Shown here in pieces: positions 1 to 64,000 of a DNA stretch of 64,000 bases. The stretch spans positions 434,001-498,000 of the forward strand of contig BLLK01000051.1 of the NCBI GenBank assembly GCA_021927905.1. The letters are read 5' to 3'. Both the position numbers and the translations under genes were made by a program. Numbering within the stretch: the stretch's first letter is position 1; every line of letters begins with the position of its first letter. The notes under the pieces are model-generated. The model had not been told where the DNA came from and made no database searches. It saw only the letters and a program-made list of their open reading frames with translations. Source of the stretch: Chaetoceros tenuissimus. Its lineage: Eukaryota > Bacillariophyta > Thalassiosirophyceae > Chaetocerotales > Chaetocerotaceae.

Positions 1-1
1 A

Positions 2-1378
2 TCATCTCACGTCTCCGGTCTTCAAGTCACTGAACGTGCTGAAAAACGTTCTGGATCTAAAAAGACTCCATCCACTGATGCATCTCCCGTTGCCATTGAT
101 GAAAGCTCAGCTGCACCTCTAGTCATTGGTACCATCCGTATGGGATTCGGTCATCATCGTATTGCATATGCTGCATGTTCCTGGGCACTCCATGCCGATG
201 AAGATATGGGAACATCACCACATAAAAAGAACTCGACTCGAGTAACTTACTTTCATGATTTACTCAACATTGATTCCGAAGAAGCAGATCTCATCAAAGA
301 AACTGACGCTGTCTATTCGAAAATGTCAAGAATTACTTCGAACCTTGGTGGATTTGTCGAGAAGGCTTGGGGAAAAGCTATGCTTTCCGGTGATTCTGAT
401 GCATTGCGTATTTCCGGTTTGACAGCTGTACACCTTCGTCCACTATTTTCAGATATTCCAAAGGATACACCCATCATTGCGACTCATTGTTATGTAGCAC
501 TAGCAGCTGTTGCAGCGGGATTTACCAATGTGATTAATCTTGTGATTGACAATCATGCACAGTGGTTTGTCGTTGTACCTGGTTGTTTGAATCTTGTACA
601 GGGTCCTGTGAATTATCAAAATTTCCTCAAGATGGGAGTTGATCCATCTAATATTCAACTAGCTGGACATTGGATTCCAAGAGATTTGGTCTTGAACATT
701 CCAGAGGATTGTCAGAGACGTATTGCAAGAGCACAATCGAAGGAATTCAAACCGAGAAGAATTTTGATTCCGGTGGGTGGTGCTGGTGCACAAAGAAACT
801 TTATTTGTCAGTATGTTAAATCGCTCAAGCCTTTGATTCTTGCCAAGAAGGTTCAGTTGTTTTTGAATGCGGGTGATCATGTTCATATGAAGGCTGCGTT
901 TGAACAAGTTTTGAGTGAGATTGGTATGGCTGGGAAATATGATAATGTGAATTCTACAGAGGGTGTACATGCGTTCCGTGATCGTCTTTTGGCAGGGGAA
1001 GAGCCAGCTTCTACCGTGACTCTTTTCTCTTTTGATGATTACTTCCCTGCTGTTGCAACCACTGATATTCTTTCTCGTGTTGCGGATGTACTTGCATGCA
1101 AGCCTTCCGAGTTGGCATTCTATCCTGTTCCGAAACTCATGATTCGTCGTGTGGGAGATCATGAACAGTATTCTGCTCTTCGTGCTGCGGAACTTGGAGA
1201 TGGTACCCTTGAAGCTCGTGAAATTGAAGACTGTAATGAGTACATGAAGTTGTTTGTCGAAGGTCATGAATTGTTGACTCAAATGAATGAAAGCATCATT
1301 GAGAATAATAAGAATGATATCTACAGTGGTTGTAAGAATGCTGTTGAGATTGCATTGAAAAGAAGCAAGAAGGAATAA
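2..1378 (+). CDS. GT-B glycosyltransferase-like protein, 5' end cut by window
   Basis: The reading frame is open from base 2, 46 codons before the first ATG at 140, so the true start probably lies outside the window and that ATG is internal. About 458 residues are visible. Just after the edge comes a conserved-looking block, GTIRMGFGHHRIA, whose G-x-G-H pattern recalls the N-terminal loop of MurG and galactolipid-synthase type glycosyltransferases. A second glycine-rich segment, PVGGAGAQRN (bases 767-799), sits where the C-terminal Rossmann domain would begin. This family link is an inference from two motifs, and a conserved protein of unknown function is equally possible. No signal peptide can be judged because the start is missing. 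The gene converges on its right-hand neighbour with 55 bp between stops. Confidence 0.75.
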   Translation, partial: SSHVSGLQVTERAEKRSGSKKTPSTDASPVAIDESSAAPLVIGTIRMGFGHHRIAYAACSWALHADEDMGTSPHKKNSTRVTYFHDLLNIDSEEADLIKETDAVYSKMSRITSNLGGFVEKAWGKAMLSGDSDALRISGLTAVHLRPLFSDIPKDTPIIATHCYVALAAVAAGFTNVINLVIDNHAQWFVVVPGCLNLVQGPVNYQNFLKMGVDPSNIQLAGHWIPRDLVLNIPEDCQRRIARAQSKEFKPRRILIPVGGAGAQRNFICQYVKSLKPLILAKKVQLFLNAGDHVHMKAAFEQVLSEIGMAGKYDNVNSTEGVHAFRDRLLAGEEPASTVTLFSFDDYFPAVATTDILSRVADVLACKPSELAFYPVPKLMIRRVGDHEQYSALRAAELGDGTLEAREIEDCNEYMKLFVEGHELLTQMNESIIENNKNDIYSGCKNAVEIALKRSKKE

Positions 1379-1433
1379 GTTGATTTGAATTGATAACATT
1401 ACATAAATTAAAAAGTTACACGTTGAATTTCTT

Positions 1434-4400
1434 TCATGGAGTTTCATTTTGCGATGAAGATGATTTACAGTCCTTTTCGTCTTCGTTCTCTATTGCAGTT
1501 TCAAAATACTCAGCCATGAGATTGTTCTCACCGCAATGATTGGTTTCGATGGTAGTACAAGGTAAATCGCTTTCTTCCATTGCACTTGCATTCATGCTTA
1601 CATTATTTTGTATCTCGGTTTCTCCTTGCGAATCGTCTTCGTACTGGAGAGAATCATTGTTTGAGCCATCTTCTAAGTGGTATCTCCTTGCGAATCTTCT
1701 TAAGCCGTCTTCATCTAGAGAATGTTGACTATCTACGGTTGCAATAGTAGATGAGTCATATTCACTTTCACTATCTTCACTACTTTCACTATCATGTTCA
1801 TCGCTTTCCTCTTCTCTACTTGAACTTTCGATAGAGCTGTCATTCTCATCCCAAGTATGCTTGGAATAGCCTAGAACATACAATAAACATTGCTCGCCAT
1901 CTGTGAGGTCTTGCCAATGGCGAGACTCAAGTTCATGAGGCAATTCATCATGATCCCATGTATATCTTTCAAAGCCCAAACATTTTGCTGCAAGCTTTAC
2001 ATGTTCAGGAAGTTCGTGCCATTCTTTATTCTCATATTTTTGATCCCATGCATCTTCATCCCATCCAAGTGTTGAGGCAGCTTCTCTTTCGTCATGAGAG
2101 AGATCATACCAGTCTTTATCATCGCATTGAATATTGGCTTGAGAGTCCCAAGACTCTTGATTTAACCCAATTACTCCAGCTGCTTCCTGAATCATTGGAG
2201 GTAAATTCGTCCATTTGTGATCTTGATACTTGGTATGCAGAGGGAGTGGAATATATTCATATTCAAGAATGTCATCTACTTCATGTACATTCGCGACAGA
2301 TTCTTCTATATCACTTTCAACCAGAGTAGCATTGACTTCAACTTCTTCTACGGCAACAGACATTTCACTGTCGGAACTGCTACCACTACTGCTTTCCGAG
2401 TTGCTTTCGCCACCATCCCAAACATATTTAGTATATCCTAAGACATGAAGACACAACTTCTGCCTTTCACCCAATTCTTGCCACATTTTATTCTGAATTG
2501 CCCTTGGCCATTCATCATGATCCCACATGTGCTGATCAAACCCAAGTTCTACAGACGCATCTTTGACATGTTGAGGCAAATCTACCCAATCAAAATCATC
2601 GTATTGAGTATCCCATGATGGCCTGTCCCACCCAAGCAAACTGGCAACTATTTGTTCTTCTTCAGATAAGCCATACCATCCTTTATCTTCGCATGGACAC
2701 CAACCTTTCGCATCCCATAATTCTTGAGTCAATCCTAATACATCCGCAGCTTGTTGCGCTTGTACAGGTAAGTCAATCCAATCCTTCTCTTCATACTTTG
2801 TATGCAGTGGAAGGAAATCATGAATACCTTGGCTTATAACTTCATTTCTTTCTTCGATTCTGCCTGTAGCATTTCCGGAATCGTGAGTAGAATTAGAATC
2901 TTCAATACTATCATTGTTGCTGATTTCTTCATCAACATCTCCTTGGAATGAGTTTGTACATCCTTCTTTAGTTTCACTAGAGTCATCCTCTTCCATATTA
3001 TCATTATTACATGTGATAGAATTCTCGCTCTCTTCTTTCTCGGAACAAGTGTCCAATACTTTTGTGTTGCTGTCGTTTAATTCCAACAGTTCCATATTGG
3101 CTCTCACAATCTCCGTAAATCCTTCTTTCAATTTTTCTTCCTGTTCAATGATATTTTGCTTCACAGTATCAACGATTGCAGGTAATTTCTCCTCTACATC
3201 TTTGATCAAATCTTTCGGTTTATTCAAAAGCGTGTAAAATTCTTTTTCCGTCTCCGTCATTTCCAATTCTCGACTTTCTTTCCGTTCATGTTCTTTACTC
3301 AACTCCTGTCCATCTAGAGGTTGAGAATTACCTTGACTCATTCCAACTTTGGCACTATTTCTTGCAATACTCTTTGTCAAAACCTGCCCTTCCAACATCC
3401 CCACATGAGTCACAGTCCTCAATACATTTCCAGTTGCCTGTCCTGCATTCTTGACAAGTCTTCCAGCCTCTTGTCCCTTTTGATGTTCAACAACTTGACT
3501 CACAACATCCACCGAAGTTTTTCCAATGGAAGTAGTAGTATCCACCAAACTCTCTACCAACAAAGCTGAAGCACCTAATGCCGCCATGGCAATTTTACCA
3601 CCGCTCACAATTGTCTCTCTCATTTCATCATCTTGTACAAGTTGTTTCCCAATTTGATTTTCTTTCCAATAATTCGACACTTCATGTATTTTCCGCGTAG
3701 ATAAATCTCTTATACCAAATGATATCGACTTCACATTTTGACGAAGAGAATCGGTGGTTTGTAGAGCAGCTTCTGAAGTTTCCATATAGTCTTTTATATC
3801 TGCAGAAGTAGAGGTACCATCATGTGGAGAAGTATTCTCAACGACAATTTGACCTAGAGATTGTATACCTTTGTTAATATTAGGTACAATATTCTTTTTG
3901 ATTCCATCTGATAGGAATTGAGCTGATGCAAATATCGTTTTGGAGATTTCATCTGTTGATTCTTGTAAATTTCTCAGGTCTACTTTGGCATCGGTCAATT
4001 TCCAAAAAGAGGACCTGATGGATTCTTTTCCATTTCCATAGGTCGACTGCAAACAGTTTTGAATGTCAAGTTGGAGTTCATCTTCGGATAGATGAACATA
4101 TCGAGAATCAATGGCTGTATTTATAAATTGCACAATATGTGCTTGCTGCGATTGGGATACTTTTGTAAATTCTTGTTTGAATGAAATAAACGATGAAGAA
4201 TCAATAGAAGAAATATTTGTAGAATCATGTCGATACTCTTGTAGAAACTTGGATATGCAATCCAATACATTTGCAAGAAATTCTGGAGAGATGCAGTCAG
4301 CATCGAGTTGTTCTAGTAATAGAGTCAATTGATCCAGTTGTTTCATTTGTTCTTGAGAAGTACCACTGCTGTCATGATTGCCACCAGTCGTAATTATTTT

Positions 4401-4493
4401 GGCGATGATGTTCCATTGTTTTGTGTGTATCAATTGATCCATGGATGCCTCTGCAACTGAGTCAACGTCTATTTCCTCTTTCGACACTGTCAT
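1434..4493 (-). CDS. Senescence-domain protein with eight W-rich repeats
   Basis: Single-exon gene of 1019 residues. Residues about 250-400 are rich in Gly, Ala and Ser with alternating small and hydrophobic stretches (GGKIAMAALGASALLVESLV and following). They resemble the plant senescence/dehydration-associated domain, which binds membranes or lipid droplets. Acidic, Ser-rich linkers follow. Then come two blocks (residues ~558-694 and ~753-884), each with four units of the form W-x2-L-x5-A-x2-LG-aromatic-x4-WD. Each unit of the first block matches the unit in the same place in the second block, so a four-unit block was duplicated. The tail is acidic and disordered. The start is the first ATG of the frame. 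The senescence call is by eye and moderate. I do not know the function of the repeats; protein binding is a guess. Confidence 0.85.
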   Translation of the reverse strand: MTVSKEEIDVDSVAEASMDQLIHTKQWNIIAKIITTGGNHDSSGTSQEQMKQLDQLTLLLEQLDADCISPEFLANVLDCISKFLQEYRHDSTNISSIDSSSFISFKQEFTKVSQSQQAHIVQFINTAIDSRYVHLSEDELQLDIQNCLQSTYGNGKESIRSSFWKLTDAKVDLRNLQESTDEISKTIFASAQFLSDGIKKNIVPNINKGIQSLGQIVVENTSPHDGTSTSADIKDYMETSEAALQTTDSLRQNVKSISFGIRDLSTRKIHEVSNYWKENQIGKQLVQDDEMRETIVSGGKIAMAALGASALLVESLVDTTTSIGKTSVDVVSQVVEHQKGQEAGRLVKNAGQATGNVLRTVTHVGMLEGQVLTKSIARNSAKVGMSQGNSQPLDGQELSKEHERKESRELEMTETEKEFYTLLNKPKDLIKDVEEKLPAIVDTVKQNIIEQEEKLKEGFTEIVRANMELLELNDSNTKVLDTCSEKEESENSITCNNDNMEEDDSSETKEGCTNSFQGDVDEEISNNDSIEDSNSTHDSGNATGRIEERNEVISQGIHDFLPLHTKYEEKDWIDLPVQAQQAADVLGLTQELWDAKGWCPCEDKGWYGLSEEEQIVASLLGWDRPSWDTQYDDFDWVDLPQHVKDASVELGFDQHMWDHDEWPRAIQNKMWQELGERQKLCLHVLGYTKYVWDGGESNSESSSGSSSDSEMSVAVEEVEVNATLVESDIEESVANVHEVDDILEYEYIPLPLHTKYQDHKWTNLPPMIQEAAGVIGLNQESWDSQANIQCDDKDWYDLSHDEREAASTLGWDEDAWDQKYENKEWHELPEHVKLAAKCLGFERYTWDHDELPHELESRHWQDLTDGEQCLLYVLGYSKHTWDENDSSIESSSREEESDEHDSESSEDSESEYDSSTIATVDSQHSLDEDGLRRFARRYHLEDGSNNDSLQYEDDSQGETEIQNNVSMNASAMEESDLPCTTIETNHCGENNLMAEYFETAIENEDEKDCKSSSSQNETP

Positions 4494-5364
4494 TATAGAA
4501 ATTGAATTTGTATTTATTTATTATTTGAAAGAGATTCTCTGTTTAATAATTATAATGAGCAATTGCATTCTCAGTACAATAAGCAAGAAGAACAAAGAAG
4601 TGTTCATGTTCTGGTCATGTACGTATGTACGGTATGTATCGATTTTACTCAAATTCTAAAAACGTCCTATTGTGTTTATCGTGTACGTATTTATTTTCGT
4701 TAGATGACGTCCGCATTGTTGTTTTTTCGCTTGTTGTTTCAACATTGCATTTGGATTGCAAAAACTTTTCCCATTACAAATGTTTAGTCTCATTATGGAA
4801 TAAATTTATATTCTTCTGGAATAGGTGTCACAACAGCATTTGAACTCTTGAATGATGAAAAACCGCACTGAACATGTGGCAGTTCTTTGCTTTCATAGCA
4901 TCCACCTTCTGCAAGCAAGTGAGTAGACCCCTAGAGTTTCCATTCGCTCTTGTTTTCTGTACATTCATCATAAAAGGGTAAAAGGGTTCGCCCTTTTATG
5001 TCGTGATGTTGTGGTACGTAATTGTTTTTGTTCGTTAAGAAAACAAGAACCTCAGTGAACTTTTTTCAATGACATTCAATCTTGGAATTGCATTAATCCG
5101 TATGTAGTTGCGTAGTAGGAAAAGTAGCAGAAAATAAGACGACGGCGGATCCGACTTACAAATAGCTAGATATCAAATCTTATAGCCAAATAAAATTGAA
5201 ACGTAGCCAAATAAAATTGAAACGATGAGCCCAGCCCTTCCACAAACACACAGCGAACTCCCAAAGATACTCAGTCGCACTAACAGCATTCATCACTTTC
5301 ATTGACGAACCCTAAAACATATATCTCATATCTATATCATTCCTACAAGCTCATTGATTCAACA
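4494..5364. promoter_or_regulatory. Divergent intergenic region with a TTCG hairpin
   Basis: This 871-bp stretch separates the starts of two divergent genes, so it must hold both promoters. The only clear structure is a perfect 8-bp inverted repeat with a TTCG loop at 4979-4998. It overlaps an alternative 10-bp stem at 4969-5000. Close to the right-hand gene a short phrase (AGCCAAATAAAATTGAAACG) is repeated in tandem around 5185-5225. No credible coding region is seen. Confidence 0.5.
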
Positions 5365-7775
5365 ATGTCAAACGAAACCCTCTCCAAATCGAAAAAGAAA
5401 AGACTCAAACGCCTCGCAGCCCAAAAACGCCGTGAAGAAGAAGCAAATCTCTTACTCACCACTCCATACATCCCCGAAGATTCCCTCAACCCTCTCGATA
5501 AATTACGTGAAAAGCTAACGACACAAGATGGTTATGAACTTTCTTTAGTAGATTGTGCCATGGATGAAATGTGGAATTTAGGATTGGAATATGGTGAATA
5601 TTCCGAAGTCAAAATTTTTTTAGAGAATAATGTCCATGAACTGTTGGTAAAGTTGGAGTTGAAGCAACAGCAAGCTCAACAAAAGCAAGTCAAGGAAGAA
5701 CCGAAACGGGTTACGTTTGTACAAGAGCCTGTAGTAGAACCTATTGTGGAGAAAAAGGAAGAAAAGCAACCACAGGGAATGATGAAAAATCAAATTCAAA
5801 AGGAAGAGGAGGTTCCTGTGATTGTTGATGAAGAGGTTCCGGATGAGGCGACTCCTGCCATTCTTGTAGATGTGGAGGAGGAAGAAATCAAGGACTCATT
5901 TGTACATGTGACTGCAGAGCCTGAGGTTGTACAAGAGGTCACTCCTTTATCAGTACCTGTTCCAGCTCCAGCACCTGTTGCTGCCGAGAAAGTGGATGAA
6001 GTTGTGGAGCAACCGACATCATTGGATCTCATGACCAAGCTTGATATCGTAGCAAATACCGATGACTTGAATGATGCAATCATTGCATTGACGGAATGGA
6101 TTAACAAAGCTGCTACTCCAGAAGAAGTGAGTTTTGGTTTTGCTATTTTGTCTTATTGAACTTTTTACTCACTGCAATATACTGATTTTTTTTATAGATT
6201 CAAAAATTCTGCAATCCACAATCCAAAGCACTCGCCACTGTCATTACAAGATGTATGACTTCTTCTTCCAACTCGACTGGACAATTGCTAGATCTTATTG
6301 GATCCATCTTGAGAAACATTCATGTACCATCGACTCAACTTGTCACCTCTGTCAAGGCTCTAGGAAGTTTATGGATGCAATCTAAATCGATTACAAACCA
6401 AGTACAACAAGATATGAAGGAAAACATGGTTCAAAGTGTCGTATCTCATTCCATCAATCGCATTCATACCATGGTACAATCCTATAGTCGTCAAGGATCT
6501 TCTCAAGTCAATGTTTCAAAGTTAAAGGAAGAAATTCAACAAATGGAAATGGAACTTCAAAAAATGAATAAAACTGATAAAAACATGTTGGATCTCATGA
6601 TGCAACGTGATGCTTGTAAATCTTTAACCGAGAAATATGATTTGCTATTGAATATAAGTGGATCGGATGCAGTTGTGACTAGTCCATTGCGATCTTCTAA
6701 TAAAGTGACTGTAGAATCTACTCTCAAGGAATTACTTTCTACAGATCAATTGGTGAATATTACAAATGCAAAACGTAATTTGGAGAAATTTAAATTGATT
6801 CAAACTTCTGCTTCGAGTACTACACCGGAGCGTTCTTCACTACTTTCACAAATTTCCTTGTTGGAAGATCGTCAGTTGACTATTGTATCCACCATCGAGT
6901 CATTGACTTTGGAATTGAATAAAATGAAAATGGAACAGTCTCTTTTGGAACAAGATTTGAATCAGAAAAAGGTACAATTGAAAGAATTGGATGGAAGTTT
7001 GAGCAATGCGCAAAAGGAATTCAATGCGCAGATGGATGAATCTAAGCAATGGATGGAGTTGGAATCTTCGTTGCAAGGATTTTGCAATCAGATTGTTGAA
7101 TTTGATGAGATTATGCAAGATGTTGGATTTGTTTCCAAGCAGAGTAAGAGTGGTGCCTCTGGTGAGGGTAGTGTAAGTCTTGTGCAATTGTTGCACGCGA
7201 GCCACAAGTACTTTCAATCAGAGTTGGAAACGATTGAATATCTCAAAGCAAGAGCGAATGCAATCACAACTAAAATCCCAACTATTACGCGTGAGATTGC
7301 AGAATTTGAAATGCTAGGAATGTCATCTACAGTAGCTGATATGAAGAAGAATTTGAAGGAGATGGAACAGAATGCTCAAGATGATTTGGATCTTGTGCAG
7401 GCATTGACAAAGGAAGCAGAAGGTACCAAGGATACCTTTATTGATCAATTGCAGGGATTTTTATCAAGTCCTGCCTATGATCAGAGTCAGCAAGGTGAAT
7501 ATGCGGAAGTATTGAAGGAGATCGATACATCCTTGGCAAAGTTGGACATGAGTGGCGATATCAAATGGTCTAGTGTAATGATTATGTATGGATGCGCATT
7601 TGGATCTCCTGTCAAGACAGCAGAGAAGAAGCTTAACACTAGTGCGCAAGCTTCTGTACCAGCAGAAAGTTCGAATCCAAAGCCTAAAAAGACCGGATGG
7701 AACATCGCAGCAGCTGGAGGAGCAGCTGCAAAGTCTCTTCGTGATATTCAAAATGAAGAGCTAACTACCATGTAA
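5365..7775 (+). CDS. Two-exon coiled-coil protein, function unknown
   Basis: Exons 5365-6126 and 6198-7775 join in phase 0 across a 71-bp intron (GTGAGT...TTTATAG), giving 779 residues. I chose the ATG at 5365, followed by a Lys/Arg-rich start (SKSKKKRLKRLAAQKRREEE), over an earlier in-frame ATG at 5302. That N-terminus could be an RNA- or ribosome-binding tail or a nuclear signal. The middle is a Pro/Glu/Val-rich low-complexity linker (residues ~100-215). Exon 2 opens with a helical region across the junction and then long heptad-like stretches (~360-680) typical of coiled coils. The C-terminus is Ala-rich (AAAGGAAAKSLRD). I recognise no enzyme motif. A structural or adaptor role is only inferred from the coiled coils. 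Confidence 0.85.
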
Positions 7776-8114
7776 ATGGAGATAAGAGCTAAGCGTTTTA
7801 GAGGCTAAAATAATTTTAAAAATACTCTGCATTCGTACTTTACTATAGTCTTTTCAGTAATAAGACAAAGAGAAAAAGGGAGACCCTCATTTTTTTAATT
7901 TGATAAAAAATGAATAAATATAAAACCGTTTTGAAGCAAGTAAAAAAGACATTTTCCAGGTCCGACTTTCTATTTTTTTCTATTTGGCGCACTTTCAATC
8001 ACTTGACAATGAATGAGGAATGAGGCATTCTATGATCACAATACCTGATTACATAACACAACATTGAGCTTCATTGTGTGTTCTATTAGCTCATTAGTTC
8101 TTTATCGCAGCACT
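7776..8114. other. Intergenic, no gene seen
   Basis: AT-rich spacer of 339 bp between two genes transcribed the same way. It carries the 3' region of the coiled-coil gene and the promoter of the protease homologue. No ORF, repeat or clear motif is visible beyond poly-A and poly-T runs. Confidence 0.5.
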
Positions 8115-10021
8115 ATGAAGAGCCTCATATCTCTAGCTGCGGGGCTTGCAGTTATACTAGCATCGCAGGAAGCAGACGAGATAGACACTTCTTCTACTAC
8201 TTCTTCCACTGCTTCCGCTGCTGCTGCAGATAATAGAAACCTGATTGTAGGTGGCGATGATGCCCAAATGTATGAATATGGCTGGTTCACTTCCATTCAC
8301 GAGTCTAATTCACAGCAAGGCGAAGATCAAAAATATCTCATTGGCGGCGGTCAACTCATTGCTGAAGAGTTTGTGCTGACATGTAAGTATTACTCATTTT
8401 TCATATTCCATATAGAATTCATTCTTTATTAGAAAAATAATGTCCTGTATAGTCATGTATTCTTCGTCTCATATTATGTTTATTTCATAGCTGCGCAGTC
8501 AGATATTATGGTGGGGGATGTAGTTATAATTGGGCAATTATGTTATGAGTTCTACAACTGCGGTCAGATTCGTCAAAGAAGAAAAGTGGCTGAAATATTC
8601 ACACATCCAGATTATGAAACTGGCTTCTTTCCTGGAGTAGATAATGACTTTCGTCTGCTCAAATTGGATGCACCCGTAGTGAATATAGCACCGGTGAAAC
8701 TTGATGTTGGCAGCAAGTCCTCGGCGTATACCCAGTACAAGCGACTTTTTGTTGTAGGTCTGGGACTTATGAATAAAGGATTGGAATTGAAGGCGGAAAA
8801 ACTCCAAGAATTGCGAGTCACATATCTTCCAACTGATGAATGTAGAATAGAAAAGATTCCTTTCAAATTAGGAGACTCTACAATGTGTACTCAATTAATA
8901 TTAGGTGTTGAGAATGCTGATAGGGTGAGTGTTTTGAAGGATCCTTCTGTATCGGAACAAATCTTTGGAGTACGAAATTAACTTTCTCGTTTTTATAGTG
9001 TATTGGAGACACAGGCGGACCTCTCTATGATAAAGAAAATGGAATACTTGTAGGATTAGTTAGTTATGGAGACTCTACTTGTCTTTCAAAGTCTCCAACT
9101 GTATATGCAAAAGTTAGCGATAAATTGGACTGGATCAAAAGTACCGTTTGTTCAAATACATCATTCGACTCAGCCATTTGCAGTCAAGACTTGTTACCAG
9201 CAGTGACTTCTGCTCCTACAAATAATTGGTGTGAAGGTGGTATCGTTAGTGAAATTGAAATCAATACTGATAGCTATCCAGAAGAATCCTACTTTCATCT
9301 TACAGATATTAATTCGAACCAAAATTACGAAGAAGACTTTTCGGTTCGTAATGCCGGCCAAAATGTAACAACAAGAGGATCTATATGTCTTGAAAAGAAG
9401 AACACAAGCCCTTGCTATCGATTTGAAATGATTGATATTGTTGGAGATGGAATTGGTAAAGATGCAACAGACAATGACTTTTGTATTAGTGTCGATCATA
9501 GGAAAGTACACTGCAGTACAAATTTCAATAGCTTTCGAGAATCAATACTATTTCCATCCGATCAATGCGAGCAGTCATGCAAACCTGTGCGATACACATT
9601 GAACATCCAAACTCAAGTCACCAATTTACTCATTATCAATATTCAAGATTTGCAAGAAACTTTGGTTATAAGGCCCTATGCTCTTGACTTTTTCAATTCA
9701 GAAACGGAGTACGTTTTTCCACTTGATTTATGTACAACACCAACGACTCAATATACATTTGTTGTGTTGAATCTATTTGATGCGTTATTTCAAATCAAAG
9801 ATGAAGATGGGAACATTGTGATTAGTCAAGATGATATTGAGAATCCATACTCTCAATACCAACAAGTGAAAAAGTTTACTGTCGCACGTTCGCGAAACTT
9901 GGGGGTTGAAGATCGTTATGGAAACATACCAGAGACACCGACAGCAAATGCATCTAGATTTGGACAGTTTTTTATGCTACCTACAATCATTATCTCATGT
10001 ACAGTATTTGTGTTATTCTAA
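8115..10021 (+). CDS. Secreted trypsin-like (S1) protein lacking catalytic His and Ser
   Basis: Three exons, 8115-8382, 8491-8924 and 8999-10021, give 574 residues; introns are 108 and 74 bp with GTAAGT and GTGAGT donors. The start at 8115 gives a signal peptide (MKSLISLAAGLAVILAS). The S1 fold is recognisable: IVGG activation site, the region around VLTSAQS (normally VLTAAHC), NDFRLLKL with the catalytic Asp, then CIGDTGGPLY, VGLVSYG and a final WI. However, the catalytic His is Gln, the catalytic Ser is Thr, and the Cys pair that brackets the His is lost (GGGQ and SAQS). It is therefore probably a non-catalytic homologue that binds rather than cleaves. A Cys-containing C-terminal region of about 300 residues follows. 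It ends in a hydrophobic stretch (FFMLPTIIISCTVFVLF) that could be a GPI signal or membrane anchor. Confidence 0.88.
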
Positions 10022-10194
10022 GTTTACAGCAGCATTATCCAACATATGTAATCGGTATTGGCACAAGAGGAATCTTTCGCCAACGAATTTCCCCAATAAT
10101 ACTACAATTTTCTGGGTCTAGTTTTTAATTCAAATACGTTGATTGCGATGCTTTATAGATTGCACTATCTTGAAAATGTGTTCAATATTTCTCA

Positions 10195-11643
10195 TTATGC
10201 CTCGTTCCTGAATCCAGGCACGCGAACTTTGTTGTAGTGAATTCTGGGATATAGCTCCAAAGAAGATATTACTGATGGTAAGCTTTCCCCATACTCATTA
10301 TTTGATAAGATGCCAAGATTATCGTTCGAACTGTAATTAGCATCAATATCATTGAATATTTCATTAGCTAATTCATGTGGTTGTAGTCTTCTATCTTCAA
10401 CGCCAAGTGGTATATTCTCTATTTGTTCCGGAGGTTCCTGATGCTCACTTTCTTCCGAATCTCTCAAGGTACGATCATTTGGAACCTCCCCACCATTTTG
10501 AAGAACCAAATAAAAGGCGTGAAACCAACAATATTCTGGTTGCAATTGGCGTAGAAACTTTATTGCTGGCCTTGTAAAGACAAGAATATTGATTATCCCA
10601 GTGCTTGGATAGAGGATTGTAATGAGATAGTAGATTACTGGACTCATATCTTTGATGACCAATTTCCCGAGGAGCATGCCAAAACTTGAAATATAGACAT
10701 AGCCAGCATTGCAAACAATGAATACACCAACAAAGAGAAGTGCTTGCGTCATTGTTGTTCGCAAATAGAGAATGCGTAGTCTTTCAGCTCGTTGCTTCAA
10801 TATATTGTTTCGTAATGTTACTGCTACTTCTCCTTCTTGTTGTCTTGGATTTGTTTGAGGAGTTGATGGGTATCCTGACAAAATGCGGTACTTCTTATTT
10901 CTACTACATACATGAAAGATGATACATGCCATAAACGCTATGATGAGCGATAGACAAATGACAAAAATAGCAAAAATAACAAACATAACACCCGTCGTTA
11001 GTTCTGGGTTTTCACATTCTCCAAATATTTCCGGATGGGCATTACAACCTGTCGGGCTTAAGACAGGTCCACAATTCGCTCCGCTTGGAGCAGGATTGGT
11101 TGTACCCAATGCTTGCGTAACAACCACAAAAAGTAATGTGAAAAGACAAATGTATCGATGTATAAGTACTTCCTTGGCCAGAAATTGTGGATCGGTCATT
11201 TTCTTCTTTCCTGTCTTACAACAGTAGAAAAAACATAAGAAAGTTGTGTACATTGGAGACATGATCGAGCCAGCATTCAGCAGCATGCCAGCAAAGGAGC
11301 ATGAAGTATCGTTCCCTCTCCCCCAAGGTGAAAATACTGGATGTTTAGGGATTGCCAGGGGACCAATAGCCAATGAAAATGATAAAAGCATATCAGCTAA
11401 ACACAGACCAAATATGATCCGTCTATATGAATTCTTTGTAAGACCTGATCTTGTTTCATCTCCATTGTTTTGTGTCTTGAATCTTCGTGCCACACTAGCA
11501 GCGACTATGAAGGAAGCGATGAAACTCAAAGTTGAAACAACAACTTGTGTAATGACTCTAGGAGCATTCGTATTCACAAAAGCCGCCTGTTTTGTGCTAT
11601 CTTGTAGTAGCAGTGTTGAATTGTTGTTGAAATTTTCGTCCAT
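10195..11643 (-). CDS. Seven-transmembrane GPCR-like receptor 1
   Basis: Intronless, 482 residues. Seven hydrophobic segments are visible. TM1 lies around VVVSTLSFIASFIVAASVA, and TM2 contains IIFGLCLADMLLSFSLAIG. TM3 follows a conserved Cys, and TM4 contains LFTLLFVVVTQALG. TM5 follows a Cys-rich second extracellular loop (NCGPVLSPTGCNAHPEIFGEC). TM6 contains TQALLFVGVFIVC, and TM7 ends in NILVFTRPAIKFL. The last motif fits the end of TM7 in receptors of the cAMP-receptor/rhodopsin-like type. An N-terminal Asn-rich stretch could be glycosylated, and the C-tail is about 100 residues, acidic and Ser-rich. The ligand is unknown. Two relatives lie at 12.0-13.8 and 19.0-20.9 kb. It converges with the protease homologue (173 bp between stops). 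Confidence 0.88.
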   Translation of the reverse strand: MDENFNNNSTLLLQDSTKQAAFVNTNAPRVITQVVVSTLSFIASFIVAASVARRFKTQNNGDETRSGLTKNSYRRIIFGLCLADMLLSFSLAIGPLAIPKHPVFSPWGRGNDTSCSFAGMLLNAGSIMSPMYTTFLCFFYCCKTGKKKMTDPQFLAKEVLIHRYICLFTLLFVVVTQALGTTNPAPSGANCGPVLSPTGCNAHPEIFGECENPELTTGVMFVIFAIFVICLSLIIAFMACIIFHVCSRNKKYRILSGYPSTPQTNPRQQEGEVAVTLRNNILKQRAERLRILYLRTTMTQALLFVGVFIVCNAGYVYISSFGMLLGKLVIKDMSPVIYYLITILYPSTGIINILVFTRPAIKFLRQLQPEYCWFHAFYLVLQNGGEVPNDRTLRDSEESEHQEPPEQIENIPLGVEDRRLQPHELANEIFNDIDANYSSNDNLGILSNNEYGESLPSVISSLELYPRIHYNKVRVPGFRNEA

Positions 11644-12011
11644 CTTCTTCTTGTGTAAATCGAGGAAGAATAAGAGGACAAGTAGTATTTTTATAAAGCC
11701 GAAGGGGAAGTCCGTTCAAACAACACTTGTAAGAATCGAATATTTCGGTTAATCTAGAGGTGAATCGCCATTTGCCTTTCAAAAAACATCGACGGAGTAA
11801 CTCCTCTCCTCAACGTGATTGAGAACAAAATAGACAAATACACCGCCTTCCAGCTTTAAACGTCTCCAAAGGGACAAATGACTCTTAACTAAAACTTTAA
11901 AGCGGTCCTGTATCGATTGTACTAATTTGAAATACTTCCGAATAAAATTTCAAGTTCTCTTTCTATTTTATTAATTAGTTTGTATTTATATAGGTAAGCT
12001 ATGTTTATGTA
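11644..12011. other. Intergenic spacer between receptor genes 1 and 2
   Basis: 368 bp that must contain the promoter of receptor 1 and the 3' end of receptor 2, both on the minus strand. A T/A-rich block near 11950-12000 may belong to the 3' end of receptor 2. No gene is seen. Confidence 0.45.
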
Positions 12012-13799
12012 TTACATTCCATCAGAACTACTTGGCAACTGAAGAGGAAAGCAATTGTACCATTCATACTCTTCTTGCTTCAACTTTGTACCAATTTTCT
12101 TGCTTATTACACTTGATTCTTGTTGGTCACTCGATTTCGCTGACATTTCATGAGATACGAATCTACAATCTTCAGAAGATTCAATTCCACTTGGTATGAA
12201 TATTCCTTCAACACCATACGCCACACTATCAATTTGCTCTGCTTGATCTTGGTCATTCTCACTTTTCAAGAGATGCTTTGGTACTTCTCCTCCATTTCGA
12301 AGAATCAGATACAACAAAGTACAAAAAGAGTATTCTGGTTTTTCTTGCCTGAGAAAAACTATTCCAGGTCTAGTGAAGACTAGAATATTGATGATTCCAG
12401 TGCTGCAATAGAGCACAGTTCCACCATAGTAAATGACAGGGTTCATCTCGGCAATAGTTAGCTTTTTTCGCATCACACTGAAAGCCGTAACGTAGACATA
12501 CGTAGCGTTGGTTACAACAAAGGCTATAACAAAAAGAAATGCCTGTGTCAGAGCTGTTGTCAAATAGAGTCTTCGAAGTCTTTCTGCTTTCTCTCTCAAA
12601 GCGAAGGATCGTCGCTCTTCTTCTTCTTGCTCTTGATCCTCTGGTGGAGTAGAAGTGCTAGATCTCAACTGCGCTCCGCTTATGCTCTGATATTTCTTAC
12701 TTTCTCTACAGACATGAATAGTGACAAAAGTCATGAAGATAACTATGAAAACGAGAGAGATTAGGAAAATACCAAACACAATACCATTGATTGTAGTCAC
12801 GGATTCTACGTTTTTGCATTCTCCAAATATTTCCGGATGGGCATTACAACCTGTCGGGCTTAAGACGGGTCCACAATGCGCTCCTGAAGGAGCTGGATTA
12901 ATTGATCCTGTATATAAAGAAACAGACAAGACAATTATTGTCAAACACCAAATACATGAATGAATCGCGACTTCTCTTGTCTTGGGAATGGAGTCTCTTC
13001 TATCTGACAATTTTCTCTTGTAGTAATAGCATAGAAAAGTACTGTAGTAGGAACGACTGTTGAAGATCACGAAAAAGAAATGTAAAGGTCTTGTAGTCAA
13101 TATAATACTTACGTGTACATCGGAGACATGATAGATCCAGCCCCTAAACTTAAACCAGCAAAGTTACATGACATAGTATTTCCTTTTCCCCAAGGTGAAA
13201 ATACTTCATGTTTAGGAACAGCTAGCGGACCTATTTGTATCAAGAAAATGAGATGAGCGAAGGTATCATAGTATTACAAGCAAGTGAGAAAGGATAGGAA
13301 CATGTTAACAAACGTGAATCAAACTATGTTCCTTCAAAGATGGATGTAGTAATTGAATATTGTCCCTTACCTATTGCGAGTGAATAGGATAGAAACATAT
13401 CAGCCAAGCACAAGCCGAAGATGATCCTGAGAAGAGCGAAGGTATCATAGTCCAAGCAAGTGAGAAAGGATAGAAACATGTTAGCAAACGTGAATAAACT
13501 ACTATGTTCCTTCAAAGATGGCTGTAATGATTGAATATTGTCCCTTACCGTCTATACGGATTCTTAAATAGTAGGCCCAGTCCTCCTCCTCCACTATTTG
13601 TTTCAGTGTTTGCATCCTCATTTTTATTGCCTTTTCCTCCTCCTGCTACACTGATCGAAACCAGCAGGGAGGCAAGAAAACTCAAGATCGAAACTACAAC
13701 TTGTACTATCACCCTAGGGCAATGATTATTTGTATTGACTAAAGTTGCATCAGTGGTTGCTTGTGTTGCTTGAATTATTATCGAAGAGGGACCCGTCAT
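12012..13799 (-). CDS. Seven-transmembrane GPCR-like receptor 2 with twin introns
   Basis: Four exons on the minus strand: 13799-13549, 13426-13371, 13230-13113 and 13041-12012. They join in frame to give 484 residues. The frame extends upstream only with a GTG, so the ATG at 13799 is taken as the start. The protein follows receptor 1 throughout: YRRIIFGLCLADMFLSYSLAIG in TM2, the loop HCGPVLSPTGCNAHPEIFGEC, and NILVFTRPGIVFLR at the end of TM7. Receptor 1 has none of these three introns. Introns 1 (122 bp) and 2 (140 bp) are nearly the same sequence and flank a 56-bp exon; intron 3 (71 bp) is unrelated. The C-tail is acidic and Ser-rich. Splice junctions were placed by phase and by alignment to receptor 1, so the model is fairly firm. 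Confidence 0.85.
13231..13370 (-). repeat. Intron 2 of receptor 2, copy of intron 1
   Basis: 140-bp intron starting GTAAGGGACAATATTCAAT and ending ATACAAATAG. Most of its length matches intron 1 (13427-13548) with only a scatter of differences; intron 2 has about 19 extra bases before its acceptor. Both also hold a segment resembling part of the small exon between them (ATGTTYCTATCC followed by a TTCTCACTTGC-like run). Confidence 0.85.
13427..13548 (-). repeat. Intron 1 of receptor 2, copy of intron 2
   Basis: 122-bp intron with the same donor and the same internal sequence as intron 2, ending CTTCTCAG. The coding sequence on both sides is unrelated to that around intron 2, so the intron itself, not a whole exon-intron block, is duplicated. 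Confidence 0.85.
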
Positions 13800-14140
13800 C
13801 CTCGTGCATTTAGCGAACAAATCAAGTATTTTTAGTAGTGCTAGTAGAACTTTCACTCTCGTATCCAGAATACTATAAAAGATGCTTGAACTGTTGATTG
13901 CTTTATTGCTATATTTTCAATCTGATGTATCAATTTTGATGCTAGAGTAGAGAAAATGGTTCTCGTGTTGTATGCTGCATATATGTGTCTTCAAAAGCGG
14001 TCCTGTGAATAATAAGTACGAGGTAAGAAGTGTTCCGTATTTGTCGGAGGATGGTAGGGGAATTGTCTGAATAGATTGGACACGTGTCAAGAGACGCAGT
14101 AATACTATTTTACTATTCATTTTTGGAATCATTATTTTTT

Positions 14141-15238
14141 TTACAACTCTTCTGACTTCGATGTACTTTCCTCCAGCAACCTTGTTTCAACTTGAAAATT
14201 AGTTTCTAAGCTGGATTGATTACCATTTTGAGTGTCACTGGAATCATCACTTTCTACACTTGGTAATTCTTGAAACAATGATTTTGGTATCGTCGAAATT
14301 GCCGAAACTTTTCGAAAGATTTCTCCCATTCCACTATTGTATCCATTGTTTGCTCTATCTAAACATTGATGCTGATATTCTCGCTCATCTTGAAATTGTT
14401 TCCTTCCGCTGCTATCTACATGAGTCACAGTTGATATTCTTCCTTGTGTAGGATCAGGCAGCGGCTCTTGAGCATTTGGTGCAACACCATTTTCCATTTT
14501 CGCATCTTGCGAGTCAAAGAACATGCTAATAATTATATATCCATTGTCAGATAAAGTAGCATTCTCCAAAGCCCCTGTTTCACGATTGCATCTAACTTCT
14601 GGGGCAGTTTTTTCAATAGTTGTTTCTTGTCTGCCATAAAAAGGTTGTACAAAAGGTTTCGTCAATTCTTCAGGATGATCACATGGATTGCCAATGACTG
14701 CAAATGTAAATTCTTTAGGACCATCAATCAGTTCAATAGTTTTCGTATCAACTCGAATAAAGTCTTGGGTATCACATACACATGGCCAACAGCAATAGTG
14801 CATATAACCAGTCCTATATTCAACTTCTGTTTGATATAATTTTGGGACCATTGGCAATGTTAATCTATAACGATTGTAATCACTTGGACGCACAGGCGAG
14901 CCACTGACTGCACAAAATGCACTGAAAAACATGATTAGTTGGGATTCTGCCATCTGATCCGATCTATCCAGAAGAAAAGACGACCATTTATGTGAAGCTG
15001 CATTTCTGTTTCCATGTCGAAATATTTTATTATATTCTCGATGAAGATCTGTCGCTGATGCTCTAGGATTGGAGATAGGTGCCCAAGGTTCAACCTTTTT
15101 TATGCTGTTTGCTTCTGTTGTTGCTGCAGATTGCTCATGGGTAGTAGTCGAAGAAGAAGCAGAAACTTCAAAAACCACTGATGAATGATTCACCAGAAAG
15201 ATCAGAGACGAAACTGCTCCGAAAAATCGATGCTTCAT
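14141..15238 (-). CDS. Secreted Cys-rich protein with a CCWPCVCD motif
   Basis: Single exon, 365 residues. An N-terminal hydrophobic stretch (FFGAVSSLIFLVNHSSVVFEV) reads as a signal peptide and is followed by a Ser/Thr-rich linker. The core (~70-200) contains FFSAFCAVSGSPVRPSDYNRY and then HYCCWPCVCDTQDFIRVDTK, with a further Cys in GNPCDHPEEL. The cluster of four Cys in eight residues suggests metal binding or a redox site; that is inference. The last ~100 residues are acidic and Ser-rich. I do not recognise the family by name. It is divergent from a MerT/MerP-like membrane protein 324 bp away, which has its own Cys motifs, so the two may share control. I cannot show a functional link. Confidence 0.8.
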   Translation of the reverse strand: MKHRFFGAVSSLIFLVNHSSVVFEVSASSSTTTHEQSAATTEANSIKKVEPWAPISNPRASATDLHREYNKIFRHGNRNAASHKWSSFLLDRSDQMAESQLIMFFSAFCAVSGSPVRPSDYNRYRLTLPMVPKLYQTEVEYRTGYMHYCCWPCVCDTQDFIRVDTKTIELIDGPKEFTFAVIGNPCDHPEELTKPFVQPFYGRQETTIEKTAPEVRCNRETGALENATLSDNGYIIISMFFDSQDAKMENGVAPNAQEPLPDPTQGRISTVTHVDSSGRKQFQDEREYQHQCLDRANNGYNSGMGEIFRKVSAISTIPKSLFQELPSVESDDSSDTQNGNQSSLETNFQVETRLLEESTSKSEEL

Positions 15239-15562
15239 ACTCTATCAAAAAGAAAATATATAAGTTTATTGTAGTTGTACTCAAATTCTGTTTTTGTGTT
15301 TACTATGTAATCATCTCATATCATCATCAGCACAAACTAGCAAAACATTGAAATGGAGAAGAATGAGAGAAAAGCGGGCAAAGAAGAAAATGACTCACAC
15401 TTTTTGTACTGGCTATTGCAACGTCATTATCATCAATAGCCGTCATTGTTAATTCGCTCATCATCACATCCTACAGCAAAAACGAAAACCTCCTTTTCCT
15501 TTTTGGACTTCTATGAAACAAAAAAAGTAATTAAATCAATCACTCGAATGCGTTGAAATAGG
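15239..15562. promoter_or_regulatory. Shared divergent promoter region
   Basis: 324 bp between the starts of the Cys-rich secreted protein and the MerT/MerP-like protein. It must carry both promoters. No palindrome or repeated box stands out by eye. Confidence 0.4.
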
Positions 15563-16363
15563 ATGAAGACACTAAATATTAAAAATGAGAACGTAAAGAT
15601 GAAGAAGCAGTACCTCATGACAGACGATGGGTTTCTTGCTTCTTTCTTCATTCATCTTTCCCTATTTCTCTCCATTGCCTACATTTGCCATCGGAACATA
15701 TATCCTTCATTTACGATATTCATATCCGACATATATTATGAAATCATTGAATACATGATGAAGACAGCCAATCAATTCGCTTGTTGGTCAATCTTGGGAC
15801 TTTTATCTTCAGCATGTTGTGCGATACAAATCATTCTCAATGCATTTTCAATGGGATGTGCCAGTTTCAATACAGTTCTTGGACCTTTGAGACCAATGTT
15901 TGTTGCATTGACTGTGATGGCACAGGGAGCGTCTTGGTTCACAGCTTTTCAAAATGGATTGTTTCATAAAACTTTCAGAAATGATTTTCAAGATGACAAT
16001 ACTAGAAAGAGTTTGCAAATGGTAGTGGCTGGTAGTATAGTGTCTCTCACCATGACAATTATGCCTGAAATATTGGCATGGAATTCAATCAAACGGCAAT
16101 CGGTTTCAAAGGTGGAAAATAGAGATGGGAATGTTATTGACTTGAAGTTTCGCATTGAGTCCATGGGATGTGCATCTTGTGTCTCGACTGTTTCTAAAGT
16201 ATTAGAAGCCTGTGATGGAATTTTAAAGCATTCCGTATCGTTTGAAAAGGGTGTGGTATATGTAACATACAATCGTGAAAAAGCAGATGTAGACAAGGCA
16301 TGGACCGAAATTCAAGAAAAGCTGACAGATGCTGGATTCCCACCTAATAAAATAGAAGGATGA
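15563..16363 (+). CDS. MerT-like membrane region fused to an HMA metal-binding domain
   Basis: 266 residues. After an N-terminal hydrophobic segment (~25-50) comes LLSSACCAIQIILNAFSMGCASFNTVLGPLRP. Its CC pair in a helix, followed by a PxRP-like ending, recalls the mercuric transporter MerT. Another hydrophobic segment (~145-165) precedes a C-terminal heavy-metal-associated domain (~195-262) with SMGCASCVSTV, the M-x-C-x2-C binding loop, as in MerP or copper chaperones. The arrangement suggests a membrane protein that takes metal from its own soluble domain; which metal is not shown. The start could be any of several early Met codons. The stop is 12 bp from that of the convergent gene, so the mRNA ends must overlap. 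A paralogue lies at 63163-63942. Confidence 0.8.
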   Translation: MKTLNIKNENVKMKKQYLMTDDGFLASFFIHLSLFLSIAYICHRNIYPSFTIFISDIYYEIIEYMMKTANQFACWSILGLLSSACCAIQIILNAFSMGCASFNTVLGPLRPMFVALTVMAQGASWFTAFQNGLFHKTFRNDFQDDNTRKSLQMVVAGSIVSLTMTIMPEILAWNSIKRQSVSKVENRDGNVIDLKFRIESMGCASCVSTVSKVLEACDGILKHSVSFEKGVVYVTYNREKADVDKAWTEIQEKLTDAGFPPNKIEG

Positions 16364-16375
16364 TAATATATTGAC

Positions 16376-17599
16376 TTATATCTTTGTTTTCTTGTTATCG
16401 TCATCAGTAGCATCACTCTTTCGTCGCTTGTCGTTATTAACTTGAATTTGAATACCTGCACCAAAATGTTCTCGTACAATATGACCATTATTCCAAGTAA
16501 CAATTGGTAGATAGTATACATCTCTTCCATGCCAATATTTTCTACGAACACCATCCCATTCACTATCCTTCACTTCGATTTGGCAAGTTGCGAATTCACT
16601 GTCGAGACCCATTTGCTGCAGTTGCAATTTCACACATTGACATGCCACACCATGAAAGAATAAATTATCCGGAGCTAGTCCATTGAAGAAGGAATAGATA
16701 CCGTTGGGTTTACTAAGCATCTTTGCAACATAGGAATGAAAATCTTCAAGATCTGTAAAATGTTCCCCATAGGTATCGTAAAACATTCCATCAAACATAA
16801 CTCCTTCATTCATGAGCTTTGGCAATTCATCTTGCCATCTTCCAAAACATATTCTAACATTTGGTCTTTTGTCCCAGCCATCATTCAACATTTTCTTGTA
16901 TACATCTGGATGAGCTTCAATAATGAAATGCATCTTTGGTTCTAATTTTTGCAAAGCTGTATCAATTATCCCCATTCCAAAACCTACATTTAGAACCACT
17001 TTTCCCTTTTGTGAATTTCCAGTAATAATGGAAGCATGAGCATCCATCAATGGTCTTTCCCACTCCATCATGACAGCATCATCATCTTCGTCCAACAAAG
17101 CAGTATTGGCAGCATTGTACCTTACATTCTGATTCAAGTAATCAGGTTTCGTACATGGTTCATGACCTACAGGTCTTGATTCTGTACTAGGTGCGAGATT
17201 AGGATCCATGCCACCATTTTGCATTTGCAATCTAATCGCTGCCCCTAATAACAACTCAGCTTTGGTACCCGCATCCACTAACAAATTGACAATGTCCCAA
17301 TGTTGCTTATTCATGGCATAATCACCAGCACAGAGTCCTTTACGACAAACTGCATTCCAAGGTGCACCCTCTTCCAATAACTTTTGACAAATGTTTAAAT
17401 GTCCCGCATCAGCTGCTGCCATGAGTGGTGAGATTCCAGTGGCTTGATCTTGAAGTGCTGCTGCGAGAGGTGGGTTGGTGTATTGACGAGATTCTTCGAG
17501 ATAAGAGGAAATGAGTTGTAGGTTGCCGTCTGTACATGCTTGTAGCATTTTATGCACTGCTTCTTCATTATAAGGCTGATTTTGTTGTTCAGTTGCCAT
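16376..17599 (-). CDS. RMT2-type protein arginine delta-N-methyltransferase with ankyrin repeats
   Basis: Single exon, 407 residues. Residues ~50-120 form ankyrin repeats (TGISPLMAAADAGHLNICQKLLEEGAP). The C-terminal half is a class I SAM-dependent methyltransferase: VVLNVGFGMGIIDTAL (~197) is the SAM-binding loop, FIIEAHPDVYKKM the acidic strand, then RWQDELPKL, FDGMFYDTYGEHF and the late block GVRRKYWHGRDVYYLP. Ankyrin repeats followed by this domain are the layout of yeast Rmt2, which methylates the delta nitrogen of an arginine in ribosomal protein L12. The same substrate is inferred here. The length matches the family. It is divergent from TRM13 with 267 bp between starts. Confidence 0.9.
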   Translation of the reverse strand: MATEQQNQPYNEEAVHKMLQACTDGNLQLISSYLEESRQYTNPPLAAALQDQATGISPLMAAADAGHLNICQKLLEEGAPWNAVCRKGLCAGDYAMNKQHWDIVNLLVDAGTKAELLLGAAIRLQMQNGGMDPNLAPSTESRPVGHEPCTKPDYLNQNVRYNAANTALLDEDDDAVMMEWERPLMDAHASIITGNSQKGKVVLNVGFGMGIIDTALQKLEPKMHFIIEAHPDVYKKMLNDGWDKRPNVRICFGRWQDELPKLMNEGVMFDGMFYDTYGEHFTDLEDFHSYVAKMLSKPNGIYSFFNGLAPDNLFFHGVACQCVKLQLQQMGLDSEFATCQIEVKDSEWDGVRRKYWHGRDVYYLPIVTWNNGHIVREHFGAGIQIQVNNDKRRKSDATDDDNKKTKI

Positions 17600-17866
17600 G
17601 TTGGAGTTTTTATATATTTGAATAGAGTTATAAGGAGAGCTTTACATAAATGAATGTGTAAAATAAGTACTTGTATAATGAATGACTTGAAAATAAACTT
17701 GATTTTCTTTGGAAAAATGAATGGCTTTGAAGGGGTTGAAGTTCACGTATGGCGGTTATAACGGCTTTCTCCGTGGCATCTCTTTTCTCATTGATTCGAT
17801 ACCTACTAGATTCTTCATTCACTAATCTATTTTCAGAGTTAGACGCATACTATTCTAAAAGCAATC

Positions 17867-18964
17867 ATGAGTCATCAACCAGAAACAGATCTAGGCAAAA
17901 GATCACGTAGCAAAATAAGTAACATAACTGGAATGCAAGTTCAAAGTCTACTCCACAAGCTCCAAATAATTCAACCGTTTTTACCCAATATTCCATTTTG
18001 CGAAATCATTTCAGATCAAGATTATGACAAAGGTGAAGCGAATGTATCCAATAATGAAAAAAATGGAAAGCATGTCTTACAGGAAGTTTCCATAATTGGT
18101 CATTTGAGAAGAATCCAAGCGTTGAAAACTTGTAATAGAGCTATTGAATTAGGTGCGGGGACTGCTAGACTTTCTGATCGATTGCAAAAGGTTACGGAAT
18201 GTAAATTGGACCATGTATTGATTGATCGACAGGAATTTCATGACAATCATTGCAGAAATCGGATATTGAAGGCTAGGATATGTAAATGTTGCAAAGATAC
18301 GGGAAAGGATAGGCGTAAGGTTGAACGTGTCACTGTGGATATTGGTTCCTTAAAAATGGAACAGTTTCTTTGCGAAGTAGATGGTGATTGTAACAAAATA
18401 CAAGCACTCTGCATGTCCAAGCATCTTTGTGGACCAGCGTGTGATTTGGCTTTATCTTCATTGTCTAGAGCAGTCGACAAAATCAATTGTATGCCACCAA
18501 CGGCAATTGCAACTTGTTGTCATTATTTATGTGATTGGGATTGTTTTTCGGGTAAAGACTTTTGGATTGCTTTAGGTCTGACGGAAGAAGATTTCATTGT
18601 TGCTACAACTGTCAGTCAATGGGCTTCTTTGCAGGATAAGAAGAAGATGAAGAGAGACAGCAGTAACAAGAATGATTTACAAGAGTCAATTACTCCTTTA
18701 CCAAATCTCTTCCAAGTTGCCTCGCAAATTAAAGATGCTCTCGCAAATGTTGATGAAGAAGAGCAGGCAAATAATTTCATTTCTAGTCAAGAGTTTGAGA
18801 GGACATTTTCTAGAGAAGCAAAGGCTCAGCTTGGAATCCGATTGAAACAGCTTTTTGACTTTTCTCGTGCAAGCTTCTGTCAGCAGATTGGGTATGAACA
18901 TGTAGAACTAGTACGATATACTACGCTCTCAGTAGAAAATAGATTACTTATAATGTACAAGTAG
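17867..18964 (+). CDS. TRM13: tRNA 2'-O-methyltransferase Trm13
   Basis: 365 residues, single exon. Family blocks are clear: a SAM loop IELGAGTARLSDRL (~93), MSKHLCGPACDLALSSL (~184), the signature IATCCHYLCDWDCF (~214), and the C-terminal YTTLSVENRLLIMYK. Trm13 methylates the ribose of position 4 in the acceptor stem of certain tRNAs. Yeast Trm13 is about 110 residues longer and has N-terminal CCCH and CHHC zinc fingers. Here the start (MSHQPETDLGKRS) runs straight into the methyltransferase region, and neither finger is visible upstream or within. Either the fingers are lost or an upstream exon has been missed. It is convergent with receptor 3 (41 bp between stops). Confidence 0.92.
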   Translation: MSHQPETDLGKRSRSKISNITGMQVQSLLHKLQIIQPFLPNIPFCEIISDQDYDKGEANVSNNEKNGKHVLQEVSIIGHLRRIQALKTCNRAIELGAGTARLSDRLQKVTECKLDHVLIDRQEFHDNHCRNRILKARICKCCKDTGKDRRKVERVTVDIGSLKMEQFLCEVDGDCNKIQALCMSKHLCGPACDLALSSLSRAVDKINCMPPTAIATCCHYLCDWDCFSGKDFWIALGLTEEDFIVATTVSQWASLQDKKKMKRDSSNKNDLQESITPLPNLFQVASQIKDALANVDEEEQANNFISSQEFERTFSREAKAQLGIRLKQLFDFSRASFCQQIGYEHVELVRYTTLSVENRLLIMYK

Positions 18965-19005
18965 ATAAAGAGTTTATTTGTTTAAGGTGCTATCCACTAT
19001 TTATA

Positions 19006-20874
19006 TTATTCTTTGGTGAATGGGTTAGGTTTGTTATCCGAAGCATCTCGCAGTGTTTGTGTATTTTCTTGGCTTTCGGTTGCATCCCGTTGCACCTGAG
19101 AAATTGGAGCATATTCACTGATATCGTCATAAGATTCCCCTTTCCGTCCTTCACTTTCGACACTGCTCACAAAAAATCTGTTTCCTGTGCAAAACTTAAC
19201 TCTGTGAGAACTACCTGTGGAAGGATCAATTAAGTTTCCACAGTAATTCCTTTTAGAGGTCACTGGATCAGCAGACTCTTGTGCATCTGAAAGTCGCGGA
19301 GCATCTTGACTGATATCATTGTAAATATTCGAATACTCTTGTAGAGCATCGCTTGGAGCTTTCTGCGATGGGTTCAAAGACTCTTGTGCTACTGAAAGTC
19401 GCGGAGCATCTTGACTGATATCATTGTAAATATTCGAATACTCTTGTAGAGCATCGCTTGGAGCTTTCTGCGATGGGTTCAAATCTTTTGCCACCCCAAA
19501 TTTCAAACTTTTATCATTGAAATAAGATTTACTATCACCACCAGCATCGTTATCAATTTGACTACCGGTTGTAGGCCGAGCCACTGTAGCAGGAGTAGGA
19601 TCACCACCATTCTTGAAAACAATCCAAAAGGCTCCAAGCCAACTCAAATGTGGTGACCGAGTCTTTTCCACTTTTGTAGCAGGTCGAGTAAAAATCAAAA
19701 TATTAAATATCCCCCCAAGTGGAAATAGAGCTTGAATAAAAAAGAAGAATACTAGAGGAGGCTGCTTCTCTAGGTAAAACATTAGGTTCCCAACTGCAAA
19801 TAGGACGTAGGTAGCCATGAATGCTAGACTATAGAGTAAAACTTGAAGCATCATTTCTCGCTTGTATGATTTAGCCAATCGCTGTTGTACTATCATTTTG
19901 CGTCTATTACTAGTGGTACTTCGCAGCTGTAACTGTTCCTTTCCTGACGACTATGAATACAAAAATGCAAAGGATGAAAAAATGTATAATATCAACATTC
20001 CATTAGAAAGAAATATTGAATCACTCACTGTTTTCCGAAGTTTACCGCTAGCATCATCATTACTTTGAACTTTTGCTTCTTCTTCCTTTTCAACATTTAT
20101 TTGCTGTGATTCCGCCATGTCTTCACAATGAGTACTCGCAGGTGGTGAAATATTGGAGGAAGAAAAAAGTTTCTCTCGAAAGGCAATTTCATACGAGAGT
20201 TTGGAAAGAAAAGCAAGTATCAAAAATAAACAAAGAAATGGCAGAATAGTAGTAGTCATCATGCCAATCACCATGGCAGCATCTGCATTCGCGTCACAGT
20301 CCACATTATCGGTGTATCTACATCGGATCGGTGTAGCCGAGTACAAACACACGGTTCCAGATGTAGCAGTATTAATCGCATCCTTTGCCATGGCTGCAAT
20401 ATTCACTGCAATCATGGAAAGTATAATGAATCTATGCATGTGTCTCTCCACTTTGAATTGAAATTGTTCATCGGTCATGTTGAGATGCAGTTTACAAAAG
20501 TAGTAAATGGAAAGAGCGGCAGAATACATTGGTACCCATGTTGATCCAAATGTAAATAAAAGACCGTCAAAGGTACATGTATTATCATTCCCGACGGACC
20601 ATATAGCCTGCCTCACTGATTTCGGAGGGGAGAAGGGTCCAATCAATAATCCTAGTGATTGAAGGATATCACTGATACTGATGCAAAATATGATTCTTCT
20701 ATAAGGAGTTGCGAATCTATCCTTTTTCCTCCATATCATGACGGCAAGAGCACTCGACGATACAAAGGATATCGTTGAGGAAGCTATCTGTATGGAAGCA
20801 GCAGCCTTCCAAATTTTAATTTTCTTTTTCATCGCTGCTAGGAGCGCAGCTTGCTTTTCCGGGGTCATGCTCAT
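19006..20874 (-). CDS. Seven-transmembrane GPCR-like receptor 3
   Basis: Two exons, 20874-20029 and 19950-19006, join in phase 0 over a 78-bp intron (GTGAGT...TTCATAG), giving 596 residues. It belongs to the same family as receptors 1 and 2: TPYRRIIFCISISDILQSLGLLIGP in TM2, a Cys before TM3, and FNILIFTRPATKV after TM7. Sequence and intron position are clearly more distant. The second extracellular loop keeps Cys (VCLYSATPIRCRYTDNVDC) but not the loop sequence shared by the other two. The C-tail contains a 35-residue unit (…NPSQKAPSDALQEYSNIYND…) repeated twice in tandem. The C-tail repeats could be docking or phosphorylation sites; this is inference. Confidence 0.87.
19274..19483 (-). repeat. 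105-bp tandem coding repeat in receptor 3 tail
   Basis: Two head-to-tail copies, 19274-19378 and 19379-19483, differ by only a few bases, clustered near one spot (GCATCT against GCTACT). They encode two 35-residue units of the C-tail and keep the frame. Near identity at silent sites points to a recent duplication. Confidence 0.9.
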
Positions 20875-22134
20875 GGCTGCAATTTAAAAGTTACCTGTTG
20901 TGCAGTTATGATGCTAGGGCTGTGTTTTATCAGCAGTTATGTGTTTAAGTTTGATTATACTCTTGAATCTTACAAGGGAAATTTTGTGCAAAAGGGGGAA
21001 GCGAAGTGTACATATATATTTTCTCCTTTTCTGTAGAAACCTTAGGTGATATTTGATATTTTGGAAGCCTCGTTGAAGTGCTGTGCCGTCCGTCCGTCTG
21101 CTTCCGTTCCAGCTCCAATGTGTTCTTGCTGCGTACGTAGAAGCTTGTATAAAAATTCGAGGAAACTTCCTAAACGGGATACAGTTCTGAATCTACCTAC
21201 CGCTAGATTTTTGTGGGACTAAAAGGGGCTTAAGTAAAGAGCACTTTCTGCGACATTTTCTTCAAAACGAAGTTGGTTAGCATTGAAATACATTGTATTC
21301 CTAATGAACTATGATAATAGAACCTGCTACATTCAATGATCTGTTTTTCATATATCTTCATGTATTGAAAAAGAAGTATGGAAATTTCAAAGGTATTTTT
21401 TTATAAGATTTTTCAGCTCAACTGAGTACCAACTTCGCGGGTCTCAACTTGACGCAAAAAAAATGTAAAACTCAAGTGATCATTATTTTTTGTTTTTTTT
21501 CATGAAAATCATATTCCTATAGATAAATCGATATTTTATATATATAAGAGGATCATTGAAGTGTTAAATATTGAATTTTGTTGATCTATGATTTTTATAA
21601 GCAAAAATCTATAGGTCAAATGTAGTGGTATATATCTAATGCAATTTTCAAGGGAATTTTTCCCTTCTGCCTTCTGACAAACAAAAGAGATGGTAAAGAA
21701 TAGATTCCCGAGCAGAAGGGAAAAAAATATTTTGTGTACCATCTGTAATTCAAGATTTTGTATTTTTCATACAGTCATTGGATTTTTCATACGACATCCG
21801 TACGTATTAAACATAGGTTTTGTTATCCCTAAAGGAAATGGTAGAAAATTTTCACTTTGTCGCACCAACTTCGTTTTGGTATTTACTTAAGCCCTCCAAA
21901 CACGACTGAAAAGTAGCGGCAGGTAGAATCATCTACTAAATGTAACGATGTCGTACGACAGAAGACAGACGGTGGTGGAAGATCATCGCTGAATGTGGAT
22001 AAATTAGCCAGAGACTCCCGAGCCATTGACTTTTTCTTTGTCATTGTCTTGCATTTTTATATAAAAACACACTTCATTTCTTCTTTAGATACATCTTTTG
22101 TATCCACTCGAACATCTGCTTCTCTCTCTTGACA
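20875..22134. promoter_or_regulatory. Divergent intergenic region, receptor 3 / ankyrin gene
   Basis: 1260 bp between two starts. Apart from the inverted-repeat candidate in its middle there is no coding sequence. The stretch just before 22135 is pyrimidine-rich (TCTGCTTCTCTCTCTTG), which is common upstream of diatom start codons. Confidence 0.45.
21225..21896. mobile_element. Possible non-autonomous terminal-inverted-repeat element
   Basis: GGGGCTTAAGTAAA near 21225 is matched in reverse by TTTACTTAAGCCCTC ending near 21896. A second block further in, AAAACGAAGTTGGT (~21263-21277), is matched by ACCAACTTCGTTTT (~21864-21878). The arms are imperfect and of unequal length. The interior (about 670 bp) has no gene but carries a TTCCCTTCTGC / GCAGAAGGGAA inverted repeat (~21657-21725). 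No target-site duplication is clear. It sits between the starts of receptor 3 and the ankyrin gene. A MITE is the natural reading; a chance or regulatory palindrome cannot be excluded. Confidence 0.4.
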
Positions 22135-25100
22135 ATGGTATATTCTACAACACTTCCAAAAGAGACTATCAATTCTTCCCTTCAGAGTCAAAGTAAAATG
22201 GTACAAAGTAGTCGAGAATCTTCAAGGAGCACAAATCCCTTTCTTGACGATGAAGAATCCATTCCTGTAGAGTCACCTCCTTCAAAGAACAAATCCAGAA
22301 GAGTGCGAAAAATTAGCAAAACGAGGAGTAAATCCAAATTTGCAAGTAATAGCAGTAGAGCTAGAGAAGCAAGATCGAAATCTCCCTCGAAACAAACCAT
22401 GAAAAAGAAAGATTCGGCGAGAGATGATTTAGATTCCAATTTAAGAGAAGGAAGACCGCCAAAGCAATCTTCTACACGGCAAAAGGCTTCCAATCGAACT
22501 CTACCGAATGTGATGCTTCGTCAAACAAGGTCTTCACGATTGAGAGATGCAGAATTAAGTAGACAAGCTCAACTTGTACGACAGGAAAAATCTAAAGCTT
22601 TGCAACAGGATTTAGGATTTATGGATGGTCATAGGAGACGTATTTCTCGATCGCCATCTGTAGAACGAAGTGATCGACGAAAGAAGCTGTATGGCTTTAA
22701 GCAATTGTCGACTGTCAAAGTAAAGAGGCGGGGAAGAAGTAAAGATCCGAGGGATGCCAAGGAACATCAAGATAGAAAACCAAAACGTAATAATTCTCTC
22801 TTGAGACGGTTTCAATCAAAAAAAGAAAAGAGAGGAAGGAATCGAGATGATACTAGACCAAAGCCAGATCTTCCTCTACCCCCTACAAATCCGAAACCAT
22901 CGAAAAGAAGAATGAATAAATCGCAAAAGCCACCTATACCATTGCCGCCAAAATCTAGTAGTAGATCCAATAGTATGTCTTTGCAAAGTCAAGAATCCAT
23001 GAGATTATCTAATTCTATAGATGAAATATTGGGTGATGTGAAAAGGAAAACTCTAGAGAGGCAAATGTCTGAAGGAAGTATAGATGCAGTGAATGAACAT
23101 TTGAGTATTGTATTGAAAGAAAGAGGGATACAATCTCCTTCGAGAATACCAGCTACTGATGAGAAGAATACACAAGGTAGAAATACCATTCGTCGTTCAG
23201 ATTGGTCAGTCAAAGATATTAGCGATTTTGATTCTATATGGAATGAATTTGAGAGTACAGGAGAAAATGATTTTGAGAACTTATTTGATAAAGAGGATAA
23301 AAATGAGAATGAAAATCAAGACGAAGTGCAAATCATTACCAATAATACAAATTTGGAAAAAGAGTTGGAGGCATTGAATCAAAAAGTGACTAGTAGACCA
23401 AATTCTGCAGAGAATGCTGATGTAGAAGCAAAACCAAGCGGCTTGTTGAAGGATAGTCCATTCTTTATGACACCTGCACAAAGCTCCAATAGCAAAGCCA
23501 ATGAATCTACATATGAGGATGCAAAAGAGGATCCATTTCATACTACGAATACCATGGTGGACGATAGTGCGTTCTTCATTCCACCAAGTAAGAGCAATGA
23601 CTACGATCAACTTTTGGATGATAGCGTAAGCATGTTTAAAAAGTCCAAAAGCAGTAAAGAAGGAATGGAAAGCAATACTAGGATGGGTGAAGTAAATACC
23701 CCGAATAGCAAATCTTCGAGGACAAGCAAAAGTACAAATCCGTTTGATGATGATGTAGATAGCTGTCCAGATGATTTCCCAAATGATTTACCCAGAGCAG
23801 TAAGCAATGATGATGATAATAATGATGAAGTCTCAGATGTATCAGAGTCTATGTTGAAGACAGATATGGGTCCTTCATTGCTTCCTAAACAAATTGAAAA
23901 TGGTGATTGGGAGGATTTATACAACAATCTAGAGGATATCAAGCATTCACCACAACAAATAATTGATCTTTTACTAATTGGTACTGAGTCAAATTCATTT
24001 CATACCACTGCATGGAAAGCTCCACCGCCACTTGCAGCGAAATTGTACGAGTTATTGAGAGCCGATGAAACTGAAATATTGAATACTGTTGACTCTGATG
24101 GAAATACTCCAATGCATCTGTGTTGTGGAAATTTATCTTGTGAGGAAAATATCGAAGATATTGAGGAGGTGGAACAAAGACCAGCATTCAAAGCATTAAG
24201 TTTGCTACTTGAAAAGTCTCCTGAATCATTGGATGTGCAGAACAATGAAGGAGATACACCAATACATTTGTTTCTCAGTTCGCCCTTGATCTCGACTCAA
24301 GTAAATCCTCGAGCGGGAGAACAAAAAGATACTGCAATAGCTGTTTTGAAAATGATCAAGAAAAAGATAACTTCAAAAGAAACATGGAACATTAGGGATA
24401 GTAGCGGCGCGTGTCCTCTCCATGTAGCAGTAGGTAATGGAGCTCACGATGACGTTGTTCTTTCAATTATACGATCTGCTCCACTTTCATGCAGAGTTCA
24501 AGATGAAAGAGGAATGATCCCTTTACACTATGTGTCAGCATTCAGATTACACGGAGCAGAAGTTGTTTTAGAGATGATGAAGAAATACTCTAATGCGATT
24601 TGTCATACAACCATCGACGGCGATACCCCTCTACATACATTTATTCGAAACTATCCTAATAACACTGCACTTGACTTGAATGCAATTGGAGTATTAAAAC
24701 TATTATTGGGAGATGCAAACCATGGCGGAAGTTTGAATGAAAGATATTGCCCGTTACTTATGGAAAATAGAGAAAAACTGACTCCATTACATTGCTTCGC
24801 TCTATTTCAACCTACACGAGAAATTGGAACTTTATTAATGGAACATCCAGCGGCACAGAGAGCAATATTAATGACAAACATGCATGGAAGCAATCCTTTG
24901 CACATTGTATTAGGCCAATCACCAATACCAATACCTATCATGAATACATTACTCACTGCAGAGTCCGCAATGGGAGTAGACAACAAAAATCAAACTCCAC
25001 TGCATGTTGCAGTTCAGAATCCAAGTTTTACAAGCACTGTCTTATCGATTTTGATCAATGCAAATCCATTGGCAAGTAGCAAAGATATGATTGGAAACCG

Positions 25101-25662
25101 TTTGCCAATTCACTTAGCACTTCATTCAAATTCAAATCTAGAAGTCGTAAAAGCGTTACATGAAAGTAATCCAACCAGTATCGAAAAAGAAACACAATCA
25201 GGCGACCTTTGTCTTCACATCGCAGCAGCAAACAACGCGCCTCGAGATATCATTGAATTCTTGGTGAATCAATATCAAGGTGCAATTTTCAAACCAAATC
25301 ACTTGGGTGATTTACCATTGCATTGCGCTATCGAGAATAGAGCAAGTCTAGAGACTGTCAAGATGCTTTTGAAAGAATCTCCTCAGGGTATTTCGACCCA
25401 AAATAGAATCGGTAATACTCCTCTCCATTGTCTGTTACAGAACAATCCTAGTATACTAGAAATGGATAATATTATCATCAATACTACTGAAGACGATATA
25501 AAAGCAGCTACTCGAGCTATAAATATGAATGGAAAGAGTCCAGTCGATATTGCGATTGATCTAAATGTGCCCCAGGATGTTTTGTCACGTTTGCGATCTC
25601 TAGCCATGACCTCTAGTAAGAATCAAATCGAAGAGTGGGGTTCCTTCGATGATTTGCGATAG
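22135..25662 (+). CDS. Ankyrin-repeat protein with basic Ser/Arg-rich N-terminal half
   Basis: Single exon, 1175 residues from the ATG at 22135; the frame is open slightly upstream but without an earlier ATG. Residues 1-300 are disordered and rich in Arg, Lys and Ser, with several RSKS-type clusters and a Pro-rich patch (PLPPTNPKPSKRRM). Residues ~300-620 are acidic and Asn/Ser-rich. Residues ~650-1140 hold about twelve ankyrin-type repeats, recognised by TPLH/MHLC, PLHVAVGNG, TPLHTFIRN, TPLHVAVQN, PIHLALHSN and LPLHCAIEN. There are no membrane segments. This kind of long ankyrin protein is common in diatoms and usually lacks a known role. The basic N-terminus could bind nucleic acid or phospholipid; that is inference. 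Confidence 0.9.
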   Translation: MVYSTTLPKETINSSLQSQSKMVQSSRESSRSTNPFLDDEESIPVESPPSKNKSRRVRKISKTRSKSKFASNSSRAREARSKSPSKQTMKKKDSARDDLDSNLREGRPPKQSSTRQKASNRTLPNVMLRQTRSSRLRDAELSRQAQLVRQEKSKALQQDLGFMDGHRRRISRSPSVERSDRRKKLYGFKQLSTVKVKRRGRSKDPRDAKEHQDRKPKRNNSLLRRFQSKKEKRGRNRDDTRPKPDLPLPPTNPKPSKRRMNKSQKPPIPLPPKSSSRSNSMSLQSQESMRLSNSIDEILGDVKRKTLERQMSEGSIDAVNEHLSIVLKERGIQSPSRIPATDEKNTQGRNTIRRSDWSVKDISDFDSIWNEFESTGENDFENLFDKEDKNENENQDEVQIITNNTNLEKELEALNQKVTSRPNSAENADVEAKPSGLLKDSPFFMTPAQSSNSKANESTYEDAKEDPFHTTNTMVDDSAFFIPPSKSNDYDQLLDDSVSMFKKSKSSKEGMESNTRMGEVNTPNSKSSRTSKSTNPFDDDVDSCPDDFPNDLPRAVSNDDDNNDEVSDVSESMLKTDMGPSLLPKQIENGDWEDLYNNLEDIKHSPQQIIDLLLIGTESNSFHTTAWKAPPPLAAKLYELLRADETEILNTVDSDGNTPMHLCCGNLSCEENIEDIEEVEQRPAFKALSLLLEKSPESLDVQNNEGDTPIHLFLSSPLISTQVNPRAGEQKDTAIAVLKMIKKKITSKETWNIRDSSGACPLHVAVGNGAHDDVVLSIIRSAPLSCRVQDERGMIPLHYVSAFRLHGAEVVLEMMKKYSNAICHTTIDGDTPLHTFIRNYPNNTALDLNAIGVLKLLLGDANHGGSLNERYCPLLMENREKLTPLHCFALFQPTREIGTLLMEHPAAQRAILMTNMHGSNPLHIVLGQSPIPIPIMNTLLTAESAMGVDNKNQTPLHVAVQNPSFTSTVLSILINANPLASSKDMIGNRLPIHLALHSNSNLEVVKALHESNPTSIEKETQSGDLCLHIAAANNAPRDIIEFLVNQYQGAIFKPNHLGDLPLHCAIENRASLETVKMLLKESPQGISTQNRIGNTPLHCLLQNNPSILEMDNIIINTTEDDIKAATRAINMNGKSPVDIAIDLNVPQDVLSRLRSLAMTSSKNQIEEWGSFDDLR

Positions 25663-25737
25663 ATCTACGTATTATAATGAAACTCATTCCAAAATAGTTA
25701 AACAATTGTTACATCTAAAGTTTAGTCTATTCGTGTA

Positions 25738-26565
25738 TTAATTTTCGATTCCATCGAGCTTCATCAAACGGCTAATACGAGCCCTTACTAATTCCATCTC
25801 ATCAAACTTCTCCGCATATGGATTTGCTTGAAGATAGTCCATCGGAGTACGTCCAAACCTATCTTTTTCGGTGTAGAGCCTCTTACCAATGTCAGAGGAA
25901 AGGTATTGTTCATCATTGCATAGACGACGGATAATGTCGGTAGACTTGATGTGAGTCTTTGCAAAAATTGCATGAAGAGGATAGTCATCGTGTTGATGGA
26001 ACTTGACCCAGTCGACTAGCAGACGTGGATCGTCAACATCTTCGTTAAATGGGGAGGAGTCCCAAATCTTGGAGCCTTGAAATGCAGTAGGGTGCACTTC
26101 TGCATTTTCAGGAATAATGATTGTGTCAAGGCTGTGAGTATCTCGAAATGCTTGAGGTCCAATAAATCTACAAGAAGGAGGTATGACGTTGGTTGATCCA
26201 AAGTGTTTTCCAAGGCTCTTACAACCCGCCAATGCGCACTCTCCGATGACTTCTAGATTCTTAGACCATGCAATTTCCTCCAATCGTCCGAAAGTTTCAA
26301 ATGAACCTTGCCCAAGAGTTTTGACAGAATCTGCCATCATAACTCTGGTAACAGTACTTCCAGCAACAACCCTCATGAGTTTATCACCTTTCATATAGAA
26401 CTCCGTAAAATCCATCATATGTGGTAAATGTTCTATTCCTTCTTCTATGGTGAGATGCACACCTCTAACTATAGATCTGATAGCTTGGCTAAAATCTTGT
26501 CCACGTTTGCATCTACAACGTGCACTTTCACCATCAAATGTCCACACAATCAATTCTTCATTCAT
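25738..26565 (-). CDS. BspA-type leucine-rich-repeat protein A
   Basis: 275 residues, single exon. The central part (~75-165) carries LRR_5/BspA-like units: DSVKTLGQGSFETFGRLEEI, NLEVIGECALAGCKSL, and CRFIGPQAFRDTHSLDTIII. The C-terminal ~90 residues contain HQHDDYPLHAIFAKTH and DRFGRTPMDYLQANP, which recall a single ankyrin-like or helical unit. No signal peptide is present, so it is probably cytosolic. Such LRR proteins form large families in some centric diatoms. The partner is unknown. A close paralogue follows at 26984-27814 in the same direction. The pair is a tandem duplication that includes upstream sequence. It converges with the ankyrin gene (75 bp). Confidence 0.88.
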   Translation of the reverse strand: MNEELIVWTFDGESARCRCKRGQDFSQAIRSIVRGVHLTIEEGIEHLPHMMDFTEFYMKGDKLMRVVAGSTVTRVMMADSVKTLGQGSFETFGRLEEIAWSKNLEVIGECALAGCKSLGKHFGSTNVIPPSCRFIGPQAFRDTHSLDTIIIPENAEVHPTAFQGSKIWDSSPFNEDVDDPRLLVDWVKFHQHDDYPLHAIFAKTHIKSTDIIRRLCNDEQYLSSDIGKRLYTEKDRFGRTPMDYLQANPYAEKFDEMELVRARISRLMKLDGIEN

Positions 26566-26983
26566 TATTTACGTTTTATGTCAACATTTCTGAGGTTGAC
26601 CTTTCATATTCACGAAGGGTTTTGATCAATTTGGACATCTATCTCTTTACAACATGTCGAAATGCATCATCCAGTTGACTTAATTCAGCTTTGTTACATA
26701 CTACATCTTCCAGGGCACTTTCATCAACGGTTAGTTAAGGCCCGTTTCAAGAGGATTATTAAGGGCAAAGATGTAGATATTGCGCCTTTCGAAATCTGTG
26801 ACTTATCTATTCATGTATAGACAAAACTGATCCATGATTTTCTTTCTTTTGCTGAGAGCGCGTAAACCTAGATATTAGTTCCTTGGAACTTACAAAAGTG
26901 AAGATACGTAATTTAACTCATATCGTTAGTTACAATAATACTACAACTGAACTCTCAAGTCTATTGATTGCAAACACTTCTTA
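26566..26983. promoter_or_regulatory. Spacer between LRR paralogues
   Basis: 418 bp. The part next to the start of LRR protein A resembles the part next to the start of LRR protein B at 27815-27900 (ACGTTTTATGTCAACAT against ACTTTTTATGTCAGCAT, then an ATGTCGAAATG phrase in both). The duplication therefore took promoter sequence with it. No gene is seen. Confidence 0.5.
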
Positions 26984-27814
26984 TCAAACTCCATCCAACT
27001 TCATGATGCGTGCAATGGAAGCTTTTACAAGCTTCAACTCATCAAACTTGGTTTCATCGACATTTGGATTCCGATGTAAATAGTCCATAGGAGTAAGTCC
27101 ATATCTATCCTTGTCTTTGTGGAGTTTCTTGCAAGCAAAAGAGGACAAGTACTCATCATTGTTGCATAGTTCATTGACGATCTCTTCAGGGTCGATGTGA
27201 GTCTTTGCAAACTTTGCATGGATTGGGTAGTCATCGTGCTGATGATATTTGATCAAGTTGACTAATTCGCGAGGATTAGCATCTTTGTTGACTGGTGAAG
27301 AGTCCCATACTTTAGAACCGTTGAACGCTGAAGGATGCACTAAAGTATGCTCAGGAATGATAATCATATCGAGGCACTCAGTACTTTGAAATGCATGAGG
27401 TCCAATCAATCTACATGTAGGAGGAAGAAAGTTAGTCGAAAAGACTTTGCCAAGACTCTCACAACCAGCTAATGCACGCTCTCCAATAGTTTCTAGATTC
27501 TTGGACCAAATCACTTCTTCGAGGTTGGAAAACATTCCAAAAGCCCCGTCTTCGAGAGTTTTGACAGAGTCCGCCATTGTATTTTTCTTGATATGAGTTG
27601 GGTATATTGACGCTACAAAGATCAAATAATTCAAATGAGCAGGTATTTGCTCCACTCCATCTGCAATTACAAGATGCAATCGAATAAGCTTAGCTGTCAT
27701 CGGAAACAGAAAAGTTTCTCCATCATCAGGTTCTTCGCCGTCTACTTGAAGGTTTGCATGTGGATTGATAATTCGTTCACCGTTGTATCTGATCTCGAGA
27801 AGTTCTTCAGTCAT
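26984..27814 (-). CDS. BspA-type leucine-rich-repeat protein B
   Basis: 276 residues, single exon, colinear with LRR protein A over its whole length. The LRR block reads DSVKTLEDGAFGMFSNLEEV, NLETIGERALAGCESLGK, and CRLIGPHAFQSTECLDMIII. The C-terminal HQHDDYPIHAKFAKTHI and DRYGLTPMDYLHRNPN match its neighbour. The N-terminal ~70 residues have diverged most. It starts at the first ATG. Like its paralogue it has no signal peptide or membrane segment. Binding of another protein through the LRR surface is inferred from the family. Confidence 0.88.
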   Translation of the reverse strand: MTEELLEIRYNGERIINPHANLQVDGEEPDDGETFLFPMTAKLIRLHLVIADGVEQIPAHLNYLIFVASIYPTHIKKNTMADSVKTLEDGAFGMFSNLEEVIWSKNLETIGERALAGCESLGKVFSTNFLPPTCRLIGPHAFQSTECLDMIIIPEHTLVHPSAFNGSKVWDSSPVNKDANPRELVNLIKYHQHDDYPIHAKFAKTHIDPEEIVNELCNNDEYLSSFACKKLHKDKDRYGLTPMDYLHRNPNVDETKFDELKLVKASIARIMKLDGV

Positions 27815-28195
27815 TTTTACTTTTTATGTCAGCATCTTTCAATCTGTTCTTTTGAGATGCAGTGATTGCCTGTCAGTCTGATGTCGAAATGAATCATTCA
27901 TCATCGCAAAAGGTAACATCAGTCCATGAAAATCTTTTTTGGCTATTTCTCGCTCGTTTTCTTTGCGTAATTTTCAATTTCCTTTGCAACGGTTACAAGA
28001 TTCTTTATATTTATTACAAGCTATTACTAGCATGATTTATGCTTCGTGAAATCATCGTTGTCGCTACTTGGCTACTTCTTACTTTCACTTCAGTGCCTTT
28101 CCAATGACTAGTGAAAGGTGTCTCTAGCTAAATTATCATTCTCTTGACATTGCTTGAGAGCCATCCATCTTCTTTTTCATATGAACCAAGAAAAG
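27815..28195. other. Intergenic up to the transposon
   Basis: 381 bp holding the promoter side of LRR protein B, then AT-rich sequence ending in AAGAAAAG directly before the first transposon copy. No gene is seen. Confidence 0.4.
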
Positions 28196-29327
28196 GGCAA
28201 CCGACCCACAGGTGTGGAGTTTTTTTAAAATATAAATATGATTTTAGCTTTATGACACGAGTCGTCGAAAATTGTCACTGAAAAATATTTCAACGTACGG
28301 GAGGGAGGCCATGACAAAAACAATTGAACTCATGGAATCTTTCTTCGATGTTGATTCAATCAACAAGATACCATGAGCCAATGCATTTTATTTTACGATA
28401 TATCTATATTATGCACAAATCTTTTCTCCTCAAAATGACTTGACTGGGCTGTCGGTATTCACAATCTCCTCGAGAAACAATCTGACAATGCCACACATGA
28501 CGACAAGTGAGTCTAGCTTTTTGTATCCACCAACACCAATAGAGAGAATCAGTAGTAGACAGCAGTGGCTTTTAAGCAGAAAGGTTCCTGATAGAGTCCA
28601 TATCTTTCCTCCGTATCTTTCCTTGTGCAACTAGGATCAGAGGTCATATCTTCATGCTAGCATCTCGTATCCTTCTAGGTCTCTGAAATATGGACACGAC
28701 GAAATCATTTTAGGAGCATATTCAGTAACTGTTCATGAATGTTATGCATTGCATAGCGGAAGAGAGTCGGAAAAAGCGACTTGGATTATGCAATGAGTGA
28801 GAAGTTCGTTATGTTCATGTACTCGCTGTTGTTCAATGGCATTTCAATTTTTGACCGTTGCTGTACTTCTCATAAAAATCTCTGGAATAGGCCTAGAAGC
28901 GGAAAAAATGAAGGAAAAGAAATAATGAGTGTTTCATGATTACATGCTCTTATTATTTGATTTAAAAATAGCACTGGTGAGTGTCACAATACCGCTGTGG
29001 TTGGTTTCTCGGTCTTCTTGTAGAACCGCCTCTACATCCATCCGATTTACCTTTCTTACAATTCTTACATTTCCTTTCTTGACGAACACAAATCTTATCT
29101 GGTCCACGTACTGGTAGCACCAAATTTCTTTCATGCCGAGGTGCTTGATATGAAATATGATTCGCTGCTTGAATCATATTCACTTGATATAAACCAGCAA
29201 ATTGCGGAAATGCTGGATGAACAAAATTGAGATGATTTACTCTTTTCATTGTCTGTCGCTCTTTAGGTGCATCCTGTTTCTGGATCGTTCCAAAGTTATC
29301 CGTAACAAACTTATCCAGAGTAGATTC

Positions 29328-30926
29328 TTAGGCATTAACATCCTCTGTATTCATGTCTACATCAGAAGACGCTTCTGCTGTTGGCTTTTCATATCCTTGT
29401 TTTTGATGAGCAGTAAGTATATTAACCGAATGTAAGAGCGTCTCGTCCCTAGCCATCAATCTTGAAGCTTTTTGCAATGTTTCATAATGTTTACGACGCT
29501 TGCGATAGATGCGATTGTACGCTTTAGTCTTGGGAAAGACCTTCACGCCATCGACATGTTTTAAAATAAGCCGAGTCATTAGCTCATCAACTTTGTCCAT
29601 GTTCTTATGAATCTTGGTTGCTTCGGTAAACAACTTTTGATACAAGCACTTACATTCGTATTCTGTCGACCATGGTCTTGGGTGTACTGCCATTCCACAT
29701 GCTTTAGATAAGTATTTTGCCGTAGGTGTCATTTTATCATCTCTAACCTTGACAGTGTCATTTATTTCTTTTTCGAGTTCTTTACCAACGAGTGATACGA
29801 AACCAAACTTTTCTTCTGTAGGTGCAAAGTCAGAAGCACAAATCCACGTTGGATACAAAAGCTCATTATGATTCCGTTCATACACCTTAACATGGGCATC
29901 TATCATCCATGTATTATAATGTCCAATCTTAGGAAAGTTCGAAAGATTCTTTTGACATGCACGCAAATTTGAGTGATGTCGATGTTCTGCTAATATTGCA
30001 TCAGCTATTTCTGGCCCACATGCCGACGGTCCAAATGCATTATTAATATGTGAATGTGATCCCTCTAGAGCATTTGTATCTCGTTTACATCTCAATAGCG
30101 GAACTTGTAGGAGCAAATCATACTTGATTTCACCTTTATTTGTCAACTCAAATTGATAAAGATTCAATCCAGGGGGATCAGAGTAATATCCATGTAACAC
30201 TTCCTTCAAAATAGTATTTGCTTTTACCCAATCACCATCACTAAACAATGGTTTTCCTGTATCTACATCACACTTTGAGCCAAATATTTCAAAGACATTT
30301 CGAATTCTCCAATACAACCGTGATGGGGGTAGACAAATCCTTCGACATCTTTTTGAAAAGTATTTACGTTTGAAATATCTACAAATATGGTTGAATTCAA
30401 TCCCTAAATTTTGGCATATGTATTCAGCTGTATCTTTACGAATCCAGAAATTATGCATTTTTAAATAGGAAAGTAACCACTTTTCTTCGCTTTTAGCGAG
30501 TCTTTCAACTATGCTTTTTGCATATTTATGCATGACACTAATTTTGATATCATCGAAGTAGCTTGAATCTTCTTCAAAAGAAGAGCCATCACCATCGTCC
30601 TCACCATCATCTTGATTTAATTCGTCTTCAGTTCTAGTGCTTTCTTTCACATCGTAGTAGTCATCATTATTTGTATGAGTTGGTCTACGGACTTCATAGT
30701 TTGCATCACGTCTACGGAACTCATTCCACATTCTCTCTATCATCACTCGAGGTGATTCAATAATATTCCTAATGGTTCCATGCTGAACAAAATTAGCTAG
30801 ACCTCTAGCAAGTACTCTTGTCTCAGTCGCTTTCTTATAGGTTTTTGCTGCCTTTGCTGCTGACGTAGTTTTGCCCTTGTTTGAGTTTAGGGTTTTAGAA
30901 ACATATTTACGTTTGGATTTTGCCAT
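29328..30926 (-). CDS. Transposase-like protein, shortened by a stop (copy 1)
   Basis: 532 residues, colinear with the 654-residue protein of copy 2. A single base change (GAA to TAA, codon 533) ends it early. Downstream the remaining ~120 codons, including the Cys-rich tail, are intact but out of the product. It keeps the block SDPPGLNLYQF and the motif DTNALEGSHSHINNAFG. If the Cys-rich tail is needed for DNA binding or folding, this copy would not make a working protein. Only this change and one Asp/Glu swap separate it from copy 2. Confidence 0.85.
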   Translation of the reverse strand: MAKSKRKYVSKTLNSNKGKTTSAAKAAKTYKKATETRVLARGLANFVQHGTIRNIIESPRVMIERMWNEFRRRDANYEVRRPTHTNNDDYYDVKESTRTEDELNQDDGEDDGDGSSFEEDSSYFDDIKISVMHKYAKSIVERLAKSEEKWLLSYLKMHNFWIRKDTAEYICQNLGIEFNHICRYFKRKYFSKRCRRICLPPSRLYWRIRNVFEIFGSKCDVDTGKPLFSDGDWVKANTILKEVLHGYYSDPPGLNLYQFELTNKGEIKYDLLLQVPLLRCKRDTNALEGSHSHINNAFGPSACGPEIADAILAEHRHHSNLRACQKNLSNFPKIGHYNTWMIDAHVKVYERNHNELLYPTWICASDFAPTEEKFGFVSLVGKELEKEINDTVKVRDDKMTPTAKYLSKACGMAVHPRPWSTEYECKCLYQKLFTEATKIHKNMDKVDELMTRLILKHVDGVKVFPKTKAYNRIYRKRRKHYETLQKASRLMARDETLLHSVNILTAHQKQGYEKPTAEASSDVDMNTEDVNA

Positions 30927-31109
30927 GTTATAGTAAATAAAGACAAGTGAAATGCACTAAAGGTATCAGGTGTTAATTAGGTTCAGTCAATTTCAGTGTT
31001 CATCTCGTCGTGGCTCAAGGTGCAGCACCTTTTAGTACATACTATATTAGTACCTACACGTTGAATTAAAATAACACTGAAATAGCTATTAAAAAGCAGG
31101 TGTCTACAA

Positions 31110-31126
31110 GCTTTTTAATAGCTATT
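31110..31126. repeat. Right arm of 17-bp subterminal hairpin (copy 1)
   Basis: Pairs perfectly with 31081-31097 (AATAGCTATTAAAAAGC) across a 12-base loop. It lies upstream of the transposase start and inside the element's right end. The same hairpin is at 34071-34116 in copy 2. Confidence 0.85.
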
Positions 31127-31951
31127 TTGACATTATTTACATATTTTTAAAAGGGTCCACACCAGCAGGCCGGTTGCCAAGAAAGGCAACCGACCCACAG
31201 GTGTGGAGTTTTTTTAAAATATAAATATGATTTTAGCTTTATGACACGAGTCGTCGAAAATTGTCACTGAAAAATATTTCAACGTACGGGAGGGAGGCCA
31301 TGACAAAAACAATTGAACTCATGGAATCTTTCTTCGATGTTGATTCAATCAACAAGATACCATGAGCCAATGCATTTTATTTTACGATATATCTATATTA
31401 TGCACAAATCTTTTCTCCTCAAAATGACTTGACTGGGCTGTCGGTATTCACAATCTCCTCGAGAAACAATCTGACAATGCCACACATGACGACAAGTGAG
31501 TCTAGCTTTTTGTATCCACCAACACCAATAGAGAGAATCAGTAGTAGACAGCAGTGGCTTTTAAGCAGAAAGGTTCCTGATAGAGTCCATATCTTTCCTC
31601 CGTATCTTTCCTTGTGCAACTAGGATCAGAGGTCATATCTTCATGCTAGCATCTCGTATCCTTCTAGGTCTCTGAAATATGGACACGACGAAATCATTTT
31701 AGGAGCATATTCAGTAACTGTTCATGAATGTTATGCATTGCATAGCGGAAGAGAGTCGGAAAAAGCGACTTGGATTATGCAATGAGTGAGAAGTTCGTTA
31801 TGTTCATGTACTCGCTGTTGTTCAATGGCATTTCAATTTTTGACCGTTGCTGTACTTCTCATAAAAATCTCTGGAATAGGCCTAGAAGCGGAAAAAAATG
31901 AAGGAAAAGAAATAATGAGTGTTTCATGATTACATGCTCTTATTATTTGAT

Positions 31952-33916
31952 TTAAAAATAGCACTGGTGAGTGTCACAATACCGCTGTGGTTGGTTTCTC
32001 GGTCTTCTTGTAGAACCGCCTCTACATCCATCCGATTTACCTTTCTTACAATTCTTACATTTCCTTTCTTGACGAACACAAATCTTATCTGGTCCACGTA
32101 CTGGTAGCACCAAATTTCTTTCATGCCGAGGTGCTTGATATGAAATATGATTCGCTGCTTGAATCATATTCACTTGATATAAACCAGCAAATTGCGGAAA
32201 TGCTGGATGAACAAAATTGAGATGATTTACTCTTTTCATTGTCTGTCGCTCTTTAGGTGCATCCTGTTTCTGGATCGTTCCAAAGTTATCCGTAACAAAC
32301 TTATCCAGAGTAGATTCTTCGGCATTAACATCCTCTGTATTCATGTCTACATCAGAAGACGCTTCTGCTGTTGGCTTTTCATATCCTTGTTTTTGATGAG
32401 CAGTAAGTATATTAACCGAATGTAAGAGCGTCTCGTCCCTAGCCATCAATCTTGAAGCTTTTTGCAATGTTTCATAATGTTTACGACGCTTGCGATAGAT
32501 GCGATTGTACGCTTTAGTCTTGGGAAAGACCTTCACGCCATCGACATGTTTTAAAATAAGCCGAGTCATTAGCTCATCAACTTTGTCCATGTTCTTATGA
32601 ATCTTGGTTGCTTCGGTAAACAACTTTTGATACAAGCACTTACATTCGTATTCTGTCGACCATGGTCTTGGGTGTACTGCCATTCCACATGCTTTAGATA
32701 AGTATTTTGCCGTAGGTGTCATTTTATCATCTCTAACCTTGACAGTGTCATTTATTTCTTTTTCGAGTTCTTTACCAACGAGTGATACGAAACCAAACTT
32801 TTCTTCTGTAGGTGCAAAGTCAGAAGCACAAATCCACGTTGGATACAAAAGCTCATTATGATTCCGTTCATACACCTTAACATGGGCATCTATCATCCAT
32901 GTATTATAATGTCCAATCTTAGGAAAGTTCGAAAGATTCTTTTGACATGCACGCAAATTTGAGTGATGTCGATGTTCTGCTAATATTGCATCAGCTATTT
33001 CTGGCCCACATGCCGACGGTCCAAATGCATTATTAATATGTGAATGTGATCCCTCTAGAGCATTTGTATCTCGTTTACATCTCAATAGCGGAACTTGTAG
33101 GAGCAAATCATACTTGATTTCACCTTTATTTGTCAACTCAAATTGATAAAGATTCAATCCAGGGGGATCAGAGTAATATCCATGTAACACTTCCTTCAAA
33201 ATAGTATTTGCTTTTACCCAATCACCATCACTAAACAATGGTTTTCCTGTATCTACATCACACTTTGAGCCAAATATTTCAAAGACATTTCGAATTCTCC
33301 AATACAACCGTGATGGGGGTAGACAAATCCTTCGACATCTTTTTGAAAAGTATTTACGTTTGAAATATCTACAAATATGGTTGAATTCAATCCCTAAATT
33401 TTGGCATATGTATTCAGCTGTATCTTTACGAATCCAGAAATTATGCATTTTTAAATAGGAAAGTAACCACTTTTCTTCGCTTTTAGCGAGTCTTTCAACT
33501 ATGCTTTTTGCATATTTATGCATGACACTAATTTTGATATCATCGAAGTAGCTTGAATCTTCTTCAAAAGAAGAGCCATCACCATCGTCATCACCATCAT
33601 CTTGATTTAATTCGTCTTCAGTTCTAGTGCTTTCTTTCACATCGTAGTAGTCATCATTATTTGTATGAGTTGGTCTACGGACTTCATAGTTTGCATCACG
33701 TCTACGGAACTCATTCCACATTCTCTCTATCATCACTCGAGGTGATTCAATAATATTCCTAATGGTTCCATGCTGAACAAAATTAGCTAGACCTCTAGCA
33801 AGTACTCTTGTCTCAGTCGCTTTCTTATAGGTTTTTGCTGCCTTTGCTGCTGACGTAGTTTTGCCCTTGTTTGAGTTTAGGGTTTTAGAAACATATTTAC
33901 GTTTGGATTTTGCCAT
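31952..33916 (-). CDS. Transposase-like protein, full length (copy 2)
   Basis: 654 residues, single exon. It has a Lys-rich N-terminus, an acidic stretch (~85-125), and a helical region with CRYFKRKYFSKRCRRICLPP. Then come GKPLFSDGDWVKANTILKEV, SDPPGLNLYQF and DTNALEGSHSHINNAFG...ADAILAEHRHHSNL. The last blocks match, from memory, the C-terminal half of transposase-like proteins in fungi and algae that read SDPPG and RGTNxLEGxxH. Those proteins have an upstream RNase H-like DDE region that I cannot find here, so a full catalytic triad is not shown. The C-terminus is a zinc-finger-like array (KCKNCKKGKSDGCRGG...YCDTHQC). The protein probably acts on its own element ends, perhaps with help from an autonomous relative. 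Confidence 0.82.
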   Translation of the reverse strand: MAKSKRKYVSKTLNSNKGKTTSAAKAAKTYKKATETRVLARGLANFVQHGTIRNIIESPRVMIERMWNEFRRRDANYEVRRPTHTNNDDYYDVKESTRTEDELNQDDGDDDGDGSSFEEDSSYFDDIKISVMHKYAKSIVERLAKSEEKWLLSYLKMHNFWIRKDTAEYICQNLGIEFNHICRYFKRKYFSKRCRRICLPPSRLYWRIRNVFEIFGSKCDVDTGKPLFSDGDWVKANTILKEVLHGYYSDPPGLNLYQFELTNKGEIKYDLLLQVPLLRCKRDTNALEGSHSHINNAFGPSACGPEIADAILAEHRHHSNLRACQKNLSNFPKIGHYNTWMIDAHVKVYERNHNELLYPTWICASDFAPTEEKFGFVSLVGKELEKEINDTVKVRDDKMTPTAKYLSKACGMAVHPRPWSTEYECKCLYQKLFTEATKIHKNMDKVDELMTRLILKHVDGVKVFPKTKAYNRIYRKRRKHYETLQKASRLMARDETLLHSVNILTAHQKQGYEKPTAEASSDVDMNTEDVNAEESTLDKFVTDNFGTIQKQDAPKERQTMKRVNHLNFVHPAFPQFAGLYQVNMIQAANHISYQAPRHERNLVLPVRGPDKICVRQERKCKNCKKGKSDGCRGGSTRRPRNQPQRYCDTHQCYF

Positions 33917-34070
33917 GTTATAGTAAATAAAGACAAGTGAAATGCACTAAAGGTATCAGGTGTTAATTAGGTTCAGTCAATTTCAGTGTTCATCTCGTCG
34001 TGGCTCAAGGTGCAGCACCTTTTAGTACATACTATATTAGTACCTACACGTTGAATTAAAATAACACTGA

Positions 34071-34116
34071 AATAGCTATTAAAAAGCAGGTGTCTACAAG
34101 CTTTTTAATAGCTATT
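34071..34116. repeat. 17-bp subterminal hairpin (copy 2)
   Basis: Perfect inverted repeat, arms 34071-34087 and 34100-34116, loop of 12 bases. It sits between the right terminal repeat and the transposase start, so it may be a binding site or part of the promoter. Confidence 0.85.
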
Positions 34117-34246
34117 TTGACATTATTTACATATTTTTAAAAGGGTCCACACCAGCAGGCCGGTTGCCAAGAAAATTGCCAAAGATTAATTCAATGAATG
34201 TATCTAATTGCTGTGTACTGACAATAGAGAACAGTAATACCAAAAG

Positions 34247-35188
34247 ATGATAATATCAAGACGAACATCTCTTTCTTTAGCAGTAGCTTGGAATCTGACA
34301 AGAATCAGCAGCGGCTTCACCTCTTTTCAAATACTACGACGAACTCCACTTCATTATTCATCATCTTTCCTTCAAACATTAGCAACTCCAACGGAATCTC
34401 TACACAATGTCAATGGAATCATTTGTCGAGAAGTACCAATTGAAATTGCAAACATTGGAACGTTAAAAATATTAGAAGCAACGGCTGAATCACAAGATGC
34501 ATTAGTAGAAATTGCCTGTGCTACAGAACAAGAATTGCAAAATCAAATATCTTTTAAAGTCAATAGTGGTGACATTTACGGATCGGTATTGTGGCCTGCT
34601 GCATCTGCTGTTTCAGATCATTTGCAAAGTATAGATTTGGATAATAAGATTGTATTGGAATTAGGGACGGGGACGGGACTATGTGCTTTGAGTGCTGCTT
34701 TGAGTGGAGCGAAATGTGTTTTGGCGACGGATTATGAAGAGATTCCATTGGATTTGTTACGGTATGCCATTGATCATCTTTACGATTCGGACCAGAAGGA
34801 AAAATTACAAACTATAGAGACTAGTTTGTTGGATATATGTCAACATGATGTTCCTCTTCCCAAAGCTGATATTGTGATTGCTGCAGATATCATGTATGAA
34901 CCGAAAACGGGAGAAGCTACAGCTGTTCGAACTTTGGAAGCACTCAAAGCGGGTAGTCGAGTCATTATTGGTTGCTCACCAGGTAGGCCTGGAAGACCAT
35001 ATTTTCTCAAGAAACTAAAGGAACTTTTACCAGGAGTAGATATTGAATTTGAGATTGTACAGGGTAGAACTTGTTCTGGAGATCGGAATGAATTGATTTG
35101 TGGAAAGAATAGTACTTCCGTCAGTGATGTGCCAAAGGCTTTGAATGTGCACCTGTTAGATATCTCACCGCAAGATTGTAACTTGTAA
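34247..35188 (+). CDS. METTL21/ETFB-methyltransferase-like enzyme, probably organelle-targeted
   Basis: 313 residues. The SAM-binding loop VLELGTGTGLCALSAALSGA (~142) is followed by VLATDYEEIPLDLL and ADIVIAADIMYEPKTGEAT. This is the layout of family-16 methyltransferases that modify lysines in proteins such as the electron-transfer flavoprotein beta subunit; the D-[IV]-x-Y post-motif is present as DIMYE. The N-terminal ~60 residues are Ser/Arg-rich and begin with a hydrophobic stretch (SLSLAVAWNL), consistent with a transit peptide. SSGF at ~23 is a weak match to the diatom plastid ASAF cleavage motif, so plastid or mitochondrion is open. The transposon ends 78 bp before the ATG, leaving almost no native promoter. 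Confidence 0.82.
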   Translation: MIISRRTSLSLAVAWNLTRISSGFTSFQILRRTPLHYSSSFLQTLATPTESLHNVNGIICREVPIEIANIGTLKILEATAESQDALVEIACATEQELQNQISFKVNSGDIYGSVLWPAASAVSDHLQSIDLDNKIVLELGTGTGLCALSAALSGAKCVLATDYEEIPLDLLRYAIDHLYDSDQKEKLQTIETSLLDICQHDVPLPKADIVIAADIMYEPKTGEATAVRTLEALKAGSRVIIGCSPGRPGRPYFLKKLKELLPGVDIEFEIVQGRTCSGDRNELICGKNSTSVSDVPKALNVHLLDISPQDCNL

Positions 35189-35336
35189 TACCTATTAGAA
35201 ACGTAGATACGTAATGCATTCATTTTGCCTAAGTAATTGTTATTTATTAAAATTCTCTAAAGAGTGGATAACATGTAATGAGGAAATGAGAGAAGCTTGG
35301 ATGTAGGAAACAAAAGGAAGAGCAGTATCCGCAGAT

Positions 35337-38300
35337 TTATACCAATTGACGTTTGGACATTTCATCCTTGTCTGGCTTTGCGCTGCGAGTACGACCAGAT
35401 TTTGATTTACTGCGTGATCGGCTGCCAGAGCTTGAACGGCGAGATGAGCGATCTTTGCTGCTGCTTCTATGCTTGCTACTACTACTCTTGCGTTCTCCAT
35501 CCTTTCTTGAACTGCTACTACTCTTGCGTTCTCCGTCCCTTTTGGAACTACTGCTGCGATGCTTGGAACTAGAGCTGCTACGGTGCTTAGAGCTACTACT
35601 TCTCTTTCGATCTCCACCAGAGCTACTGGAACGCTTTTTAGAGCTGCTGCGCGATTTACTCTTGGAACGGCGAGATTTATCTCCTAGTAAATCTTCACTT
35701 AGCCCCCTACTCTTTGAAGAACGACTCTTCTTCTTTCTACTCTTTGTGCCGCGTCTTTTCTTCCCACCTCTTCCAGATTTGCGCATGTCACGAATCATGA
35801 AACCAAGATATGATTCACCTCTTCTTCTCCTTTTACGTGCACGAGCCAAAAAGATACTCAAGGAAAGAGTAACCGACATGAATGATACTAAAAAGACAGA
35901 CAACTGCCCAACTGGTCCAAGTGATTGCCATGCTACAGCAGTTGCGCCTCTTGGATGGTTTCTTTTAAAACATTTATCAAGATGACTGTTGTGAGGGTTA
36001 TCACATCCTCCCTTTGCAGTTGGCGCTGGAGAAATTGTAGGAGCAGCGGTTGCACCATTGTATTCTACCCACGATCCACCCAAATCTGGCTTGAATACTT
36101 GGTACAAATCATAACGATTCAAAAATAGTCCAAGACATCCTCCATCCTTGCAGAAATTGTTGGTTCCAACAGCGACACCATTTGGATACAGTGATCTCCA
36201 GTAATCCACGTAGGAATTACCCTTGTAGAAAAATGCTGCTGCATGATCATCTGATTGAAATGCTACACGGTATGCAATAGTCATTTGAGGACAGAAACCT
36301 CCATTGTTTGTATTATCTGGTCCACATCCATATGTTGCACGATCACCTGCTGCATGCATAGCGCAGTTGGTATAGTATCCATAACTATTGGAAGGACTTT
36401 CGTAATTCCATGAAAGTCCAAGCATCTTACACATGTTATCGTACAAATATCCAAGTGCTGAGTATGCATCTGCTTCGAATTGGAGTTTCACTGCACCATC
36501 GTCGTCTTGGAACAAGAATGCTGGTTTGATGTACAAAGTACCAAAATTAAGGTTCTTCACTACCTTGATGATGTTGGAAAGAGAAAGACCACCCTAAAAT
36601 TAAAAGTAGATAAAATTAGTTTCATACTTCGGAAAGAATGTTGTGAATAAAATAATATCAGAACACTTTACTCACCATATCTGGATTGGTAGTTCCAGTG
36701 TAAAACAAAGGAATATGTGTGGTATCTTTATCCACAATGGATCCAGCACCATTACCAACCTCTTCTCCAATGAGCCAACCATGATTTGTTCCAAAAGACT
36801 TGATGTAGGTAAAGTTACGATCGACAAGATATTCGAAATCAAACTGATTCTGGAATGTAGATGTAGATTGCAACTTGGATCCAGATCTTCTCGAGAGTGG
36901 AATTCCAAAGAATGTTTCTCCTTCTTGTTTACAATTCGGTGGTAGACTCCATCCATCAGTCATGTCATGCATCGCCATCTTTGCATTCCAAGCATATGGA
37001 TTATGTTCATAATACTGATTATTATCACCCGATCCAGAATTATAATTGAAGTTAATCTGGGTAGTCGAAGCATAGAAAGATGAAACATCATTCTGGGTCA
37101 AGGTTGAATAATAACTCTCCGACTGATACAAATCACGATTTGCAGGAAAAGCCTTGGTAATATTCGCACGATCAAAGAAAAAGTACAAATTTCCATATCC
37201 AACATATTGCTTATTCTTGTTGAAATTCTCCGGTGGAAAGTTTGCCTTGGAAGTAGAACCAATCACCACACCATTGGGATACATGGCCTGCCACACTGCC
37301 ACTTCCAAATTCGCAGAATAAAAGTACTGCTGTTCATGATACGAAGACTTGAATTTGACTCCACGAGACATACTCACATGGGGATCAGTATCATGATCAT
37401 CCATACATGGTCCTCCATTCACAGCATCCATCGCATTGAACAAATTATCCAAAAATAATTCATAATCCGAATAATTGTTATTTTCTTCAAATTCTTCCAC
37501 AACGGAAACAACAAGTGTCACATCTCCCGAAGGCACTTCATCATCATCTCCAGACCCTCCTTTTCCTCCTCCCTTGACATATTCTGGAAATATTGCAAAT
37601 GGAGGGAATGTGACTGCAGTCATTGCTGCATAAACTTGTGCAATGGTTGTTCCTCTGTGGATGGGATGGTGAAAAATGGTATGTTAGTCAAAATGAAAAG
37701 TGGTATGTTTTGACATGTCAATGGTATGTTGGAGATGTTGAACGTTGTAATGATGTAAATTTTTACATGAGCGAGTGAGAAACGCACTCGTGAGCTACAG
37801 CTCACTCGGAATGACACTGTAGTATAAAATCATGTATCTCCCGAAGAACGCACTCGTGAGCTAAAGCTCACTAAATAAGACAGAGCTCATTCACGGCTCG
37901 CTAAAGCTCGCATCGTCGCTGACGCTCCTCTTGCTCCTCGCTTCGCTCGTCGCCGACGCTCACTCCGCTCGCATCGACTTACCCATAACTAGCATCCAAA
38001 GCACCAATTCTCAACAATTCCGTATGACTAGAATCAATATAAGGCATTTTCCCAGAATAATCAAAACTTTTATACCCTCCACCGACAAGCCAACCATCTT
38101 CATCCATACTCATGACATAATCATAATTGCGATCAATAATATTCTCCATTGCAAACTGATCACATAACTGATAGGAATACGGATTGCCACTCGCAGTATT
38201 TACCGAGAAGGAAACACCTATAAAACTCAATCCTTCCATTTCACAATCTCCATCACCGGAATCATGAGATGCTTCGGCACCGGCTGCACAATTGTTACCA

Positions 38301-38689
38301 TATTTGTAACATAAATTATCCGCCGAGTAAGATTTATAATTCCCACAACAGCCTGTCAATTGACTTCCTAATTCACGTTCAAATTCTTCTGGTGTCAAGT
38401 CCTTGATATCTTTCATTTGACGAAGGGAGGCTTCTTGTGCGTCGTAGCGGTGTCGGCCTCGATACTTGGGTCCATCGATGGGTAGTTCTTCATCGAGGAG
38501 TTGTCGGGATGGTTTGGTGTTTGTATTGTAGACTCGAGAATTCATGAGTTGTGTGGCTCGTGTTCGTTCTTTACGGGCTGCAACGACTCGACTTCTATCT
38601 GCTAGTTTGGCTTGACATGTTGAAGTAAAGAGTGCGATGCAGATGAGAGAAGAGAGCAACGTGTTGGTTGCAGAAATTTGTTTTCTCAT
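35337..38689 (-). CDS. Type I membrane protein with large ectodomain and Ser/Lys/Arg tail
   Basis: Three exons, 38689-37983, 37654-36676 and 36593-35337, join in frame (phase 2, then phase 0) to give 980 residues. The ATG at 38689 gives a signal peptide (SATNTLLSSLICIALFTSTCQA). The ectodomain has Cys-rich parts (QLTGCCGNYKSYSADNLCY) and two related segments, DRNYDYVMSMDEDGWLVGGG (exon 1) and DRNFTYIKSFGTNHGWLIGE (exon 2), suggesting internal duplication. A TPSISPAPT-like linker leads to one membrane span (~789-811, SVFLVSFMSVTLSLSIFLA), then RARKRRRRG. The ~170-residue cytosolic tail is almost only Ser, Lys, Arg and Asp. The layout resembles silica-vesicle membrane proteins of diatoms, but that link is inference. 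Introns are 328 and 82 bp. Confidence 0.85.
37655..37982 (-). other. Unusual 328-bp intron with palindromes
   Basis: First intron of the membrane-protein gene. It is several times longer than most introns here and much richer in G and C over ~37780-37980. It holds two copies of GTGAGCTNNAGCTCAC (37790-37805 and 37856-37871), each within a longer shared phrase CGCACTCGTGAGCT, then a low-complexity run built on GCTCG/GCTCC. The 3' part repeats AACATACCA-type phrases several times. Confidence 0.8.
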
Positions 38690-39330
38690 CTTTTTTTTAT
38701 GATGTATTTGTTTGTTGGTTGGTTGGAAGACTCTGCTTTGAGATACGCTTGGTTTGACTTTGAAGTCAGAACTGTTTTCTATATATGTTATCAATGTAAG
38801 TGTAGACTATATTATATGTTTCAATGAATGCAATCACTGTTCACAACTTCAAACTGTAGATGCACAAAGATGCATTTCAACTGAATTACATTTCTTCTTG
38901 TTTCTTCGTTGCTTTCTGCACAAGACCGTTCTAACCGTTGTGCGACTGTTTTGGAATTTTTGGCGGAAATAACTAATTTGGTATTTTACAAGAAAAAATA
39001 GAGTAATTTGGTATGAGGGGGCTTAAGTAGATGTAGTGGTGGATAAAATTTTGGTGGACTCAGGATTAAAACGGTTGCGATGATATTTTTTTGAATTCTT
39101 TGGCTAGTGGATAGCCACTGAACATGGCATAGGATGACTTTCTAAACAATAATGAAAGCAATGACGACATTGTTATCTTCATTTCATTTCTTATACAGTT
39201 AAAAAATAATGATTGTAGTTATCTACATTATGATTCATAGAAGCCTGTTTGTACGTATAGCAATTTTGCATCAGTGATGTTCCATTATATCGTGGGATGC
39301 AAATAATGAGCGAATGCTACATTCCTGTCA
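38690..39330. other. Intergenic, no gene seen
   Basis: 641 bp with the promoter of the membrane-protein gene and the 3' end of the HSF-fusion gene. It contains GGGGCTTAAGTAG at ~39017-39030, which matches the terminal motif of the inverted-repeat candidate at 21225-21896. No ORF of note. Confidence 0.45.
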
Positions 39331-41520
39331 TTAATTTGTAGTACCACTGTTACTTTCTTGTATATTCCATTCAAATCCGATGGCATTCAATGCATCGATA
39401 TTAGATTGTGGCATTTGAATACCCACACCTTTCAAATTGTCTTGATACCATACTCTATACTCTTTGCAGAATATATGTAAATGGGGTAGGCTATCTTCAG
39501 GAGGATAGGTATGACCAACTTGATTTTTGAACTTGGTGAGTTCTGAGATAATTTCATCAAAGGAATTCATAGCGACATCTTCTATTGCTTCCTTCTTTGT
39601 CGTATCGGATACTACGCTTTCGTGTCCTTGTTGAGGTGTTGTCCAATCGAATCCGATGGCATTTAATGCATTGATACTGTATTCTGACATTGGTAGACCT
39701 TGACCTCTTACATGACGTTGATACCATGCTCTATATTCTGTACAGAATTCATATAGGTTCAAATAGGGTTGACTTTTTGGAATACAGGTGTGACCAAATT
39801 TGTTTTTAAACTGCAAGAGTCTTTCTATGGCTTCTTCAAATGAGAGTTTTGTTGAGTTTGTTTGGGTTTGATGATTTGCATTCATTTCGTGTATCGTTTC
39901 ATTCAAGTCATGAATCATTTTTCTCTTTTGGGGTGGTACATTGGAACTGTTATTGTTGGAAGATTTAGGAAGATATTTGAAATTGCCGTTGAAAGGTTCT
40001 TTCAATAATGGATTCAAGTCTTGCGTTTTTCTCTTGCTGGGTAGTATAGATTTCAAATTGTTGTTGGAAAGTTCTTTCAATAAAGGATTCAAGATTTTGT
40101 TCCAGTTGAAAGATTCAGATGTGAGCTGCGAATAAGGACCCTTTGGCTTTATATGATCCTGGTTTCCATCTTGGAGAGAAAGTTTCGGAGGCTTTGGAGA
40201 TAATTGCATTTCAGGAGTAACTAATTGTGGTCGATGGAGAGGTAAACTTTGATGAATTTCAGGTGTTGTTGTCTTTTCTTTGCGATGTTTCCTCCAAAAT
40301 GAAGCAATCGTTTCTTCATCCTCTTCGGTATACACGCTATTGACTGAGCAGTTTGAATTATCATGTGCATTATCTTTTGCGCATATTGACGACGTGTCTT
40401 GCTGTTTGGTTTTGTAAGCATTTGAAGTACTTGTTGAGTCTTCACAAACTGTTGATGCTTCCGTCTTTTCTTCGAGTAATGATTGCTCTTCATTTGATAT
40501 AGCACCGGTCGTCTGTAAAACATGAAGACAGCCATGTAATTTTGCAGCAACCTTTGCCTCTGTTATTGTTGGCGGTGTGTAATCAGCCCGAAGATAGTTG
40601 CCAGTTATTAAGAAGTTGCTATAATTGACTGCTGTCTCCTAAGTTAAGAGCAGGAAAGATATTGGATTGTTAGAAAAGGAATATCAAGTTGTATATTTTC
40701 GAATGAAATGATGAAATAAGATTTATATTCTGTTCCCCGTTCTCCTTTTTCTTCTTACCATTTTTTCCAATTCCTCATCTTGCTGGCATATGTTCAAATA
40801 GAGAGAACAGATGAGTTGTGATTCAAAGCCATCATCTAATAAGTCCAAAGGCGAACTATGTTTTGACATTCTTGATGATTTATGGAGAGTCCGCGGCCTT
40901 TTTATCGTCGATATTCGATCTTCTGAATTAAGAATACTCCTCGCAGGTATAAACTTTATACCTCCTTCCATCGGCTTTGACGAACCAGATAGCACTGGAG
41001 ATTTGAGATTACTAGTGTCACTTTCAATATTTTGTGAAGATGAATTTTCCATCAACAGATTCATAGCAATGGAAGCAAACATAGGATTAGTAATTAGTGT
41101 CGTTTGTGGCATAGGTGGAAGAGAGTCAAAAGCTGGTACCATCACTTCTTCTGTGACAAAAGCTCGTACTGTTTGAGGGTTTTTCCTTTCAATTAAATGC
41201 GAAAGCATCTCTTGACCTCGTAAGAATTTCTCATGATAGTATCCACCAAAGTCTGGACTGAGCTTACTATTTACTCGTTGAAACCCCCAAATGTTTAGCT
41301 GGCGCCTGATGGAATCATAGTGAACACTTTTGAAGAATATAGGCATGATGGACTTTTCAAAAGCACTTTTGTCAATTATATGAAAACATCTACCGTGATC
41401 TTGCCACTTCATGATTGATTTCAGATGCGGTGCTTTGAGATCAATAAACTCTAGGATTAAAAAGAGTTTGACCGGGAAAGTCAAGTCCATGGCCAGAATA
41501 GGATTTTGTTGAGAGGCCAT
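39331..41520 (-). CDS. Heat-shock-factor DNA-binding domain fused to two helicase-associated domains
   Basis: Two exons, 41520-40759 and 40638-39331, join in phase 0 over a 120-bp intron (ATG|GTAAGA...CTTAG|GAG), giving 689 residues. Residues ~14-105 are an HSF-type winged-helix domain: FPVKLFLILE, IMKWQDHGRCFHIIDKSAF, and SIRRQLNIWGFQRV. The middle is Ser-rich and disordered. Residues ~530-685 hold two HA repeats, FKNKFGHTCIP...YRAWYQRHVRG...ALNAIGFDW and FKNQVGHTYPP...YRVWYQDNLKG...ALNAIGFEW. HA domains are thought to bind nucleic acid. The frame upstream of the HA part stays open right to the acceptor and has no good ATG, which supports one gene. Intron retention would give a 265-residue HSF-only form. 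Role: probable nuclear transcription regulator. Confidence 0.8.
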
Positions 41521-42032
41521 TGGTGTGCACTAATTTTGGTTTGAAACTGCCTTCGCTGAGGGATAATTGATAATTGGAATGTGTTCTAGTTGGGGTTAGT
41601 CTAAATAACCATGGATAAAAACTTCCTTATTTCGATCTCGAAGAATGATGAAAACTCCGGATCGGACGGAGACCTCTTCCAACTTTTTCCAAAACTGACA
41701 CATTTCATTCCGCGCAAAAAGTGGAAGTCGGGAATGTACCGGTAAGACGTTTTATCCATTTCTCCTGTGACTTTTCCGCGCTTCTGTTGATAAGTATTAT
41801 GTGATGTATCATGACGCATGTGTTTCGGAGAAATAAATCTTGAAGCATCATCTATCTGTAGTATGTAGGAATGACGTCATAATGTCTTTTTGCATTGCTA
41901 ACTAAGATCTTAAGTGGCATTGAAGCAAGCCATGTTTGTCGTCCATTCATTTGAAGAACAAAACATCACGAAGAAAACGTATCTTCTTCCATTCATTACT
42001 TCAGAGTTCATAATGCACCACAATGGATTATT
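41521..42032. promoter_or_regulatory. Divergent promoter region, HSF fusion / tRNase Z
   Basis: 512 bp between two starts. I saw no clean nGAAnnTTCnnGAAn array that would mark heat-shock elements. Nothing else stands out; short ORFs here look random. Confidence 0.4.
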
Positions 42033-44507
42033 ATGAGCAAGCACCATGTCTTCAAATGCAGACTAGACACACTCACAGATGGATCAGAATTCTCAGGCAG
42101 CGGAACAATCTTCTTGACAATCGTACGTGTCTCCCATTCTCAAGAAGAAACGATAGTCGCTCGATATGCACTCAATGGGATATCACCTTTGATTTCTCGA
42201 TTGGCATCGGATCAAGCTTTGAAACTTTCTCATGTAAGAGCTTGCTTTCTAAGTTCCATGAGTGTAGATTGTACAGCTGGTCTGGCTGCTTTACTGCTTT
42301 CATTGAGTAATTACAGTATTACTGGCAAGTTACATGTTGTAGCTAGTGATGGCATCGATCGTTACATGGAGTTCTTGAATGAGTTAGTTTTGAAACGAAG
42401 AAATTATCCACAAGTTTGTAGCTGTGTCGTTCCTGATGATGCTAGTGTCTGGTGGAATGTCTACCAAGATGAATTCATTCAAGTGTTTGCGAAAAGAGTT
42501 CGTCGAGGTGGAGATATTGATGAAAGCGAGAGTGAAAGTAGCGAAGAAGAAGATAGCGATAGCGATGAAAGTGACGAAGAAGAAAATATACAAGAGAATA
42601 AAGATAGTACAGATGCTGAAACTTTAGTATATGTCATCAAAGTCAACTGTACAGAGAAGCCGATATCATTCGCAGTACTACCTTCAATATCGAACGCAAC
42701 TATTCCGAAAAAAATATTCGCAGGTCTACCGGAAGAAGTAACATCGCAGTCTGATTCAAAGTTGGACTTTATTTTACATATAAATCCTTATCCCGATGAA
42801 AGAGAAGATGATCCACAAATATGTCAGCATTTGAAATCAATCGCGAAGCTTCACTTGTTCACGAGACCAACGAATGCACGTAGAGATGAAGGTATTTTGA
42901 TCCGCTCATTGCATCAGAGTAGACTATTGCATCGCCAATTGCCATTTGCTTTCCCGCTTTGTGACGATGAGAAGAAAAGAAATCCTATTGACTCATGTGA
43001 ATATAACAACAATACGTCAACAAAAATCCATAGACTACGTTCAGCATCTACCTTGCACATTGATGAAATTGTATCTTCATCTTCAAATTTTGCGCATTCC
43101 TTTGAATCACATGTGAAGAATATCAAAAGTAAAGTTGAAAGAATTGCTAATAGTTCAATGGATATATCAACAGAAATGGCAAAAGAATTCAACCAGCTTT
43201 CTTCATTTTACTCTGGAGGTCAAAATGAAAAGAAAGCGGCTTCTTCAATGGATCATATTGATGCAAATGAAATAGATCTATCGGGTAGTGAGGATGATGA
43301 AGAATCTATAGGCCCACCTACTAAAAAGTTGAAATGTAATGAAAGCAAGAACAATGAAGACGAAATATCGAAGACATTATTAGACAAATCGGTGCCTCAG
43401 TTATTAGTACTGGGTACGGGATGCGCTTCTCCGTCAGCTCTTCGAGGATCTTCTGGTCATGCATTGTTTTTACCCACAATTATCAACCATGTCGCTGATC
43501 TTTCTCTAACATTGGTACTTGAATGCGGTGAAGGGTTTCTTACAAATTTACAAAGATATTGTCCTACCGAACATCCCGTGGAGAAACATTTGGAGCAGAT
43601 ACGAATTATTTGGATTTCACATGCTCATCTAGATCACTATGGTGGTCTTCCTAGCCTTGTTCATGAAATTATTAAACTGAATGAAGGTAGAAACATGTGT
43701 ACATGCTTCCAGCTCAGAGGAAATACCCCACCAATCATTAATATGTGCCAACAGAGTAATGCAACAGAAAAAGATTATACATGCCATACATGTCAAGGAA
43801 AGACACCCCCAATCATCATATCTCCTTCAAAAGTACTTGAATATTTGGATTTGAGTTTGCGCTGTAAAAATGGATTTTTGAATGGAAAGAAAATGTATAT
43901 TGGTGTCAATCATCGCGACTTTGACTCGTCGCCTTTCACAGAACAAATTAGGCAACAAGTCTTCAACATAGAACTTGACAGTTCTTTTCCAAACGAGAAA
44001 CAATCGTATCGACCTTTTAGGTTTTTGAAGAACGTCATGGTTGATCATTGTCCAAATGCCTTTGGATGTTTATTTGGACTCAACCCAGCTTCGATCATGG
44101 ATAAGAAAATATTTACAATATGCTACAGTGGTGATACCCGCCCATCGTCGAACCTCGTTCAAGCTTGCAATCATTTTACATATTCTTGTGGTGATAAAGT
44201 CTCATTCTTACTACATGAAGCCACATTCGATAACGATGAAAGAGGCAAAGTTGAGGCAAAGAAGAAACGACATACTACAATTGAAGAAGCGAAAAATATT
44301 GCATCACAGATCAGTGTGGACACTACTCTTTTAACTCACTTTTCTCAGAGGTATCCAAAGTTACCGCCAGGATTTGATAGGGATACAAATCACAATGTTG
44401 GTTTTGCTTTTGATGGTATGTTGATTCCTTTGCAAAATACAAACCTGAAACAGGCAATGGTACAAGTTACTTGTCTCGCTGTAGCGGTATTATCTGGAGA
44501 AAATTAA
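42033..44507 (+). CDS. tRNase Z, long form (ELAC2-like)
   Basis: 824 residues, single exon. The C-terminal metallo-beta-lactamase half has the zinc motif SHAHLDHYGG (~529-538), preceded by LGTGCASPSALRGSSG (~460) and LECGEGFLTNLQRY, and followed by YSGDTRPSSNLV (~697), LLHEATFDND (~727) and LLTHFSQRY (~764). The N-terminal half is the degenerate copy typical of the long form, interrupted by a very acidic Ser-rich insert (~165-200). The usual PSKYRN-like loop reads PSALRGS. The enzyme removes the 3' trailer of precursor tRNA in nucleus and mitochondria. No clear targeting peptide is seen. Length fits the family. It is divergent from the HSF fusion gene. Confidence 0.93.
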   Translation: MSKHHVFKCRLDTLTDGSEFSGSGTIFLTIVRVSHSQEETIVARYALNGISPLISRLASDQALKLSHVRACFLSSMSVDCTAGLAALLLSLSNYSITGKLHVVASDGIDRYMEFLNELVLKRRNYPQVCSCVVPDDASVWWNVYQDEFIQVFAKRVRRGGDIDESESESSEEEDSDSDESDEEENIQENKDSTDAETLVYVIKVNCTEKPISFAVLPSISNATIPKKIFAGLPEEVTSQSDSKLDFILHINPYPDEREDDPQICQHLKSIAKLHLFTRPTNARRDEGILIRSLHQSRLLHRQLPFAFPLCDDEKKRNPIDSCEYNNNTSTKIHRLRSASTLHIDEIVSSSSNFAHSFESHVKNIKSKVERIANSSMDISTEMAKEFNQLSSFYSGGQNEKKAASSMDHIDANEIDLSGSEDDEESIGPPTKKLKCNESKNNEDEISKTLLDKSVPQLLVLGTGCASPSALRGSSGHALFLPTIINHVADLSLTLVLECGEGFLTNLQRYCPTEHPVEKHLEQIRIIWISHAHLDHYGGLPSLVHEIIKLNEGRNMCTCFQLRGNTPPIINMCQQSNATEKDYTCHTCQGKTPPIIISPSKVLEYLDLSLRCKNGFLNGKKMYIGVNHRDFDSSPFTEQIRQQVFNIELDSSFPNEKQSYRPFRFLKNVMVDHCPNAFGCLFGLNPASIMDKKIFTICYSGDTRPSSNLVQACNHFTYSCGDKVSFLLHEATFDNDERGKVEAKKKRHTTIEEAKNIASQISVDTTLLTHFSQRYPKLPPGFDRDTNHNVGFAFDGMLIPLQNTNLKQAMVQVTCLAVAVLSGEN

Positions 44508-44926
44508 TCTTTGAAACAGATTGCTCAACTTACTGTACTTAGAATTCATAGTGTTTTGAATAAAGTAAAGTTGCATATAAGCACAGAGCGATTTCTATCC
44601 AATGACAAACACTTTTCTTGCTCTTGACCATTCTCTTCTTCTTCTTTTTCAAAAGTTGACACTTCTATGACATGTGACAGACACTTCAATTCGGGTCATT
44701 TTTTGAATTCCTTCACTGATTAGACCATGTTTCTCCGTTTTCTTTCAATGCAATACATTCTTTGAAATAGATAAGAGATACGGACTTACAACCTCACGCT
44801 TGCACCATACTACAAAATAGGTGTACCATGTTTGTAACTTTATATTATGAAATATATTTGAATAGTCTGTTTTTGATTTGTAGAAACGTTGTATTGCTTT
44901 CGTATCCCCTATCTTGCGTTTACATT
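44508..44926. other. Intergenic between convergent genes
   Basis: 419 bp between the stops of tRNase Z and the membrane protein. Pyrimidine-rich stretches (CTCTTCTTCTTCTTTTTC near 44635) but no gene or terminator-like palindrome that I can support. Confidence 0.4.
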
Positions 44927-45696
44927 TTACATGAGATATGCCTTGACGATTGCAAAACTATGAATTGCGAAACATACACCTCCTACAATGAAGAATCTAC
45001 CTCCCTTTTCTACTGCTACATCCCATCCAGCCACGTTTGTATAAAGAGGCAACAAAAAGTTCGCTCCGTAGTTAAAATTAATTGCACCAACAAGAGCAGA
45101 GAATAAAGCGACGATAAATGGAAATGGAATGACGTTACCACTGCGAAGAAGACGTGCAATATCCTACAAATATATATTATTAGTGTTTGCTTCTACCAGT
45201 TGTATATAGAATGTATATCAATCAATTTTCAATTTTGACTTACTCACAAAAGACCAGAACAAACAGTAAGAGTTCCTGCAATGTAGAGATACTGACCCAC
45301 TGGCTCACCGGTAGTGTTGACATCTGGGTAGAAGAAGATACTTCCAATCACAAGTGCTAATGAGCCCAAAACATATAAGCTTGAGTTCAACATCGCGATT
45401 GTACCATTACCAACGGCGCCCATGAAATCAATCAAAGTACACGTGAAGAATATTCCTGTTCCAATGATGAAGCAAACCGCACAATACTGGAAATCAAAGG
45501 CTTCCTTATAGGTTGGTACAATCACTGAAGGAATAGTGAATGCTCCTGCAGCGATGAGGAATGCAGACATGACCAAACGCATGAGAGTATTGTAGTATAC
45601 CAAGAAACCCTTGCTTGATGATTCGTTGTCAGCTCCTCCTTTCTCGTCATCGAAGGCGGTCTCTTGGCCCTGAGGGTTTTCTGCATCTGTACTCAT
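44927..45696 (-). CDS. Multipass membrane protein, two exons with an in-frame TGA at the junction
   Basis: Exon 1 starts at the ATG at 45696 (MSTDAENPQG) and has about four membrane spans (LVMSAFLIAAGAFTIPSVIV; YCAVCFIIGTGIFFTCTLI; SSLYVLGSLALVIGSIFFY; YLYIAGTLTVCSGLL). Exon 2 (45163-44927) continues with NVIPFPFIVALFSALVGAIN and FFIVGGVCFAIHSFAIV and ends in TAA. Two donors compete: TT|GTGAGT (exon end 45248, phase 2) would put exon 2 out of frame, and GA|GTAAGT (exon end 45244, phase 0) keeps the frame but includes a TGA as its last codon. So either the protein stops there, the TGA is recoded, or there is a sequence error. Resemblance to bacterial YrhK membrane proteins is weak. Function unknown. 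Confidence 0.65.
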
Positions 45697-46447
45697 GTTG
45701 ATGTTGTTGATTATTACCTGGTAACTATAGGAATGTAGGTGAAATATGAAATATGGCAATCCAATCACTCCCGATGTTTTTCGCATGCAGCATGCGTCGA
45801 GCAGATGCTTCAATCACACTGACAGTCATAGTTGTGTCAAGCTTCTATTTGATGGGCTTCTCACTTTTCATGATTTCTCCGAAAGTTTCTATGCAAAGTA
45901 AAATGAAGTCGATAATTTAATTTAAAATTACTACAGCAAAGTAGATAATTTTTCACATATATTTTCCAATGTGCTTACATGCTTTCTGTCTGCTTTTCTA
46001 TACATGCCTACAAGTACTTAAAAAATACTCAAATGGAAATGCAAGTATGTCGATTTCTTGCTTTAATTCGTTGTTATATCACTGCACTTCTTAAAATGGA
46101 TTGTCTTACAAAATGCATCTTACTTCGTAGTAAGAATTTTCATTCTTTTCTATTTCTTTTGTTTTTAGTTTATGTATATCATCTTCATCTTTTATGCATG
46201 ACTTTTTGCTTTTTGTGTATTCAATCTCATACTATTTTTTTAAATGTTATTGATGGGTTGTAAACCTCATAGAATAGACTTTTCCGCACTATCCATAACT
46301 CATTATATGATATGCTCCAATGAAGAAGATTCATTACAAATGTTTGCATTAGATTTTTGTTTACTTTATTCTACATATTTTTTTTGGCATCCAAGGAAAG
46401 AACACTTTTCGTACCTACAATTTTATGATTCCTTGACGATCACAGCT
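45697..46447. other. AT-rich intergenic, no supported gene
   Basis: 751 bp, very T-rich on the plus strand. Two short ORFs (45979-46263 and 46244-46501) have the composition of random AT-rich sequence and overlap each other. I see no RNA gene or repeat. Confidence 0.45.
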
Positions 46448-46897
46448 CTAAGCTACCTCTTTATCAACCTCATAAACTCTTCTGCAGCATCCATCACATG
46501 ATGTGAAACCAATACAAATGAAAATAGCTGCATATGGTGGACATGTACAAACTACTCCAATTGGTCCTTTTTGAATTGGGAATTTTTCTTCGGCAATCGC
46601 AGCTAGGAATTTTTTCTTTCCAAACTCAGAAATAGATTCAATCTTGGGAGCAATTGGTTCAACGCAATCCTCACCCTTGCAAAGAACTGGGTTCTCTTCT
46701 CTTAGATTGCGTGCCGGTAGTGGTGGAGGTACAGCTTCAACAGTAATGATATTGTCTGGATTATTGAAGTCGTCAACAGTCACAGACTTTCCAGCTTTTG
46801 GAGCTTTTGTTCCTTTCGGAGCCTTGGTATCCTTTGCTGCTGCTAGAGATAAGATAGTAATCAAAGCGAATAGTTTGATGTAAATAGATGTTTTCAT
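46448..46897 (-). CDS. Small secreted protein with Cys-rich C-terminus
   Basis: 149 residues. It has a signal peptide (MKTSIYIKLFALITILSLAAA), then a Lys/Pro-rich tandem (KDTKAPKGTKAPKAGK) and an acidic and Pro-rich middle. The C-terminal part has CKGEDC and VVCTCPPYAAIFICIGFTSCDGCCRRVYEV. The eight Cys suggest disulfides or metal binding outside the cell. A hydrophobic run between the Cys pairs (PYAAIFICIGF) is too short to be a sure membrane span. I do not recognise the family. Confidence 0.75.
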   Translation of the reverse strand: MKTSIYIKLFALITILSLAAAKDTKAPKGTKAPKAGKSVTVDDFNNPDNIITVEAVPPPLPARNLREENPVLCKGEDCVEPIAPKIESISEFGKKKFLAAIAEEKFPIQKGPIGVVCTCPPYAAIFICIGFTSCDGCCRRVYEVDKEVA

Positions 46898-47145
46898 TTT
46901 GGTGCAAATGCTAGTTGAAATTATTTATGAGAAGACTTTGTTATGTTGATGAAGGAAAAAGTTTTGTTTCGATCGCCAAAAAAAGCACCCTCCTCTCCTT
47001 TCAGCGAAAAGACTGAGTTCGATATAATTGCCCTTTTTACGTATTTAGCCACGACTACCTCATCTCCGAAACAAGCTACAACATATTCAATCCGATCTGC
47101 CTTTTGAAGAACAGTGTAGTAAATCTATACACCCTATTGAAGCTC

Positions 47146-48076
47146 ATGATGAGATGGGTGAATGGACCATTCACCCATCATGGATCAATGTAGATTCTAT
47201 GTTTGTGCTTCGAAAAGGAGATAGTACGCTCACATCGGGGATTCCCTTACAAATTGTCCTGTATGTTTCCAACAGGCAGTGCAGACTTGTAGTAAATGCA
47301 AATCTGTGGCTTACTGCTCGAAAGAGTGTCAAATTAAGCATTGGAAATCTGTACATAAAAGCTGTTGCAAGCCGAACCCAAACCCTGCAAAATTGAAAGG
47401 ATCTTTATCGCAATTCAAATCTCTTACTCCCGATGATTTCAAGGGACATGAGTTCCTACTCATCAAACCTACAGGAAGATTAAATAGTATTGATGAAATA
47501 TGCCATCAGTGTTTAGAATCTGCTGATGATATTCTTGATATCCCTGGCTTTGGACATAATCAACTCGAAGTTATGTGGGCTCATAATAATCAACACGACC
47601 CTATAGCAAAAGCAATACGAGAGAAATATGGATGGAGTAGTGGAACATATGCCATTGAAACTATGGCAGGATATGCACGTAAAGAGGATATCATGTGCAA
47701 TGTGATTATTTGCGATGATTCATTTCGCAGTATGATGGACCAAGAGCCAAATTACTATGGATATGCATGCTTTCCAGATCTATTTACAAAATTGAAACAA
47801 CCTGTGCGGGGTAACTTGGTCATGTATCGCATCATAGTCAAAAATCGAAAGATTAGGAATAAGGCATCGTCATTCTTTCAATTAAATCTTACAGAGGATT
47901 CTGATCTAGAATATGAATATGAAATTTGTCCACTGAATAAAGCGGAAGTGGCATGTATGTTATTTGATCGTATGAATAATCTTGAAGATGAAACATATTC
48001 GAGAAGACATTGGAGACACGAAATTCGATCAATGGAAAGAGATATTGAAGATAATGCCATTACACTTCCTTTTTAA
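47146..48076 (+). CDS. MYND zinc-finger protein, first exon uncertain
   Basis: The main frame runs to 48076 and is preceded by an in-frame stop at 47222-47224 with no ATG between it and the finger. The MYND finger is complete: C-P-V-C (from 47255), C-S-K-C, Y-C-S-K-E-C, H and C-C. A possible short first exon (ATG ATG AGA TGG, 47146-47157) joined over a 67-bp intron (GTGAAT...GATAG) to 47225 would give 287 residues, but other starts are possible, including an ORF in another frame from 47154. After the finger come about 230 residues with no known domain (KAIREKYGWSSGTYAIETM; EYEYEICPLNKAEVACML). MYND fingers bind proline-rich peptides, so an adaptor role is likely. Confidence 0.65.
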
Positions 48077-48621
48077 TTTACTTAAATATCTTGAACCAAA
48101 AACATAATTACGTATACTGAAAAAGAACAATCACGACGAACTGGGGCGGGTCAAAATAAACCTTTTTGGATTGTCTTGGGACTTGAAATTCCAATAAGAA
48201 AGTTCTCTGCTAAGCTCGTTCTGCAACTCTAACAAAAAACAGTTGAGTCCATCCTCTAAAAGTAAGGCCCGTCTTTGACAGACACATTATTTCTATGAAT
48301 CAATCTAAGTATGCTGTAAATATCTTCGCCATGAAAGTGACTCTAGCTAGAACAAGTATAGATTTACGTTTTAACAAAACGGAGCAATTGAATATAAGAA
48401 AACAGTCTTTATTTACAAGAATACCATTGGAAAAAATGCTCGAAAAGTAAAATCACAAAATCTTTTCGTCCTCCTAGATTGCTTAAAAAGCGAGCGAACT
48501 TCTTCTTGCCATGTATCCAATTGAATAATACCTACCTATGCGATTGCCACGACGTGCTTTAATATGTTTACCTTGATGAATTCGAACTTGTAGATGCGAC
48601 TAGCAATGATCTATTCAATAC
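48077..48621. repeat. 3' flank of cassette A, duplicated at 52366-52820
   Basis: From about 48121 this stretch matches 52366-52800 almost base for base (for example GGACTTGAAATTCCAATAAG and the phrase TCTGCTAAGCTCGTTCTGCA in both). It lies downstream of the family gene in each case. No gene within it. Confidence 0.85.
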
Positions 48622-49332
48622 TTATCCTTCCAAGTCAAGAAAGTCGCCATTGCTTACTCTATACATTGTGCTTTGAGCCGTTTTATTTGGAGCTCTAGTA
48701 CTATTAGTCACAGACCAAGAGATTCTCTTCAAGGCACCCTCTTCTTTTGTAGCATTGCCTTCTTCATTTCGTGAAACTGGATCTAAGGAATAGTCAGTGA
48801 TAGTTGAATGTTTCTTGCTTGCACCTCCTTGATACAAGCATTGTCTCTTGTAGAGCATCTTCTCCTGCTTCACGAGCAACTCCTCGTCGAGATCTAAAGC
48901 AGCAGTTGCGAACACCAATCTAGGCTGATCGCCGTTACTGACTTGAATTGCATTGTCTTGATTCACTTCCTTTCTTTTCAAAAGCATCTCTGCCTCAATC
49001 ATCATCACTGCGTCTTCTTTGTTGCTTTTGCCATGATCACTTCCTTTCTGAGGAGAAGACTTGATGCATTGCGCGTAGCATTTCTCAAGCTCATGAATAC
49101 TCTGCTCCAGTTCCACAAACGAAGTACTAGGACTCGAAGTGCCACTACTATCAGTACCGACGAAATGCTCCTCGCTCTCTTCTTGCTCAAACATCATACC
49201 ATCTAGACTAAATACAGAAGCATCTTCCCCTCCACTCATACTGGAATCAGCCGAGGAGTAAGTTAATGAATGATCATCATTGTTGTGTTGAATCTGAATT
49301 GGAAAGATTGGAATATCATTGAGCATATTCAT
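48622..49332 (-). CDS. Cassette family protein A
   Basis: 236 residues, single exon. The N-terminal unit reads FPIQIQHNNDDHSLTYSSAD, then an acidic Ser-rich stretch (GGEDASVFSLDGMMF), then ELEQSIHELEKCYAQCIKSS, a likely short coiled coil. The second half is charged and disordered-looking with ELLVKQEKMLYKRQCLYQGG and ends DFLDLEG. No domain is recognised and no signal or membrane segment is present, so it is probably cytosolic or nuclear. It is the single-unit form; its relative at 52821-54389 carries four N-terminal units. A decayed relative lies at 50085-51110. Confidence 0.7.
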   Translation of the reverse strand: MNMLNDIPIFPIQIQHNNDDHSLTYSSADSSMSGGEDASVFSLDGMMFEQEESEEHFVGTDSSGTSSPSTSFVELEQSIHELEKCYAQCIKSSPQKGSDHGKSNKEDAVMMIEAEMLLKRKEVNQDNAIQVSNGDQPRLVFATAALDLDEELLVKQEKMLYKRQCLYQGGASKKHSTITDYSLDPVSRNEEGNATKEEGALKRISWSVTNSTRAPNKTAQSTMYRVSNGDFLDLEG

Positions 49333-50084
49333 TGCTACTTATGAGAAGACAATCCAATCCGCCTACTAGTAGTCGCTCCAGAAGTGTCAATCGTCATACT
49401 CTAAAGATACAAGAATACAGCCATTCTAAGCAAGCAAACCCATCTCATCTGCCACAGAGAATCTCACTCGTACTTCATTACACTCCGCATTTCTCCATGC
49501 TCTGATAAGCTCTCTTTCAAATTTTCATACAGCTCAATGAAAATTTGAAAGAGAGAATCACTCCAAGTAAATGAAGCAAAAGAAAGGCTATGTTATTCAT
49601 TTCACAGGACCGATGCCGACCATAGAAGTGTATCAGTCAAAATAACTACAACTCAGTACGTATCGGACGTACCAGAAGAGCTAGAACACGCATGGCTTCG
49701 ATAAACCTCAAAACCTATTCTTTTCCAATCTAACTCAACGCTCCATTCCAATTTCTAACAAATGACAAGAAAAACAAAAATCACAGGGTGTGGTGAACAG
49801 TCCTCCATTCTACTATCTCTCAAGTACATTTCCATTTTTAATTGTAGCAAAGTGCAAATCTTTGTATGATTCAATCAATTCTCTTTCCTCCGATCATTTT
49901 CACCAGAAAAGAACGAGCGAGCTACTTGCTAGTACAATACCTACTTATTGGTCGATACTAGCAATGGCACCCTTCTTGAAACTGCAGGTGTACACCTTGA
50001 TAAAATCTTCTCATGGATACAACAAGTAATGTTCATTTCATCGCTTACAGCATATCTTAATTTTTGAGGAGCAGTTGTATTATT
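49333..50084. other. Upstream flank of cassette A with a perfect hairpin
   Basis: 752 bp related to 51100-51550 and 54400-54800 (shared phrases such as CTTCATTACACTCCGC and CTCCATGCTCTGAT). A perfect 19-bp inverted repeat with an 8-base loop lies at 49510-49555. From about 49850 it becomes the degraded 3' flank of the next cassette. Confidence 0.6.
49510..49555. repeat. 19-bp perfect inverted repeat
   Basis: Arms CTCTCTTTCAAATTTTCAT (49510-49528) and its exact reverse complement (49537-49555), loop ACAGCTCA. The matching places in the other cassettes keep only one arm (near 51300 and 54595). Confidence 0.9.
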
Positions 50085-51110
50085 GACATTCATCAGAAGA
50101 AAGATCCGATGTTCGAGCTCTAGAATTGTCAATGACAGGTGAAGAAATACTATTCAAAGTATCCTCGTCTTTTGTAGCATCACATGGTTCATGAAGTAAA
50201 ACCACGAAATAAAAATTAAGCCTTGAGTACTTTTTCGCATTACTTCCTTGACAATGTAAGCACTGGGTCTTGAGGAGCAGCTCCTCCTCCAAGAACGCCT
50301 TGCTAGGTTCTTGAAATTCTGCGTGTGCCCATCATGATTCACATGAATTGTATTACCTTGATTTGTTTCACTTCTTGTCTAGTAGCTAAAGAACCGTTGC
50401 TTCAATCATCATCTCTTCGTCTTCCTCATACCTTTTGCAATATCTTGCTCGAATTCCTTTCCGAGAGAAAGACTTGATGCATTGCGCATAACATTTCTCA
50501 AGTTTTTGTTTGAAGCACTGGTACTACTTCTTACTACTATTGGTAGGAATGCTATTCTTATCTTTTGAAGAACATCTATCCTGCTTCATGCGCAACGAAA
50601 CCTCAGCGAGATCTAAAGGAGCTCTTGTGTGGCATGAGGAGATGCGATAAGAGGCGGCGAGTCAATCTGCGGCACGTCAATCTAGCTAGGATGGTCAACA
50701 AGGTGGTTCTTGGCATAGAAATAGTCTTCTTGCTTTGCGTCTTTTTCTGTTCAAAAGCAATACTTTACATCGACCTCTCATCATCACTCTTTGTAATATA
50801 CGTCTTGACATCTCTTGCACGGCTACCATTTATTCCTGTTTCCTACTGAGGAGAAGACTTGACATTTCTCAAGCTCATGAATCATCTGCTACTACAGTTC
50901 CTCAACCAAACGAAATAAAACTCAATCAGTACTGCTGACAAAGTGCTCTTCTTGCTCAAACATCATACCATCTAGACTAAATACAGAAGCATCTTCCCCT
51001 CCACTCATATTGGAATCGAATCAGCCGAGGTGCAAGTCAATTATGGACGTCATTTATTTCTTGAATCTGAATTGGAAAGTTGGAAGTATCGTTGAGCATA
51101 TTCATTGTAC
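50085..51110 (-). pseudogene. Decayed cassette B copy of the family gene
   Basis: Pieces of the family gene are visible in order on the minus strand but in different frames. The N-terminal unit is near 50945-51110 (the DNA for ASVFSLDGMMF is preserved almost exactly, followed by ESEEHFV-like remains). A middle piece near 50400-50520 follows, and a C-terminal piece at 50085-50290 still reads EEELLLKTQCLHCQGSNAKK. Several indels and stops break it. Plus-strand ORFs over it (for example 50565-50849) are by-products. It is flanked by sequence homologous to the flanks of the other cassettes. Confidence 0.75.
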
Positions 51111-52034
51111 TTATGAGAAGCGAGACATTCGTCTGCCTAGGTTATAGAAACACGAGAAATTTTAATGTGTCCATCAGAAATGTTCTACAGCTGCCGCCTC
51201 TGGCAAACAGATCTTATCGAGCTCAAACTTCTTCATTACACTCCGCGTTCTCCATGCTCTGATTAGGAAGTGAGAGAGATGCTGAGAGATGTAGACACAT
51301 GCTGTTATGAAAATTTCAAAAGAGAGAATCACGCAAGTGAATAAAGTATAAGAGAGGCGATGGTCCAGTATGTATTGCAGGATCGCAGGTCGGTCAATGC
51401 ATCTCAGGTAAGTACATACTAGTACGTACGCACTACACATGACGACAAGAGCTCAATACCTATTCTCTGCTTCTATCCAAACAATTTTTCTAATTTTCAA
51501 CGTTCCATTTTCATTTCCAAAAAAATGACGAAAAAAAGTAATGAACAATGATGGATGGATACCACAATTAGCAATAGAAATCACAGCCATATCTTCACAA
51601 TACTTTTACATAATTACTTGCTTTGAAGTTAAAAGTGTAAAATTGAACAACAACGCAAGTAGCTAGTACAAAGAGAAGTAAAGACTTGCGTCTCAACAAA
51701 ACGGAGCAATATCATGATCTCTCTCTCATCATCGAATTGAATGTAAGAAAAAATTCTTTTAATTTACAAGAGTATTCTTTGTTCGTCCTCCAAGATTGCC
51801 TAAAGAGCAAGCGGACTTGTTCTTGCCATGTATCCAATTGAATAATACCTACCCCCATCACCACTTATAAAAGACGACATGACATGAAAAAAGAATCGTC
51901 TAAAAAACAAGCATCGTCATTTCACAAATATCATTCTTATAATGACTTATAAATCAATTCAATATATACATACTCGCTACTAATTATATGCTTACTCGCT
52001 ATATCCACCATATCAAACGATAAGAATCCAATTC
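51111..52034. repeat. Duplicated spacer, matching 54390-55292
   Basis: About 920 bp nearly identical to 54390-55292 (shared phrases GCGAGACATTCGTCTGCCTA and GAACAATGATGGATGGATAC), with small indels. It has no gene of its own. Together with the orphan exon to its right this forms a direct repeat of about 1.2 kb, 3.3 kb apart. Confidence 0.88.
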
Positions 52035-52305
52035 TCATGGTTTCAAATTCAAAGCCTCTAGAGCATCTGTAAATCCACACATCCAACTTTTCGAATACCA
52101 TTTCTCTTCTTCCTCCTTCTTTTGTTGTTTTCTCTTATAACTACTAGTAGGAGTGACAGTACTAGCCCTAGTCGATGGAGTATTCATGTTTGGTGTATGA
52201 TCACAGGATATATCTGTGGAAACCATGGTTGGTGAATCATATGATATTTTGGATAGACGTTTGTGTGGTGTATGATTGTGATCTTGTGAGGATGCACTCG
52301 GTTGA
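52035..52305 (-). pseudogene. Orphan last exon, copy of the exon at 55293-55563
   Basis: 271 bp with the same acceptor position, length and stop as the last exon of the gene at 55293-56209. It encodes QPSASSQDHNHTPHKRLSKI and ends CGFTDALEALNLKP, with only one or two amino-acid differences. The first exon is missing: upstream, from ~52366, lies the 3' flank of cassette C instead. It may be a dead remnant, or the acceptor could be used by read-through transcripts from the cassette C gene. Confidence 0.75.
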
Positions 52306-52820
52306 CTATGAAAGAAAAACGTTAGTAAGGAGAAATAAAAATGAAATGAAATGAAAGAAAGATAGAAAGAACAATTACGACGACATGGGCAGGTCAAATA
52401 AACCTTTTTGGATTGTCTTGGGACTTGAAATTCCAATAAGAAAGTTCTCTGCTAAGCTCGTTCTGCAACTCTAACAAAAAACAGTTGAGTCCATCCTCTA
52501 AAAGTAAGGCCCGTCTTTGTCAGACACATTATTTCTATGAATCAATCTAAGTATGCTGTAAATATCTTCGCCATGAAAGTGACTCTAACTAGAACAAGTA
52601 TAGATTTACGTTTTAACAAAACGGAGCAATTGAATATAAGAAAACAGTCTTTATTTACAAGAATACCATTGGAAAAAATGCTCGAAAAGTAAAATCACAA
52701 CATCTTTTCGTCCTCCTAGATTGCTTAAAAAGCGAGCGAACTTCTTCTTGCCATGTATCCAATTGAGTAATACCTACCTATGCAACTGGTGGACGCGAGA
52801 AGCAATGATCTATGCGATGC
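52306..52820. repeat. 3' flank of cassette C, matching 48121-48600
   Basis: After a short purine-rich run this is the copy of the cassette A downstream flank. The boundary between the orphan exon and this copy, around 52340-52366, is a duplication breakpoint. No gene is seen. Confidence 0.8.
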
Positions 52821-54389
52821 TTATCCTTCCAAGTCAAAGTCATTGCTTACTCTATATCTCTGTTGAGTGTGATGGACATAAGTCTGAAGTTCCGATTTGT
52901 TTGAAGCTCTAGTACCACTACTAGTGGCAGGCAAAAAGATATTCTTCAAGGTTACCTCGTCTTTCGTAGCATTGCCTTCTTCACGTTGTAAAACTGAAAC
53001 TACAGAATAGTACTGGCTTCTTGCTCCTCCTTGATGCAAGCACTGTCTCTTGAAGAGCATCTCTTTTTGCTTCGCGAGCAACTCCACCTCGCCCAGATCT
53101 AAAGGAGCTTTCGCACAAGCCAATCTAGGTTGATCGCCGTGATTGAAATGAATTGCATCGCCTTTCTTTGCTTCTTTTCTTTTGTTCAAAAGTACCTTTG
53201 CGTCAATCATTACTCCGTCTTCTTCGAAGCTTTCTTTCTGAGGAGAAGACTTGATGTATTGCGCGTAGTATTTCTCAAGCTCATGAATACGCTGCTCCAG
53301 TTCCACAAATGACGAGCTAGGACTCGAAGTGCCACTGCCAGGATTACCGACAAAATGCTCCTCTTCTTGGTCAAAAATCATACCGTCTAGACTAAATACA
53401 GAAGCATCTTCCCCTCCACTCATGCTGGAATCAGCCGAGGAGTAAGTTAATGAATGATCATCATTGTTGTGTTGAATCTGAATTGGAAAGATTGGAATAA
53501 GCATATTCATTGCAGTTCCTTTCTGAGGAGAAGACTTGATGAATTGCGCGTAGCATTTCTCAAGCTCATGAATACTCTGCTCCAGTTCCACAAATGACGA
53601 GCTAGGACTCGAAGTGCCACTGCCAGGATTACCGACAAAATGCTCCTCGCTCTCTTCTTGGTCAAAATTCATACCGTCTAGACTAAATACAGAAGCATCT
53701 TCCTCTCCATCAATACTAGAATCAGGCGAGGAGTAAGTTAATGAATGATCATCATTGTTGTGTTGAATCTGAATTGGAAAGATTGGAATAAGCATATTCA
53801 TTGCAGTTCCTTTCTGAGGAGAAGACTTGATGCATTGCGCGTAGCATTTCTCAAGCTCATGAATACTCTGCTCCAGTTCCACAAATGACGAGCTAGGACT
53901 CGAAGTGCCACTGCCAGGATTACCGACAAAATGCTCCTCGCTCTCTTCTTGGTCAAAATTCATACCGTCTAGACTAAATACAGAAGCATCTTCCTCTCCA
54001 TCAATACTAGAATCAGGCGAGGAGTAAGTTAATGAATGATCATCATTGTTGTGTTGAATCTGAATTGGAAAGATTGGAATAAGCATATTCATTGCAGTTC
54101 CTTTCTGAGGAGAAGACTTGATGCATTGCGCGTAGCATTTCTCAAGCTCATGAATACTCTGCTCCAGTTCCACAAATGACGAGCTAGGACTCGAAGTGCC
54201 ACTGCCAGGATTACCGACAAAATGCTCCTCGCTCTCTTCTTGGTCAAAATTCATACCGTCTAGACTAAATACAGAAGCATCTTCCTCTCCATCAATACTA
54301 GAATCAGGCGAGGAGTAAGTTAATGAATGATCATCATTGTTGTGTTGAATCTGAATTGGAAAGTTGGAAGTATCGTTGAGCATAATCAT
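52821..54389 (-). CDS. Cassette family protein C with four tandem units
   Basis: 522 residues, single exon. The N-terminal unit of protein A (PIQIQHNNDDHSLTYSS... SFVELEQSIHELEKCYAQ) occurs four times in tandem at 97-residue spacing, followed by one C-terminal half like that of protein A, ending NDFDLEG. Units 1-3 are nearly identical; unit 4, next to the C-terminal half, is more diverged and resembles protein A most (MSGGEDASVFSLDG). Each unit contains the likely coiled-coil segment, so the array could multimerise or bind several partners; this is inference. The start used is the first ATG of the frame; a second lies two codons further in. Confidence 0.75.
   Translation of the reverse strand: MIMLNDTSNFPIQIQHNNDDHSLTYSSPDSSIDGEEDASVFSLDGMNFDQEESEEHFVGNPGSGTSSPSSSFVELEQSIHELEKCYAQCIKSSPQKGTAMNMLIPIFPIQIQHNNDDHSLTYSSPDSSIDGEEDASVFSLDGMNFDQEESEEHFVGNPGSGTSSPSSSFVELEQSIHELEKCYAQCIKSSPQKGTAMNMLIPIFPIQIQHNNDDHSLTYSSPDSSIDGEEDASVFSLDGMNFDQEESEEHFVGNPGSGTSSPSSSFVELEQSIHELEKCYAQFIKSSPQKGTAMNMLIPIFPIQIQHNNDDHSLTYSSADSSMSGGEDASVFSLDGMIFDQEEEHFVGNPGSGTSSPSSSFVELEQRIHELEKYYAQYIKSSPQKESFEEDGVMIDAKVLLNKRKEAKKGDAIHFNHGDQPRLACAKAPLDLGEVELLAKQKEMLFKRQCLHQGGARSQYYSVVSVLQREEGNATKDEVTLKNIFLPATSSGTRASNKSELQTYVHHTQQRYRVSNDFDLEG
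53512..54384 (-). repeat. 291-bp coding tandem repeat, about three copies
   Basis: The phrase GCAGTTCCTTTCTGAGG recurs at 53512, 53803 and 54094, exactly 291 bp apart. The middle units differ by hardly any bases. A fourth, more diverged unit lies at about 53230-53511. The period is 97 codons, so changes in copy number keep the frame. Confidence 0.92.
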
Positions 54390-55292
54390 TGCTACTTATG
54401 AGAAGCGAGACATTCGTCTGCCTAGGTTATAGAAACACGAGAAATTTTAATGTGTCCATCAGAAATGTTCTATAGCCGCCGCCCATCTGGCAAACAGATC
54501 TTATCGAGCTCAAACTTCTTCATTACACTCCGCGTTCTCCATGCTCTGATTAGGAAGTGAGAGAGATGCTGAGAGATGTAGACACATGCTGTTATGAAAA
54601 TTTCAAAAGAGAGAATCACGCAAGTGAATAAAATAAAAGAGAGGCGATGGTCCGGTATTGCATGATCGCAAGTAAGTACATACTAGTACGTACGTACCAC
54701 GCATGACGACAAGAGCTCAATACCTATTCTCCTCATCTATCCAATCATTTTTTCTTATTTTCAACGTTCCATTTTCATTTCCAAAAAAATGACGAAAAAA
54801 AGTAATGAACAATGATGGATGGATACCACAATTAGCAATAGAAATCACAGCCATATCTTTACAATACTTTTACATAATTACTTGCTTTGAAGTTGAAAGT
54901 GTAAAAATGAACAACAACGCAAGTAGCTAGTACAAAGAGAAGTAAAGATCAACAAAACGGGGCAATATCATGATCTCTCTCCTCATCAAGAATTGAATGT
55001 AAGAAAAAATTCTTTTTTAATTTACAAGAGTATACTCTTTGTTCGTCCTCCCAGATTGCCTAAAGAGCAAGCGGACTTCTTCTTGCCATGTATCCAATTG
55101 AATAATACCTACCCACCATCCCACTTATAAAAGACGACATGACATGAAAAAAGAATCGTCCAAAAAAAAAGCGTCTTCATTTCACAAATATTACTCTTAT
55201 AATGACTTTTACAAATCAATTCAATATATACATACTCGCTACTAATTATATGCTTACTCGCTATATCCACCATATCAATAAGAATCCAATTC
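54390..55292. repeat. Spacer matching 51111-52034
   Basis: The partner of the duplicated spacer, with a few indels. It carries the upstream flank of cassette C and the downstream flank of the two-exon gene to its right. No gene within it. Confidence 0.85.
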
Positions 55293-56209
55293 TCATGGTT
55301 TCAAATTCAAAGCCTCTAGAGCATCTGTAAATCCACACATCCAACTTTTCGAATACCATTTCTCTTCTTCCTCCTTCTTTTGTTGTTTTCTCTTATAACT
55401 ACTAGTAGGAGTGACAGTACTAGCCCTAGTCGAAGGAGTATTCATGTTTGGTGTATGATCACAGGATATATCTGTGGAAACCATGGTTGGTGAATCATAT
55501 GATATTTTGGATAGACGTTTGTGTGGTGTATGATTGTGATCATGTGAAGATGCACTCGGTTGACTAGGAAAGAAAAAAGTTAGAAAGAGAAATAAAAAGA
55601 AAATGAAAGAAATAGAAAGAAAGAAAGGACGAAGCATACACTCAGCGAATGCATGAGAGACTAACTTTCTTTTTCCTAAATGAAAAAGACGAGTATCGAT
55701 CATCGTACGAGTTTCATGAAGCAGTGCTGCAGAACTGTACATGAATCAAGAGAAAAGTACTGTCCATGAACAAAGAGCAACACACTCTAGTTCAATCAAC
55801 AAGTCACTAGTCTACTCTCTTGGAGCTGCCCTCTCTTCTCTTCAATTTCAAAAAGACCAACTACTACTCACCCTCCAGATTGAACATCCTTGCCAATACT
55901 CCCACTCTCCCTTGACAATTGTCTATAAACCCTCACACCCTGGGCTTGAATACTTTCCAATTCATGAATACTCTGTTCCCTCACTAAAACATCATTTAAA
56001 AATTCAATATCGGCAACTTCCGACGAGTCTGTCGATTCACCCGCTTGACTTGAGCTAGCTGAATACGTCAAGGAATGACCATCGTTGTATTCACTTTGAG
56101 TAGAAGAAGTACGTTGTAGTGAATGTGTGTAGGGAAACATTTGCGATGAGGGACGACGTTTGGAGGTGGTGTCGATGAATTTGTAATTGTTGTTGTTTGG
56201 TGATGACAT
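55293..56209 (-). CDS. Two-exon cassette-related protein D
   Basis: Exons 56209-55872 and 55563-55293 join in frame (phase 2) over a 308-bp intron with GTGAGT donor and TTTCCTAG acceptor, giving 202 residues. Exon 1 includes SEYNDGHSLTYSASSSQAGE and VREQSIHELES, clearly related to the N-terminal unit of proteins A and C. Exon 2 is Ser/Thr/His-rich, then KRKQQKKEEEEKWYSKSWMCGF and a short C-terminal helix DALEALNLKP. Proteins A and C lack this second exon. An extra copy of exon 2 sits at 52035-52305. This is probably the ancestral two-exon layout from which the single-exon cassettes derive; that is inference. No known domain. Confidence 0.75.
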
Positions 56210-57684
56210 TGTTGGGGTTTAGTTGAATGTAGGTTGCTGTCTGATGTCGATTCAATCGATTCAATTCAATAAAATGGCTGCTTGAAATACTATTTGCGAA
56301 TGAAAGTAAAACAGCTCTTGTCGTCGCTTGTCGTTGCTTGTTGTTGCTTGTCGTCGCTTGCTTTATATTTATTGAATTCCTGTGTATCGTCGTTGCTGTG
56401 TTGCCTCTCTTGTTCGTCTCATTGTTTGCTCCTGGCGGTTCCTCGTTTGGTTTAGGCGGAGTATCGGGTTCACGTGGCTTGGCAAGACTCCAATTTTTAT
56501 TCTTGCAAGATTACTTCAGGTTGATAGTTTTATAGATGTCAATATTAATGATTTAGTAGTTAAAAGGAATGTCAAATTCCTATTTTAGAGAGAAAATAGA
56601 CGTTGTTACTTTTTGCAACAGTTTTGAATCGGATGTGGAAACGGAATTATGGAATGAATGGTCACGGTGTTACTGGTTGGTCGGAAACTGTTGCTAGTTG
56701 GTCATTGGTCATGCTTGTATGCTTGTATGCTTGTTAATGTATCTAGTAGAGAAAGAGAGAGAGAGAGTTTACGTGCATCTAATATTTCTTTTCATTCGTT
56801 AATGTATTAGTTTAAAAGAGGAATGGAAATGACTTGGAATTGGATAGCTTGTATGTGCAAATCCTTCGTTACTGTTCTTGTGTGACATACTCCTCGTTTG
56901 ACCTTCTCACATTGAGAATGAATAGTATAGAGATATCTATTGGAATGGAATGGAAAATCAATCTATTACGATACTACTCGTAGAAGATCTATCTGGCTTT
57001 TGTTGAATTGTGAAAGTGTTCATGAGACTCATTTTCTACTGGTGGGATACATTACAGTCAATCAGAAATGGTGGGGGAATTCAGCAGTTTGTTAGTTGAG
57101 TTCGATGAGGAGTTTGAGGAAAAGATATGTAATTAACAAGAAGACGAGTAGACGAATTAAGATGATTGTGTGTTGTCATCAAGCGATGAGATGTAACCCT
57201 CTGTTTCCTTACGTATGTTAATTTTGATCAAGAAACTTCTAGAGAGCATTAAATTATCTCCACAAAGCATGAAAACGCAATACAAAGGGAAAAAGATACA
57301 TTTGCAAAGGTAGTGTCAATTAATCGTTCTTTTCGTTAAGGAACAGCCAGAAAGTTGTTTTCAAGGTCGGTCATACTTTGCTTAAATCCTCATTGAAACC
57401 TGGTTTCCGAAGAAAACCTTCATTCGATTGATTGACTGTGAAGAAAGTGGAATATGGTTCCAAGAATCTCTTGCCAATTCGTCTCATTTCTGCTCTGGGT
57501 CTATGAGATTTACTGTCATGTGCAACGGGATGATGAAAAACAATAAGATAAAGAATCAGTTCAAACACTCTTGGAATGTTTTCTGGATATAGTTGCGAGA
57601 ACGAAAATCATCTTCTCGAGGAAAAGAGGCAAAAAATCAATGCAAAAGAAGTTTACAATTCTCCTCTGTCCAAGATGGGAAAAA

Positions 57685-57841
57685 CTGACCCAATTTTTGA
57701 ACCTATCTTTGAAACAAGTTGCTTCGTTTCTCCGGTTCTGACCCAATCTTTGAACCAATGTCCAAGATCACTGACCCAATTTTTGAACCTATCTTTGAAA
57801 CAAGTTGCTCCGGTTCTCCGGTTCTGACCCAATCTTTGAAC
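57685..57841. repeat. 85-86 bp tandem repeat, about two copies
   Basis: Copies start at 57685 and 57771. Each holds CTGACCCAATTTTTGAACCT, a run of TCTTTGAAACAAGTTGCT, CCGGTTCTGACCC and AATCTTTGAACC, so the inner phrase also recurs at 57738 and 57823. Confidence 0.85.
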
Positions 57842-58297
57842 CCTTGTTACTTTGAAGGATAAGTAGGGAAAGAGGGACTCTGAACTGAAGTTTTGACTAT
57901 TGGTGATCCCAAGGACGATGCTAGATAGTATAAAAAGACATTTTAGAGAAAGGAACTGCCTTGTATGGAATTTGCATCCAGTGAATGTTTTGAAAATGAG
58001 CCTTGGTTTTGCATTTTCCAACCTATAAAAATGACTGGTCTTGATTTATACGAGTGATGTTGCATCGAGTTCACTTCTTATTCGAATTCTTAACACTTAT
58101 AAACATTATCGAAGCAATCCAAGCAAAACACAGCATACGACATGAATTTTCCCAATCCTTTTATGGCATGGTCCACACCTTCGCTCTATTCCACTATAGT
58201 TTTGAATAGTATAGAAAAGAATAAGCGTACTAAGAAACGAATAAGAAATAGAAGAAGAAAGAATACAAGACATGCTAGAGGCTTTCGAAATCCAGGT

Positions 58298-58378
58298 ATT
58301 CAAAGATAAATATAAATACATTGCAGTGGGGCTGGTACGATCGTGGACTGTATACACGTATTTCATGACTGTTTGTCC
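58298..58378. repeat. Diverged direct repeat, left copy
   Basis: Matches 59397-59470 in the same orientation: ATTCAAAKATAAATATAAA, then TGCAGTGGGSC, then a shared end reading GACTGTTTGTC. The two copies bracket the gene at 58529-59068. Confidence 0.7.
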
Positions 58379-58528
58379 AGCAATGAGAGGCAATATGAAC
58401 TGCACATCTATAGAGTATAGAATGGAACTTTCTTCATTGCGAAATACAGAGAATACGTCGAGAATGTAAATGATGAAACATTCACGAGGATTGAAGGAAC
58501 ATGAGAGGGCATTGGTATTGTACTGTTC

Positions 58529-59068
58529 TCAAAGAACCAAACAATCTTGGTTGCTAAAATATCTTACATGAGATGAGAAGTCGAAATTGGGATCCAAAAT
58601 TTCATAATCTTTAGAGTTCACAAGTTCAGGTTTTTCAAAGCAACAAAACAACAAGGGGGCAAAAGGATTGATATTGATATCCACTGTCCCAAGTAGATTT
58701 ATTGTCATGCTTTTATGATCCTTGCTATCTTCGTCACTACCATACTGTTCAATGAATTCTCTTACTGTCATCATTTGGACTTGTTTGATGGGAAGCTCAT
58801 GGCCTCTAAACTCAAGCATAAAGTTTGAGAATTTGTAACTCATTCCAAAATCAGCACCACTATAACCGTCGTTGAAACTTTTCAGCAATGTGGTTTGTAC
58901 TAGCTTCCCAACAACAATATCGCGAGAGCTGAATACTTGATACTTGTAATACGTAATGTTACCTTGAGCGTAGTTGCTCCAACCACCGTGTTTCTTTTCA
59001 ACAGTCCCAACACGAAGAATGTTAGTACCTTTTTCCAATTGAACTTCATACACTTGCTTGAAATCCAT
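58529..59068 (-). CDS. Unknown protein, 179 residues
   Basis: Single exon starting at the ATG at 59068 (MDFKQVYEVQLEKGTNILRV). The N-terminal half alternates hydrophobic and polar residues like a beta-rich domain (RVGTVEKKHGGWSNYAQGN; YKYQVFSSRDIVVGKLVQTT). A GYSGADFGMSYKFSNFMLEF segment follows. The C-terminus has FAPLLFCCFEKPELV. There is no signal peptide or membrane span. I do not recognise the family. Composition and codon use look like its neighbours, which supports a real gene. Two diverged copies of an ~80-bp sequence lie on either side. Confidence 0.6.
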   Translation of the reverse strand: MDFKQVYEVQLEKGTNILRVGTVEKKHGGWSNYAQGNITYYKYQVFSSRDIVVGKLVQTTLLKSFNDGYSGADFGMSYKFSNFMLEFRGHELPIKQVQMMTVREFIEQYGSDEDSKDHKSMTINLLGTVDININPFAPLLFCCFEKPELVNSKDYEILDPNFDFSSHVRYFSNQDCLVL

Positions 59069-59734
59069 TTTACTGGGTAGAAGGGAGCAGTAGGATACTC
59101 TTGAAACTTTTGTGAGTGAGGAAGTTGTTTCAATTTTTAATCGCCTCCCTGTCTATTCCAACTATGTTTGCATGCTTGACACTTGACTTCTCGTTCGCCA
59201 CTTCGAGTGAATCAACTTTTCTTCAAAATCACTTTTCACTTGACACTCTTTTCTGGTAAGACGCTGTGACTTTTCAAAAGTTTTACTATTCAACTCTTAC
59301 TTGAAGAAACTCATCTTTAACCTCTCTGTCGAAAACATCTTCACTTTGTATGGTTTCCTCAAATTACAGTAGCCACTATTATGTCTCTATTAACGGATTC
59401 AAATATAAATATAAAACACTGCAGTGGGCCTAGTATTATAATAGACTTTATATTTCGTGACTGTTTGTCAAACGGTTAGAGAGACCAATTCGATCGGCGA
59501 AAGCAGGAGCACTCCTCGTCGTATGAGATTGAGAAGTAGGAGTAAAGGTTATCCATATTCATTCCCTCCTCAGCACAATACTATGAGTAAGATACAAGAT
59601 TTATATTACACAATTTAAATGTATTACGTATTGAAATATATGTATGTTGCTCAATGGATTATGGATTGGATGTATTTCATTATTCTTGAGAAGCAAACGA
59701 CCAAATCGAATCAATCCTAGCTGAAGTATTCCTT
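59069..59734. other. Intergenic, right copy of the diverged repeat
   Basis: 666 bp. It contains the right-hand repeat copy at 59397-59470. The rest, including very AT-rich sequence from 59600, shows no gene. Confidence 0.45.
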
Positions 59735-60139
59735 TTAAAATGCATCAAAAATGTTGAAATCTGTAGGATATACTACTGCAGCTTCCATCCATCGATCAGT
59801 ATCGGATTCTCGACAGCATGGTCCATCATCCAGATAGGATACTACTTGATCTTCTGATGTATCTTTTTCTATAGGATCTTGTTTTTGAGATGATGTATCT
59901 GCAGTTTTCTCTTGAGATTCTTTCACTTCTTCTACTAAAGCTACATCTTCTTGAAGAGCTGTATTTATTCCAAACAATGGTGTTTCATTCCCTGCGTTCT
60001 TCTGTGAAAAGGAGAGACGTCTTCGTTGCTCATTTGATACTGTTCGGGAAGGAGGTGTAAATGTTTGAGACACGAAAGCGTGGCGAATAGGAGGGACGTA
60101 GGTAGTGGATAAGATATCATAGTGTAACAAGAGATGCAT
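59735..60139 (-). CDS. Small unknown protein, start uncertain
   Basis: The frame is open from about 60274 but the first ATG in it is at 60139 (MHLLLHYDILST), giving 134 residues. The sequence is Thr/Pro/Arg-rich early (FTPPSRTVSNEQRRRLSF), acidic and Gln-rich in the middle, and ends CCRESDTDRWMEAAVVYPTDFNIFDAF. That last, more ordered-looking end is the best evidence that it codes. An upstream exon joined before codon 1 is possible because the frame stays open. No domain recognised. Confidence 0.45.
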   Translation of the reverse strand: MHLLLHYDILSTTYVPPIRHAFVSQTFTPPSRTVSNEQRRRLSFSQKNAGNETPLFGINTALQEDVALVEEVKESQEKTADTSSQKQDPIEKDTSEDQVVSYLDDGPCCRESDTDRWMEAAVVYPTDFNIFDAF

Positions 60140-60629
60140 AATATCAATTTGTCTTTTTATGGAGAGATTGGAAAGGCTTGGAATTGTGTAAGAAGTGAAA
60201 TAGGACTGTTGATTCCATGGAAATAAAAGATGAATTAGGAGTAGATCGTAAACTACACTTCTGTGGTTCAACAAAAGGTGTCTTGCGTCTTGCTTTCAGT
60301 TAAATGGCCTTGAGTTTGGTTGCATTTTGTGTGGGATGAGGGGGTTTGAGAAGTATCCCCCTTCACGATTCCTAAACACACAGTTTTGTGAGCTTAATTT
60401 TTATAGGACATTTCCTATACTTATTTAGCTTCTGACGTTCCAACGGTCTGTGTACGTGGGAATGCTCTAATCATACATTGCATACATCAACAACCGAAGC
60501 CTAATCAACTCTAAAGAAGAGCGAACTCTGTTGAGACGACTCATACATACCTTACGATTAAGAACTGAAGAATGGTTTTATAATTCTACATTTCCAGCGT
60601 CGGGTTACGAAGACAACTGTGATGAAAAA
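60140..60629. other. Divergent intergenic region
   Basis: 490 bp between the small unknown gene and the propeller gene. The upstream ORF extension of each enters it, but I see no independent gene, repeat or clear regulatory motif. Confidence 0.4.
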
Positions 60630-62582
60630 ATGCTGAAAGTACTTGTATTGATTATTGTTGCTATCGGCATTAATAGTAGCCCTTTTAAATGGGCTGCTGC
60701 TGTGGTCAGTGATGGTGAAGGGTCTGTCGAAAGAATCTGCACCTCATCCTCAAGAAACAATGAATGCGATATCAAGGTAAGATTCAACGTATCCACATAA
60801 TATGGAGTTGTTACATTCTCAAATTCAATCAAAGATATGAATCTTATTCTCCATTGATTTGGTATCCTTATATAACAGCTCAAAATGAATTGTATCGTCA
60901 CTAAAAGTGATGACTACCCAAACTTGAAAGGCATGAATTGTATGGATGCTCGTGATACACTTGCCTCATCTCCTTACACATTGGATCCTTGGCATCAATG
61001 CAGATATGATAGTGATGGTAACTTCATCAACCAGTACACTGTAAAGGTCAGGTACACTTTCACGATTTGCAATGAGAGCGATGAGTATGATATCAAATTG
61101 AACCTTAAAAAGTCTAACGTGAAGATTAATAAAGGTAGAACTTCTTTCAAGAAGGCAGGCGTTGCTCAGACTTTAGCATCAAGTCAGTGTCAGACCATCA
61201 GGAAGTGGAGAAGACTCAATCTTTGTACATTTGGTGGAGAGAAGACTATCAATGCATATTATCTGTCGATGTGGTTGACTGGTCGTTCTCAAGAGGTGAA
61301 CAAGAAACAGTGTTCTTGCTACATGCATTGGCGATCGTCAAATGCAGTGACAGAAACAAGACAGTGGGTTGAGGTCGGAAATGCTCTGGAACCAATAGTT
61401 TCTGATACTAATCGAGATTATCCTTGGTCTCCATCTGCTATGAACGGAGATGGAACTGTGATTGCTCTCACTCTTCCATGGTATGATTGCTGGCCATCTT
61501 CAGCTATGGTCTATAGCTTTTCTGAAGATACTGGTCTTTGGTCACCACTTGGAGAAAATTTATTATCTGGAGATGATGACCCAATGAGCATAGCATTGAG
61601 TAGTAGAGGGGATAGAGTTGCGATAGTTGTTCATGACTATTACGGATATGATTATCAGTTGCGTGTGCATGACTACAATGCTGAAGAAGATTCTTGGTTG
61701 CGTACTGAAACAATGCATCTTGTTTCAGATTTTGGTTCTACACATTTCCTATTCATGAGTCATGATGGAAATCGTATAATGTACAGTTCAAGCGTTTACA
61801 GCCCAGGCTCTAATTATAAGATGGAGATCCATGGTCAAGTTTATAACGAAGATACTCAGGTCTGGAGTGCTATTGCTCCAGTGATCACAGACTCTGGAGA
61901 ATATCCCCTTTTTCTTGAAACAATTGTTTCAAACAGTAATGCAGACAGAATTGCAGTTCTTGGCTCCCAAATTCTAGAAACATCGTCAATGACAACTGAA
62001 GACTCTCCAACAATTCGTATCTATGATCTATCTTCTGACATGGATAAATGGGTGCAGGTAGGTCAAGATATCAATCTTTTGAGTATCTGGTCATCAGCTG
62101 GGAACGAGTATTCAATCAGGTCTATCAATATAAGTGGAGAAGGTAATCACATCGCTATACGCACTTGCTCTGGAGAATATGTCACTGAACAGGATAACAA
62201 CCGTTTAATTTGTGATCAGGATTACGTTCATGTTTGGAAATTCAAAGATGATGATGGTAGCACATGGGTACCTCATGGACAAGAGGCGATTGTGGGAGTA
62301 CGAGAACCTCAATTGAATAAGGATGGAAGCATGATGGTTGTGGAAGAGGTGGAGGATTATCATGAATACATCAGAAACCCACTCCAGGGATATGAGTATG
62401 ATGGTAACTCATGGGAACCTATTGGTATGAGTCTTGAGCCTAATGTAAGTGACGAGCAATTGATCTATTGGAAATCGATGGGTATGGCTTATGAAAAAGA
62501 TAGAATTATCGTTCTGAAAGCGGAGAGCCGATATAATACAAAAACAACTTTCATGATAAATGAATTGAAAGACTTTTCTTAA
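60630..62582 (+). CDS. Secreted beta-propeller-like protein with Cys-containing N-terminal domain
   Basis: Exons 60630-60776 and 60879-62582 join in phase 0 over a 102-bp intron (GTAAGA...ATAACAG), giving 616 residues. The start gives a signal peptide (MLKVLVLIIVAIGINSS). The N-terminal domain (~25-210) has Cys in CTSSSRNNECDIK, MNCMDARD, YTFTICNES and SSQCQTIRKWRRLNLC. The rest is a chain of repeats with WVEVGNAL, NGDGTVIAL, WSPLGENL, SSRGDRVAI, VRVHDY-like and WVQVGQDI phrases. These match the W-x-Q-x-G-x-D-I / LS-x-DG-x-x-VAI pattern of FG-GAP-like propellers found in many diatom secreted proteins, in a degenerate form. It is probably extracellular and possibly adhesive; that is inference from the family. 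Confidence 0.82.
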
Positions 62583-63162
62583 AATGAAGAGAAAGAATGT
62601 TATGAGTCTTGAACCTAATCAAAATTCGTATTGCACCTAGTCGATTAAAAGTAATTCATGTTATATTGAAGTCATTCTTGCTTCCCGTTTCATTGTCACT
62701 CTATTTCTTAGTCATAGCTAAGCTTTATAATTTATATTTGCCTGTAGATACCTTTGTAGCAAGCTTATCAATAATGCAAAGACTACAAATGCTTGCAGAA
62801 TGAAGAATGATCATTTCGAAAACAATGCTTTCTTAACGGTGATATAACTGTCATCGCTGTGTCGTTTGTCCTTTGTCCTATCATCACCTCTACCTATCAT
62901 GCATCCTCATCTATTTATTCACATGTTTTAGATGAAATCTTGTATTGCTCTGTAAGCTATTGAAACATATATTTGTGTTCTTTGGAACATATTCAATACG
63001 ACCGAGAAAGGGAGATAGAAAGTTAGATCCGGATAGCAGCCAGTGACAAGAAATCCAGAGCGCGGCCTTTCTTCAAGCAGAGCATGAGAAGTACGTTGTC
63101 TAGTACAGTGTCGAGAAGAATAGACGAGGAACAAGCAGTGGCAGCAAGAATTACGGAACAGC
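62583..63162. other. Intergenic, no gene seen
   Basis: 580 bp between two plus-strand genes. It holds a hydrophobic-looking short frame (62609-62803) without other support. No repeat or palindrome stands out. Confidence 0.4.
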
Positions 63163-63942
63163 ATGCTAACGAAGAATCTCGATGAAAAGCAGAAACCCAC
63201 TATGCAACAAAGTACTGAAGCAAGTCCTAGTAGTACAGAAGGTCTCTTCTTTCAAGCCTTCGCAGCTGGGTCGATATCAAGCAGCTGCTGCCTCTTTCAA
63301 CTTCTTTTAAATCTTCTTTCCTCTTGGAATATCTTACATATTGGATGTGCAGGTTTCAATACAGTCCTAGGACCTCTTCGACCATATACAAGAACCATGA
63401 CACTTATTTGGTTAGTCATGCAGTGGTTTCAACATTTGAATATAAATTCTCCTTTAGGAAAGCAAGAAAAGGATCGAATAAAGAGTTGCTGTACAATTTC
63501 GAGAAGGAAATTATTTCTTTCTTCGGCTTTGTGTTTAGGATTAATGTTTATGCCCGAGTTGCTAGAATCTATACGGCATAGCTCATTTATACAGAGAAAG
63601 AGTCCAACGGTAAATATAAATCCGAGAAATGTGGTGGAATTGAATTATGTTGTTGATAATATGGGATGCGAGGCATGCATCAATGCAGTTGAGAAACTAA
63701 TGAATGGTCATAAGGGAGTCTTGTCGAGTAAAGTATATTCTTTTGAAACGGGAGACGTGAATATTCAAGTGAATAAGGAACTTTATGAAAGAAATACTGA
63801 GGTAACTTGGACAAAGTATTTTGAAGATGAACTCGGGGATTTATTGCATACACATGGTTATGAATTGCGGCCTGTAGGATGGATAACAAAGTCGATGAAA
63901 CTCAAAGAGAAGAAGAAGCAAGATTTGTTTGGAGGTTTTTGA
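63163..63942 (+). CDS. MerT-like membrane region fused to an HMA domain, paralogue 2
   Basis: 259 residues. FAAGSISSSCCLFQLLLNLLSS (~30-52) with its CC pair leads to IGCAGFNTVLGPLRPYTRTM, the same MerT-like block as the protein at 15563-16363. A second hydrophobic segment (RKLFLSSALCLGLMFMPELL) follows. The HMA domain (~158-225) has NMGCEACINAVEKLM, again with M-x-C-x2-C. A basic tail ends KSMKLKEKKKQDLFGGF. The first N-terminal hydrophobic segment of the other paralogue is missing here, so this one has a shorter, polar N-terminus. Metal handling is inferred from the two motifs. Confidence 0.8.
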   Translation: MLTKNLDEKQKPTMQQSTEASPSSTEGLFFQAFAAGSISSSCCLFQLLLNLLSSWNILHIGCAGFNTVLGPLRPYTRTMTLIWLVMQWFQHLNINSPLGKQEKDRIKSCCTISRRKLFLSSALCLGLMFMPELLESIRHSSFIQRKSPTVNINPRNVVELNYVVDNMGCEACINAVEKLMNGHKGVLSSKVYSFETGDVNIQVNKELYERNTEVTWTKYFEDELGDLLHTHGYELRPVGWITKSMKLKEKKKQDLFGGF

Positions 63943-64000
63943 AGTATGTACAGATATAAAAGTAACTGCTACTTTTAACTTACAGTTGTACGATTGCCAT

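Follow-up and report, generated by a model that had tools for sequence, protein, structure and literature searches.

The origin of new spliceosomal introns is a long-standing open question. Among the described systems that lie closest to the locus reported here are the nearly identical introns (NIIs) of Oikopleura dioica, of which PMC3879977 lists four same-gene pairs among about 75,000 introns, and for which reverse splicing had been suggested as the origin (Denoeud et al. 2010, as related in PMC3879977). A second system is formed by the introners and introner-like elements, which are near-identical introns found between unrelated flanks in many genes (PMC3879977, PMC4457414 and PMC9860276). 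According to the main text of PMC9860276, the size of introner families ranges from 5 copies per genome to over 2,000, and target-site duplications (TSDs) or inverted ends are not present in all of them (49/130 and 72/177 where determinable). The same main text uses as a criterion that, at each end of each intron, similarity starts no further than five bases into the exon or ten bases into the intron, and its survey was confined to families of at least four introns, with intron pairs from genes with similar proteins removed; as we understand these rules, they would leave out a same-gene pair of the kind described below. A third system consists of the neointrons of Daphnia pulex, which are attributed to break repair and carry short direct repeats at their ends (PMC4202315). 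PMC3879977 describes newly gained introns within a species as highly similar, with Daphnia as the exception. Finally, a tandem genomic duplication model, in which a local copy arises within one gene, is mentioned in PMC3629103.

The sequence that we analysed is a single stretch of 64 kb (the window), the minus strand of which carries two tandem receptor-like genes, R1 and R2. R1 (10195..11643) is a single, intronless open frame of 482 aa. Its tandem paralogue R2 has a coding sequence running from the start codon at 13799 to 12012 and, as judged from the frame, contains three introns, all of them GT-AG. Alignment of the spliced frame to the intronless R1 delineates exon 1 (13549..13799), intron 1 (13427..13548; 122 nt), exon 2 (13371..13426; 56 nt), intron 2 (13231..13370; 140 nt), exon 3 (13113..13230), intron 3 (13042..13112; 71 nt) and exon 4 (12012..13041), which includes the stop codon. 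The spliced R2 protein has 484 aa, with 239 of 465 aligned residues identical to R1, and its residues 86-350 match the Pfam 7tm_1 model with an E of 1.2e-5 at a score of 25.3 bits, which is below the Pfam cut-off of 30.5; R1 gives a weak match only (E between 0.001 and 0.1). R1 and R2 are likely to be receptors on the strength of these weak matches, which do not make the assignment firm. When the R1/R2 profile was searched against the PDB, two sequences were recovered, both FAP276-like at an E of 0.013, and these were taken as chance. The divergence of the two genes by the NG86 method (dN 0.45, dS 1.63; 58 of 106 fourfold sites differ) looks like that of a pair under purifying selection. One 96-bp part (R1 11002-11097, R2 12804-12899) is 88.5% identical, against 65 to 80% in the other matched parts, and of the 25 codons in the best run of conserved residues 22 are identical, a value reached in 27 of 5000 permutations; this tract suggests gene conversion between the tandem paralogues. 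Relatives of R1 and R2 that might serve as an outgroup were sought in viral_contigs, where none of the 35 pattern stretches recovered with R1 and R2 was a relative.

Both introns 1 and 2 appear as exact gaps in the comparison with R1, which is uninterrupted at the site of intron 1 (AGACGGATCAT) as well as at that of intron 2 (GCTATTGGTCCC), and has the counterpart of exon 2 joined to those of exons 1 and 3. This agrees with the first-pass annotation, which had described the neighbouring paralogue as intronless at either place. Intron 1 splits an arginine codon between CG and G, and the 56-nt exon between the two introns encodes IIFGLCLADMFLSYSLAI, which is hydrophobic by inspection. Removal of introns 1 and 2 restores the R2 frame and its alignment to R1; when intron 1 is kept, intron 2 is kept, or the 56-nt exon is skipped, a stop follows soon after the change. 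From the frame and the comparison with R1 we infer that both would be spliced out. The unspliced R2 frame holding exon 4 gave no 7tm_1 match at an E of 0.001; given the weak match of R1 to the same model, the 7tm_1 match is a weak witness for the splicing of R2. Scanning positions 13000-13800 against Rfam recovered no family at the gathering score, and the predicted folding of introns 1 and 2 is at the level of shuffled sequences (z 0.50 and 0.14).

The two introns are strikingly alike. Intron 1 reads GTAAGGGACA...CTCTTCTCAG and intron 2 reads GTAAGGGACA...ATACAAATAG, and their global alignment places 112 of 120 aligned bases in identity, with 8 differences and indels of 2, 3 and 17 nt. The local score of the pair is 182, compared to a best value of 31 among 2000 shuffles. 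The likeness starts one base before the GT, at a shared G, and runs to the AG, and the exons on either side show no such likeness, agreeing at 5 of 30 bases upstream and 9 of 30 downstream. Thus, the earlier description of two adjacent near-identical introns at 13231-13548, which share the donor and nearly their whole length between unrelated exons, was accurate in each of these respects, and its coordinates coincide exactly with the stretch bounded by the 3' end of intron 2 and the 5' end of intron 1. The largest difference lies next to the acceptor: intron 1 ends in CTCAG, and intron 2 has 17 extra bases (ATTTTCTTGATACAAAT; 13233..13249) between the matching CTC and AG. Intron 3 is unrelated to the other two, its similarity to introns 1 and 2 being equalled by 1730 and 235 of 2000 shuffles, respectively. 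An assembly artefact was considered as a source of the pair and set aside by inference, since 8 base differences and three indels separate the copies.

The divergence between introns 1 and 2 (K = 0.070 +/- 0.023) is far below the dS of 1.63 between R1 and R2, and the two introns therefore cannot both be unaltered and older than the R1/R2 split. This age gap implies that the R2 lineage underwent at least one event of copying or overwriting once the genes had split, and recent copying or overwriting between the two introns is accordingly well supported, to the point that we consider it very nearly certain. Probably, one intron is a fairly recent copy of the other. R1 lacks introns, and its tandem neighbour R2 has three; a cDNA-mediated loss from R1 is possible. 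Given that R1 is without all three of the R2 introns, including the unrelated intron 3, it may have lost introns, and their absence from R1 is alone not proof of gain. One of introns 1 and 2 may therefore be old. Hence, of the proposal that the pair reflects recent intron gain by copying, the recent copying holds up, and the gain of both introns does not follow. Either intron 1 or intron 2 could have been the source.

The reading that we favour is that one R2 intron was copied to a second place within R2, with RNA-mediated transposition as the first choice of route; we hold this tentatively, with a probability of roughly 0.45, and regard it as unproven. Under this scheme an excised R2 intron would have been reverse-spliced into R2's own transcript, the transcript with the extra intron would have been reverse-transcribed, and the resulting cDNA would have recombined back into the R2 gene; later, one of the copies would have been altered by the 17-nt indel beside the acceptor. 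An RNA route predicts that the copied unit is the intron itself, that the flanks are unrelated and without a flanking repeat, and that the source lies in the same transcript. The pair fits these predictions with two exceptions, the 17 nt by which the acceptor sides differ and a 7-nt repeat at intron 2. Same-gene copying as such is favoured by the finding of no further copy in the window, and by flanking repeats and ends that are unlike those of one transposon family. Several observations weigh against the RNA step. An exact copy should match to the last base, yet the 17-nt difference abuts the acceptor; the 7-nt repeat at intron 2 suits a staggered break equally well; and intron 3 is retained beside the pair, so that a cDNA tract by which it would have been removed has left no mark. 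Furthermore, since only insertions with two working splice sites survive selection, ends that coincide with those of the intron say little in favour of an RNA intermediate. With the Oikopleura NIIs, as presented in PMC3879977, the R2 pair shares the presence of two near-identical introns within one gene, recognised here from the frame; it differs from them in that its members flank a 56-nt exon, in having an intronless tandem paralogue at hand, and in the 17-nt indel at the acceptor. By this analogy, the pair would be one case of a rare and already described kind of event.

The foremost alternative is that introns 1 and 2 are copies of an introner, a mobile element that seeds introns in many genes of the genome. 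Near-identical introns at different places with unrelated flanks are the very appearance of introners, and the similarity of the pair reaches the 5' border in the manner that the PMC9860276 criterion describes; on the 3' side the 17-nt length difference stands beside the AG. Intron 2 is bounded by a direct repeat of 7 nt, AATAGGT, with its left copy at 13369..13375 and its right copy at 13229..13235 in the junction print-out, and this resembles a TSD. The longest repeat flanking intron 1 is GG, at most 2 nt, so that a consistent TSD across the two introns is absent. Terminal inverted repeats were likewise at the level of chance in both introns, with ungapped matches equalled by 195 and 1061 of 2000 shuffles and local ones by 4022 and 4305 of 5000; a 10-of-14 match between the inverted ends of intron 1 was rejected as not significant on the first of these counts. 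The flanking repeats of unequal length, together with inverted ends and folding at the shuffle level, thus speak against a mobile element, although families without TSDs or inverted ends are on record (main text of PMC9860276).

The copy number within the window also weighs against an introner. The 17-nt donor end has no occurrence with up to 3 mismatches in the 64 kb beyond the two in R2, and a blastn search of 13195-13560 against the window recovered, besides R1, the intron pair and a resemblance to exon 2 that is described below, only matches with an E of at least 0.8. Two patterns drawn from the introns, a 20-mer and a 21-mer, had no exact match in viral_contigs, and the 21-mer had none in genome_contigs; these collections are viral and prokaryotic and carry little information for a eukaryote. 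On Poisson expectations, zero further copies in 64 kb would exclude only densities above about 47 per Mb. Known introners lie in many genes, in contrast to the R2 pair, which consists of two copies in one gene as counted within 64 kb (compare PMC3879977, PMC4457414 and PMC9860276). Among the titles listed by a literature search on introners and diatoms, none concerned diatom introners, and the main text of PMC9860276 has 0 mentions of diatom, stramenopile, Bacillario, Thalassiosira or Fragilariopsis; diatom introners may still have been reported. We consider an introner origin of the R2 pair doubtful.

The window contains several other repeats. A 3-kb direct tandem duplication (28186-31184 and 31177-34174; 99.8% identity) is either very recent or an assembly effect. 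Between 48122 and 55630 there are direct repeats, about 69 to 97% identical, between apparent tandem gene copies. Four conserved 72-nt stretches (at 48465, 51782, 52707 and 55042) share a minus-strand open frame; they were considered as a second intron-like repeat family and rejected, as they probably represent an exon of tandem genes. The open frame 19006-19950 contains a repeat with a 105-bp period (19273-19494; 94% identical), and the open frame 57653-58045 holds two 73 bp copies with 97% identity, 86 bp apart (57684-57842).

The AATAGGT repeat is central to a further alternative, namely copying at the DNA level, whereby a patch copied from intron 1 would have mended a staggered double-strand break at AATAGGT, and both new splice sites would stem from the duplication of that heptamer. 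That intron 2 has the repeat at either end is as this model expects, and the copied body would join at the GGT that is common to both places; the model could also explain the 17 nt of intron 2 that are missing from intron 1. The neointrons of Daphnia pulex carry comparable repeats of 4 to 12 bp (PMC4202315), and the short direct repeat at the ends of intron 2 constitutes the likeness to them, with the difference that the R2 intron is a copy of a neighbouring intron. Only 3-4 of the 7 bases of the repeat are informative, as the AG and GT are needed for splicing and the initial GT of exon 3 is also found in R1. Moreover, at either end of intron 1 the shared stretch stops within one base of the border; a random patch would not have to stop there, although selection would favour such an outcome. 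Repair of a break is, in our estimation, an unlikely source of the second intron.

Alternatively, introns 1 and 2 could both be old and have been lost from R1 through cDNA, their likeness being due to gene conversion between the introns. R1 is without all three R2 introns, as is expected of a cDNA-converted gene, and a conversion-like tract exists elsewhere in R1 and R2 (the 22 of 25 identical codons noted above, with 27 of 5000 permutations as good). Conversion, however, requires prior similarity, and it does not predict a likeness that covers the introns in full and breaks off at the splice sites; we regard this history as decidedly improbable. Duplication in tandem, be it of an intron together with an exon or of a piece of exon carrying AGGT, finds some footing in the exon-2-like stretch within the introns and in its local copy within one gene resembles the model mentioned in PMC3629103, but it can be practically dismissed, in that no other intron part matched exons by blastn, the R2 exon between the copies lies outside any duplicated unit as that model would have it, and its simple form was rejected on two counts, exon 2 being no copy of its neighbours (the comparisons with the end of exon 1 and the start of exon 3 are equalled by 1542 and 1320 of 2000 shuffles) and R1 having the counterparts of exons 1 to 3 in one uninterrupted piece. 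On the same two observations, the simple form of the first-pass suggestion that a partial local duplication had created the splice sites is not supported.

The resemblance to exon 2, which the first-pass annotation had reported for both introns, is present, and is moderate and tested post hoc. In intron 1 it spans 33 nt with one 1-nt gap (13456..13488; blastn 81.8%, E 0.019 in the window) and in intron 2 it was delineated by local alignment (13280..13303); the part of exon 2 that is resembled, as determined by both methods, is 13376..13407. For intron 1 the match to exon 2, which is on the same strand, was equalled once in 5000 shuffles of the intron and never in 5000 shuffles of the exon; for intron 2 the counts were 15 and 24 of 5000, respectively. 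With the whole R2 CDS as the target, 1 of 300 shuffles scored as well for intron 1 and 16 of 300 for intron 2; with the R1 CDS these values rose to 47 and 213 of 300. Two of the differences between the introns fall in the stretch (window positions 13484/13308 and 13474/13298), and intron 1 agrees with exon 2 at both. The stretch thus resembles R2 more than R1, and may have been left over from the exon of R2 itself. It was chosen post hoc and lies partly within a pyrimidine-rich tract, and the main conclusion on the pair is independent of it. A narrower form of local duplication may apply, with the ancestral intron having acquired a piece of R2 exon 2.

A more far-reaching reading would combine these strands, with the pair as the tip of recently active intron copying, either by an introner family or by frequent same-gene transposition, and the ancestral intron derived in part from R2 exon 2. 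We offer this as a speculation that is more likely wrong than right by a good measure; if true, it would catch an intron that was born from coding sequence and then copied.

At R2, a recently copied intron lies close to the intron that is its likely source and to a paralogue that is uninterrupted, which makes for a directly checkable case of how introns multiply. Same-gene pairs appear to be rare, with the four among about 75,000 Oikopleura introns (PMC3879977) as a measure. The rules of the survey in the main text of PMC9860276 appear to omit same-gene pairs, and local copying may thus be under-counted. Widespread intron gain has been suggested for Thalassiosira pseudonana (PMC3145265), and if the host of R2 is a diatom, as the first-pass annotation assumed, the copying of an intron within R2 would bear on intron gain in that species.
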